A stretch of 42,264 nucleotides of DNA from Cytophagales bacterium. Its GTDB lineage: Bacteria > Bacteroidota > Bacteroidia > Cytophagales > Bernardetiaceae. The position numbers and the translations under genes were made by a program. This document shows positions 1 to 42,264 of the stretch, in pieces; within the stretch, counting starts at the first letter, position 1, and each line of letters opens with the position of its first letter. Location: the NCBI GenBank assembly GCA_013299045.1, contig JAAFJX010000030.1:1-42264 (forward strand), read 5' to 3'. The notes below the pieces were generated by a model. That model saw nothing but the letters and a program-made list of their open reading frames with translations. It searched no databases and was not told where the DNA came from.

Positions 1-628
1 GCTGGCGTTGCTCAAAAAAGCGGGACTGAGAAAGGGTGTCAAAGTTACTTTTATTGCTCGTGCCGTCGCGTGTCTTCAGGTGTTTGGTACTTCCGTAGGT
101 GAGCAAAAAGAAAAAATTTTGAAAATGCAATTTTGAAAGAATACTACTTTCGACAGTATATCTACTTGCTAAGTCAGGAATAATCCGAACCTTCATCTCA
201 TAAAAATCCCCTTTGAGGAGGGGTTCGCGTAATTTAGTTGCTATCGGGTCACCATAAGCGGCAAGACGAAGCACACCATCATTTAAAGGTAGGTGTAATG
301 AACCGTTAGTATCGTTATGAGTCATGAAACGATTTTGAAAATCATTCATATGTGTCATCATTTTGCGGTGTATCTCTGGCTTTTTACGAATATAGCTTAA
401 ACCCGTATAGTATTTGCCTTCTTCTATCTGTATAGAAGCATTATTATTCACATACAAGCCAATTTCATCCCAGTACTTTATAAATGTCCTATACACTGCA
501 GACCAATCACGCGCATTATAATCTATAAAGACTTCCGCAAACTGCGGATTGCGGACGAGGTTTTCTTGCGCTAAAAGGCTGTGAAAAGGAATAAAAATAC
601 CAAAAAATATGATTAAGGTTGTTTTCAT
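1..628 (-). CDS. Exported protein, N-terminal part only (truncated by window edge)
   Basis: Reading the minus strand from an ATG at 628, the frame stays open for 209 codons to the window edge. The first 21 residues are a Sec signal peptide (Lys at position 3, a hydrophobic run, then ...LLAQ). The mature part begins ENLVRNPQF, the 'NLVxNPsF' opening seen in many Bacteroidota envelope proteins, often ones that end in an OmpA-like peptidoglycan-binding domain. Around residues 120-150 there is a segment of the type 'KLxxPLxKGxxYxxxxxxxxxxxSxYxVxS', which fits the carbohydrate-binding-like domain of that group. The C-terminus, which would show whether an OmpA domain is present, is outside the window. 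That this is an exported envelope protein is quite sure; the family is an inference from the short motifs. Confidence 0.7.
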   Translation of the reverse strand, partial: MKTTLIIFFGIFIPFHSLLAQENLVRNPQFAEVFIDYNARDWSAVYRTFIKYWDEIGLYVNNNASIQIEEGKYYTGLSYIRKKPEIHRKMMTHMNDFQNRFMTHNDTNGSLHLPLNDGVLRLAAYGDPIATKLREPLLKGDFYEMKVRIIPDLASRYTVESSILSKLHFQNFFFLLTYGSTKHLKTRDGTSNKSNFDTLSQSRFFEQRQ

Positions 629-863
629 GGATAAATGAACACTGTAAAAGTGTAGTTTTTCTATTTTAATGATTTCTATTTGACTCTCTCATAGTAAGCT
701 ATTTATAATAACTTTGTTTGTCAAGATATTAAGGTGTCTATACTTTTTGGCTAAGCTACCTTAGATTACGGATGTAAGATACTTTTTCCAAAATTATCAT
801 AGATATCTACTACTGTTATCTTTTTTTGTGTGTTTATATAACAGCAGTAGATTAAAAATAAAC
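629..863. other. AT-rich intergenic stretch, no gene seen
   Basis: AT-rich sequence between the exported protein on the minus strand and the small peptide frame. No frame on either strand has a start plus plausible coding sequence. A short hairpin (CACT-GTAAA-AGTG) lies just upstream of the ATG at 628. I see no clear TAnnTTTG element for that gene. Confidence 0.4.
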
Positions 864-1061
864 TTACATTGGTCGCGGGTCAAGCGTTTGCCCACCACAA
901 TTTGATACGCCATGCTTAACACCGTTATAGCAATCTGAGGCAGAAGAGCCACCATTCGGATTAATAAATGTTAGGCAACGACCACCAGTACCACCAGCAC
1001 AGGCATCAACCGTATTGCTTACGTTAAATACCCCCAACCCCATTACCGCCAAAACGGCCAA
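864..1061 (-). CDS. Small Cys-rich secreted-type peptide, possibly decayed
   Basis: A 65-codon frame starting at TTG 1061 (first ATG at 1043). It encodes a short hydrophobic N-terminus (LAVLAVMGLGVF) followed by a Gly/Ser/Asn-rich tail with four cysteines (CAGGTGGRC ... DC ... NCGG). The shape, a hydrophobic leader, then 'NVSN', then a small Cys-rich body, resembles small exported peptides of Bacteroidota such as the NVEALA type, but I cannot assign a family. In the same frame upstream there is a peptide-like stretch (EKIIA-stop-KFGGLYLYLYF-stop) interrupted by TAA and TGA, and an ATG followed by six A's at 1117-1109 that is one base out of frame. This suggests a longer gene with a leader starting near 1117 that has been broken. 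It may equally be non-coding. Confidence 0.33.
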   Translation of the reverse strand: MAVLAVMGLGVFNVSNTVDACAGGTGGRCLTFINPNGGSSASDCYNGVKHGVSNCGGQTLDPRPM

Positions 1062-1186
1062 TCAAAAATAAAGGTAAAGGTAAAGACCTCCAAATTTTTA
1101 GGCAATTATTTTTTCATAAAAAGTGTTAATTTTTTTACAGACAAAATTAGTTGCTTGTAGGTGCGGTTTTCTAGCAGAATAGCCTA

Positions 1187-1194
1187 TACATTTG
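1187..1194 (+). promoter_or_regulatory. Bacteroidota -7 promoter element (TACATTTG) of the RND operon
   Basis: TACATTTG matches the TAnnTTTG -7 consensus exactly and lies 40 bases before the ATG at 1235, giving a leader of roughly 35 nt. No good TTTG -33 box is present at the usual 19-21 nt spacing; only a T-rich run lies at 1167-1170. Confidence 0.5.
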
Positions 1195-1234
1195 CAGTTC
1201 TTGTTTTTGTTTTACAAATAAACCAATCCCCTTT

Positions 1235-2365
1235 ATGTTTGCCAAAATCAAGACAGCCTATTTTTTTCTATTTTCTTACCAGCGCAGCCTGTTTCTTATA
1301 GGGCTTTTTGGCTTGTCCTTGGCGGGCTGTAGTGCAGGCAGTACGGAAGCGGGTGCGGCAGCAGAGCAAGCCCTAGAGCGCGTGCCGCTTGCGCCTATGC
1401 GGGTGCGTGTGGCTCTGGTGGAGCGGGGTGCTTTTGCTTTGAGCCGCTTCGCCACAGGCACTTTGAGCTACAGACACCAGGCGCAGGTGCGTAGCATGGC
1501 GGCGGGTATGCTCACCTATCTGCCTTTGCGGAACGGCCAGCGCGTGCAGCGCGGAGAGCTACTAGCCCGCCTAGACGACAGCGCTCAGCGGTTAGCCCTT
1601 GCGCAAGCCCAAACGGCCTTTCAGGAAGCGCGCACCGAACTTAACGGCCTGCTGGTGGAATACGGCGGCAAGGACGGCGATACGCTCAGCGTGAGTGCCC
1701 GTATTCTGGAAGCCCTCAAAGTGAAGTCTGGTTATATGCGCAGCTACCATGCCCTGCGTCAGGCCGAATACCAGCTCAGTCTTACGCGCATTGTGGCGGT
1801 TCAGAGCGGCATGGTGGCGGGCTTGAGCCTCAAGGAAAATCAGTTTGTGCAGGTGCAGCAGGAGTTGTGCTTGTTGGTATCTGACCAAGACATGCAGGTA
1901 GTTTTTCATTTATTGGAGTCTGAGGCGCTCATTGCAGAGGTGGGTATGCCTTTGAGTTTAGCGCCCCATGCGCAGCCCAACTTAGCGACGCGTGGAGTCA
2001 TTGAGTCCATGAATCCTCTCGTAGAAAGCAACGGTTTGGTACGGGTGCTGGCTTCGGTTCAGAGCGTCAAGCAGTCTCTTTTGGGCGGAATGCAGGTGCG
2101 TGTGCGTCTAGAAAAGAACATTGCCAATCAGCGTTTTGTGCCGCGCAGTGCTTTGCTAGAGCGCGAAGGGCGAGCGGTAGTCTTTACGTTGCGTCAGGGG
2201 CGCGCCCATTGGAACGAAGTAAAAGTAGCCTACGAAAACGAAGCCCAAATAGCCATCAGCGAGGGCTTGCAGGATACAGACACCGTGCTAGTAGAAGGTC
2301 ACGAAACCCTTGCGCATGATGCCACCGTAGAAGTACTGAACCCCAAGCCACGCCAGCAGCCATGA
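1235..2365 (+). CDS. RND efflux periplasmic adaptor (membrane fusion protein), lipoprotein
   Basis: 376 residues. A long N-terminal hydrophobic segment ends in the lipobox LAGC with Cys32, so the protein is probably lipid-anchored and faces the periplasm. Next come a lipoyl/barrel-sandwich half (about residues 75-110, 'GxxTYLPLRNGQRVQRGELLARLDD'-like), a short helical hairpin (about 115-185), the second lipoyl half ('IVAVQSGMVAGL') and beta-barrel and membrane-proximal domains to the end. This is the layout of AcrA/MexA-type adaptors, which link an RND pump to an outer-membrane channel. Its stop overlaps the next gene's start in ATGA (2362-2365), so the two are translationally coupled. The hairpin is shorter than in AcrA. 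Base composition looks GC-richer than the CHAT genes downstream. The substrate cannot be told. Confidence 0.88.
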   Translation: MFAKIKTAYFFLFSYQRSLFLIGLFGLSLAGCSAGSTEAGAAAEQALERVPLAPMRVRVALVERGAFALSRFATGTLSYRHQAQVRSMAAGMLTYLPLRNGQRVQRGELLARLDDSAQRLALAQAQTAFQEARTELNGLLVEYGGKDGDTLSVSARILEALKVKSGYMRSYHALRQAEYQLSLTRIVAVQSGMVAGLSLKENQFVQVQQELCLLVSDQDMQVVFHLLESEALIAEVGMPLSLAPHAQPNLATRGVIESMNPLVESNGLVRVLASVQSVKQSLLGGMQVRVRLEKNIANQRFVPRSALLEREGRAVVFTLRQGRAHWNEVKVAYENEAQIAISEGLQDTDTVLVEGHETLAHDATVEVLNPKPRQQP

Positions 2366-5361
2366 TACGTTTTATCCTGAAGCGGCGTGTGTCGGTGTCG
2401 GTGTTGTTTTTTTCCTTAACGGCGCTCGGTATTTTGGCTGTTTTGCGTCTGCCTGTGTCCTTGTTGCCGCCCATAGATGCTCCTTACATCACGTTGCGCT
2501 TTCAGGTGGCAGCGCTCACAGCCCAGCAAATTGACTCCGAAATTGTGCAGCCCTTCAAGGCTCAGCTTGTACAACTTTATGGCCTCGAGGACTTGCAAAG
2601 CCGCAGTGAAGACGGAGCAGCCACTATTTCCTTGCGTTTTCAGCACGGCTCAAATATGGATTTGGCTTATATTGAAGCCAACGAAAAAACCGACCGCATC
2701 ATGCAGAATATGCCGCGTACTTTGCAGCGTCCGCGCCTTCTTAAAAGCAGCGCCTCGGATATTCCTGTTTTTTATTTGGCGGTGCGTTCCAAAGCGAACA
2801 GTAACAAGAGTTTCAAGGACTTATCTCATTTGGTAGAGTTGGTCATCAAAAAGCGCATAGAACAGCTAGAGTCCGTTGCCTTTGCGGATTTGAGCGGCAC
2901 AGCCCCAACAGAGGTACACATCAGTTTAGCCCCCCTCCAAATGCAAAGCCTAGGGCTTGATATTGCGCAAATTCAGCAGCTATTGCAGGAACAAAATCAA
3001 AATTTTGGGACGGTGCGCTTACAAGCAGGTATTTACGAATATGCGCTCCGCATTGAAAACCGCCTGACCGAACTCAGCCAAATAGAAAATTTATTACTGC
3101 CCATTCCTAAGTCCAACAGGCGCATTCCTCTCAAGGACATTGCCAGCATAAAAGTGCGTCAGGCTACACCCAAAGGCATTTTTCAGTACCAAGGACAGCG
3201 GGCTTTGTGTTTGGCCATTGTCAAGGAGTCAGACGCACAAATTTTGAGCTTAAAAGAAGACATGAATGCGCTCTTGGAAGCCATGCGCCAGGACTATCCC
3301 GACCTCGCTTTTGACATCAACCAAGACCAAACCGAACTGCTCAGTATTTCTATCAATAACCTGATAAGCAGTTTATTAACGAGCGCTTTACTGACGTTTT
3401 TGTTGCTTTTTTTGTTTGTGCGGAGCGTGCGCCAGCCTTTCATCATTGGGCTGATAATTCCTGTGGCCCTAGCGGTGGTTTTTTTGGTCTTCTTTTTACT
3501 CAAAGTGAGCATCAACATCGTATCTTTGGCTGGTTTGGTGCTCGCCGTCGGCGAAATTATTGACAGTGCCGTCATCATCATTGAGAGTATAGAAGACGAA
3601 CTGGCCGATGGGCACAGCCTCGAGGAAAGCTGCATAAGAGGCTCAGAAAATATCATCAAGCCGCTTTTTGCCTCCGTGATGACCAATTCTGCTGTTTTTT
3701 TGCCATTGATTTTGATGAGCGGCATAGCGGGCGATATCTTCTATGAACAAGCCTTGAGCGTTACGATAGGGTTGATGGTGTCTTTGCTCTGTTCCTACGT
3801 GCTTGTGCCCGTGCTATACGTGCGTGCGTCTGCGCGGCCTACATGGCTCTACGCCCGCATAGAGGCATTTTACAGATGGTTTTTTGATTTTTTCTATGGG
3901 CGTGTTTGGCTTACGCTTTTGTGTGGTAGTTTGGCGCTCGGTGGTGCAGTGGCAGTATGGCCGTTTTTGGAGCGGGAAGCCATGCCCAAAACCCAACAAC
4001 GCACGTTTGAGTGCCGTATTTCTTGGGCAGAACCATTGAGCGCTACGGCCAGTGCAGAGCGCTTACAGAGTATCTTGGCCACCATGCCCGAAAAACCTGT
4101 ACAGAGTGCTGTTTTTGCAGGGTTTCAATCCTTTTTGCTGAACCCACTGGCAGAGCAGGGCGCGCAGGAGCTTTATGCGGTATTGGAGTGTGTGGACGAA
4201 AACGCCCAGCAACGCCTGCAAAACGCCTTGTCCTCAGCTTTCAAACGCACTTATCCACTCGCAAGTTTGGAACTAAAAAAGCCAAAAAATGCTTTTGAGC
4301 AAATTTTTGGGCAAAATGAACCCGATGTTTGGCTAAAATTGCAAACCTCTTATCCAATGACGACGCAAGATTTGAACGCATACAGGTTCTTTTTAGAAAA
4401 AAATGCTTTGGCTACGGAAGCGCCAGCAGTGCGCCAAATCCTGGAAATAAGTCCGCGTTACGAAGCCATGAGCCTGTATGGGGTGTCGCATCAAAGCCTT
4501 ATGGAAGTCCTTCAAACTGCTATGCCTGCCCTGCGCGTGATGGACTGGCAACGTGGACAACAATCATGGCCTGTTCTGCTGCGATATGGCGGTTTTTCGG
4601 CCAATGTGGATAGCCTTTGGGCAGAGCTAAGCGTCAGGAGCAACAGCGGTCATTTTGTTCCTTTGCGGGAGTTGGCGTACAAAAGCCCAGTGGCAGATTT
4701 GCGCTACCGCTTTGGCGGCAAAGAAGGCAGCTACACACCGCTTTATTTGGCAGCCCCCCTAACGCCCGAAACAGCCTTGGTATTTTGCGACCGCATTAAC
4801 AGCCAAGAAAACCCACTAAAAAATGCAAAATTAAGCGCCCATGGCTACTTTTTGCAGAAAAGCATCTACTTCAGGGAGTTGCTATGGTCTATTCTCCTCT
4901 CATTGCTACTGATGTACTGCATTCTGGCAGCCCAATTTGAGTCTTTTGTACAACCCTTGGTTGTTATTTTGATGGCTTTTATGAGCCTTTCGGGTGCGCT
5001 GTGCGTCCTTTGGTTAAGCAACACCAGTTTAAATCTGTTTTCGGTCATTGGCCTCATCGTACTGATTGGCCTTTCGGACAATGACAGCATTTTAAAAATA
5101 GACCAAATGAACAAATTGAGTGGGAGCAGTTTACTGCAAAGCGCCATGCGAACGGCAGGCTTGCGCCGTCTCAAATCCCAAATCATGACTTACCTGACCA
5201 CGGTTTTGGGTTTGCTGCCTATCTTGTTTGCGGGTGGTTTGGGTGCAGACTTGCAGCGTCCTTTGGCTGTGGCGGTTTTGGGTGGGCTTAGTTTTAGCGT
5301 TTGGCTCTCCTGGACGCTTCTGCCTTTGCTTTATCGCTGGTTTCAGTTTAAGACGAAATAA
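2362..5361 (+). CDS. RND-family efflux permease, first subunit (AcrB/MdtB-like)
   Basis: 999 residues, near the usual RND length (about 1030). It starts with the typical inner-membrane opening 'MIRFILKRRVSVSV', followed by TM1 and a large periplasmic loop, TM2-6 around residues 330-470, a second periplasmic loop, and TM8-12 at the end. The TM4 motif that is GxxVDDAIVVxE in HAE1 pumps reads GEIIDSAVIIIE here: Asp401 is kept, the second Asp is Ser402, and Glu408 follows. In TM10 the usual GLSAKNAIL becomes GLSDNDSIL, so the proton-relay Lys is Asn907, flanked by Asp906 and Asp908. It is coupled to the adaptor by a 4-base overlap and followed 33 bases later by a second permease. It is probably one half of a heteromeric pump; whether the altered relay still uses protons is open. 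Confidence 0.87.
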   Translation: MIRFILKRRVSVSVLFFSLTALGILAVLRLPVSLLPPIDAPYITLRFQVAALTAQQIDSEIVQPFKAQLVQLYGLEDLQSRSEDGAATISLRFQHGSNMDLAYIEANEKTDRIMQNMPRTLQRPRLLKSSASDIPVFYLAVRSKANSNKSFKDLSHLVELVIKKRIEQLESVAFADLSGTAPTEVHISLAPLQMQSLGLDIAQIQQLLQEQNQNFGTVRLQAGIYEYALRIENRLTELSQIENLLLPIPKSNRRIPLKDIASIKVRQATPKGIFQYQGQRALCLAIVKESDAQILSLKEDMNALLEAMRQDYPDLAFDINQDQTELLSISINNLISSLLTSALLTFLLLFLFVRSVRQPFIIGLIIPVALAVVFLVFFLLKVSINIVSLAGLVLAVGEIIDSAVIIIESIEDELADGHSLEESCIRGSENIIKPLFASVMTNSAVFLPLILMSGIAGDIFYEQALSVTIGLMVSLLCSYVLVPVLYVRASARPTWLYARIEAFYRWFFDFFYGRVWLTLLCGSLALGGAVAVWPFLEREAMPKTQQRTFECRISWAEPLSATASAERLQSILATMPEKPVQSAVFAGFQSFLLNPLAEQGAQELYAVLECVDENAQQRLQNALSSAFKRTYPLASLELKKPKNAFEQIFGQNEPDVWLKLQTSYPMTTQDLNAYRFFLEKNALATEAPAVRQILEISPRYEAMSLYGVSHQSLMEVLQTAMPALRVMDWQRGQQSWPVLLRYGGFSANVDSLWAELSVRSNSGHFVPLRELAYKSPVADLRYRFGGKEGSYTPLYLAAPLTPETALVFCDRINSQENPLKNAKLSAHGYFLQKSIYFRELLWSILLSLLLMYCILAAQFESFVQPLVVILMAFMSLSGALCVLWLSNTSLNLFSVIGLIVLIGLSDNDSILKIDQMNKLSGSSLLQSAMRTAGLRRLKSQIMTYLTTVLGLLPILFAGGLGADLQRPLAVAVLGGLSFSVWLSWTLLPLLYRWFQFKTK

Positions 5362-5394
5362 AACCCACAACGAAACAAACCAAAAAGTTCAGTT

Positions 5395-8300
5395 ATGCGT
5401 CCGTCTTATACAATAGCTATCTTTTTGTTACTGACATTCTGGGGGCTTTTCTTACTGCCCAAACTACCTTTTACGTGGTCTAGTAAACCGAGCCAAAAAA
5501 TGCTACTGGTGAGTTTTGGGCTGCCTAATGCAGAGCCACTTTTAGTAGAAGAGCGCCTCACGAGCCCTCTTGAAGGTTTGTTGGGGCAAATGCGAGGCGT
5601 AGAAAAGATTAAGTCGGTGTCGGGCATAGGCAGCGGGCAAATAGAGCTTTACCTCAAGCCTCAAACAGACCCAGAACTTTTTCGCTTTGAGTTGGTGGGG
5701 CGCTTACGCCAAATTTATCCGCTGCTTCCGCAAGAGGCCAGTTTCCCTGAAGTGCATTTTTCTAAGCCCGAAGAAGAGCAGAGCGAGGCAGCCCTAATGA
5801 CGGTACAAATTTACTCACAGCTTGACAATCAGGCCTTTGAGCAGTTTTTAGAGCAAGACCTTTTGCCTAAGCTGAATGCAGTTAAGGGCTTAAAGCGCAG
5901 CGAATTGCATGGCCTGCCTGTTCGTGAGTGCGTTTTGCGTTACAACGAGGCCGTGCTGCACGCTTTGGGGCTGAGCCGCCAGAGCCTCCAACAGCATTTG
6001 ACCACACTCTGCCAAGCGCAATTTTTTGAGCAGGGGGAGGTGCGTGTACGCCTCAAAAAAGCGGTTTCTCTGGCCGATTTGAACCAAAGTGTAGTGGCAG
6101 AGCGGCAGGGGCGCTGTATCAAACTCCAAGACCTTGCTCAGGCCTCGCTCCGCTACCAAGCTCCCAGCGCTATTTTTAGGGTTAATGCACAAAATGCTAT
6201 TTTATTGAACTTTTATGCCAATGTCAGTCAGAGCGAATTACGGACTTCTGAGGCGCTCAAAAGGGTTTTGGCTAGCCTAAGCCGCCAGTACACCTCAAAG
6301 TTTTCTTATCATGTTGAGGCTGATAGCTCGGAGTTTCTTGCCAAGAACATAGATAATCAGGCACGGCAGTTCTTTTTGGCACTGGGCGTTTTGCTGCTTT
6401 TTTTGTGGCTGAGCCAGCGCCAAATATGGGGCTTTATAACCTCTTTGGTATCGCTTGTGGTCATTTTGGGTTTGTCCGCCTTGGTGTTTTATTATGCGCA
6501 ACTCCCTATCAACTCTTATAGTTTAGCCGCTTTGGCTATTGCGCTGGGCATTATGATAGACAACGTTTTGCTTTGTATGAGCGCGGAGCGTCAGTTTGTG
6601 CCGCTAGTAGGCGGTACGGTGCTGACGTGTGCGGGTCTTGGGCTTGTTTTTTTGCTACCCGAAACCATGCAGGCTGTTTTTAGGGAGTTTGCCGATATGC
6701 TGCTGATAACGTTGGGGCTTTCGGTGCTGGTGTCTTGGTGGTTTGTGCCTGCCCTGCAAGGTTTTTGGCCCATGAAGCTAGCCCATAACGGCCAAACTTC
6801 GCGTTTACGTTGCTATGTTTTGCTTTTGCTATTGATGAGCAATCATCGCAAAAAATGCCTTTGGGGGCTTCTTTTAGCCTTCGGAACGCCTCTTTTTATG
6901 CTACCGAATCAGCTGGAAAGCAAACATTGCGCTGCCAAAATTTACAACCAAATTTTTAATAACGAAGGCTTCAAAAAGCACGTTCGCCCATGGCTTAACC
7001 AGCTCACAGGTGGCACTTTGCGGCTTTTAGTACAATACGTTTATGAAGGTTCGCACTTTGGCTCAGAGGCCGAAACGGTGGTTTACGTACAAGCCAAGCT
7101 GCCACCACGCTATACGCTAGCCCAACTGGATAGTACTTTGCGGAGGTTAGAGTGGCAACTGCTTCGTCAAAAACGTATTAAGCGCATAACTTGCCATATT
7201 CCGCAGAAGAGTTTTGGTTACTTGGCTATTTACTTTCAGGCGCAAGACCAGCGCGGCGCTTTGCCGTTTCTCATCAAGGCCGAGGCCACGCGCTTTGCTG
7301 CTTTGCAAACAGACGGCATCAGTTGGCAGATTTATGGGGTAGGGCAGGGTTTTTCCGACACCGGCGAGCAGGCCAAAATCTCGCATTATCGCGTACAACT
7401 GAAAGGCTACAATTATGACGAGTTGCAAGCGCAAGCTGAGCGCCTTAAAGTACTTTTGGCTCAACATAAGCGCGTAAAAAACGTGGACACCCAAACTTCT
7501 TTGAACGCTGACGGAAGCCCGCTCCTCGTTTATAAATTGAGCCTCGCTCCCCACAGTCCTGTGCGTACAGGCACACTCGCAAACGCCCTACACACGCATA
7601 CGAGGCGCACAGAGGCCGATTTTTATTTGTGGTTGGGCAAGGATTATTTGCCCACGCGCCTAGAAAACACGCCTGCCAAAACGCTTTATGAGTTTCAGAA
7701 TGGAGTTTTGGAGCAGGACAGCGCTTTTTTTGCCATGCAAGAATGGGCTAGCTTGCAAAAAAGCGGCGTACCGAGCCAAATTCTCAAAGAGAATCAAAAC
7801 TACGTGCAAATGCTTCAATTTGATTATACGGGTGGCTATGATTTTGGACAAAAACACCTGCAAAAGTGCTTGCAGATATGGGAAGAGGCTGCTCCGCTGG
7901 GTTTTTCGGCCAAGCAACACAGCTGGGAATGGACTCAGGCCGAAAAAGTGGCTTTTTATAAACTCTTAGCGCTGTTGATGTTGGTGCTTTATCTGCTTCT
8001 GGCTTTTATTTTGAACGCATGGAGAGCCGCTTTGTGGCTTTTACTGAGCCTACCCTTGTGCTTTATAGGTATTTTTATTTGTTTCTACTTTTTTGATTGG
8101 AATTTTGACCAAGGAGGTTACGCTGCTATGCTTTTCTTGTGTGGCAATGTCCTCTACGGCGGTGTTTTCTTGGTACATAATTACCAACAAAATGTTAAAA
8201 GAGCGAGCAGCCCAATTCGCAAGATATTGCTTTTCAAGCAAGTGGTGGTGCAGAAAGGACTTATCTTGGCCCAGAGCATAGTGTCCACGGTAGCAAGTCT

Positions 8301-8445
8301 TGTTCCTTTTTTGTTGGATAGCCAAGTGCCTTTTTGGTTTGCTTTTGCGGTTTGCACGGCGCTGGGGCTGCTTGGGTCTGTACTGGTGCTGTTGTATGCG
8401 CTGCCTCTGCTTATGACTATACAAACAGCCACGCATAAATATTGA
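5395..8445 (+). CDS. RND-family permease, second divergent subunit
   Basis: 1016 residues with the same overall plan as the gene before it: an N-terminal membrane helix, a periplasmic porter region, a helix bundle (about residues 320-460), a second periplasmic region, and a closing helix bundle (about 855-1010). It is far from the RND consensus. In TM4 the pair of Asp residues reads Asp389-Asn390 (GIMIDNVLL). The TM10 region (CGNVLYGGVFLVHNY) has no equivalent of the conserved Lys. The N-terminus lacks the amphipathic start of most RND pumps. Its place directly after a more normal RND permease and an adaptor suggests a two-permease complex of the MdtBC kind, in which one subunit does not carry the full proton path. 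No outer-membrane factor follows: the next gene is convergent. Confidence 0.8.
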   Translation: MRPSYTIAIFLLLTFWGLFLLPKLPFTWSSKPSQKMLLVSFGLPNAEPLLVEERLTSPLEGLLGQMRGVEKIKSVSGIGSGQIELYLKPQTDPELFRFELVGRLRQIYPLLPQEASFPEVHFSKPEEEQSEAALMTVQIYSQLDNQAFEQFLEQDLLPKLNAVKGLKRSELHGLPVRECVLRYNEAVLHALGLSRQSLQQHLTTLCQAQFFEQGEVRVRLKKAVSLADLNQSVVAERQGRCIKLQDLAQASLRYQAPSAIFRVNAQNAILLNFYANVSQSELRTSEALKRVLASLSRQYTSKFSYHVEADSSEFLAKNIDNQARQFFLALGVLLLFLWLSQRQIWGFITSLVSLVVILGLSALVFYYAQLPINSYSLAALAIALGIMIDNVLLCMSAERQFVPLVGGTVLTCAGLGLVFLLPETMQAVFREFADMLLITLGLSVLVSWWFVPALQGFWPMKLAHNGQTSRLRCYVLLLLLMSNHRKKCLWGLLLAFGTPLFMLPNQLESKHCAAKIYNQIFNNEGFKKHVRPWLNQLTGGTLRLLVQYVYEGSHFGSEAETVVYVQAKLPPRYTLAQLDSTLRRLEWQLLRQKRIKRITCHIPQKSFGYLAIYFQAQDQRGALPFLIKAEATRFAALQTDGISWQIYGVGQGFSDTGEQAKISHYRVQLKGYNYDELQAQAERLKVLLAQHKRVKNVDTQTSLNADGSPLLVYKLSLAPHSPVRTGTLANALHTHTRRTEADFYLWLGKDYLPTRLENTPAKTLYEFQNGVLEQDSAFFAMQEWASLQKSGVPSQILKENQNYVQMLQFDYTGGYDFGQKHLQKCLQIWEEAAPLGFSAKQHSWEWTQAEKVAFYKLLALLMLVLYLLLAFILNAWRAALWLLLSLPLCFIGIFICFYFFDWNFDQGGYAAMLFLCGNVLYGGVFLVHNYQQNVKRASSPIRKILLFKQVVVQKGLILAQSIVSTVASLVPFLLDSQVPFWFAFAVCTALGLLGSVLVLLYALPLLMTIQTATHKY

Positions 8446-8489
8446 ATTGCAGGTATCAATACAAGATTTAGTTTTCTTTTATGGTGTTT

Positions 8490-9068
8490 TCATAACCTTT
8501 GCTTATTGGCAGCAGAGTTTTCTATTAACTGCCATATCCTGAAAACGAGCCAAGCCCAAAATACACCTATCAAACCTCCTACCAAAACATCAGCGGGGTA
8601 ATGAACACCAACATAAACGCGGCTGTACGTAACCAAAAATGCCCAAAGCAACAAATAAACCCAATGTTTTTGAGTGTTTACGCGCCCAAGCAGTAGCCCA
8701 AAAAAGGCCAAGCCGAAGGTGTTGGCGGCGTGTGAGGACACAAAACCAAATTGCCCGCCACAAGTGCCTACCAAGTGGCTTACATTCATAACGTCAGGCT
8801 CGTGGCATGGTCGCAGGCGCATAAACGTAGGCTTAAAAAAGCCAGATGCTGTTTGGTCTGAAAGTAAAATCACTAGAGCAATGCCCAGAATAGGTTTCCA
8901 AGAATCTTTTTGATAATGTTTAATCCAACACCAAAGAATAAAAACGTAAAGAGGCAACCACGTCAATTTACCAGTTATAAGAAGCATAACAGGGTCTATG
9001 AAAGGGTGATGCAGGCTATTCAGGAAGATAAAAAGCGCTTTGTCTAAAGTAATAAGTATTTCAAGCAT
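8490..9068 (-). CDS. PAP2-family membrane phosphatase (undecaprenyl-diphosphatase type)
   Basis: 192 residues with about five membrane helices. The three phosphatase signature motifs are all present: K-x6-RP (Lys79 to Pro87), the SGH-type motif as SSHAAN with His113, and SR-x5-H-x3-D with Arg150, His156 and Asp160. The family removes a phosphate from lipid phosphates or diphosphates at the outer face of the inner membrane. The small size and motif order fit the BacA-independent undecaprenyl-diphosphate phosphatases, but lipid A or phosphatidylglycerol-phosphate phosphatases look alike. It starts 10 bases after the stop of the DUF72 gene on the same strand, so it is probably the last gene of that operon. 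Confidence 0.85.
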   Translation of the reverse strand: MLEILITLDKALFIFLNSLHHPFIDPVMLLITGKLTWLPLYVFILWCWIKHYQKDSWKPILGIALVILLSDQTASGFFKPTFMRLRPCHEPDVMNVSHLVGTCGGQFGFVSSHAANTFGLAFFGLLLGRVNTQKHWVYLLLWAFLVTYSRVYVGVHYPADVLVGGLIGVFWAWLVFRIWQLIENSAANKQRL

Positions 9069-9078
9069 AACAAATTTA

Positions 9079-9996
9079 TTAAAATAGTTGAGCGTCGGAC
9101 GAGTCGTAGAAAGATGGCCGCTTCAAATTTGTTTGCAACAAGGCATTTAATTTTTGTATAAAAAAGTCTGCCAAATCGGGCGCATGGGTATTTTCGTAAT
9201 CGTGCAGCCAAAAATAAAGGCGTTGTAAGCCTTGCGAAAACCATGCTTGAATACGAAAAGCCCAATCTTCAAGGCGTTGAAAATCAGACAAATGTCTGTT
9301 GTTTGCTAAAAAACGAATGGCAGCTGTAGGGCTTGTAAGACGCATACTCAACACATCACGACGACCACTCGTATCGGTTATAATTGTGCCTACCCTATTC
9401 TGTACGATGAACTCAAAAAATGCTTCAATCTCCATGTTTTGTTGATACCATTGCGTATGACGCAATTCTAAAGACCAAGGAATTGGGGCATCAAAATCTA
9501 AGATATACTTCTTGAGTAAATTCATGCGGTTTGGCGCGAATCTATCTGATAGCTGCAAAAACGTAAGCCCTAAGCGCTCCTGAAAGCCCAAAATAGCATC
9601 GCAGAAGGCAGTATTTAGCTCTCGGACATTATTGAGTTGCTTATAATGGCTAATACTCTGAGGCACTTTGGGGCAGAATAAGAAATTGGGCGGTGTTGAG
9701 GCCAGCCAACGTAGCACCTGCTCGTGTGTGGGAATTTGGTAATGGGTAACATTAAGTTCTATGGTATTAAACTGCTGCGCATAGTACCTCAAAAAGTCTT
9801 TTTCGGCTGCTTTGTACGGAAAAATTCTACCACGCCATGCCTTGTGCGTCCATACGGGGCAGCCTATAAAGATATTCGGGGCATATTCCTGAGGCAAAAG
9901 CGGTGTCTGCCGAGCCAATACACGCGCCGTCATGGGGTGGTCGGGCGGTAGCTGGTGTACAATTCCGCTGGGGTCAAGCACTCTACCAAATTCCAT
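9079..9996 (-). CDS. DUF72-family protein (YecE-like)
   Basis: 305 residues, a usual length for DUF72 with a short N-terminal extension. The family core begins near residue 42 with 'IFIGCPVWTHKAWRGRIFP', followed by 'YYAQQFNTIELNVTHY', 'FLFCPKVPQSISH', 'LGLTFLQLSDRFAPN', 'WSLELRH' and a C-terminal 'LYFWLHDYEN'. These are the segments that make up the DUF72 barrel. No signal peptide, so cytoplasmic. The biochemical function of the family is not settled. It lies 7 bases after the hydrolase gene and 10 bases before the PAP2 gene, all on the minus strand, so the three are probably one transcript. Confidence 0.88.
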   Translation of the reverse strand: MEFGRVLDPSGIVHQLPPDHPMTARVLARQTPLLPQEYAPNIFIGCPVWTHKAWRGRIFPYKAAEKDFLRYYAQQFNTIELNVTHYQIPTHEQVLRWLASTPPNFLFCPKVPQSISHYKQLNNVRELNTAFCDAILGFQERLGLTFLQLSDRFAPNRMNLLKKYILDFDAPIPWSLELRHTQWYQQNMEIEAFFEFIVQNRVGTIITDTSGRRDVLSMRLTSPTAAIRFLANNRHLSDFQRLEDWAFRIQAWFSQGLQRLYFWLHDYENTHAPDLADFFIQKLNALLQTNLKRPSFYDSSDAQLF

Positions 9997-10003
9997 CTGT
10001 ATT

Positions 10004-10915
10004 TTATTTTTGCATTTTCAAAAAAGCCTCTATTTCCCCAAAATAAAGGTCAGGGCTATCTAGCCAGCCATAGTGGGCAGTGTTGTCCATAAATACAAGA
10101 CGCGCATTGGGGAAGGCGCTAGCTGTCTTTTCAGCTATGCTTGGCAGCAATACGTCCTGCCTTCCGTGTAAAACCAACACTGGGCGCTTAAAACTGGCGA
10201 ACTTCTGAGAATAGTCATAAGGCAGGGCTTCTAGGCTTTCAAAGACCCATGCGTTTATAGCATAATTGACTCGCGTCAAACGTTCCGCTAGCGTAGGTAT
10301 ATGCGCCCGATTTTGTAAATAGGGAACGGCCAGAATCTTAGCGCGAGCAAGACGGGTTTGGTAGCTGGTGTCGCCCACCTCAATCTTATTGCTCCAATAG
10401 TTGAGAGAGTCGCGTTCTTGCTGGCTGAGTTTTTTATCTATTTCGTTACCAATACTGCTCAAAAAGCTCAAATCCATGCCGCCCGAAGAAGAAAAAATGA
10501 GTTTATTGATGCTCTGTGGGTATTTATGTGCATAATAGGCTGCCATAATACCGCCAAAAGAATGACCCAGTATGGACCATGTCTTTATTTTGAGGGTTTT
10601 GCGCAGCGCTTCTATATCCTCGGCCATGTTGTCTATCGTAATGCTTTCAGCATTTGTTCGGGGCAGCTTAGACTTGCCCAAACCGCGCTGGTCATAAATA
10701 ATGCAACGGCTATGTTTGCTCAATTTTTCTGCTAAGTAAACAAACCCGTCGCTGTCCAGGCCAGGCCCACCATTGATGATGAGGAGTGGTTCTCCCTTCC
10801 CAAAAACGCGATAGTGAATAATTGCTTCACCATTTTTGGCAAACTGGCTCGTTTGGGCAAAAACCAAACCAGTTGCATAAAACCATAGAAAACATACGAA
10901 AAAGATGTATTTCAT
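10004..10915 (-). CDS. Exported alpha/beta hydrolase, proline iminopeptidase-like (S33)
   Basis: 303 residues with a signal peptide (MKYIFFVCFLWFYATGLVFAQ), so the enzyme is probably periplasmic. The oxyanion loop is NGGPG (residues 48-52), the nucleophile elbow is GHSFGG with Ser119, and the rest of the triad is Asp254 (HGRQD) and His281 (NTAHYGW). The HGGPG-like loop and the DQRGxGxS segment (residues 75-82) are typical of prolyl aminopeptidase-type S33 hydrolases; Asn in place of the first His is a small deviation. A peptidase or a small-ester hydrolase are both possible. It is the first gene of a three-gene minus-strand group, with a consensus -7 element about 50 bases upstream. Confidence 0.85.
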   Translation of the reverse strand: MKYIFFVCFLWFYATGLVFAQTSQFAKNGEAIIHYRVFGKGEPLLIINGGPGLDSDGFVYLAEKLSKHSRCIIYDQRGLGKSKLPRTNAESITIDNMAEDIEALRKTLKIKTWSILGHSFGGIMAAYYAHKYPQSINKLIFSSSGGMDLSFLSSIGNEIDKKLSQQERDSLNYWSNKIEVGDTSYQTRLARAKILAVPYLQNRAHIPTLAERLTRVNYAINAWVFESLEALPYDYSQKFASFKRPVLVLHGRQDVLLPSIAEKTASAFPNARLVFMDNTAHYGWLDSPDLYFGEIEAFLKMQK

Positions 10916-10965
10916 AAGGATAGTTCTTTTTTTGAGATGGATTATATAGTGAAAAAAGATACGTA

Positions 10966-10973
10966 CAAAATTA
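10966..10973 (-). promoter_or_regulatory. -7 promoter element (TAATTTTG) of hydrolase-DUF72-PAP2 genes
   Basis: On the minus strand TAATTTTG fits TAnnTTTG exactly and lies 50 bases upstream of the hydrolase ATG (10915). No TTG is found at the ideal upstream spacing, only a TGTTTA, so this is a half-supported promoter. Confidence 0.45.
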
Positions 10974-11096
10974 CTTATTTTAGATAAACACGCCTAGTTT
11001 GTCTGTTTATATTTTCAATAGGTCGCTGTCATGCTTAGAGCTGCCCAGTCATTTCGGCCTGTTTGGGTCTTCAACAGATGTTTTATCAGGGTTTTG

Positions 11097-12242
11097 CTAA
11101 ACTTGTGTTGGTCTTACCCCTCTGCTTACGCTCAGAATAACTCCAATAGTAACGCCAGTAAAAAGCAAAGATGTTCCGCCCATACTCAGAATGGGCAACG
11201 GCAAGCCTGTTATGGGCAAGAGTCCAACTGTTACGCCTATGTGTACCATAGCCTGCATAACCAAATAAAAAGCCAAGCCAGCAGACAAGAGGCCACCAAA
11301 AGCAGTGTCGCTGTGCGCCATAGCTTTCATTCCTCTAAAGAGTAAAATCAGATACAAGGCCACTACCACCAAGCCGCCAAGCATACCGTATTCTTCTACC
11401 AAAATAGCGAATACAAAATCTGAAAAAGGATAAGGCAAAATAGAGCGCTGGGTACTATTCCCTGGCCCCTTGCCTGTTACGCCGCCCGTAGCGATGGCGA
11501 CAAAAGCCTGCTGCGCCTGAAACGGCACATCAGAGCTCAGATATGCAGCCGTTCGGTTACGTACTGTGCCGCCGCGTTCGCCAAGTTTAAAGGCTACAAC
11601 ACCGGCCAAAGCGCCCACTAAACCCAGTATAAGCAAGTAACGAAGAGGCACACGCCCAATAAACATCACCACCATGCAGTTCAAAAACAACAAGGCACCA
11701 CCTGAAAAATCGCTCAAACTAATTAAGCAACAAATAAGCCCACACCAGAAAAGAACAGGCATAATGGCACGTTGAAATTCTTTAATGTTGCGTTGGCGCT
11801 TAGAAAGCATAGAGGCTGTATTGGCAATAAGGGCAAAACCAGCTAAGTCAGAGGGCTGAAAAGTTTGATTGATGAATGGAATTGTGAGCCAACGTGTGGC
11901 TTCATTGACGGTAGTACCAAACTTGAGCGTGATAAGCAACAGAGGAACAGAAGCCAGAAGCGCAAAGCGCGACAGCCGCGAATAGTAACGGTAATCAATA
12001 TTATGACAAACCCAAATAGCCAAAAAGCAGAATACCATGAGCAGTGCGTGCTTGAATAGATAATACTCCATGTTTTGGTCGGCTCTTTTGAATGCCAACG
12101 TGCCAGTAGCGCTATAAACTACTAAAATGCTGATGATTGAAAGCATCAAAACAACCAACCAAATAATGGGGTCGCCCTTTAGGTAGCGTGAAAATACCCA
12201 TTTTTCTGGCTGATTCGCCGCGTTTTCAGAAGTTCCGTTCAT
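11097..12242 (-). CDS. ftsW: FtsW-type peptidoglycan glycosyltransferase (SEDS family)
   Basis: 381 residues with about ten membrane helices. SEDS hallmarks: an early TM1 with 'IISILVVYSATGTLAF', 'ATRWLTIPFINQTFQPSDLAG' where other SEDS proteins have 'RWL..G...QPSEL.K', and in the large extracytoplasmic loop 'ILPYPFSDFVFAILVEEYG', which contains the catalytic-type Asp (SDF). The end has 'GLLPITGLPLPILSMGGTSLL', the family's last signature. The 'YPFSDFVFAILVEEYG' form is the FtsW type of Bacteroidota, not RodA, so septal cell-wall synthesis is the likely role. It normally lies among division and cell-wall genes (murD, murG); here its neighbours are not of that cluster. No signal at the stop is clear. 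Confidence 0.86.
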   Translation of the reverse strand: MNGTSENAANQPEKWVFSRYLKGDPIIWLVVLMLSIISILVVYSATGTLAFKRADQNMEYYLFKHALLMVFCFLAIWVCHNIDYRYYSRLSRFALLASVPLLLITLKFGTTVNEATRWLTIPFINQTFQPSDLAGFALIANTASMLSKRQRNIKEFQRAIMPVLFWCGLICCLISLSDFSGGALLFLNCMVVMFIGRVPLRYLLILGLVGALAGVVAFKLGERGGTVRNRTAAYLSSDVPFQAQQAFVAIATGGVTGKGPGNSTQRSILPYPFSDFVFAILVEEYGMLGGLVVVALYLILLFRGMKAMAHSDTAFGGLLSAGLAFYLVMQAMVHIGVTVGLLPITGLPLPILSMGGTSLLFTGVTIGVILSVSRGVRPTQV

Positions 12243-12304
12243 TCTTTAAGAGTATCAATAAAGGCTAAAAGCCTCATGGTGTTGCTTTGGAACGGCAATT
12301 ATAC

Positions 12305-12343
12305 AAAAAAAAGCCCAAAAGCACCAGCCTTTGAACTTTTTTT
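12305..12343 (-). terminator. Rho-independent terminator of the small Spy-like gene
   Basis: On the minus strand, just after the stop of the Spy-like gene: stem CAAAGGC / GCTTTTG around a TGGT loop (one G.T pair), extended at its base by an A-run pairing with a T-run, and ending in GGC plus eight T's. Its T-tract at 12305-12312 lies about 60 bases before the ftsW start, so it separates the two genes. Confidence 0.6.
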
Positions 12344-12362
12344 GCTGTTTTTAGAAACAGGC

Positions 12363-12785
12363 TTATATCTCGTCTTCGGCTTCGTCTTGCGCTTCTTCGG
12401 TACTGGCAGCCTCTTTAGTGCTTTTTTTGGCATCACGTTTGGCCTTTGCCTTTTCGCGAGCTTTTTTGCGCATCTCTTCCCACTTCGCGTATTGCTCTTG
12501 GTTTAAGATACTCTTCATCTCAGTCTGATAAACGGTTCTAGCAGTTTTTATGCTGTTTTTATCAGCGGGTTGCACGCTTCGGGCCTTATCAAAAGCAGTG
12601 AATTTAACCAACATGGCTGCGCTCACCTTGGCAGCTTGCTCGGCAGAAAGAGCTAGTTTTTGAGTCAAAGCTGTGCTGCGCTTGGTGGCGCGCTCTTGCG
12701 GTGTTCCTTTCGGATTGCTACTTTGAGCAAAAGTTGCGAACGCAAGGACAAACATCAATGAAAGGCTTAAAATAACTGTTTTCAT
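12363..12785 (-). CDS. Small exported Spy/LTxxQ-like protein
   Basis: 140 residues from the ATG at 12785; the frame is open further upstream, but this ATG begins a clean signal peptide ending in ATFAQ. The mature protein is helical and highly charged. It carries 'LALSAEQAAKVSAAM' and later 'ILNQEQYAKWEEM', which resemble the paired LTxxQ segments of Spy/CpxP-type periplasmic proteins, and ends in a Lys/Arg-rich then Glu/Asp/Ala-rich tail. A periplasmic chaperone-like or stress role is suggested by this likeness only. A good terminator follows the gene. Confidence 0.7.
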   Translation of the reverse strand: MKTVILSLSLMFVLAFATFAQSSNPKGTPQERATKRSTALTQKLALSAEQAAKVSAAMLVKFTAFDKARSVQPADKNSIKTARTVYQTEMKSILNQEQYAKWEEMRKKAREKAKAKRDAKKSTKEAASTEEAQDEAEDEI

Positions 12786-12884
12786 TTTTATTGGATATTT
12801 TTGGTGGAAACAACTATTCACTTAGAACGCAAACACCCCATAAGGTTTAAAACAGAAATAGGATATATTAGAAAAGCTCTGTCT

Positions 12885-13691
12885 CTACCCTACACCCAGC
12901 ACTTTTTTAGGCCACTTGTAAAGCATAAGCCACACATAGCCCTGAACAGGCTTGGGGCTGTTAGCAAACACGCGGTCGCGCCAAGCCTCATAACGACTTT
13001 GCACACCGCGCCGCTTGAAATCTACTTTCAGGTTTTCTTTTTCTAACAATGGCAAAACTGACCGCATCCATTTGCCTTTTAGAACGGCTGTACAAAAATA
13101 TGGAACTGGGTAGTGGCCGTTGTGGTAGTGGGTATAAACACTCAAAAAAAGTTTATCCAGTTTTTGGGCGCGCTTTGTACCCTCAAGTTCAAACTGCCAA
13201 ATATTTTCAGTTTCATCAATGAGTTGTAGCAGCGTATTGCGTTCCCATATAGCCGCTTGGCAGGAAATGCGGTAGTCTGCATTTTGAGAAACAAGCCCTA
13301 CTTGTGGATAGGCTTTGTAGGGGCGGTCGGGGCCTGGGGTAGGAAAAATCCGCATAAGCCCCGCCTTTTCTTGTCTTTGAATGGTCAGAACTTCCTCAAT
13401 ATCAGCCTCTAGAACAGGCTTTTCTAAGAAAAAGTCATCTTGAAGAAAGAGAACATAGGGGGTTTGGATTTGCTCTACGGCATACTTCAAGCGAAAAGAC
13501 CACGCCAAGCCCTTGCCAGGTGTAAGCGGCACAAAACCAGCTTCTTGGACAGGATTGGCATCAGTACAAAAAAATTTGGGATAAGAACAATTAGGCCAAT
13601 AACGTTTAAAGAGCGTAAAGAAAGGCTTCCAAACATCATCAAAAGGGTCGCAGGACATCACCAAAACGGACAGGTCAGTAGAAGCTGGCAT
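12885..13691 (-). CDS. Glycosyltransferase-like protein (GT-A type)
   Basis: 268 residues, no signal peptide or membrane helix. The N-terminus 'LSVLVMSCDPFDDVWKPFF' is a Rossmann-like opening. 'YVLFLQDDFFLEKP' gives a DxD-like metal/nucleotide-sugar site (Asp85-Asp86) as in GT-A glycosyltransferases. The C-terminal third ('YHNGHYPVPYFCTAVLKGKWMRS') looks like an acceptor-binding part, and a hydrophobic patch near the end could touch the membrane. It starts 32 bases after the kup stop on the same strand, so it is probably cotranscribed with kup. Sugar and acceptor are unknown. Confidence 0.65.
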   Translation of the reverse strand: MPASTDLSVLVMSCDPFDDVWKPFFTLFKRYWPNCSYPKFFCTDANPVQEAGFVPLTPGKGLAWSFRLKYAVEQIQTPYVLFLQDDFFLEKPVLEADIEEVLTIQRQEKAGLMRIFPTPGPDRPYKAYPQVGLVSQNADYRISCQAAIWERNTLLQLIDETENIWQFELEGTKRAQKLDKLFLSVYTHYHNGHYPVPYFCTAVLKGKWMRSVLPLLEKENLKVDFKRRGVQSRYEAWRDRVFANSPKPVQGYVWLMLYKWPKKVLGVG

Positions 13692-13723
13692 GAGTACTAG
13701 TGGGCTAGGTTCAAGAAAATAGG

Positions 13724-15685
13724 TTAGTGGTCTCGCCGAACGAGTTTGCGCGTTTCGTATGGGTTGATAACAAGCGGTGCATCTTCAATTTTGATGTTAT
13801 TGGGGTCTATGCCAAACCATTCATCTTCAGAAATTGTAAGTTTTTTGACACGATAGAACCAGTTGAGCAGGAAGTCTTGATAACCACTCAAAAGACTGTC
13901 GTGCGAAACGGAGCGACGCATAACGATAAATTGAATATCGCCTGTGCGGGTTTCAAGTACTACCTCCTCGTATCCCTGAGCAGCAGGTGTAATCTCTATC
14001 TCATTGGTTTTTACTAGGTCTGCAATGATGTTGCGCATATAGTAGTCTATACGCATATCCACACGAAAGCCCAGCTTAAAGGTCAGGCGTATCATATTTT
14101 TAGCATTCGGGAATCTATGAACGCTGTATTCTTCTGTATGAGGTTGGTTATCCGTATCCACGTGTACAAACCAGTACATATCTGCTCGTTTGGGGTGGTG
14201 GTCAAAAATAGATTCCAAAATTCGCATTTCTACCATTTGTGGGCTATCCGAACTGGTTAGATAGACCAAGTTTTCAGTGAGTTTAGGAATGGCTTTATCA
14301 TCGCTGAGTCTTTCTATATGCGGAACATAGCGTTCAATATTCTCCATTTCAGTCAGTTCCTTTTTCAGCAAATGAACGTTTAGCCACATATGCATAACGT
14401 ACCATATAAAGCCTGCCAATACCAAAGATACATAACCTCCGTGCATGAACTTAGCTAAGTTAGAAACCAAGAAGCAGCCCTCTATAGCCAAGAACAACAA
14501 TCCAAACAGAGTCAGCAGAAAAGGATTCCAGCCTTTGGCATGGAAATAGGCTAATAACAGAATGGTGGTCATTAGCATCGTAACCGTGATGGCTAAGCCA
14601 TAGGCGGCTTCCATGTGTTCAGACTTCTGGAAATACAACACGACACCAATACAGCCCAAAAGCAAGAGCCAGTTGATGCTGGGTATATAAATCTGGCCAC
14701 GTATGTTGGTAGGATAAACAATTTCTACCTTCGGCCAAAGGTTCAGGCGCATGGCTTCGCTTACGAGGGTATAAGAGCCAGAAATAAGCGCCTGGCTCGC
14801 CACAATAGCAGCCAAAGTAGCCATAACAATTCCAAAGACCAAGAAGCCTTCTGGCATCATAGCAAAGAAAGGATTGGCCTTTCCCAAAAATTTATTATCC
14901 TGATTCAGTAGCCAAGCACCTTGCCCAAAATAATTCAACAAGAGGCATATCTTAACAAAGAACCATGTAATCTGTATATTCTTGCGCCCACAGTGCCCTA
15001 AATCCGAATAGAGCGCCTCCGCTCCTGTTGTACATAAAAAAACAAAGCCTAAAAGCCCAAAGCCAGCAGGATATTCCATGAGCAATTTGTACGCATTCAC
15101 GGGGTTGATAGCCTCTAACACGATAGACCATGAGCCGCCCAAATTGTAAATGCCCACAGCGGCCAGCATACCAAACCAACCCAACATAATAGGCCCAAAA
15201 AATTTGCCTATCATGGACGTACCGAAGCTCTGCATGACAAAAATTGCTATAATGACAAGAATAACAATGGGAACGACGGGAATATCGGCGCGTAATTTAT
15301 CCAATCCTTCTATGGCCGAAGTTACAGTGATGGGTGGAGTGATAATACCATCGGCCAGCAGCATACTGCCGCCTATCATGGCCACAACAGTTAAGCCTGG
15401 ACGGTGGGCGCGGACAAGTGTATAAAGAGAAAATATACCGCCTTCGCCGTTGTTATCGGCTCGTAATGTGAGCAAAACGTATTTGAGTGTCGTTTGTAAT
15501 GTGAGCGTCCAGAACACGCAGGACAAGCCACCCAGTACGAGGCTCTCAGTAATTTCACGCGTGCCGACAATGGACTTAAATACATAGAGCGGCGAGGTGC
15601 CAATATCGCCAAAAATAATGCCTAATGTTACTAATAATGCACCTGCACTAACTTTGTTGGTACTATGACCATCTGAACTACTCAT
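13724..15685 (-). CDS. kup: Kup-type low-affinity potassium transporter
   Basis: 653 residues from the ATG at 15685. The signature 'GIIFGDIGTSPLYVF' lies in TM1 and 'NNGEGGIFSLYTLVRAH' follows TM2. About twelve membrane helices run to roughly residue 440, then a long cytoplasmic domain of about 200 residues. This is the KUP/HAK/KT family, which takes up K+ with protons. The start was chosen because a consensus -7 promoter element lies at 15708-15715; the in-frame TTG at 15721 would be upstream of the transcription start. A glycosyltransferase-like gene follows after 32 bases. The length is normal for the family. Confidence 0.93.
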   Translation of the reverse strand: MSSSDGHSTNKVSAGALLVTLGIIFGDIGTSPLYVFKSIVGTREITESLVLGGLSCVFWTLTLQTTLKYVLLTLRADNNGEGGIFSLYTLVRAHRPGLTVVAMIGGSMLLADGIITPPITVTSAIEGLDKLRADIPVVPIVILVIIAIFVMQSFGTSMIGKFFGPIMLGWFGMLAAVGIYNLGGSWSIVLEAINPVNAYKLLMEYPAGFGLLGFVFLCTTGAEALYSDLGHCGRKNIQITWFFVKICLLLNYFGQGAWLLNQDNKFLGKANPFFAMMPEGFLVFGIVMATLAAIVASQALISGSYTLVSEAMRLNLWPKVEIVYPTNIRGQIYIPSINWLLLLGCIGVVLYFQKSEHMEAAYGLAITVTMLMTTILLLAYFHAKGWNPFLLTLFGLLFLAIEGCFLVSNLAKFMHGGYVSLVLAGFIWYVMHMWLNVHLLKKELTEMENIERYVPHIERLSDDKAIPKLTENLVYLTSSDSPQMVEMRILESIFDHHPKRADMYWFVHVDTDNQPHTEEYSVHRFPNAKNMIRLTFKLGFRVDMRIDYYMRNIIADLVKTNEIEITPAAQGYEEVVLETRTGDIQFIVMRRSVSHDSLLSGYQDFLLNWFYRVKKLTISEDEWFGIDPNNIKIEDAPLVINPYETRKLVRRDH

Positions 15686-15707
15686 AAGAAAGGATAAATT
15701 TTGCCCG

Positions 15708-15715
15708 CAAAGGTA
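15708..15715 (-). promoter_or_regulatory. -7 promoter element (TACCTTTG) of kup
   Basis: Minus-strand TACCTTTG, an exact TAnnTTTG match, 23 bases before the kup ATG; the leader would be only about 15-17 nt. A canonical -33 TTTG at 19-21 nt spacing is not evident. The element decides the kup start in favour of 15685. Confidence 0.55.
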
Positions 15716-15721
15716 GAGCAA

Positions 15722-16014
15722 CTTTAGGATATTTTAACTATGCGAAGCAAACATTCTCTCAAGTATCCTGCTTCATTACATTTTAGCAAAGCTATTTATT
15801 ATATAAAAAAATTACAAACTTTACTAAAATACTTTTAGTCTAGCATACAAATTTTAGGTTTGCAGGATTAAGTAAGATATAGAAATAAGGTTATGCTTGT
15901 CGTCTGAGTGGCGTGGATTGTTTTTTTTGCATCTCAAAGATAAGTTTTGAGCTAAAACATTCTCACCCTAAATATTTGTTCAGGACATAGCTAATTGGAA
16001 ACATCAATCATACA
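15722..16014. other. Intergenic region between kup and lpdA, no gene seen
   Basis: AT-rich stretch with poly-T and poly-A runs. No frame with a credible start and protein-like composition on either strand. It holds the upstream region of kup on its left side. Confidence 0.5.
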
Positions 16015-16060
16015 AAAACATCAGCCATCATTTGCAAGAAAGAGCTATGACTGATGTTTT
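16015..16060 (-). terminator. Hairpin downstream of lpdA, possible terminator
   Basis: Inverted repeat AAAACATCAG (16015-16024) / CTGATGTTTT (16051-16060). It extends inward across one mismatch by CAT/ATG, giving about 13 pairs around a loop of about 18 nt. In the direction of lpdA transcription the hairpin ends in TTTTTG, a short T-run, 60-100 bases after the lpdA stop. The loop is long for an intrinsic terminator, so this is a moderate call. Confidence 0.42.
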
Positions 16061-16121
16061 AAAACTGCAAGTATTTAGTTTTAAGATTAAACCGCAATGA
16101 TTATGGCACGGTTCTTCTCCT

Positions 16122-17513
16122 CTAAATGTGTATTACCTCGCCATAAGCTGCCGCCGCGGCTTCCATAATGGCCTCTGACATAGTAGGGTGGGGGTGAACC
16201 GCTTTGATAATATCTGGGCCGGTGGTTTCTAATTTACGAGCCACAACCACCTCTGCCACCATTTCCGTAACGTTTGCGCCTATCATGTGTGCGCCGAGCC
16301 ACTCGCCATATTTGGCATCAAAAATTACTTTTACGAAGCCGTCTTTTGCTCCAGCAGCACTAGCCTTGCCAGAAGCCGCGAATGGGAACTTACCCACTTT
16401 CACCTCATAACCAGCCGCTTTGGCTTGCTCTTCGGTCATGCCCACCGAGGCTATTTCGGGCGAACAATAGGTACAGCCTGGTATATTGCCGTAATTGAGG
16501 GCTTCTGGGTGGTGCCCCGCAATGTTTTCTACGCAGATGATGCCTTCAGCAGAGGCTACGTGCGCTAGAGCAGGCCCACGCACAATGTCGCCTATGGCAT
16601 ACACACCAGCTATATTGGTGCGATAGAAGTCGTCCACGAGGACTTTGCCCTTTTCGGTTTTAACGCCCACTTGCTCTAAACCTAAGTTCTCTAGATTGGT
16701 TACTACACCCACAGCCGAAAGAACGAGGTCGCATTCAATGACAGCAGCGCCATTAGTGCCCTTTGTGTGGACTTTACAGCCTTCGCCAGAAGTGTCTACA
16801 GATGTAACCTCGGTGTTGGTAAGAATGTCCATTCCTGCCTTTTTGAAGTTCTTTTCAAGTTCTTTGGACACATCAGCGTCCTCAACAGGTACAATGCGTG
16901 GCATAAACTCCACGATAGTAACCTTTGTGCCCATTGTATTATAGAAATAGGCAAATTCTACCCCAATAGCACCTGAACCTACAATAACCATCGATTTAGG
17001 CTTGCTAGGTAGCACCATGGCCTGGCGGTAACCAATAATTTTTTTGCCGTCGATGGGCATGGTGGGCAATTCTCTAGAACGCCCGCCAGTAGCCAAAATA
17101 ATATGTTTGGCTGTATAATTTTTCTTTTGGCCACTTGCGTCTGTTACTTCCACACTCTCTTTGGAAAGCAATTGAGCTGTGCCCATAATTTTTTCAATTT
17201 TGTTTTTTCTAAACAAAAACTCAATGCCTTTGCTCATGCCACCCGCCACATCACGGCTGCGCTTAACTACCCCATCAAAATCGGCTTCTGCACCATTGAC
17301 CTTGATGCCATAGTCTGAGGCGTGTTTGATATATTCATACACTTGCGCGCTTTTTAAAAGTGCTTTGGTGGGAATACAGCCCCAATTTAAACAAATACCG
17401 CCAAGCGCTTCGCGTTCTATAACGCCTACTTTCAATCCAAGCTGAGAAGCGCGAATAGCAGCTACGTAACCGCCGGGGCCAGCCCCAATTACCAATACAT
17501 CAAAATTAGACAT
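16122..17513 (-). CDS. lpdA: Dihydrolipoyl dehydrogenase (E3)
   Basis: 463 residues. FAD-binding 'DVLVIGAGPGGYVAAIRA' lies at residues 5-22. The redox disulfide is in 'GGICLNWGCIPTK' with Cys41 and Cys46. An NAD-binding 'MVIVGSGAIGVEFAYFY' lies in the middle, and the C-terminal active-site segment HPHPTMSE has His442, Pro443 and Glu447. The enzyme reoxidises lipoyl groups of the 2-oxoacid dehydrogenase complexes (and of the glycine cleavage system) with NAD+. The ATG at 17513 was chosen because family members begin right before this FAD motif; an upstream in-frame TTG at 17549 overlaps a likely promoter. It stands alone, without E1/E2 genes next to it. lipB, which supplies lipoyl groups, lies 15 kb away in the same window. 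Confidence 0.95.
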   Translation of the reverse strand: MSNFDVLVIGAGPGGYVAAIRASQLGLKVGVIEREALGGICLNWGCIPTKALLKSAQVYEYIKHASDYGIKVNGAEADFDGVVKRSRDVAGGMSKGIEFLFRKNKIEKIMGTAQLLSKESVEVTDASGQKKNYTAKHIILATGGRSRELPTMPIDGKKIIGYRQAMVLPSKPKSMVIVGSGAIGVEFAYFYNTMGTKVTIVEFMPRIVPVEDADVSKELEKNFKKAGMDILTNTEVTSVDTSGEGCKVHTKGTNGAAVIECDLVLSAVGVVTNLENLGLEQVGVKTEKGKVLVDDFYRTNIAGVYAIGDIVRGPALAHVASAEGIICVENIAGHHPEALNYGNIPGCTYCSPEIASVGMTEEQAKAAGYEVKVGKFPFAASGKASAAGAKDGFVKVIFDAKYGEWLGAHMIGANVTEMVAEVVVARKLETTGPDIIKAVHPHPTMSEAIMEAAAAAYGEVIHI

Positions 17514-17546
17514 GAAGACTTCTGGTTTTATGATTCTTAATTTGGC

Positions 17547-17577
17547 CAAATTAATGTAGTCTTAGCCAAAAAAGCAA
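17547..17577 (-). promoter_or_regulatory. Probable promoter of lpdA
   Basis: Minus strand: TTG (17577-17575), 20 bases, then TTAATTTG (17554-17547), which differs from TAnnTTTG in one position. It lies about 34 bases before the ATG at 17513. Confidence 0.38.
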
Positions 17578-17642
17578 CACAATGATTTGTTTTCTGCAAA
17601 AAAAATGTTAAAACATGATAAAAGAAAGGCTTGGTCTATTCT

Positions 17643-17689
17643 TGATTTAGGCTTTGACGGCCGTCTTATGCTAAATGGTATCTAAATCA
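17643..17689. repeat. Nested inverted repeat between CHAT operon and lpdA
   Basis: Outer arms TGATTTAG (17643-17650) and CTAAATCA (17682-17689) enclose a perfect 10-base palindrome GACGGCCGTC (17656-17665), which is GC-rich in otherwise AT-rich surroundings. It lies about 70 bases past the last CHAT gene's stop and about 65 bases upstream of the lpdA promoter. No T-run follows on the minus strand, so it is not a plain intrinsic terminator. It could be an operator or an attenuating structure. Confidence 0.4.
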
Positions 17690-17759
17690 GGGTTTAAAAT
17701 AGCTGAATGTTTCTTTAAAGTAGTAAGATTGTAAACAAAACTGTTTGACAAGTTACTTC

Positions 17760-20543
17760 CTATTCCCCCACCATCACAAAAGCGCCCCAGTAGTAAGGCT
17801 CTGGGAAACGTTTTTTGAGGTTCATTTGGGCTGTTTTGAAGGCTTGGCGCTTGCTTTGGCCTTTGAGTAGAGCTGTGTAAAATTCGGTCATCAGGGTTTG
17901 TGTGGCCTCGTCATCCACCTGCCAGAGGCTCATCAGCACGGACTTTGCACCCGCTTGCTGAAAAGCGCGTTGCAAACCAAAAACGCCCTCGCCCGCCTGT
18001 ATGTCGCCTAAGCCCGTTTCGCAAGCAGATAGCACGACGAGTTCCGTATTGTCCAACGTCAAGTTCATCACTTCTTCGGCCGTCAAAATACCGTCTTCTT
18101 TGTCTGGGTTGGGTTTTTGGCAGCCAGCTAGCAAAAGGCCAGAGCGCAGGAAAGGGTTTTTCAAAAGATTGCGGTTCATGGCTGTTTGCATATCTTGCAC
18201 TTCAGAATCCTTGATTTCGGGAATAAAAAAACCATGCGTGGCCACGTGCAAAATCGTGGGGCTTTTGAGATTTTTAACGGCTTCTTCGGTGGCGTTTTCG
18301 GCCAAAAGCAAGTTTACTTTCAGCTTTTTTTGATTGAACAAACCAAACACATTTTCCACTTCTTTCTTCGTGCCAGGCAGCAAAGAAACAGCCCCCGCCA
18401 CGCCCACAGCGGACTGCATTCCTGAAAAGCCAAGCGAGCGGTCGCGCTTTTTTTCTGGCTCTTTTTCTGTATTCTCAGCCCCATAAATGGGGTAGCCGAG
18501 CAGGTGCGCCTGATAATTCTCGTAGTTTTGGCTCAAATCGCGGCTTTTTTTATTCAGCTCTATCAAATCGCGGCTACTGCCAATGAGCTGAATATTGGCT
18601 TCTTCCAAAAGAAATTTGCCTGTTTTAGTATTTTTGAGGGTATTCAGGCTGAGTTGATGAAAAACACCATCTGGCGAAAAATAGATTTTCTTGAAGCCTT
18701 TTTTGTTCAAAGTCGATAACTTATCGGCTATAGGCTTCCAGAAGGCGTTGTAAGAAACCGTATCTTCTATTTTGAACTCAATGCAGTTTTTGTAATAGTT
18801 CAAGAATTTGTCTTCAAGTTCTTGGGCATTTTTGAAGAGATAAAAAGCTGGATAGTTTTCTGTTTGAGCCGTCAGAAAGAGAGCGATATAAGCAGAATCT
18901 GACTTGATGATTTCTATAACCACTTCATTTTTGGCTAATTTGGCTTTCACTTCCTGCCACTTGTAGGATTTTGTTTGCACGTTCTGACCAAAGAGAGCGG
19001 ATTTTTTGGACAGGTCTTTCTCCAAATCATTGATTTGGTTTTTCATTCCTTCCAAGTCCAAATTTTGCTTTTTTTGTTCTTCAAGGGGCAGTTGGTAGAG
19101 TTTGGTGTAGCTCTCACGTTGTTTTTTCCAGTTGTTGTACTGATTGACAAGAACGGTATCTCCGCTGTTTAGAATGGTATTTTTTATTTTTTGGGTAGAG
19201 GAGAAAATGATGCCTTTGGTGAAGAGGGTTTGGTCGTAGAGGTCGGCCATGATGACGGGATTCTGGATGGCGTAAATTGGATAACAATGTGCAAAATCAT
19301 TAAAGTATGATTTAATCCGTATCCAAAAATTTTGCTTTTCTGCCTCCGAAAGTATGGGGAATACACTATGAACATTAGCCTGTAGATTGTTTTCTACCTT
19401 TTGATAAATAGGTATTGCTTTATTTACATCAACCTCTTCATAAAGTTTAGCCAAATTAATAGAATTTGATATGTAAGTTAAATGGTTTGCCCCTTTTATT
19501 CGTTCAGAAATGCTTATGGCCTCTAAATAAAGGGCTTCTGCTTTATCATATTTTTTTACTTCACTGTATATGTTTGCAAGATTTGACAAGCTATTCACGT
19601 AGTTATCTAGCGATAGCGGCATATTCTGTTTATCTATTTCAATAGATAGCAAATTTAATTCCTCTGCAAGGTCATATTTTTTTTGTTTTGCAAAAACTGC
19701 GGCCAAATTAGTGCAGGCTATCGCATATTCAGGGCTATTCGTATCTACTATTTGCGCCTTAATATTCTTAGCCTCTAAGTAGAGTTCTTCTGCTTTGTCT
19801 AGTTTAAAAGAGCAAAAATAGCTTCCTGCTAAATTATTACAAACCGTTGCATACATTTCATGGTTTTTACCAAAGACTCTTTCTGTTATACTTTTAATAT
19901 CTGACCAAATTTTTTCTGCTTTATCATGAATGGAATGCTGATAATACAGAGCTGCTAGCGCATTACTAATCAAGAGATAGTCATAGCTATCTTTACCTAT
20001 TTTAGTCTCAAGTATCGCCATTGCTTCTTGCAAAATAGTTTCAGTCTCGCTGTATTTACTCTGTTCTAGATAACTATTGGCCAAGTAGTAGCATATTTTT
20101 GCATAGGAAGTGGTGTTTTTCTCACCATTCTCGATAAGAATACTGGCTGCCTCTTTAAGATATATTTCAGCTTCAGCGTATTCATTCAAATAAAGGCGTT
20201 TAAGCATACCCAAGCTAACACATTCTTTGATATGAACACTGCTGTTTCTACCATATAGTTTTTCCGTAATATCCTTGATAGATTTTTGCAGCGTAACAAG
20301 GTCTTGATACTTGCCTAAATTCATAAGAACTTGGGCACGTAGTTTGGCGGTTCTTAGGTAGGTCGTATCCCGCCCATACTGTGCCTCTGCTTTTTCAAGG
20401 GCTATTTTCAGAACCGAATCTGCCGCCAGAAAGTTTTGTTGTGTAGTTAGAACTTTCCCCAAGCTGTCTAATTGCTGCCAAGTTTGGGCTTGAACTAATG
20501 TACTCACAAAGAGCAAAAAGAGTATTAAAAACGTGTTTTTCAT
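17760..20543 (-). CDS. Exported TPR-CHAT protease, fourth gene of array (divergent copy)
   Basis: 927 residues. A signal peptide of 20 residues (ending VQAQ) is followed by about seven TPR-type repeats of about 42 residues in the first 400 residues, a helical linker, and a CHAT (caspase HetF-associated with TPR) domain from about residue 590. The catalytic pair is visible: His770 in 'ILHVATHGFF' and Cys841 in 'VVLSACETGLGD'. The end 'EPYYWGAFVMVGE' is the usual CHAT C-terminus. CHAT domains are clan CD cysteine peptidases; in known systems they cut a partner protein after a TPR sensor is engaged. The signal peptide places this one outside the cytoplasm. It shares domain order with the three genes upstream, but its CHAT part is clearly different. 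It starts 30 bases after the previous stop and is last in the operon. Confidence 0.88.
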   Translation of the reverse strand: MKNTFLILFLLFVSTLVQAQTWQQLDSLGKVLTTQQNFLAADSVLKIALEKAEAQYGRDTTYLRTAKLRAQVLMNLGKYQDLVTLQKSIKDITEKLYGRNSSVHIKECVSLGMLKRLYLNEYAEAEIYLKEAASILIENGEKNTTSYAKICYYLANSYLEQSKYSETETILQEAMAILETKIGKDSYDYLLISNALAALYYQHSIHDKAEKIWSDIKSITERVFGKNHEMYATVCNNLAGSYFCSFKLDKAEELYLEAKNIKAQIVDTNSPEYAIACTNLAAVFAKQKKYDLAEELNLLSIEIDKQNMPLSLDNYVNSLSNLANIYSEVKKYDKAEALYLEAISISERIKGANHLTYISNSINLAKLYEEVDVNKAIPIYQKVENNLQANVHSVFPILSEAEKQNFWIRIKSYFNDFAHCYPIYAIQNPVIMADLYDQTLFTKGIIFSSTQKIKNTILNSGDTVLVNQYNNWKKQRESYTKLYQLPLEEQKKQNLDLEGMKNQINDLEKDLSKKSALFGQNVQTKSYKWQEVKAKLAKNEVVIEIIKSDSAYIALFLTAQTENYPAFYLFKNAQELEDKFLNYYKNCIEFKIEDTVSYNAFWKPIADKLSTLNKKGFKKIYFSPDGVFHQLSLNTLKNTKTGKFLLEEANIQLIGSSRDLIELNKKSRDLSQNYENYQAHLLGYPIYGAENTEKEPEKKRDRSLGFSGMQSAVGVAGAVSLLPGTKKEVENVFGLFNQKKLKVNLLLAENATEEAVKNLKSPTILHVATHGFFIPEIKDSEVQDMQTAMNRNLLKNPFLRSGLLLAGCQKPNPDKEDGILTAEEVMNLTLDNTELVVLSACETGLGDIQAGEGVFGLQRAFQQAGAKSVLMSLWQVDDEATQTLMTEFYTALLKGQSKRQAFKTAQMNLKKRFPEPYYWGAFVMVGE

Positions 20544-20573
20544 TGTGTTTTTTTGTTTTAATTACTGAACTCT

Positions 20574-23500
20574 CTATTCCCCCACCATCACAAAAGCGCC
20601 CCAGTAGTAAGGTTCTGGGTGTTGCTTTTTGATGATTGCTTGGGCTTCTTTGAAGGCTTGTCGGGCTTTGTTGCTTTCTGCAAATTTCTGGTAGAAAGTG
20701 GTCATCAACTTTTGCGTTACGGCATCGTCCACCTTCCACATAGACATGACGATGGACTTTGCACCCGCCACTTTGAAAGCCCGTTGCAAGCCATAAACGC
20801 CCTCTCCTGCCTTTACGTCGCCCAGGCCTGTTTCGCAAGCCGACAAAACCACTAAATCTGTTTCGTCTAAGTCTAGGTTTGCGGCCTCAAGGGCGGTCAA
20901 GATACCGTCCTCCACGTCTGGTTTCATTTCCGCACGCGTGTAGTCGCTGACACCTGTGAGCAAGAGGCCAGAGCGCAACATAGGGTTCACCTTCTCATTT
21001 TTTTCTTTGGAATCAATGAAAAAGCCGTGCGTGGAAAGATGCAGAACTTTGGGGTTCTTTATTTTTTTGATATTTTCTTCGGTGGCGTTTTTTTCCATCA
21101 AAACTTTTGTTTGGTAATTCTTTTTGTTCAGAATCTCATAAATAGTTTCTACTTCTTTTTTTGTTCCGGGCAAAAGGCTCACTTGCTGAAAGTTCGCGAA
21201 GGCTCGCGTGCTATCTGCCAAAATTTCGCGCATTCGGGCTGCGTCCGCATTTTGCGTTTGTAGGTCGTAGAGCGGGTAGCCCAAGAGTTCGGCCTTAAGG
21301 GTTTTATTTTCAGATTTGCCAAAGGCCAAAATATCTTTGGTGTTGGTTACCAAATGCAGCTCTATTTCGTCCAGAACAAACTTTTTGGTCTTGGGGTTCT
21401 GCAAGGTGTTCAGGGAAATTTGGTTATAAATGCCGTCTGGTGAGAAATATACTTTTTTGATGCCCTTCAAATTACTGGCTATGGGTTGCCAAAACTGAGC
21501 ATAAGATAAAGAATCTTTTTGGAGGAACTGTATAGCGTTTTTCTGGTAAATAGCAAAGTCTTTTTCGAGTTCTTTACCATTTTTGAGCAGAATAATTTCG
21601 GGCTTCTTGCTGTTTTTCTTAACAATGAGAGCGGCATAATAAATGGTATCGGACAAATAATAGATGTAGTACTTTGGAAAATTGGGCGCTTTCGCTACAT
21701 CAGAAGTATCTGTAATGCTATCATGGACTCCAAATTTATTGAAACGAACTATCTCTATGGCTGCTTCATTTTTTTTGAGTGTTTTTTGAATATCCTTCCA
21801 AGACGTTTGTTTTTTGTCGGTCAGGGTAGCAAAGGCTTCTGATTTTAGGGATAGTTCTTTTTCTAAATCCTCGTTCAAGCTCTGGAGGGACTCCATTTCA
21901 ATACTTTTTTGTTTGCGTTCTTCTTGAGTCATTTGGCTAGCCCGAATAATTTTTTCTTTAATGCTATTCCATTCTGCGTACTTTTTGATTAGAGCGGAGT
22001 CGCCGCTATTCAAAATTCTATTTCGTATTTTTTGAGTCGCCTGCATCAAAACGGCTTTTGTGGCGAGCTGGAGGTCATAAAGCGCCTCTGTATCAATTTC
22101 AGGTCTCGCAATAGCGTAGGAGCCATAAACGCTTATCTTTCTTAGCAATACTTCATTGTAAAAACCTTCTCTTTGGAGTTCGCTCAAATATGGAAATTGT
22201 AGCGAGATTTGTTCTAAGACCCAGTTTTTGATAGAGGTCTGCTCTTTAAATGACACATCTTTATTCCCTTTTAGCCAGTTTAAGCGAGCAAATCCTTGTA
22301 GTGTATAAACGTAGTCTGGGTGTTTTTCTCCTAAACTTGCTTTCAAAATCTGAAGAGCCTCCTCAAATAGTGTTTGTGCAAGTTGATAGTTTTGAGTATC
22401 CATATAAAAAAGAGCCAGGCTTAAAAGACTCCTGGCGTATTGCTCATGTTGGTTGCCTAATACACTTTTTTTAATTCTTATATCTTCTTTCAGAAAGGCC
22501 TCAGCTTTAGAAAAGTGCCCCACCGCTGAATAGATATTGGCCAGATTGCCAATTGTTTGGGCATAATCAGGGTGTTCTGTACCTAAAATTTCCTTTTGTA
22601 TGGCAGCAGCTTTCTTGAGTAAAGTCTCTGCTTCGGCATAATGCTCATTCATAGTAGCAACTATACCCAGATTATTAAGAAGACCAGCATAATTGATATG
22701 TTTTTCCCCAAATATTTCTTTATAGATTGCCAAACTCTCCTTATACTGCTGTTCAGCAAGTAAATAACAACCCATTTGTCTATATAAATTGGCTAAGCCA
22801 TTGACGATGAGTGCATAGTCTGGGTGTTTGCGCCCTACTAGTTCTTTTTTCAATCTAAGGCTTTCTTTATAAAGCGGCTCTGCTATAGTAAAATAGCCCA
22901 TATCTTTGTATGAAGTAGCCAGATTAAAGAGATTGCTTGAATAGGTTGTATGCTTTTCGCCTAAAGACTCTTTATAAATATTAGAAGCTTCAAGATAATA
23001 CTTTTTAGCGTTTTCATAAAGTCCTAGCTTTTTGTAAAGTCTTGCTAAACTGGTGAGCGCATCGGCATACTCTAGGTGCTTTTCACCGAACGTCTTTTTC
23101 TTTGATATGAGATATTCATCATAATAAACTTCGGAGTTTTTATAATCTGCCGTTTCATAATAAAGCATTCCTAAAGCCTTGAGCGATGACGTATATTCAA
23201 CACCCTTTTTTGAAAAAATTTCAGTACGAATAGCCAATGCCTCTTTGAGAAAAGTCTCGGCCAATTTAGCTTGTTTGCCCTTGTATATAGGCACAAAAAA
23301 TAAACCTAAATTATTTAGTGCGTGGGCATAAATTTCACTCTTAGGTGCAAAATCCTTGCACAAGGCCACATTTTCATAGAGAAGTGCGCTAGATTTTGCG
23401 CTATCCGAAACGTAGATACTCGCTTGACCGAAGGAGTTTCTCACTTTCAAAAAAGCTGCGGATTTTCTTGTAGAGTCTTTCTCTATTTGAGGCAAAATTT

Positions 23501-23639
23501 CCTCACAAAGACTGGTGGCTTTTCCAAAATATCTGTTCTGGATTAAAGAATCTAGTATATGCACATCCGTTTTCCAAACTTGAGCACAAATACTTGTTGT
23601 GTGTAGCAATAAAAACAGAGAAAGAAAGATAAGTTTCAT
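20574..23639 (-). CDS. Exported TPR-CHAT protease, third gene of array
   Basis: 1021 residues from the ATG at 23639, which opens a signal peptide (MKLIFLSLFLLLHTTSICAQ). The frame runs 39 bases further upstream, but that would hide the leader. Roughly nine TPR repeats of 42 residues fill about residues 60-450, mostly ending in 'LGEKHPDYA'-like linkers as in kinesin-light-chain-type TPRs. A helical connector and the CHAT domain follow, with His871 (LHLSTHGFF) and Cys935 (VVLSACETGLGD). The last 620 bases of coding sequence are identical by eye to those of the first gene of the array. Upstream of that the two diverge, and some patches match the second gene instead. The spacing to the second gene is 42 bases. 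The target of the protease is unknown. Confidence 0.88.
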   Translation of the reverse strand: MKLIFLSLFLLLHTTSICAQVWKTDVHILDSLIQNRYFGKATSLCEEILPQIEKDSTRKSAAFLKVRNSFGQASIYVSDSAKSSALLYENVALCKDFAPKSEIYAHALNNLGLFFVPIYKGKQAKLAETFLKEALAIRTEIFSKKGVEYTSSLKALGMLYYETADYKNSEVYYDEYLISKKKTFGEKHLEYADALTSLARLYKKLGLYENAKKYYLEASNIYKESLGEKHTTYSSNLFNLATSYKDMGYFTIAEPLYKESLRLKKELVGRKHPDYALIVNGLANLYRQMGCYLLAEQQYKESLAIYKEIFGEKHINYAGLLNNLGIVATMNEHYAEAETLLKKAAAIQKEILGTEHPDYAQTIGNLANIYSAVGHFSKAEAFLKEDIRIKKSVLGNQHEQYARSLLSLALFYMDTQNYQLAQTLFEEALQILKASLGEKHPDYVYTLQGFARLNWLKGNKDVSFKEQTSIKNWVLEQISLQFPYLSELQREGFYNEVLLRKISVYGSYAIARPEIDTEALYDLQLATKAVLMQATQKIRNRILNSGDSALIKKYAEWNSIKEKIIRASQMTQEERKQKSIEMESLQSLNEDLEKELSLKSEAFATLTDKKQTSWKDIQKTLKKNEAAIEIVRFNKFGVHDSITDTSDVAKAPNFPKYYIYYLSDTIYYAALIVKKNSKKPEIILLKNGKELEKDFAIYQKNAIQFLQKDSLSYAQFWQPIASNLKGIKKVYFSPDGIYNQISLNTLQNPKTKKFVLDEIELHLVTNTKDILAFGKSENKTLKAELLGYPLYDLQTQNADAARMREILADSTRAFANFQQVSLLPGTKKEVETIYEILNKKNYQTKVLMEKNATEENIKKIKNPKVLHLSTHGFFIDSKEKNEKVNPMLRSGLLLTGVSDYTRAEMKPDVEDGILTALEAANLDLDETDLVVLSACETGLGDVKAGEGVYGLQRAFKVAGAKSIVMSMWKVDDAVTQKLMTTFYQKFAESNKARQAFKEAQAIIKKQHPEPYYWGAFVMVGE
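20575..21194 (-). repeat. 3'-end repeat, copy in third CHAT gene
   Basis: About 620 bases at the 3' end of the third CHAT gene that show no difference by eye from 27043-27662, including third codon positions. The first mismatch is at 21195. Covers the catalytic His and Cys codons. Confidence 0.85.
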
Positions 23640-23681
23640 ATTCGTCAGTTTTAATTTTTTTAATCTTAAAAATAACAAAGT

Positions 23682-26600
23682 TCATTCCCCCACCATCACA
23701 AAAGCGCCCCAGTAATATGGCTCTGGGTGTTGCTTTTTGATGATTGCTTGGGCTTCTTTGAAGGCTTGTCGGGCTTTGTTGCTTTCTGCAAATTTCTGGT
23801 AGAAAGTGGTCATCAACTTTTGCGTTACGGCATCGTCCACCTTCCACATAGACATCACAATGGACTTTGCGCCCGCCACTTTGAAAGCCCGTTGCAAGCC
23901 ATAAACGCCCTCTCCTGCCTTTACGTCGCCCAGGCCTGTTTCGCAAGCCGACAAAACCACCAAATCTGTTTCGTCTAAGTCTAGGTTTGCGGCTTCGAGG
24001 GCAGTCAGAATGCCGTCTTCGGTGTCTGGTTTCACCTCGGCACGCGTGTAGTCGCTGACACCTGTGAGCAAGAGGCCAGAGCGCAACATAGGGTTCACCT
24101 TCTCATTTTTTTCTTTGGAATCAATGAAAAAGCCGTGCGTGGAAAGATGTAGAATTTTAGGATTCTTCACTTTTTTGATATTTTCTTCGGTGGCACTTTT
24201 TTCCATCAAAACTTTTGTTTGGTAATTCTTTTTGTTCAGAATCTCATAAATAGTTTCTACTTCTTTTTTTGTTCCGGGCAAAAGGCTCACTTGCTGAAAG
24301 TTGGCAAAGGCACGTGTGCTGTCTGCCAAAACTTCGCGCATTCGGGCGTTGTCCGCATTTTGCGTTTGTAGGTCGTAGAGCGGGTAGCCCAAGAGTTCGG
24401 CCTTGAGGGTTTTGTTTTCAGATTTGCCGAAGGCCAAAATATCTTTGGTGTTGGTTACCAAATGCAGCTCTATTTCGTCCAGAACAAACTTTTTGGTCTT
24501 GGGGTTCTGCAAGGTGTTCAGGGAAATTTGGTTATAAATGCCGTCTGGTGAGAAGAAAACTTTTTTGATACCCTTCAAATTCTGTGCAATAGGCTTCCAG
24601 AATTGGTCGTAGGAAATTAAATCTTCCTGCATGAACTGAATTGTATTTTTTTGATAGACCGCAAATTTTTCTTCCAGTTCATTGCCGTTTTTGAGCAGGA
24701 CAATTTTGGGCTGCTTGCTGTTCTTTTTGAGGATGAGAGCGGCGTAGTAAATGGTGTCTGTTAAACCCCAAAGTGGGTATTGGGGGGAAATCGGGGCTTG
24801 GGTTACATCTGAGGTATCAGTTATAATTCTGTGGACACCGTACTTGTTGATACGGACTATCTCTATGGCAGCTTCGCCTTTTTTAAGCGTTTTTTGAATG
24901 TCTTGCCATGAAGTACTTTTTTTATCGGTTAAGGAGGCAAATGTCTCAGATTTTAGAGATAAATTTTTCTCTAAAGTTTCGCTTAATTCACCGAGAGAAT
25001 CCAACTTGATGCCTTTTTCTTGCCGCTCTTTCTGGCTCATCTCATTGACTTTGATAATTTGTTGTTTAAGCGTGTTCCATTCCCAATATTTTTGAATCAA
25101 AGCCGTATCTCCACTATTCAAGATGCGGTTTTTTATTTTCTGGGAGGCTTGCATCAGAAGGGCCTTGGTGGAAAGTTGCAAATCATAGAGTTCTGTAGCA
25201 TTTATTTTGGGCATTTCTATGACAAGGCTGCTGTATATGTTGAGGTATTGTTTTACTTTTTGGTTGTAGAATGCCTCCTTTTGCACCTCGCTGAGGCTAG
25301 GAAGTTGCAGCTCGGTTTGCTTTACGCACCAGTTTTTTACATGAGTAAACTCCCTGTATGCTATTTCTTTTTTTCTTAAATGCCAATTTAAGAGTGCTTG
25401 AGCTTCCAACAAAAAGATATAATTGGGGTGGTTTTCGCCCAAAACTTCTTTCTGAGTTTGCATGGCTTCATTCAGAAATGATTCGGCGAGGCTATAGTTG
25501 CGAATATTCCGATAGAGAATCGCGAAGTTGCCCATTAAACTAAGATACTCAGGGTGCTTTTCGCCCAAAACTTCTTTGCGGATTTGCAGAACTTGTTTAT
25601 AGAGCGATTCTGCCGCGTAGTAATTGCCCATTGCGAAATACAGACCTGCTAAATTGTTCAAAGAGGCAGCATAGTCTGGGTGTTTTTCTCCAAAAATATC
25701 CTTGAGGATATGCCCTGCTTGTTTGTACAAAGGTACAGCAGCGTTGTACTCAGCATTTTTCTCATAAAAAAGGGCTAAATTATTCAAAGAAACAGCATAA
25801 TCAGGGTGCTTTTCGCCCAAAACTTCTTTGCGGATTTGCATAGCTTGTTTGTATAGCGGCTCAGCAGCCCCATAGTTGCCCATAGCAAGGTATAAATTCG
25901 CCAAATTATTTAGAGATGTAGCATAAGTATGATGCTTTTCACCGAAAACCTCTTTCTGGATTTGAAGGGCTTGTTTGTAGAGCTGCTCAGCAGCCACGTA
26001 GTTGCCCATGTCGTAGTATAAAATAGACAGACCATTTATAGAGGAGGCATAATCTGGGTGCTTTTCACCCAGAATATCTTTTCGGATTTGCATGGCCTGC
26101 TTGTAGAGCGGCTCCGACGCACTGTAGTAGCCCATGTTCCAGTACAAATTTGCCAAATTATTCAAAGCAGCAGCATAACTAGGGTGTTTTTCGCCAAGTA
26201 TTTCTTTGCGGATTTGCGCAACCTGTTTGTAGAGGGGTTCTGCCGCGCTATAATTGCTTGTTGCGAGATAGAAACCCGCCAAATTGCTTACCGAAACAAT
26301 ATAGTCCAGATGTTTTTCACCAAGCACTTCTCTGCGGATTTGCATGGCCTGCTTGTAGATTGGTTCTGAGAGACTATACTTGCCCATGCTCCAATATAAA
26401 TTTGCCAAATTATTCAAGGCAGCAGCATAGCTTGCGTGTTTTTCACCCACTACTTCTCTACGAATTTGAATGACTTGTTTATAAATTAGTTCAGCAGCTG
26501 TATAGTTGTTCATATCATAGTACAAAATGCCCAAACTAGTGAGAGAACTGGAATAATCAAGGTGCTTTGTACCCAACGCTTCTTCCCGTACTGCTATGCT

Positions 26601-26996
26601 TTGCTTGATAAACTCCTCGCTTTTTTTAGGATTATTTCCTTTTCCTTTGGGGCTATAAAAAGAGCCTGCATTTTGCAGGGCTGTGCCATAAGCAGCTGTT
26701 TTTTCGCCAAAACTCTTTGCTAAATCAATATTTTCTAACAAAAACGCCTCTGCTTTTTCCTTCTCACCTACAAAAGTCATACAACGCCCCAGCCCATTTC
26801 TAGCATTCAGATAAGCAGCAGATTTTTTGGTAGAATCTTTTTGTATCAAGGGCAAAACTTGCTCATAAAATTGCACAGCGCCGTTAAAATCCCGTTTTTG
26901 CATCAAAGAATCAGCCTTTTTATAGGTTTCTTGCCAAGTTTGGGCTAAAAGGGGTGTACTTTGCAGGAGTAGGAAAATGAAAAGGCAGTATTTCAT
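23682..26996 (-). CDS. Exported TPR-CHAT protease, second gene of array (longest TPR run)
   Basis: 1104 residues from the ATG at 26996, with signal peptide MKYCLFIFLLLQSTPLLAQ. About eleven TPR repeats; nine of them (residues 148-525) are nearly regular 42-residue units of the form 'YAxSLNNLANLYxxMGNYxAAExLYKQAxQIRKEVLGEKHPD'. This regularity is also seen at DNA level as a 126-base period. A connector follows, then the CHAT domain with His954 and Cys1018. The final 300 residues match the first and third genes with only scattered changes. Compared with its neighbours it has the longest and most uniform repeat array, which suggests recent repeat multiplication. Cytoplasmic CHAT proteins have no leader, so export is the odd feature here too. 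Confidence 0.88.
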   Translation of the reverse strand: MKYCLFIFLLLQSTPLLAQTWQETYKKADSLMQKRDFNGAVQFYEQVLPLIQKDSTKKSAAYLNARNGLGRCMTFVGEKEKAEAFLLENIDLAKSFGEKTAAYGTALQNAGSFYSPKGKGNNPKKSEEFIKQSIAVREEALGTKHLDYSSSLTSLGILYYDMNNYTAAELIYKQVIQIRREVVGEKHASYAAALNNLANLYWSMGKYSLSEPIYKQAMQIRREVLGEKHLDYIVSVSNLAGFYLATSNYSAAEPLYKQVAQIRKEILGEKHPSYAAALNNLANLYWNMGYYSASEPLYKQAMQIRKDILGEKHPDYASSINGLSILYYDMGNYVAAEQLYKQALQIQKEVFGEKHHTYATSLNNLANLYLAMGNYGAAEPLYKQAMQIRKEVLGEKHPDYAVSLNNLALFYEKNAEYNAAVPLYKQAGHILKDIFGEKHPDYAASLNNLAGLYFAMGNYYAAESLYKQVLQIRKEVLGEKHPEYLSLMGNFAILYRNIRNYSLAESFLNEAMQTQKEVLGENHPNYIFLLEAQALLNWHLRKKEIAYREFTHVKNWCVKQTELQLPSLSEVQKEAFYNQKVKQYLNIYSSLVIEMPKINATELYDLQLSTKALLMQASQKIKNRILNSGDTALIQKYWEWNTLKQQIIKVNEMSQKERQEKGIKLDSLGELSETLEKNLSLKSETFASLTDKKSTSWQDIQKTLKKGEAAIEIVRINKYGVHRIITDTSDVTQAPISPQYPLWGLTDTIYYAALILKKNSKQPKIVLLKNGNELEEKFAVYQKNTIQFMQEDLISYDQFWKPIAQNLKGIKKVFFSPDGIYNQISLNTLQNPKTKKFVLDEIELHLVTNTKDILAFGKSENKTLKAELLGYPLYDLQTQNADNARMREVLADSTRAFANFQQVSLLPGTKKEVETIYEILNKKNYQTKVLMEKSATEENIKKVKNPKILHLSTHGFFIDSKEKNEKVNPMLRSGLLLTGVSDYTRAEVKPDTEDGILTALEAANLDLDETDLVVLSACETGLGDVKAGEGVYGLQRAFKVAGAKSIVMSMWKVDDAVTQKLMTTFYQKFAESNKARQAFKEAQAIIKKQHPEPYYWGAFVMVGE
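23683..24302 (-). repeat. 3'-end repeat, copy in second CHAT gene
   Basis: The corresponding segment of the second gene. It is highly similar to the other two but carries scattered, mostly synonymous changes (for example agtaatatggctct for agtagtaaggttct near 23710). Confidence 0.8.
25422..26555 (-). repeat. 126-base tandem repeats encoding TPR units
   Basis: Nine consecutive in-frame units of 126 bases (42 residues each) within the second CHAT gene. For instance, the string CCCAAAACTTCTTTGCGGAT recurs at about 25567 and again 252 bases later. The units differ enough to be old, but share long runs of DNA identity. Confidence 0.8.
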
Positions 26997-27041
26997 ACAA
27001 TGAGCATTTAGTTGCAAATCAAACTACAAAAACTAAGCCTT

Positions 27042-30000
27042 TTATTCCCCCACCATCACAAAAGCGCCCCAGTAGTAAGGTTCTGGGTGTTGCTTTTTGA
27101 TGATTGCTTGGGCTTCTTTGAAGGCTTGTCGGGCTTTGTTGCTTTCTGCAAATTTCTGGTAGAAAGTGGTCATCAACTTTTGCGTTACGGCATCGTCCAC
27201 CTTCCACATAGACATGACGATGGACTTTGCACCCGCCACTTTGAAAGCCCGTTGCAAGCCATAAACGCCCTCTCCTGCCTTTACGTCGCCCAGGCCTGTT
27301 TCGCAAGCCGACAAAACCACTAAATCTGTTTCGTCTAAGTCTAGGTTTGCGGCCTCAAGGGCGGTCAAGATACCGTCCTCCACGTCTGGTTTCATTTCCG
27401 CACGCGTGTAGTCGCTGACACCTGTGAGCAAGAGGCCAGAGCGCAACATAGGGTTCACCTTCTCATTTTTTTCTTTGGAATCAATGAAAAAGCCGTGCGT
27501 GGAAAGATGCAGAACTTTGGGGTTCTTTATTTTTTTGATATTTTCTTCGGTGGCGTTTTTTTCCATCAAAACTTTTGTTTGGTAATTCTTTTTGTTCAGA
27601 ATCTCATAAATAGTTTCTACTTCTTTTTTTGTTCCGGGCAAAAGGCTCACTTGCTGAAAGTTGGCAAAGGCACGTGTGCTGTCTGCCAAAACTTCGCGCA
27701 TTCGGGCTGCGTCCGCATTTTGCGTTTGTAGGTCGTAGAGCGGGTAGCCCAAGAGTTCGGCCTTGAGGGTTTTATTTTCAGATTTGCCGAAGGCCAAGAT
27801 ATCTTTGGTGTTGGTTACCAAATGCAGCTCTATTTCGTCCAGAACAAACTTTTTGGTTTTAGGATTTTGCAGAGTGTTCAGGGAAATTTGGTTATAAATG
27901 CCGTCTGGTGAAAAGAAAACTTTTTTGATGCCCTTTAGTTTTTGTGCGATGGGCAGCCAGAACTGGTCGTAGGAAATTAAATCTTCTTGCGTGTATTGAA
28001 TGGCATTTTTTTGATAGAGGACGAATTCCTTTTCAAGCGCATTGCCATTTTTGAGAAGGATAATTTCGGGTTCTTTACTGTTCTTTTTGACAATCAGTGC
28101 GGCGTAGTAAACGGTATCGGTGAGGCCATAGATTGGATATTGAGGGAAATTGGGAGCTTTGGCCACATCTGAGGTGTCTGTTACAATTTTTGCAAGGCCG
28201 TATTTATTGATTTTGGCAATCTCTATAGCTGCCTCGCCTTTCTTGAGTGTTTTCTGAATATCTTGCCACGTAGTGCGCTTTTTGTCGGTCAAAGATGCAA
28301 AAGCAGCAGATTCGCGAGAAATTTCTTTTTCTAAATATTCATTCTGGTTTACAAGATAGTCCAAATTGATGCCTTTTTCTTGACGAGTGGTTTCGTTCAT
28401 TTCCTCAGCCTTCATAATTTGGTTTTTGAGTTGATTCCAATCCTGATACTTTCTTATTAAACTAGTATCACCACTGTTCAAAATGCGTGTTTTAACTTTT
28501 TGGGCGGCTTGCATCAAAACAGCCTTCGTAGAGAGTTGCAAATCATATAGCTCTTTGGTGTTTATCTGAGGCATTTCGACAGCGAAGCCCATATAATTTT
28601 TGATGTATTTTTGAAGCCTGTCTTGGTAAAAATCTTCTTTTTGAGTTTCGTTCATGTATGGCAAAGTGTTTTCTGTGCGCGCAATACTCCAGTCCTTGAT
28701 GAGCTTATAATTCGTGACGGCTTGGGTTCTATTGCCGCTCGCCCAATCTATAAATGCTAAGTTGCTGATAGACTGAATGCAAAAATGATTATCCTTTCCT
28801 AGAATATCACTCTGAAGCTGAAGGCATTTTTTCTGTAACAATGCCGAAGAGTCGTATCTGTGCATATTTGCATACAAATACGCCAAACTGTTAAGACTTA
28901 TTGCATAATTTATATTGTTTTCTCCAAGAGTCTTTGCGTAAATGTTTAAGCTCTCTTTAAACAACTTTTCAGCAACAGAGAAATGACCCATTTCTTCATG
29001 CATATTGCCAAGACGTTCTAGAGACGCTGCATAAAGACTGTTATTCTCACCCAAAATATCTTTTCTAATCTTCATACTTTCCTCAAAAAGTGGCTTTGCG
29101 GCAGCGTATTTTTCGGTATAGACATACAAATCTGCAAGGTTGTAGAGAGATTGTGCATAATCAAGATTCTTCTCACCAAGAAGCTCCTTGCGAATTGTTT
29201 TGCTCTCAATATAAAAACGCTCAGCTTTGGTATAGTATCCTGTCATATAGGCAATAACTGCAAGATTATTCAGTAAGATTGCATATTCTAAATTTTTTGT
29301 ACTGTAAAGTTTTATATATATTTTCATAGCATCTGAATAATTTTTTTCAGCTAGCAAGTAATTGCATTGCAACATATAAGCACCCGCTAAGTTATTTAGA
29401 GCGTAGATGTATTCAATGCTTACTGTATCGGCAATAGATTTTCGGATATCCAGGTTTTCCTTATGCAATTTTTCTGATTTTGTATAATTGCCCATGCTTT
29501 CATACAGAACTCCCAAATTGTTGATGACTGAAGCATAGCTTGAGTGCTTTGCACCCAAAATTTCTTTGCGCAGTTCTGCACACTTCAAATAGAATGATTC
29601 AGCTTTGGGGTAATCGCCTATTTGCCAATACAGCACCCCCAGATTGTTTAACACTTGAATGTAATCTAGATGTTTTTCGCCCAAGGCATTTTTTCTGATA
29701 GTTAAGGCGCTAAGATACAGGCTTTCGGCATCGGCAAACTTCTCTGTCGCTTTTTTTACGTTAGCAAGATTATTCATTGAAGCGGCACAGTCGAGATGCT
29801 TTTCGCCTAAAACTTCTTTTCTGATGTCTAAAATTTCTTTATAAAGTGGTTCCGCTGAAGCATAATTGACTGTATTGTAGTAAAAATTTGCTAAGCTATT
29901 AAGCGAGGACGCATATACAAGGCTCTTTCTACCAAATTTTTTTGCTAGTTCTACACTTTCTAGTAGAAAAGTCTCTGCTTCTCCTTTACTTTTGATAGAG

Positions 30001-30224
30001 ACAATAGCGCTACCCAGTCCATTTCGAGCCTTCAAATATACTTCAGATTTTCTACTTGAATCCTTTTCTATCAAGGGCAAAACTTGTTCATATAAAGCGA
30101 TAGCGCCCTCAAAATCGCGCTTTTTTGTAAGAGAATCTGCTTTTTGCAAATCAGTTTTCCAACTTTGGGCGGAGAGAAATGTTGTAGGAAACAGAAAAAA
30201 AAGCGAAAACATCAAGACTTTCAT
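27042..30224 (-). CDS. Exported TPR-CHAT protease, first gene of array
   Basis: 1060 residues, signal peptide MKVLMFSLFFLFPTTFLSAQ. It is the promoter-proximal gene of the four on the minus strand. About ten TPR repeats of about 42 residues (roughly residues 60-490) are more varied than those of the second gene. Then comes a helical connector with 'TRILNSGDTSLIRKYQDWNQLK', shared by all family members, and the CHAT domain with His910 (LHLSTHGFF) and Cys974 (LSACETGLGD). Its last 620 bases equal those of the third gene, while the stretch just before resembles the second gene. Upstream I see only a weak promoter candidate (TATTGTTG at about 30260, minus strand). Confidence 0.88.
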   Translation of the reverse strand: MKVLMFSLFFLFPTTFLSAQSWKTDLQKADSLTKKRDFEGAIALYEQVLPLIEKDSSRKSEVYLKARNGLGSAIVSIKSKGEAETFLLESVELAKKFGRKSLVYASSLNSLANFYYNTVNYASAEPLYKEILDIRKEVLGEKHLDCAASMNNLANVKKATEKFADAESLYLSALTIRKNALGEKHLDYIQVLNNLGVLYWQIGDYPKAESFYLKCAELRKEILGAKHSSYASVINNLGVLYESMGNYTKSEKLHKENLDIRKSIADTVSIEYIYALNNLAGAYMLQCNYLLAEKNYSDAMKIYIKLYSTKNLEYAILLNNLAVIAYMTGYYTKAERFYIESKTIRKELLGEKNLDYAQSLYNLADLYVYTEKYAAAKPLFEESMKIRKDILGENNSLYAASLERLGNMHEEMGHFSVAEKLFKESLNIYAKTLGENNINYAISLNSLAYLYANMHRYDSSALLQKKCLQLQSDILGKDNHFCIQSISNLAFIDWASGNRTQAVTNYKLIKDWSIARTENTLPYMNETQKEDFYQDRLQKYIKNYMGFAVEMPQINTKELYDLQLSTKAVLMQAAQKVKTRILNSGDTSLIRKYQDWNQLKNQIMKAEEMNETTRQEKGINLDYLVNQNEYLEKEISRESAAFASLTDKKRTTWQDIQKTLKKGEAAIEIAKINKYGLAKIVTDTSDVAKAPNFPQYPIYGLTDTVYYAALIVKKNSKEPEIILLKNGNALEKEFVLYQKNAIQYTQEDLISYDQFWLPIAQKLKGIKKVFFSPDGIYNQISLNTLQNPKTKKFVLDEIELHLVTNTKDILAFGKSENKTLKAELLGYPLYDLQTQNADAARMREVLADSTRAFANFQQVSLLPGTKKEVETIYEILNKKNYQTKVLMEKNATEENIKKIKNPKVLHLSTHGFFIDSKEKNEKVNPMLRSGLLLTGVSDYTRAEMKPDVEDGILTALEAANLDLDETDLVVLSACETGLGDVKAGEGVYGLQRAFKVAGAKSIVMSMWKVDDAVTQKLMTTFYQKFAESNKARQAFKEAQAIIKKQHPEPYYWGAFVMVGE
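27043..27662 (-). repeat. 3'-end repeat, copy in first CHAT gene
   Basis: Identical by eye to 20575-21194. Directly beyond it (27663-27780) the sequence switches to a better match with the second gene (24303-24420). Confidence 0.85.
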
Positions 30225-30456
30225 TGCGATTGCTGTTTGGGTTTCGGATAATGCTACAACAATAGCGCTAAAAATTGGTTGAAACTAGATTTTTTTAGTT
30301 TTTTACAGGAAAAATACCATAAAATAACCAAACAATTCGTCTTGCATTATTCTGAAAACTATCAACCCATCATTCAACACACTCGCTTTGTGGCTTTTTA
30401 TTTATTTATCTGCTCAGAGGCTATTAATTGAGCAAAAAAATGTGCTACTTGCGGGC
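30225..30456. other. Intergenic region between CHAT operon and tRNA-like gene
   Basis: Contains the upstream region of the CHAT operon. Near 30283-30302 there is an AAACTA...TAGTTT hairpin followed by T's on the plus strand. A TACTTGC at 30446-30452 just before the tRNA-like gene resembles a shortened -7 box. No coding frame is seen. Confidence 0.4.
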
Positions 30457-30582
30457 GAGGCGTGTAGCTCAATTTGGTTAGAGCGGCATAAGTTTTATAA
30501 TTGTAGGGTTTTGCTCGGCCAAATAAAACTTATTTCTAGCTATGGGTGCTGTTGGTTGTAGGTTCGAGTCCTACCACGCCTC
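30457..30582 (+). tRNA. tRNA-like gene with ~50-nt expansion in place of the anticodon arm
   Basis: Acceptor stem AGGCGTG (30458-30464) pairs with CACGCCT (30575-30581); the flanking G30457-C30582 would make an eighth pair. TA at positions 8-9 is followed by the D arm GCTC/GAGC (30467-30470, 30481-30484) with a loop containing GG. The T arm is GTAGG-TTCGAGT-CCTAC (30558-30574), perfect for a tRNA. Between the D and T arms there are 73 bases where about 23 are normal. That insert holds an 11-base perfect inverted repeat (ATAAGTTTTAT 30488-30498 / ATAAAACTTAT 30523-30533), which could form a long arm with GGC/GCT below it. I cannot find a 5-bp stem with a 7-base loop and U33, so no anticodon is assigned. 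CCA is not encoded. A T-run (30583-30591) follows. It may be a non-decoding tRNA-like RNA, or a tRNA gene disrupted by a small palindromic element. Confidence 0.5.
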
Positions 30583-30588
30583 TTTTTT

Positions 30589-30619
30589 TTTGATGTTGCG
30601 GTTTCTTTTGCTAGATTTG
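30589..30619 (+). promoter_or_regulatory. Consensus promoter upstream of lipoprotein-murQ genes
   Basis: TTTG (30589-30592), 19 bases, TAGATTTG (30612-30619): both boxes match the Bacteroidota consensus with ideal spacing. Transcription would start near 30626, about 90 bases before the lipoprotein start. Confidence 0.65.
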
Positions 30620-30716
30620 CGTTGTTGGATTCAGCATTGGGTGCGAGCAATCAATGAAGGTGTCCAAGTCTAGTTTATAGTTTTACGGTGTCATTCCTAA
30701 AAAAACTTTATCCGTT

Positions 30717-31265
30717 TTGAAACAGATTTTCGTTTATTTGTCTTATTGTTTGCTGGTTTCTTTGCTAATGCTCAGCGCCTGCGCACCTATGAGCCTACAA
30801 AATGGTTTATCAGTTTTTGATAGCGCCGAATTTATTAAAGAACAGTGTGTTGCACTTCAAAGTAAAGCATTCAAACTAAAAAAAGTAGCAGATAGTGGCG
30901 AAACGCTAACCTTAGATAAGCCTAACTGGGCGCATGAGCTTTCTATGTTCAGTGAAGCAAATATCAACAAAGGTCTTCTTAAAGACCGTTATACACTCAA
31001 GAAAGATACAGATAAAGCCGAATATAGTGCCCTAGACGAGGAACTCAAAGTAAGGCGCATAAGTATTGTTTTTGAAAAGGGTACAGAAACGCCTAAAAGT
31101 TTAACCATACATTTTAAAGAGGTAAGCAAGCTCTACGAAATAGAAAGAAAGATGGCTTTGGATTTAAAAAATAACCAACTTAAAGGCTATCAAATAGAAG
31201 GCATACAAAAAGTTTTTGGGCTTGAGCCAATCAAATTTCGTCTTGAGGGGACTGTCATTCACTAA
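30717..31265 (+). CDS. Lipoprotein of unknown function
   Basis: 182 residues from a TTG start at 30717, which gives a lipoprotein signal peptide with lipobox MLSAC and Cys22. No ATG is available that keeps the leader, and the frame is closed by TAG at 30678. The mature part is a mixed alpha/beta, fairly charged protein with no motif I recognise; no close family can be named. Its stop is 4 bases before the murQ ATG, so the two are probably cotranscribed from the promoter at 30589-30619. The unusual start codon fits the long leader. Position and lipobox suggest an envelope role only. Confidence 0.68.
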   Translation: MKQIFVYLSYCLLVSLLMLSACAPMSLQNGLSVFDSAEFIKEQCVALQSKAFKLKKVADSGETLTLDKPNWAHELSMFSEANINKGLLKDRYTLKKDTDKAEYSALDEELKVRRISIVFEKGTETPKSLTIHFKEVSKLYEIERKMALDLKNNQLKGYQIEGIQKVFGLEPIKFRLEGTVIH

Positions 31266-31269
31266 AGAT

Positions 31270-32076
31270 ATGAAAAATATTACAGAATCTGCGTCTTTTT
31301 ATGAGAATCTTGAAAGCATGAGTATTTTGGAAATTGTCCAGAGTATGAACCAAGAGGATAAGCGCGTAGCACAAATCATAGAAAGCGTGCTGGGGCATAT
31401 TGAAGCCCTTTCTGTAGCTATTTTGGCACGTATGCGTCAAGGTGGTCGTTTGTTTTATATAGGTGCAGGTACGAGCGGCCGGCTGGGCGTGTTAGATGCT
31501 TCGGAGTGCCCACCCACTTTTGGCGTACCACATGGCTTGGTGATAGGGCTTATTGCAGGCGGTGACGGCGCTATCCGCAAGGCTGTAGAGTTTGCCGAAG
31601 ATGATACGGAACAGGCTTGGAAAGATATTTTAGTACACCAGCCCAGCCCCTTAGATTCTGTGGTGGGCTTGGCTGCTTCGGGGCGTACTCCTTACGTGGT
31701 GGGGGGGCTTCAACAAGCACGTGCAGCGGGTTTACTGACGGGCTGCGTAGTATGCAATCCTGGCTCGGCAGTAGCGGCTGTGTCTGATTGGCCTGTGGAA
31801 GTTGTGGTAGGGCCAGAATTTTTGAGGGGTAGCACGCGCCTAAAGGCCGGAACCGCCCAAAAAATGGTCATAAATATGATTTCTACGTCTATTATGATTG
31901 GTTTAGGGCGCGTTAAGGGCAACAAAATGGTGGATATGTCTATTTCAAATAAAAAATTGGCAGAACGCGGCCAAAATTTTTTGGTGGAAGAATTGCATAT
32001 TTCCTCTGAAGAAGCGGCTGATTTGCTCAAGCTACATGGCAGCGTTCGCGCTGTTTTAGAAGCGCACAAGGGCTAG
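31270..32076 (+). CDS. murQ: N-acetylmuramic acid 6-phosphate etherase
   Basis: 268 residues, normal for the family. The start at ATG 31270 gives 'MKNITESASFYENLESMS', matching the conserved 'TExxNxxxxxLDxMS' opening in a shortened form. The SIS-domain phosphosugar site is at residues 62-85 (FYIGAGTSGRLGVLDASECPPTFG), with Glu79 in the place of the catalytic acid. 'GLAASGRTPYVVGGL' and 'CNPGSAVAAVSDWPVEVVVGPEFLRGSTRLKAGTAQK' type segments follow. The enzyme cleaves the lactyl ether of MurNAc-6-P to GlcNAc-6-P and lactate in cell-wall recycling. No MurNAc transporter or kinase gene lies beside it. Confidence 0.94.
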   Translation: MKNITESASFYENLESMSILEIVQSMNQEDKRVAQIIESVLGHIEALSVAILARMRQGGRLFYIGAGTSGRLGVLDASECPPTFGVPHGLVIGLIAGGDGAIRKAVEFAEDDTEQAWKDILVHQPSPLDSVVGLAASGRTPYVVGGLQQARAAGLLTGCVVCNPGSAVAAVSDWPVEVVVGPEFLRGSTRLKAGTAQKMVINMISTSIMIGLGRVKGNKMVDMSISNKKLAERGQNFLVEELHISSEEAADLLKLHGSVRAVLEAHKG

Positions 32077-32082
32077 AAGCTC

Positions 32083-32781
32083 TCAACTTGTTTTGAGATT
32101 TGCTGCATAAAAATCCTGAAAAATATGACTGAGCTCCCCTTTGACCTCCTGCTCATCTATACGCTGGCCAAGTTCTGCTGCCAAAGAGGTAACCGCCTTG
32201 TCTTTAATACCGCAGGGCACAATCGTTCCAAAGAATGACAAATCTGTGTTTACGTTCAGCGCAAAACCGTGCATACTAATCCATTGGCTGGCGCGTATCC
32301 CAATGGCACAAATCTTTCGCGCATTTTGTTTTTGAGCGTCTAACCATACGCCTGTATAGCCTGCAAGGCGCTCACCTACAAGATGGTAGCTTTGTAATAA
32401 TTGCATGATGCAATCTTCAATATCGCGCAGAAAGCGGTGTAAATCTTGGTATAAGGATTCTATATCAAAGATAAGATAACCTACTACTTGCCCCGGCCCG
32501 TGATAAGTAACATCTCCGCCTCGGTTAATTCTATAAAAATCTATGTTGAGGGTCTTGAGTTCGGCCTCGCTCCTAACCAAGTGGCTATCTGCACCGCTCT
32601 TGCCCATCGTGATGACGTGTGGGTGTTCACAAAAGACCAAATAAGAGGGCAATGGCAAAGAAAGACCTGCTTTCCGCTTCTCAATCTTTTGGGTAAGAAG
32701 ACGGTTAAAATACACGTCCTGACGCTCCCAGGCTGCTTGGTAGGGTATTAGCCCCCAGTCTTCTACAATTAAACGAGTCAT
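32083..32781 (-). CDS. lipB: Octanoyl-ACP:protein octanoyltransferase
   Basis: 232 residues from the ATG at 32781; an upstream in-frame extension has no family match. The LipB signature 'RGGDVTYHGPGQ' lies at residues 87-98, the conserved Lys156 in 'RKICAIGI', and the catalytic Cys190 in 'IVPCGI'. It moves octanoyl groups from acyl carrier protein to lipoyl domains, the first step of endogenous lipoate formation. It is convergent with murQ (6 bases between stops) and lies 73 bases downstream of fabI on the same strand; both draw on fatty acid synthesis. lipA is not in the window. Confidence 0.94.
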   Translation of the reverse strand: MTRLIVEDWGLIPYQAAWERQDVYFNRLLTQKIEKRKAGLSLPLPSYLVFCEHPHVITMGKSGADSHLVRSEAELKTLNIDFYRINRGGDVTYHGPGQVVGYLIFDIESLYQDLHRFLRDIEDCIMQLLQSYHLVGERLAGYTGVWLDAQKQNARKICAIGIRASQWISMHGFALNVNTDLSFFGTIVPCGIKDKAVTSLAAELGQRIDEQEVKGELSHIFQDFYAANLKTS

Positions 32782-32854
32782 TTTTATTTTTGTCAAAAGA
32801 AAAACAAAAGTGCTGCCTGTTCTATTCCTGAGCAAACAGCACTTTGCACAATTT

Positions 32855-33670
32855 TTATGAGTTGGCAGTAAGCGAATGAATGAGGTCTTCGGAAATGCCC
32901 GTGCTAGAGAAGCCGCCGTCGTGCATGAGGTTTTGCATTGTAACCATGCGGGTTAGGTCGGAAAATAGCGACAAGACATAACTGGCACAATCATCTGCTG
33001 TGGCGTTGCCGAGCGGCGACATTTTGTTGGCGTAATCAAAAAATACATCAAAGCCTTTGATGCCCGTGCCAGCTGTGGTCATGGTTGGCGACTGCGAGAT
33101 GGTATTGACGCGGGCTTTTTTCTTTTTGCCCAAAAAGTAGCCGTAGCTGCGTGCAATAGACTCTAGCATGGCTTTGGCCTGTGCCATATCTCCGTAATCA
33201 GGAAAAGTGCGTTGTGCTGCAATGTATGAGAGCGCTACAATGGAAGCATGTTCGTTCAAAACATCAAGTTTGTCGGCCACTTGCAGCATTTTATGAAAGG
33301 AAATTGCCGAAATATCCAGAGTCTGGTTTAACCATTCATAGTTAAGGTCTGTATAACTTTTCTTTTTGCGCACATTTGGGCTCATGCCAATAGAGTGCAA
33401 AATAAAGTCAATAGGGCCGCCCAAATGCTCTACTGATGTTTTATAGAGGTTTTCGAGGTCTGCTACTGATGTGGCATCTGCTGGCACAACAATCGTTTTA
33501 CATTCTGCTGCCAATTCATTTATCTTACCCATTCGCAGGGCGATAGGTGCGTTTGTAAGAGTGAAGGTAGCGCCTTCCTGATAGGCTCTTTCTGCTATTT
33601 TCCAAGCAATAGAATTATTATCCAATGCACCAGTAATGATGCCGCGTTTGCCTTTAAGGAGTTGGTACAT
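32855..33670 (-). CDS. fabI: Enoyl-[acyl-carrier-protein] reductase (NADH)
   Basis: 271 residues. The NAD-binding start 'GKRGIITGALDNNSIAWKIA' at residues 7-26 is the FabI form of the short-chain dehydrogenase motif. The active site shows Tyr149, Tyr159 and Lys166 ('LSYIAAQRTFPDYGDMAQAK'), the FabI arrangement Y-x9-Y-x6-K. It catalyses the last step of each fatty acid elongation cycle and is the target of triclosan-type inhibitors. The start at 33670 is fixed by the consensus promoter at 33704-33735; an in-frame TTG at 33706 lies inside that promoter. It shares the intergenic region with divergent purC. Confidence 0.95.
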   Translation of the reverse strand: MYQLLKGKRGIITGALDNNSIAWKIAERAYQEGATFTLTNAPIALRMGKINELAAECKTIVVPADATSVADLENLYKTSVEHLGGPIDFILHSIGMSPNVRKKKSYTDLNYEWLNQTLDISAISFHKMLQVADKLDVLNEHASIVALSYIAAQRTFPDYGDMAQAKAMLESIARSYGYFLGKKKKARVNTISQSPTMTTAGTGIKGFDVFFDYANKMSPLGNATADDCASYVLSLFSDLTRMVTMQNLMHDGGFSSTGISEDLIHSLTANS

Positions 33671-33703
33671 AAATAAATACAAATTTTGAAGGTGAAGAGT
33701 GCC

Positions 33704-33735
33704 CAAAATTATTCATTTATTTAGCACTAGCCAAA
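33704..33735 (-). promoter_or_regulatory. Consensus promoter of fabI
   Basis: Minus strand: TTTG (33735-33732), 20 bases, TAATTTTG (33711-33704). Both boxes match fully. Leader of about 30 nt to the fabI ATG. Confidence 0.7.
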
Positions 33736-33885
33736 CAAAGTGTTGTTTAAATGTAAAGGTTCTGCATCAAAACTAGGTCGTTTTTCTCATCTTTGAAAAG
33801 AAGCTAACTGCTTCTAAAGAACCTATTGGCCAGGAACATTGTGTGTTTTTTTGATACTGAAAGCACCAGTATGCCTACAAATAAT

Positions 33886-33916
33886 TTTGCAAACTCTTAA
33901 AAAATGTCTAGTTTTG
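33886..33916 (+). promoter_or_regulatory. Consensus promoter of purC
   Basis: TTTG (33886-33889), 19 bases, TAGTTTTG (33909-33916), the full Bacteroidota consensus, about 40 bases before the purC ATG at 33957. Confidence 0.7.
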
Positions 33917-33956
33917 TGGCTTATTGCTTATTGTTATTAGATTCTTTTGTTGTGCT

Positions 33957-34901
33957 ATGTCCCTTCCCGCAAGCATTTCGGCCACTCATTTTCAGTTTGC
34001 AAAGCAGACCAATTTTTACAGAGGCAAAGTACGTGATGTATATTTTTTTGGTGAAAAGATGGCTATGGTAGCCACCGACCGCATTTCTGCATTTGATGTA
34101 GTGCTTTCAAGAGCCATTCCATACAAGGGTAGCGTTCTGAACAGCATTGCTGCTACTTTTCTGGAGGAATCCCGCTACATTGTACCGAATTGGTTGGAAA
34201 GCAGCCCGCACCCCCAAGTGAGCATTGGCCTAAAATGTAAGCCTATTCCAATTGAAATGGTGATTCGCGCTTACATGGTTGGGCACGTTTGGCGTGAATA
34301 CAAAAGCGGAAAACGGACTATTTGTGGCGAGCAACTGCCCGAAGGTCTGCGTGAAAACGACCGATTGCCTTTCCCCATCATTACCCCTACTACCAAAGCC
34401 GCTGAAGGACACGACCAGGATATTACAAAAGACGAAATTTTGCGCCGAGGGATTGTTACAAAGCGAGAATATGATAAATTAGAGGCATATACCCACAAAA
34501 TGTTTGAATTTGGGTCTCAGAAGGCTTATGAACGCGGTCTTTTGCTATTGGATACGAAGTATGAATTTGGCTTGCACAAGGGCGAAATTATGCTCATGGA
34601 CGAGATACATACGCCAGACTCCTCGCGCTATTTTTATGCGGAGAACTACCATGAAAAACAACGTAATAATCAAAAACAAAAGCAGCTATCCAAGGAATTT
34701 GTCCGCGAATGGCTTATGGATAATAATTTTCAAGGGCAAGAAGGGCAACAACAGCCATTCATGAGCGATGAATGGGTAGCCGAAATCAGCAGCCGTTATA
34801 TAGAGCTTTACGAAATGATGCTTCGCAAGTCTTTTGTCAGGCAGCAGCCCGAAAATCTGCTCCAAGATATAGAAGAAGCTATCAGGGCAAGCATCTCTTG
34901 A
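33957..34901 (+). CDS. purC: SAICAR synthase (phosphoribosylaminoimidazole-succinocarboxamide synthase)
   Basis: 314 residues from the ATG at 33957, the longer form of the enzyme also found in yeast (short bacterial forms are about 240). Conserved blocks: 'FYRGKVRDVYFFG' (nucleotide-binding start), 'ATDRISAFDVVL', 'IPIEMVIRAYMVGHVWREYKSGKRTICG', 'ITPTTKAAEGHDQDI', 'LLLLDTKYEFGL', 'IMLMDEIHTPDSSRYFY'. It joins aspartate to CAIR with ATP in purine synthesis. The TTG at 33924, 33 bases upstream in frame, lies too close to the -7 box to be the start. lnt follows after 59 bases on the same strand. Confidence 0.95.
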   Translation: MSLPASISATHFQFAKQTNFYRGKVRDVYFFGEKMAMVATDRISAFDVVLSRAIPYKGSVLNSIAATFLEESRYIVPNWLESSPHPQVSIGLKCKPIPIEMVIRAYMVGHVWREYKSGKRTICGEQLPEGLRENDRLPFPIITPTTKAAEGHDQDITKDEILRRGIVTKREYDKLEAYTHKMFEFGSQKAYERGLLLLDTKYEFGLHKGEIMLMDEIHTPDSSRYFYAENYHEKQRNNQKQKQLSKEFVREWLMDNNFQGQEGQQQPFMSDEWVAEISSRYIELYEMMLRKSFVRQQPENLLQDIEEAIRASIS

Positions 34902-34960
34902 AAATATCTCCTCATAAAGAAAACAATCTTTTACACGGCTATTGCTAGCACCCACCCTAT

Positions 34961-36619
34961 ATGAACGAAGCGAGCCCACTACTCAAAAAAATTCAAAAGT
35001 TGCCCAGCTATAGGCTTATTCTCGCTTTTGCAGGCGGTAGTATACTTTCTGCTGCTTGGTATCCGCCGTTTTCATTTTTGGCCTTTGTGGGGTTAGTGCC
35101 TTTGCTGATTTTGGAAGAAGATTTGAGCCAAAAAGAGGAATCTCATAAAAAGACATTTTTTTGGCTTTGGTTGCTTATTGTCATTTGGAATATTGGGATT
35201 TACTGGTGGTTATTTAAGGCCATAAGCTGGCTTGTTGTAGCGGTTTGGTTTATTAATTCTGGTTTTTTGGCCTCTACGATAGGTGTTTTTAGAATGTCTA
35301 GGCACTGGGCGCAAGATTTTCGGCTACGCTACGTCCTTTTTATTAGCTTTTGGGTAGGTTTTGAGTATTTGCACTTGAACTGGAGCTTAACTTGGCCTTG
35401 GGCTAATTTCGGACATACGCTTGCCAGCCAACACACTTGGGTACAGTGGGTAGAATACACAGGCACGCTGGGCGTAAGCGTTTGGCTCTTAGGAACAAAT
35501 GTATTGTTTTATGAGGCGTTTTTTCTAAACCGTGCGCCCAAATGGTCGCCTTGGGTGGCCATACTCATTCCGCTTGCGGCTTCTCTTTTGCTTTACTATC
35601 GTTACGAACCTCAAAAAGGTACGGCAGTAGAGTGTGTGGTGGTTCAGCCGAACTATAATTGCTACACCCAAAAATTTGAAAATAATCCAGCAACTGGCAA
35701 CGCTAATGCTACCTACGTGCCTTACGAAGCACAAGTTAAAAATCTTATAGCGCTTAGCGAAAAATTAATTACACCACAAACACGCTATGTTTTTTGGCCT
35801 GAAACCGCCCTACACGATGACGTGAACGAGAAGAGTCCCTATTCAAATGCTTATTTACGAGCCATTATGACAGATTTTGTAAAAAAGCATGGCCTAATTC
35901 TCATTTCAGGGGTAGATACTTACTGTTTCTATGAAGGCCCCGAAAACTTTACTCCGACTGCCAATATCTACAGTTCAGACCCCAACATGGCTTATGACTT
36001 TTTTAATGCGGCAGTTCAAATAAAACCCAACGAAGACGTAGAATTTTATAGAAAGTCTAAACTGGTGATTGGTGCAGAAACTAATCCATTCATCAGCATC
36101 TTGCCTACTTCGCAGTTGCTAATGATGTTCAAAGAAAGCTGGGCTACGCTCGGTACACAAGAAGAACGCGAAGTATTTAAGGGCAATGAGGGTGGCATTG
36201 TCGCCCCTGTTATTTGCTACGAATCTGTTTATGGTGAGTATGTTACGGACTATATTCGTAAAGGTGCCAACTTGATAACAGTTATCACGAATGACGGTTG
36301 GTGGGACGAGTCCATAGCACCCGAACAACACCTGAACTTTTCGGTTATGCGTGCGGTTGAAAACAGACGCTGCATAGCAAGAGCTGCCAATACAGGCATT
36401 TCTTGCTTTATTGACCAGCGAGGCAATATTTTGCAACGCAGTCAGTACGGCGAAACTACCTCGCTACGCGCTTCCATCCCCCTCAACGACGGCCTCACGT
36501 TCTATACGAAGAACGGAGATTTGATAGGTAAAATGAGCGCACTGATTGCCGTTTTAAGTATGGTGGCAGCTTTGATAAGTCCTTTTTGGAAAAGTAAAGA
36601 AGGTGCTGCTACTAAGTAG
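34961..36619 (+). CDS. lnt: Apolipoprotein N-acyltransferase
   Basis: 552 residues, in the family's range. The N-terminal half has about seven membrane helices, including the family's early 'SAAWYPPFSFLAFVGLVPLL'. The C-terminal nitrilase-like periplasmic domain carries the triad Glu281 (FWPETALHDD), Lys367 (YRKSKLV) and Cys419 (VICYESVYG), plus 'NDGWWDESIAPEQHLNFSVMRAVENRR', which is very typical. The enzyme adds the third acyl chain to the N-terminal Cys of lipoproteins at the inner membrane. Several lipoproteins in this window (adaptor at 1235, proteins at 30717 and 38698) would be substrates. It probably shares the purC transcript (59-base gap). Confidence 0.94.
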   Translation: MNEASPLLKKIQKLPSYRLILAFAGGSILSAAWYPPFSFLAFVGLVPLLILEEDLSQKEESHKKTFFWLWLLIVIWNIGIYWWLFKAISWLVVAVWFINSGFLASTIGVFRMSRHWAQDFRLRYVLFISFWVGFEYLHLNWSLTWPWANFGHTLASQHTWVQWVEYTGTLGVSVWLLGTNVLFYEAFFLNRAPKWSPWVAILIPLAASLLLYYRYEPQKGTAVECVVVQPNYNCYTQKFENNPATGNANATYVPYEAQVKNLIALSEKLITPQTRYVFWPETALHDDVNEKSPYSNAYLRAIMTDFVKKHGLILISGVDTYCFYEGPENFTPTANIYSSDPNMAYDFFNAAVQIKPNEDVEFYRKSKLVIGAETNPFISILPTSQLLMMFKESWATLGTQEEREVFKGNEGGIVAPVICYESVYGEYVTDYIRKGANLITVITNDGWWDESIAPEQHLNFSVMRAVENRRCIARAANTGISCFIDQRGNILQRSQYGETTSLRASIPLNDGLTFYTKNGDLIGKMSALIAVLSMVAALISPFWKSKEGAATK

Positions 36620-36681
36620 AGAAACGTTTAGAGGAATTGTATTTTTAGGTAAAAAAATATGCTTTTTTTTAGGCAATATTT

Positions 36682-36713
36682 TTTGGAGTATATCTTAATT
36701 TGTTTTATCTTTA
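36682..36713 (+). promoter_or_regulatory. Promoter of the TPR-protein operon
   Basis: TTTG (36682-36685), 20 bases, TATCTTTA (36706-36713), one mismatch to TAnnTTTG. It predicts an unusually long leader, about 120 nt, before the ATG at 36839. The leader is AT-rich and shows no strong hairpin by eye. Confidence 0.5.
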
Positions 36714-36838
36714 CCGCGAATAAAAAAAAATTATGCTGTAAGGTGTTTTGTTCAGAATAAAAAAGTTTAATTCATATAACTAACATTTCAATAAATTCGT
36801 TAGAATACCAAACGGCACATATCCCAAAAAATAGCATC

Positions 36839-38656
36839 ATGACCATCAGACTTATACTTTTTAGCTTAACCTTACTTTTTGGTTTGGTCGCTTTTGAGCA
36901 GGCGCAAGCGCAGTCAAAGAAAAAAAATAAAAATAAAAATAAAAAAGAAATCAACCAGGATTTAGAGAATCCGGGTAGCTTGATAGAAATAAACGAAAAC
37001 ACAAAGTCTGTTGCGGGCGAAACCAGCGACATCGCACCCAAGCAAATACTTGCTGAACAGTCTTTGATTGAAGGTATGAAATGGTATATGCTCGAAGAGT
37101 ACACCAAAGCAACTGCTGCATTTGAGGCAGCTCTTAAAATTGATGATAAAAATGATGCAGCTTGTTATCAGCTTGCTTTGTGCTATTTTAGGCTAGGTGA
37201 ACCGCGTAGCGCTCTGCCACACGCCGAAATGGCCGCCAAAATTAAAAATGAAAATATTTATTACCTACAGCTCTTGGCCAGTGTGTATCAAGACTTGTCT
37301 GATAACGCCAATGCCGAAAAAACATGGAGAACGCTTATCCAAAAGCAGCCGCGTAACGATGAGTATTACCATAGTTTGGCAGATTTGCTCAGGCAGGCAG
37401 GCAAAACCAAAGACGCTATTAAAGTTTATGACCAAGCCGAAGCAATTATTGGCCCTGACGACGAGATGATACGAAAAAAACAGGATATTTATTTGAATGC
37501 GGGTAACCTCGATGCTGCTCTCAAGGAAGGTCAAAAACTGATTGATGCTTTCCCTGACTTTCCGGACTATATGCTCATGCAAGCAGAACTGATGCTGAAT
37601 AATAGACGTGTGGAGGACGGTAAAACTATTATTCAGAAATATCTAAATAGTGGCTTTTCGCACCCTTATGCTTATTTGATGCTGGCCGACATTGCAGCCA
37701 ATGAAAATGATAACGCCGCACAGTTCAAATATTTACAGATGGCTTTTGAAGACCGCGACCTCAACCCAGAACAAAAAGTGCGTATCTTGCTTACCAACTA
37801 CTATGAGCAGGCTGAACGCAATAATTCTTTGCGTGAGCAAGGCCTAAACCTCTCACAAGCTGCTGCAAAAGCACACCCAGAGTCTGCTGATTTGCTCGCC
37901 TTGCATGGAGACTTTTTGTATATAAGCCAAAAGCAAGAGGAGGCACTAAGTATTTATTTGCAGTCCGTAGCCATTAATCCCGATAATTTTCGCGTTTGGG
38001 AGCGTATCTTACAAATAGATTGGAACGCCAGCCAAACGGATAAATTGGTGGAACATGGAGCAAAAGCAACAGACTTGTTTCCTAATCAGGCTTTGGCTTG
38101 GTTTTATTATGGTATGGGGCTTTCAGAAGCCCAAAAGAATGACGAGGCGCTCGAGGCTCTTGAACAAGGACGTGCTTTGGCTGTCAATAATAAAGAGTTG
38201 ATTAGTAATTTTGAGGCTTTGATAGGCGATTTGTATCACCAAACCAAAGATTATCCAAAGTCTGACCGTGCTTATGAGGCTGCTCTCACAGCAAATCCTA
38301 ATAATGCGCGTGCCTTGAATAATTACAGCTACTATCTTGCTTTGCGCAAAGAAAACCTGAATTTTGCTCAGCAAATGTCCATCAAGTTGGTGCGCTTATA
38401 CCCCAACGATGCCAATTACTTAGATACCCACGCTTGGGTACTTTATGTACTTGGTTCTTATGAGCAGGCGCGTACTTACATGGAAAAGGCCATCGCTTTG
38501 GGCTCACCAAGTGCCACTCTTCTCGAACACTATGGCGATATCCTGTTCAAGCTCGGCAACGTAGAGGCTGCCCTAAGCCAATGGATAAAAGCACTCCAGA
38601 TAGACACTGATAATCAAGCTCTTGAACAAAAAATTAAGAATAAGCGTTTAGAATAG
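36839..38656 (+). CDS. Exported TPR-repeat protein
   Basis: 605 residues. A signal peptide (ending EQAQAQ) is followed at once by a Lys/Asn-rich stretch (KKKNKNKNKK) and then about twelve TPR units of 34 residues from about residue 75 to the end; typical pieces are 'AFEAALKIDDKNDAACYQLALCYFRLGEPRSALPHAEMAAK' and 'ALNNYSYYLALRKENLNFAQQMS'. No catalytic domain is present. It is a periplasmic or envelope-bound adaptor by its layout. It differs from the CHAT genes in repeat length (34 versus 42) and lacks the protease. It is the first of three closely spaced plus-strand genes (gaps of 41 and 23 bases). Confidence 0.82.
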   Translation: MTIRLILFSLTLLFGLVAFEQAQAQSKKKNKNKNKKEINQDLENPGSLIEINENTKSVAGETSDIAPKQILAEQSLIEGMKWYMLEEYTKATAAFEAALKIDDKNDAACYQLALCYFRLGEPRSALPHAEMAAKIKNENIYYLQLLASVYQDLSDNANAEKTWRTLIQKQPRNDEYYHSLADLLRQAGKTKDAIKVYDQAEAIIGPDDEMIRKKQDIYLNAGNLDAALKEGQKLIDAFPDFPDYMLMQAELMLNNRRVEDGKTIIQKYLNSGFSHPYAYLMLADIAANENDNAAQFKYLQMAFEDRDLNPEQKVRILLTNYYEQAERNNSLREQGLNLSQAAAKAHPESADLLALHGDFLYISQKQEEALSIYLQSVAINPDNFRVWERILQIDWNASQTDKLVEHGAKATDLFPNQALAWFYYGMGLSEAQKNDEALEALEQGRALAVNNKELISNFEALIGDLYHQTKDYPKSDRAYEAALTANPNNARALNNYSYYLALRKENLNFAQQMSIKLVRLYPNDANYLDTHAWVLYVLGSYEQARTYMEKAIALGSPSATLLEHYGDILFKLGNVEAALSQWIKALQIDTDNQALEQKIKNKRLE

Positions 38657-38697
38657 CCCTCTATTATTTCTGCGTCCACCTCCTAAACTATTCGGCA

Positions 38698-38973
38698 ATG
38701 ACCAAAACAACCAAAGTACTGAGCGTAGTTTTTAAGAGCACTTTTTGGGTTCTTTTGTTATTATTTTTTACATCAATGAGCTGCCACAAACGGTCAAAAT
38801 GCCCCACCTATCAGGATTCCGATTTTTTTACTGAAAAATCTTTCAAAGAAAAAATGAAGGAAGAAGACAAAGCGGTTAAAAAAGCAGCCACCAACAAGTC
38901 TTATTCTACTGTTCCTGGCCTGACCAAACGTAACAAACGCAAAAAGCGCAGCTCTATTTGGGGCACTCGCTAA
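38698..38973 (+). CDS. Small lipoprotein of unknown function
   Basis: 91 residues. A hydrophobic N-terminus ends in a lipobox (TSMSC, Cys29), followed by 'HKRSKCPTYQ' and a strongly basic tail rich in Lys and Arg, ending 'RNKRKKRSSIWGTR'. Very short, basic lipoproteins of this build are common in Bacteroidota, but I know no function. It lies between the exported TPR protein and a membrane protein, with gaps of 41 and 23 bases, so it is probably in one operon with them. Confidence 0.68.
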   Translation: MTKTTKVLSVVFKSTFWVLLLLFFTSMSCHKRSKCPTYQDSDFFTEKSFKEKMKEEDKAVKKAATNKSYSTVPGLTKRNKRKKRSSIWGTR

Positions 38974-38996
38974 AAAAACTCAAAACGTAATGCGCT

Positions 38997-40502
38997 ATGG
39001 GCAAAATTGCCCGCAAAGGTTTATCTGCTAGCTTTTGGATACTAGTAGGCTGGGTATTGTGGTGGGTTGCTATGCGCATACCGCTGAACCTCATGGACGA
39101 GAGTCATTATCTCTACTTGAGTCAGCAGAACCTTACTTTTTGGGCAGATAATTCTCTCTATTTATTTTGGTTAAAATTTTTAGGGCTTTTATGCACAGAC
39201 CCTCTGTTTGTATACACTCTTAACTTTTGGCTGCTGAACTTTTTGGCCTTACTGCTCTTAAATAGCTTGTTAGCAAGGGCTGCTGCTACACAGTGGGTTT
39301 CAGTCTATTTTTTTATCTGGTTTATGAGCAGTACTTTATGGCTGTATGCGTACCCTTATCAGACACGCTTCTTGGCTATTTTCTTAATGCTCGCTTTTGG
39401 GCTTTATGCAACTAATCGGCACTGGCCAGCTCTTTTTCTTTTATGCTTGTCTCCCCTTGTTCGGCAAGAATGTTATCTGTTGATTGTATTGCTTACACTC
39501 TTTTTTGTTTGGCAAAAAAAACCTTCTATGGCGCTTTTTGCGCTTCTGATGGGCTGCCTGTATTGCTTATTTCCGCTTCAAGAGGCAGACGGCGGCCAGC
39601 GTTTAGAAATTACGTTTTTACAGCATTTGGCCTATAATTTACAGCAAAAGCGCTTATTTAAGGCGAACGTTTGGTTAGAATATGAAGCAGCTAAAGTTCA
39701 TCTTTTCAGAGATTACAAAGCGCCTTTTTCTATCAATAATCTCAATTTGCAGCTTGTTTTTAAGCATTTTTGCTGGAATTTGAGGCAGCTTTTCCATACT
39801 TTGCGTGGTCTTTTGCCTGCAATGTGGCCATTTTACCACAAAATAGCGTTCTTTGCAACCTTTCTTTTAGAAATACTCTATGCCAAAGCCGTATTCAAAA
39901 GGGTTCATAGAGATAAGAACGCAAATGTTTATGTAATGGGATTTCTATGTATGCTGCCTGCCATGAGCATAAGCATTCTCATTTTTCCGCGCACACATTA
40001 CATTTGGTCTTGGCTCTTTGGGGGTTTCTTTTTAGGTTTTTGGTTTATTAAGGGCTTACAAAACAGAATGGGTTTGATGTTTTTGGGGCGCTTACGGCAG
40101 ACCACAACATTGTTAATACTCCGCTGTGTCATACTCTCTTTTTTTCTTTATCAGAGCATTTGGCCACTGCTTTGCCAATATGAGATGCCGTTAGATGATA
40201 ACCGCCGCATGGTGCATCAGTTACGCCGTGAAGTTAGAGACAGAACAGTTATTTTGAGTTCCATTGGAAGTTTTGATGCCTACCTGCCCTTGGTTAAAAC
40301 TATTTTGGCTTCCGAGAAACGTAGCAATTGGTGGTCTTTTGTAAAAGAACATCAAATTGAGGCGGTTCTTGTTGGGGAAGAACTATTGCTGCTTATTGCT
40401 TTTAAAGACGATTCTGCATTTCAAGCATGGTACAAAAATAGCCAAGAGCGCCTGCGGATAGGTGCTCATCATGAGCTAATTTGGGTAAAAGCCCAATATT
40501 AA
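38997..40502 (+). CDS. Polytopic membrane protein, GT-C glycosyltransferase-like
   Basis: 501 residues with about ten to eleven membrane helices in the first 400 and a soluble C-terminal piece of about 100. An acidic pair lies in the first extracytoplasmic loop ('LNLMDESHYLYLSQQN'), where GT-C enzymes such as ArnT/PMT have their catalytic Asp or Glu. 'SPLVRQECYLLIVLLTLFFVWQKKP' is also of that style. The resemblance is in topology and loop position; no family-specific motif is visible, so the call is tentative. Last gene of the three-gene group starting at 36839; lysC downstream has its own promoter. Confidence 0.58.
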   Translation: MGKIARKGLSASFWILVGWVLWWVAMRIPLNLMDESHYLYLSQQNLTFWADNSLYLFWLKFLGLLCTDPLFVYTLNFWLLNFLALLLLNSLLARAAATQWVSVYFFIWFMSSTLWLYAYPYQTRFLAIFLMLAFGLYATNRHWPALFLLCLSPLVRQECYLLIVLLTLFFVWQKKPSMALFALLMGCLYCLFPLQEADGGQRLEITFLQHLAYNLQQKRLFKANVWLEYEAAKVHLFRDYKAPFSINNLNLQLVFKHFCWNLRQLFHTLRGLLPAMWPFYHKIAFFATFLLEILYAKAVFKRVHRDKNANVYVMGFLCMLPAMSISILIFPRTHYIWSWLFGGFFLGFWFIKGLQNRMGLMFLGRLRQTTTLLILRCVILSFFLYQSIWPLLCQYEMPLDDNRRMVHQLRREVRDRTVILSSIGSFDAYLPLVKTILASEKRSNWWSFVKEHQIEAVLVGEELLLLIAFKDDSAFQAWYKNSQERLRIGAHHELIWVKAQY

Positions 40503-40549
40503 GTTTTGGCCATTCACACAAAAAATATGGCCACAAAGTATTATTGCTC

Positions 40550-40557
40550 TATATTTG
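40550..40557 (+). promoter_or_regulatory. -7 promoter element (TATATTTG) of lysC
   Basis: Exact TAnnTTTG match 19 bases before the ATG at 40576, giving a leader of only about 12 nt. The -33 region holds only a TGG at 40528-40530. The element overlaps the alternative TTG start at 40555 and so excludes it. Confidence 0.5.
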
Positions 40558-40575
40558 CGGCAAAAACAGAAAATA

Positions 40576-41847
40576 ATGAAAGTATTTAAATTTGGTGGTG
40601 CCTCGGTCAAAAGTGCAGAGGCAGTTCAGAACATGAGTGCCATTGTTAAGAAACACGCCGAAGACGGGGACAAGCTCCTCGTGGTAGTGTCGGCTATGGG
40701 CAAAACAACCAACGCCCTAGAGCGGATTATCAATGCTGCACAGAAGCAGGATATTTCTACTCTTAACAAAGAACTTTTTGCCCTGCGTGTTTACCACGAA
40801 GATATTGTCAAAGAGCTTTTTCCAGACCCAACAAGCCGCATTTATGAACTCTTGGAGCAAATTTTTCTGAAGTTGGAAAGGCGTGTGCGTGCTCCTCGCA
40901 AAAATTATAACAAGCAATATGACCAGGTAGTGTCCGTGGGCGAAATTCTGTCTAGCAGGATTGTGGCAGAATATCTCAAAACTCAACTGGCGTGCCTTTG
41001 GATTGATGCACGTGCCTATATACGCACAGATGAAAGCTGGCGCGAAGGCAAAGTGGATTGGGCTTCTACAGAAAGAAACATAGAAAATAAAATTTCAGCA
41101 CTGGCCGAAACCCACGTTTTGCTCACTCAGGGCTTTATTGGCGGCACTATAGGCAAAAGAACCACTACGCTTGGTCGTGAAGGCTCTGATTATACGGCTG
41201 CTATCTTTGCGTATTGTACTAAAGCAGAGTCCGTTACTATCTGGAAGGACGTGCCGGGTATTCTTAATGCAGACCCTAAGCGCCTGTCTGAGACCGCTAT
41301 GTATGAACAACTCTCTTATGTGGACGCTGCCGAAATGACTTATTATGGTGCATCGGTTATTCACCCAAAAACAATTAAGCCTCTGGCAAACAAAGAGATA
41401 CCATTGCACGTCCGTTCTTTCATTAAGCCTAACGATGTAGGTACTGTTATTGGGCAGGTCAGAACCAGTCCTGATATGCCTGCTGTTATTTTTAAACCTG
41501 ACCAATGCTTATTGCACTTGCTGCGCAAAAATTTGTCAGCTATCAGCGATAGCTCTATGGCCTTGATTTTTAATTTGTTGGAGCGTCATGACGTGGTGGT
41601 GAATTTGGTACAGAGCTCTGCCGTAACGCTTTCTATTTGCGCCAATGCGGATATGTCTAAGATTCGCACCATAAAGCCGCTTTTGGAAGATGATTTTGAC
41701 CTCAGCATACAAGAAAAATTAGAGCTTGTTACAATCAAAAACTACAAGCAAGAGAGCGAAAGTTTTGTAAAATCATTCACAGAGGTTTTGCTAGAACAGC
41801 GCTCTGGGCAATATTGGCACTTGATTGTTCCGAGCGAAAAAAGATAA
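40576..41847 (+). CDS. lysC: Aspartate kinase
   Basis: 423 residues from the ATG at 40576. The amino-acid-kinase start 'MKVFKFGGASVKSAEAVQNM' has the K-F-G-G motif at residues 4-7. 'VVSAMGKTTNALE' follows, then 'TTTLGREGSDYTAAIFA' with the substrate-binding GREGSDYTA, and 'TIWKDVPGILNADPKR'. The C-terminal part from about residue 300 looks like ACT-type regulatory sequence ('LLERHDVVVNLVQSSAVTLSICAN'), suggesting control by lysine or threonine. Length fits the monofunctional enzyme; there is no homoserine dehydrogenase fusion. It phosphorylates aspartate, the first step towards lysine, threonine, methionine and diaminopimelate for the cell wall. Confidence 0.95.
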   Translation: MKVFKFGGASVKSAEAVQNMSAIVKKHAEDGDKLLVVVSAMGKTTNALERIINAAQKQDISTLNKELFALRVYHEDIVKELFPDPTSRIYELLEQIFLKLERRVRAPRKNYNKQYDQVVSVGEILSSRIVAEYLKTQLACLWIDARAYIRTDESWREGKVDWASTERNIENKISALAETHVLLTQGFIGGTIGKRTTTLGREGSDYTAAIFAYCTKAESVTIWKDVPGILNADPKRLSETAMYEQLSYVDAAEMTYYGASVIHPKTIKPLANKEIPLHVRSFIKPNDVGTVIGQVRTSPDMPAVIFKPDQCLLHLLRKNLSAISDSSMALIFNLLERHDVVVNLVQSSAVTLSICANADMSKIRTIKPLLEDDFDLSIQEKLELVTIKNYKQESESFVKSFTEVLLEQRSGQYWHLIVPSEKR

Positions 41848-42174
41848 GGCTCACGTGAGCGATGGCTGTTTCAATAAAGGCATCAAAAACCTTAAAGTTC
41901 TTAGGAGTTCCTGTTAAAGGTTTTCCGTAACTATCTTGTTGCCCCTCAAAATACATCTAAAGTATTTATTATCATTAAATTAAGCAAGTGCTTTTACTTT
42001 AAAATGTCTTAGTTTTTAGTCTATTTTATCAAATAACTGGCAAAACCTCAAGGGCTTCTTGCGGCCTGCACTGCCTCGCATCAGACAAAAGCGAATGGCT
42101 CAAAGGTCAGAGAATGAGATTTTCTGTGCTATTATATTTTAAGTATTAAGAATAAATTATTTTAGATTATTTTG
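41848..42174. other. Gene-poor, degraded-looking stretch before the right edge
   Basis: No intact gene. On the minus strand, a frame from ATG 41956 (59 codons, running into the lysC end to 41777) has protein-like content in its first 37 codons (YGKPLTGTPKNFKVFDAF, then IETAIAHV). It is preceded directly by a stop codon, so it looks like a remnant of a longer gene. The rest, to 42174, is AT-rich with a short GC-rich island around 42055-42110 and no frame I can support. Confidence 0.35.
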
Positions 42175-42182
42175 TATCTTTG
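42175..42182 (+). promoter_or_regulatory. -7 promoter element (TATCTTTG) before the edge gene
   Basis: Exact TAnnTTTG match, 12 bases before the ATG at 42194, followed by GCCCC. The -33 box is not clear. Confidence 0.5.
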
Positions 42183-42193
42183 CCCCAAAAACT

Positions 42194-42264
42194 ATGGGAA
42201 GAGTTTTAACAATTAGCTTGACATCTGAACAAGAAACGGAGCTTATTAATCATCATAAAAAAAG
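42194..42264 (+). CDS. Start of a gene, possibly an IS630-type transposase (truncated by edge)
   Basis: The first 23 codons read MGRVLTISLTSEQETELINHHKK. A short beta strand, then 'LTSEQETELxxHH', is how the helix-turn-helix N-terminus of IS630-family transposases and their relatives often begins. With so few residues this is suggestive only. The exact -7 box 12 bases upstream supports the start. Confidence 0.4.
   Translation, partial: MGRVLTISLTSEQETELINHHKK

What the first reader, a model, noticed from the sequence alone, without database searches (positions are those of the whole stretch)
30457..30582. tRNA-like gene whose anticodon arm is replaced by a long hairpin
Acceptor, D and T arms fit a tRNA with no mismatch, and a T-run follows, yet 73 bases lie where about 23 are expected. 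They include an 11-base perfect inverted repeat (30488-30498 / 30523-30533). No anticodon loop can be found. The insert is far too short for a group I intron, and bacteria lack the tRNA-splicing endonuclease. Either a small palindromic element entered a tRNA gene, or this is a stable tRNA-shaped RNA with a non-decoding job. It lies between the CHAT operon and a consensus promoter, which may matter for insertion or regulation.
Basis: partly seen in the sequence, partly recalled or inferred. Interest (0 to 1): 0.65.

Follow-up and report, generated by a model that had tools for sequence, protein, structure and literature searches.

The report
tRNA-shaped partner RNA of Ro60-like protein
A bacterial gene that looks like a transfer RNA with an extra hairpin in its anticodon arm turns out to belong to a widespread, uncatalogued family of tRNA-shaped RNAs that travel with a distant look-alike of the RNA quality-control protein Ro60 and often with RNA-repair enzymes.

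Summary
It is split: GCA (30486-30488) plus GC-TATGGGT-GCTGT (30539-30552) make a 5-bp stem and 7-nt loop around a 50-nt insert (30489-30538). Similar tRNA-plus-hairpin genes occur across Bacteroidota. I collected 87 (51 non-redundant); an arm is restored in 46 of 51, against 10% of shuffled inserts. Helices covary (24 of 34 pairs change on both sides; 0/500 shuffles). The genes sit in arrays of a repeated motif, GGTCAA-8bp-TACTTC...ATTAYC, upstream of a ~745-aa RING protein: 60 of 60 loci, 0 of 60 in either control. The protein's model has a Ro60/Rsr-like helical domain and a TerD-fold domain. RtcB lies in the same locus in 29 of 60. Of 59 relatives, 13 have a listed long copy, all among the 14 with this protein. 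The window's genome has the protein and one found copy of the RNA: this one, on another contig. Best reading: a non-decoding, Y-RNA-like tRNA mimic of a divergent Ro60/RtcB-type RNA-repair system. Whether the insert stays as a protein-binding arm (favoured) or is removed like an intron and sealed by RtcB is open. No transcript or binding data exist.

The parts
30458..30464 (+). acceptor stem, 5' strand (AGGCGTG); G30457 can add a pair with C30582
   Evidence: pairs counted
30467..30484 (+). D arm (stem 30467-30470 / 30481-30484)
30486..30488 (+). anticodon stem, first three nucleotides of the 5' strand (GCA); split site placed between tRNA positions 29 and 30 by alignment with relatives (four solutions)
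30489..30538 (+). 50-nt insert: Y-stem-like hairpin, or intron in the rival reading
30491..30498 (+). P1 helix, 5' strand; pairs with 30523-30530 (8 of 8); longer inverted repeat 30488-30498/30523-30533
30500..30505 (+). core ATT-GTA (family ATT-AYC)
30517..30522 (+). core GGC-CAA (family GGT-CAA); the A-U pair of the family is G-C here (30503:30519); C30520 is the proposed bulged C, AA pairs with TT; A30505:G30517 is a mismatch
   Evidence: bulge role by analogy with Y RNAs (PMC4030889, passages)
30523..30536 (+). P1 3' strand (30523-30530) followed by TATTTC (family TACTTC)
30539..30552 (+). rest of the anticodon arm: GC, loop TATGGGT (A at position 33), GCTGT
30558..30574 (+). T arm
30575..30591 (+). 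acceptor 3' strand (30575-30581), C30582, then a run of nine T; no encoded CCA

Best explanation
This is a gene for a tRNA-shaped noncoding RNA of a divergent Ro60/Y-RNA type, the only copy found in its genome. The cloverleaf (acceptor, D, T and a small anticodon hairpin) is a tRNA mimic. The inserted hairpin, with its 8-bp helix, C-bulge internal loop and TAYTTC tail, is the binding element for the Ro60-like RING/TerD protein encoded elsewhere in the same genome (G000:C5:7026-9254). By inference, the complex presents the tRNA body to tRNA-handling enzymes (RtcB ligase, RlaP-type nucleotidyltransferase and an RNase-T-like exonuclease occur in some of the homologous loci) as part of RNA repair or quality control. 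Shown here: family membership, conserved and covarying structure, the tight link of the family to the protein, the protein's predicted fold, and RtcB proximity. Inferred: binding, retention of the hairpin in the mature RNA, and the repair role.
For: Homologues: 27 of the 52 listed places (40 of 390 genomes) of a D-arm/long-gap/T-arm pattern carry the core (counted by eye); 87 genes, 51 non-redundant, after fetching loci. Covariation on 28 of the 41 single-insert genes: 24 of 34 pairs change on both sides, 96.9% of cells paired, 0/500 shuffles. Link to protein: 60 of 60 loci have core elements within 900 nt upstream in sense, 0 of 60 downstream, 0 of 60 antisense. In 59 relatives, listed R1 matches over 100 nt occur in 13 genomes, all among the 14 with the protein and in none of the 45 without (Fisher p 3e-12, kinship not corrected; 8 of the 13 genomes gave sequences to R1, G005, G010, G023, G032 and G047 did not). 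Own genome: protein at 54% identity; one match over 100 nt among the 35 tRNA-model matches and among the listed R1 rows. Fold: the helical domain alone has seven Ro60/Rsr entries as its top seven rows (Z 7.4-8.5, 246-258 aligned of 329; rows 8-10 have Z 7.0-7.1 but 95-101 aligned); TerD at Z 12-14. RtcB in 29 of 60 loci, RlaP-like in 10, WYL regulator in 42; RtcB in 14 of 14 genomes with the protein and 17 of 45 without. Non-decoding: the anticodon differs among orthologues, position 73 does not fit Pro or Gly identity (identity rules recalled), the window copy has A at 33.
Against: No direct evidence of binding or of a transcript. Foldseek gave no E below 0.001 and no Ro60 entry among the 50 rows shown in either search; Ro60 appears only in the VIA second look, where Z near 8 for helical repeats may be only a common arrangement. 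Pfam TROVE is not among the families matched by any of 28 members at E 0.1. Rfam YrlA: 0 of 8 genomes over cut-off, none in the own genome at E 0.001; sub-cut-off matches in 5 of 8 genomes (best 47.8 of 69 bits) were not traced to arrays, and 7 of 14 controls ring likewise. The anticodon loops are strikingly canonical (T33 and purine 37 in all 23 uniquely solved arms), which a non-decoding RNA would not obviously need; position 73 does fit Lys (5 of 5) and Asp (2 of 2). The window copy is away from the protein gene and its core departs from the family at four letters. The same-genus genome G001 (84% complete) has no listed long copy and only a 26%-identity relative of the protein.
Confidence: 0.62

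Rival explanations
1. The insert is an intron of a new, short kind: a nuclease or the RNA itself cuts at both ends and RtcB joins the exons, giving an ordinary-looking tRNA.
For: Removing an insert restores a 5-bp/7-nt arm next to position 26 and a 4-5-nt variable loop in 46 of 51 against 10% of shuffled inserts and 26% of swapped halves (run on 54 rows that still held three false ones); insert sites differ (mostly 28/29 and 29/30, some 30/31 or in the loop) yet the arm is restored; T33 and purine 37 in 23 of 23 uniquely solved arms; RtcB in 29 of 60 loci and in 14 of 14 genomes with the protein.
Against: No archaeal-type splicing endonuclease: PF01974 in 0 of 19 relatives, while the control rings in 4 archaea of 14 genomes. 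The same core recurs outside tRNAs in the arrays, enclosing other cargo. Anticodon differences among orthologues and N73 mismatches argue against decoding tRNAs. A hairpin inserted in one strand can leave the 5-bp stem stacked without excision (inference). Five of 51 restore no full arm; in the 14 loop-split cases the boundary is ambiguous and the second loop letter on the 5' side is T in only 9.
Confidence: 0.22
2. The window copy is a decaying relic, orphaned after the array next to the protein gene was lost; it is transcribed weakly or not at all.
For: No GGTCAA element in the 1300 nt before the own RING gene; core diverged at four letters (ATTGTA, GGCCAA, TATTTC); A at position 33; no listed copy in the one same-genus genome (84% complete).
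Against: The acceptor, D, T and P1 helices are intact; the core A-U pair is replaced by G-C on both sides (columns 56 and 83); P1 is 8 of 8 and extends to 11; it is the only copy found in a genome that keeps the protein.
Confidence: 0.13
3. A palindromic mobile element or chance inverted repeat inserted in a tRNA gene.
For: A perfect 11-base inverted repeat.
Against: No other copy of that pair in the genome; the equivalent hairpin is in the anticodon arm of tRNA-like genes in dozens of species, with covariation.
Confidence: 0.02

Closest known systems
Bacterial Y RNAs with tRNA-like domains (YrlA; rsr-yrlBA-rtcBA operon of Salmonella)
   Same: tRNA-shaped RNA beside the gene of a Ro60-type protein, often with RtcB nearby; stem with a conserved C next to a short helix, as in the bulged C of Y stems; array elements of type G hold T-arm-like hairpins inside the stem, like a permuted tRNA (YrlA architecture recalled; operon and tRNA-like domain from PMC7790460, passages)
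   Different: Here the tRNA is complete, with acceptor ends and anticodon hairpin, and the stem is inserted into the anticodon arm; several elements stand in tandem; no match to the Rfam YrlA model over cut-off
Ro60/Rsr (TROVE) proteins
   Same: Predicted helical domain aligns over 246-258 residues with seven Ro60/Rsr entries, the top seven rows
   Different: No TROVE sequence match at E 0.1; TerD-fold domain where Ro60 has a vWA domain (recalled); N-terminal RING-like zinc motif
MXAN_6230/SCO0854 family RING protein (NCBIfam NF041916)
   Same: The only family matched by the three proteins tested, E 2e-39 to 7e-46
   Different: Scores 135-157 against a curated cut-off of 600, so a relative and not a member; no paper of the library names either gene
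tRNA introns (group I; archaeal BHB)
   Same: Interrupts the anticodon arm, arm restored on removal
   Different: 50 nt, far below group I size (recalled); no PF01974 enzyme in 19 relatives; core shared with non-tRNA elements

Membership tests
Decoding tRNA | Cloverleaf with acceptor, D and T arms | tested here: met
Decoding tRNA | Uninterrupted anticodon stem-loop with U33 | tested here: not met
   arm interrupted by 50 nt; A at position 33
Decoding tRNA | Needed in the genome's tRNA set | tested here: not met
   34 ordinary tRNAs include Pro(tgg), the anticodon that the split arm would have
Bacterial Y RNA | Encoded beside a Ro60 orthologue | tested here: inconclusive
   homologues upstream of a gene with a Ro60-like predicted fold in 60 of 60 loci, but the window copy is on another contig and the protein lacks a TROVE sequence match
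Bacterial Y RNA | Stem with conserved bulged C that binds Ro60 | tested here: inconclusive
   C between GGY and AA kept, helices covary; binding not testable here
Bacterial Y RNA | tRNA-like domain | tested here: met
YrlA (Rfam RF02553) | Score over the curated cut-off | tested here: not met
   0 of 8 genomes over 69 bits; none in the own genome at E 0.001
Ro60/TROVE protein family (partner) | Pfam TROVE match | tested here: not met
   TROVE not among the families matched by 28 members at E 0.1; own genome has no PF05731 match
Ro60/TROVE protein family (partner) | HEAT-repeat ring fold | tested here: inconclusive
   top seven VIA matches are Ro60/Rsr, Z 7.4-8.5, but no Ro60 entry among Foldseek's 50 shown rows
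Archaeal-type tRNA intron | Splicing endonuclease in the genome | tested here: not met
   PF01974 in 0 of 19, own genome included
Archaeal-type tRNA intron | Exons ligated in vivo | not testable with these tools
   needs RNA-seq
Group I intron | Rfam match or size | tested here: not met
   50-nt insert; Rfam at E 5 lists no intron family for 30400-30640

The most novel reading that the evidence does not exclude
Bacteroidota carry a protein- or ribozyme-dependent tRNA splicing pathway: Y-RNA-like hairpins act as short introns in tRNA genes, are excised by an unknown activity (perhaps the Ro60-like RING/TerD complex), and the exons are joined by RtcB, giving bacterial RtcB a natural splicing substrate and releasing a Y RNA from the intron.
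Probability: 0.2. Interest if true: 0.93.

Novelty: new variant of a known kind. Interest (0 to 1): 0.76.

Why it matters
Ro60, Y RNAs and RtcB share one operon in some bacteria, and the substrates of the operon's enzymes are described as unknown (PMC7790460, abstract, passages). This family offers a second Ro60/tRNA-mimic/RtcB-like arrangement, present in named Flavobacterium strains, with arrays of tRNA-shaped RNAs, a protein family of unknown function whose predicted fold can now be interpreted, and a simple test (full-length or spliced RNA) that decides between a new kind of Y RNA and a new kind of tRNA intron.

Tried and rejected
DNA similarity: the 126-base element hit only itself among 59 relatives and nothing in plasmids; the family appears only through pattern and structure. 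Rfam at a permissive threshold gave tRNA and two chance-level matches (AniS, mir-19) for the window, and sub-cut-off tmRNA plus three weaker matches for one array. A transposable palindrome was rejected. Archaeal-type splicing was looked for and not found. Other copies in the own genome: a two-mismatch core pattern gave 97+123 hits against 161+165 for the reversed control, so no signal. Fold search: no Ro60 entry among the Foldseek rows shown. In one search a 'reversed' control was useless because reversal keeps the pairs. Three rows (L065:6238, L097:4778, L111:13841) were false tRNA pairings; they are inside the 54 and were dropped before the 51. Where an arm had several solutions, the choice favoured T33 and purine 37, so only the 23 with one solution are quoted for that. 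The alignment A3 holds 28 of the 41 genes; the other 13 were left out by my choice. In one search some loci are shorter than the stretches asked for. Literature: (listings with starts of abstracts) showed no paper on bacterial tRNA genes with such inserts or on an RNA linked to the SCO0854 family; only open-licence papers are held, so this is weak. Papers seen beyond listings: PMC7790460, PMC4726728, PMC7824862, PMC4030889 (passages found by term only).

Full report
What is there. The window holds, at 30458-30582 on the + strand, a cloverleaf that the Rfam tRNA model accepts at 44.5 bits, with perfect acceptor, D and T stems and 73 bases between the D and T stems (read). The exact 11-base inverted repeat 30488-30498/30523-30533, searched with 10-40 bases between its arms, occurs at this one place in the 4.06-Mb genome. 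ARAGORN finds 34 ordinary tRNAs at the other tRNA-model places of the genome, including Pro(tgg), so this gene is not needed to fill the set.

The anticodon arm is split, not missing. With the 50 nt 30489-30538 set aside, GCA + GC pairs with GCTGT around the 7-nt loop TATGGGT, directly after position 26 and five bases before the T stem. Four splits solve the window; the one given is the one that aligns with relatives. In relatives the same operation gives, for example, ACGGC-TTTGGGT-GCCGT, ACGGC-CTGTCAC-GCCGT and GGACA-CTTTTAA-TGTCC. Over 51 non-redundant genes a full arm is restored in 46: 32 split in the stem, 14 in the loop, and 5 give none. Shuffled inserts give 10% and swapped halves 26% (on 54 rows that still held three false ones). 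In the 23 stem-split genes with a single solution, T33 and a purine at 37 are present in all (rows). In the loop-split genes the boundary is ambiguous and the second loop letter on the 5' side is T in 9 of 14. The window's loop has A at 33.

A family. A pattern for a tRNA D arm, 55-85 nt and a T loop gave matches in 40 of 390 genomes of the order, 52 places listed; 27 carry the core GGTCAA (GGCCAA in the window), counted by eye. A looser scan of the fetched loci gave 107 distinct long-gap rows, 90 with the core, 87 after removing three false pairings. On an alignment of 28 genes (of the 41 single-insert genes; 13 left out by my choice), 24 of 34 pairs change on both sides, 96.9% of cells are paired against 81.0% in shuffles, and 0 of 500 shuffles reach the observed value of any of the five measures; sliding the partners drops pairing to 35-49%. 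The window supplies the only two-sided change of the core A-U pair (to G-C). Conserved acceptor ends (GCAG in 61 of 87, ACAG in 12) contrast with differing anticodons. Of 36 orthologues that begin AGGTAGTTT (Flavobacterium type; one, L131, is labelled Saprospiraceae), 22 have the loop CTTTTAA, 6 CTTCTAA, 2 TTTCTAA, 1 CTTATAA, 1 TTCATAA, and 4 do not fit this reading of the arm. Position 73 fits Lys (5 of 5 A) and Asp (2 of 2 G) but not Pro (C, C, C, T with TGG, the window included) or Gly (3 of 3 A with TCC); the identity rules are recalled. CCA is encoded in 4 of 87. On balance this points to tRNA mimics rather than isoacceptors.

Arrays and partner. The relatives lie in clusters in which the core recurs outside tRNAs as GGTCAA - 8 nt - TACTTC - cargo - 8 nt complementary - N - ATTAYC. 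The 8-bp helix pairs 8 of 8 in 68 of 190 such candidates against 1.5% for shuffled partners; in the 125 with at least 6 pairs all four Watson-Crick types occur at every position (only exact duplicates of the helix were removed, so related loci count several times). For the in-tRNA form it is 23 of 207 against 1.6% (that pattern also catches many chance pairings). Cargo can contain a T-arm-like hairpin (GGTTCGAATCC), a closed hairpin and a GG-containing loop, like a circularly permuted tRNA (L097, L131). The arrays end just before a ~745-aa protein. Scanning a collection with one genome per species found 60 loci with this protein, in Flavobacterium, Cytophagales, Chitinophaga, Niastella, and Chlorobi- and Spirochaetia-labelled records among others. 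All 60 have core elements within 900 nt upstream in sense (54 the in-tRNA form, 59 the array form); 0 of 60 in a 900-nt stretch downstream and 0 of 60 antisense (some loci are shorter than that).

What the protein is. NCBIfam places the three proteins tested near MXAN_6230/SCO0854 RING proteins, far below cut-off. Pfam matches Prok-RING_4 in all 28 members at E 0.1, under its cut-off in the member shown, and no TROVE. The AlphaFold model (pLDDT 77) matches TerD structures at Z 12-14 over about residues 520-700 and Ro60/Rsr over 161-746 (2nvo, Z 7.1, 306 aligned). The helical domain alone (pLDDT 86) has Ro60/Rsr entries as its top seven VIA matches, Z 7.4-8.5, 246-258 residues aligned; rows 8-10 reach Z 7.0-7.1 but align only 95-101. 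Foldseek itself gives nothing significant and shows no Ro60 entry in its 50 rows, and Z near 8 can be a common arrangement. So I call the protein Ro60-like, not a proven orthologue.

Link to RNA repair. RtcB lies within the fetched flanks in 29 of 60 loci (13 of the 60 have shortened flanks), RlaP-like proteins (Pfam: RNA repair pathway DNA polymerase beta family) in 10, an RNase-T-like exonuclease in 6 and a WYL regulator in 42. Most RtcB cases are related Flavobacterium; L124, L130, L131, L133 and L134 are not. Across 59 relatives RtcB is in 14 of 14 genomes with the protein and 17 of 45 without (p 2e-5; kinship not corrected). In Salmonella, rsr, Y RNAs and rtcBA form one operon and YrlA has a tRNA-like domain (PMC7790460, passages). 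A review states that the bulged C of the Y stem is the primary Ro60 site and is retained in bacterial Y RNAs (PMC4030889, passages). The core here (GGY, C, AA against UU, RYC) has the same layout; the exact Y-RNA letters that I compared are recalled. The Rfam YrlA model is not reached over cut-off in 8 genomes; sub-cut-off matches in 5 of them were not traced.

The window's genome. It has the Ro60-like protein (54% identity, G000:C5:7026-9254), RtcB (G000:C62), no TROVE match and no GGTCAA element in the 1300 nt before the protein gene. Of its 35 tRNA-model matches only the window element exceeds 100 nt. A covariance model of the family scores the window element at 91.5 bits; the next listed match there is an ordinary 72-nt tRNA (the model was built with the window sequence in it). 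Among the listed rows, matches over 100 nt occur in G000, G002, G003, G005, G006, G007, G008, G010, G013, G023, G032, G047 and G054: 13 genomes, all among the 14 with the protein. Eight of these gave sequences to the model; G005, G010, G023, G032 and G047 did not. The exception, G001 (same genus, 84% complete), has only a 26%-identity relative of the protein.

Mechanism. I favour a retained hairpin that docks the RNA on the Ro60-like protein while the cloverleaf acts as a tRNA mimic or bait in RNA repair. For: the same core serves non-tRNA cargo; no splicing endonuclease family in 19 relatives; anticodons differ among orthologues. The rival, removal of the hairpin as a short intron with RtcB sealing, explains the canonical anticodon loops and the varied insert sites better and is not excluded. 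A relic is possible for the window copy alone. RNA-seq in a Flavobacterium laboratory strain would decide.

Noticed in passing
L093:5251, L101:5258, L122:5264, L146:5264 (about 740 nt upstream of the RING gene), L121:8338, L088:2380, L137:2833, all +: A second conserved tRNA-like RNA with a ~140-nt insert (TAGCTTAAAAGGAAAAGC ... GTAGGGAAGCGTATTTA ... GTTCGAATC), seen in 7 loci, six of them aligned at 74% mean column identity; no Rfam match over cut-off in L121.
   Followed up: partly
G310:C1:6659960 and 6660118; G372:C1:1042742; G280:C1:976823; G247:C9:21561: Lys- and Arg-like tRNA genes with GC-rich palindrome-like inserts in the 5' half of the anticodon stem, of a different kind from the window element; two lie side by side in G310.
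   Followed up: no
window 17760-30224 (-): Four tandem TPR-CHAT proteins of 927-1111 aa, each with a CHAT domain, the last starting about 230 bases before the tRNA-like gene.
   Followed up: no
L035:1619, L042:1597, L097:5594, L124:5484, L130:359, L139:5486: Some tRNA inserts look nested: the hairpin holds a second array element with its own T-arm-like cargo (142-182 nt between the D and T stems).
   Followed up: partly
L097:4300-5450: A dense run of tRNA genes, some odd, directly upstream of the array in an uncultured Aquimarina; similar rows in L088 and L137; may be an adjoining mobile tRNA array.
   Followed up: no
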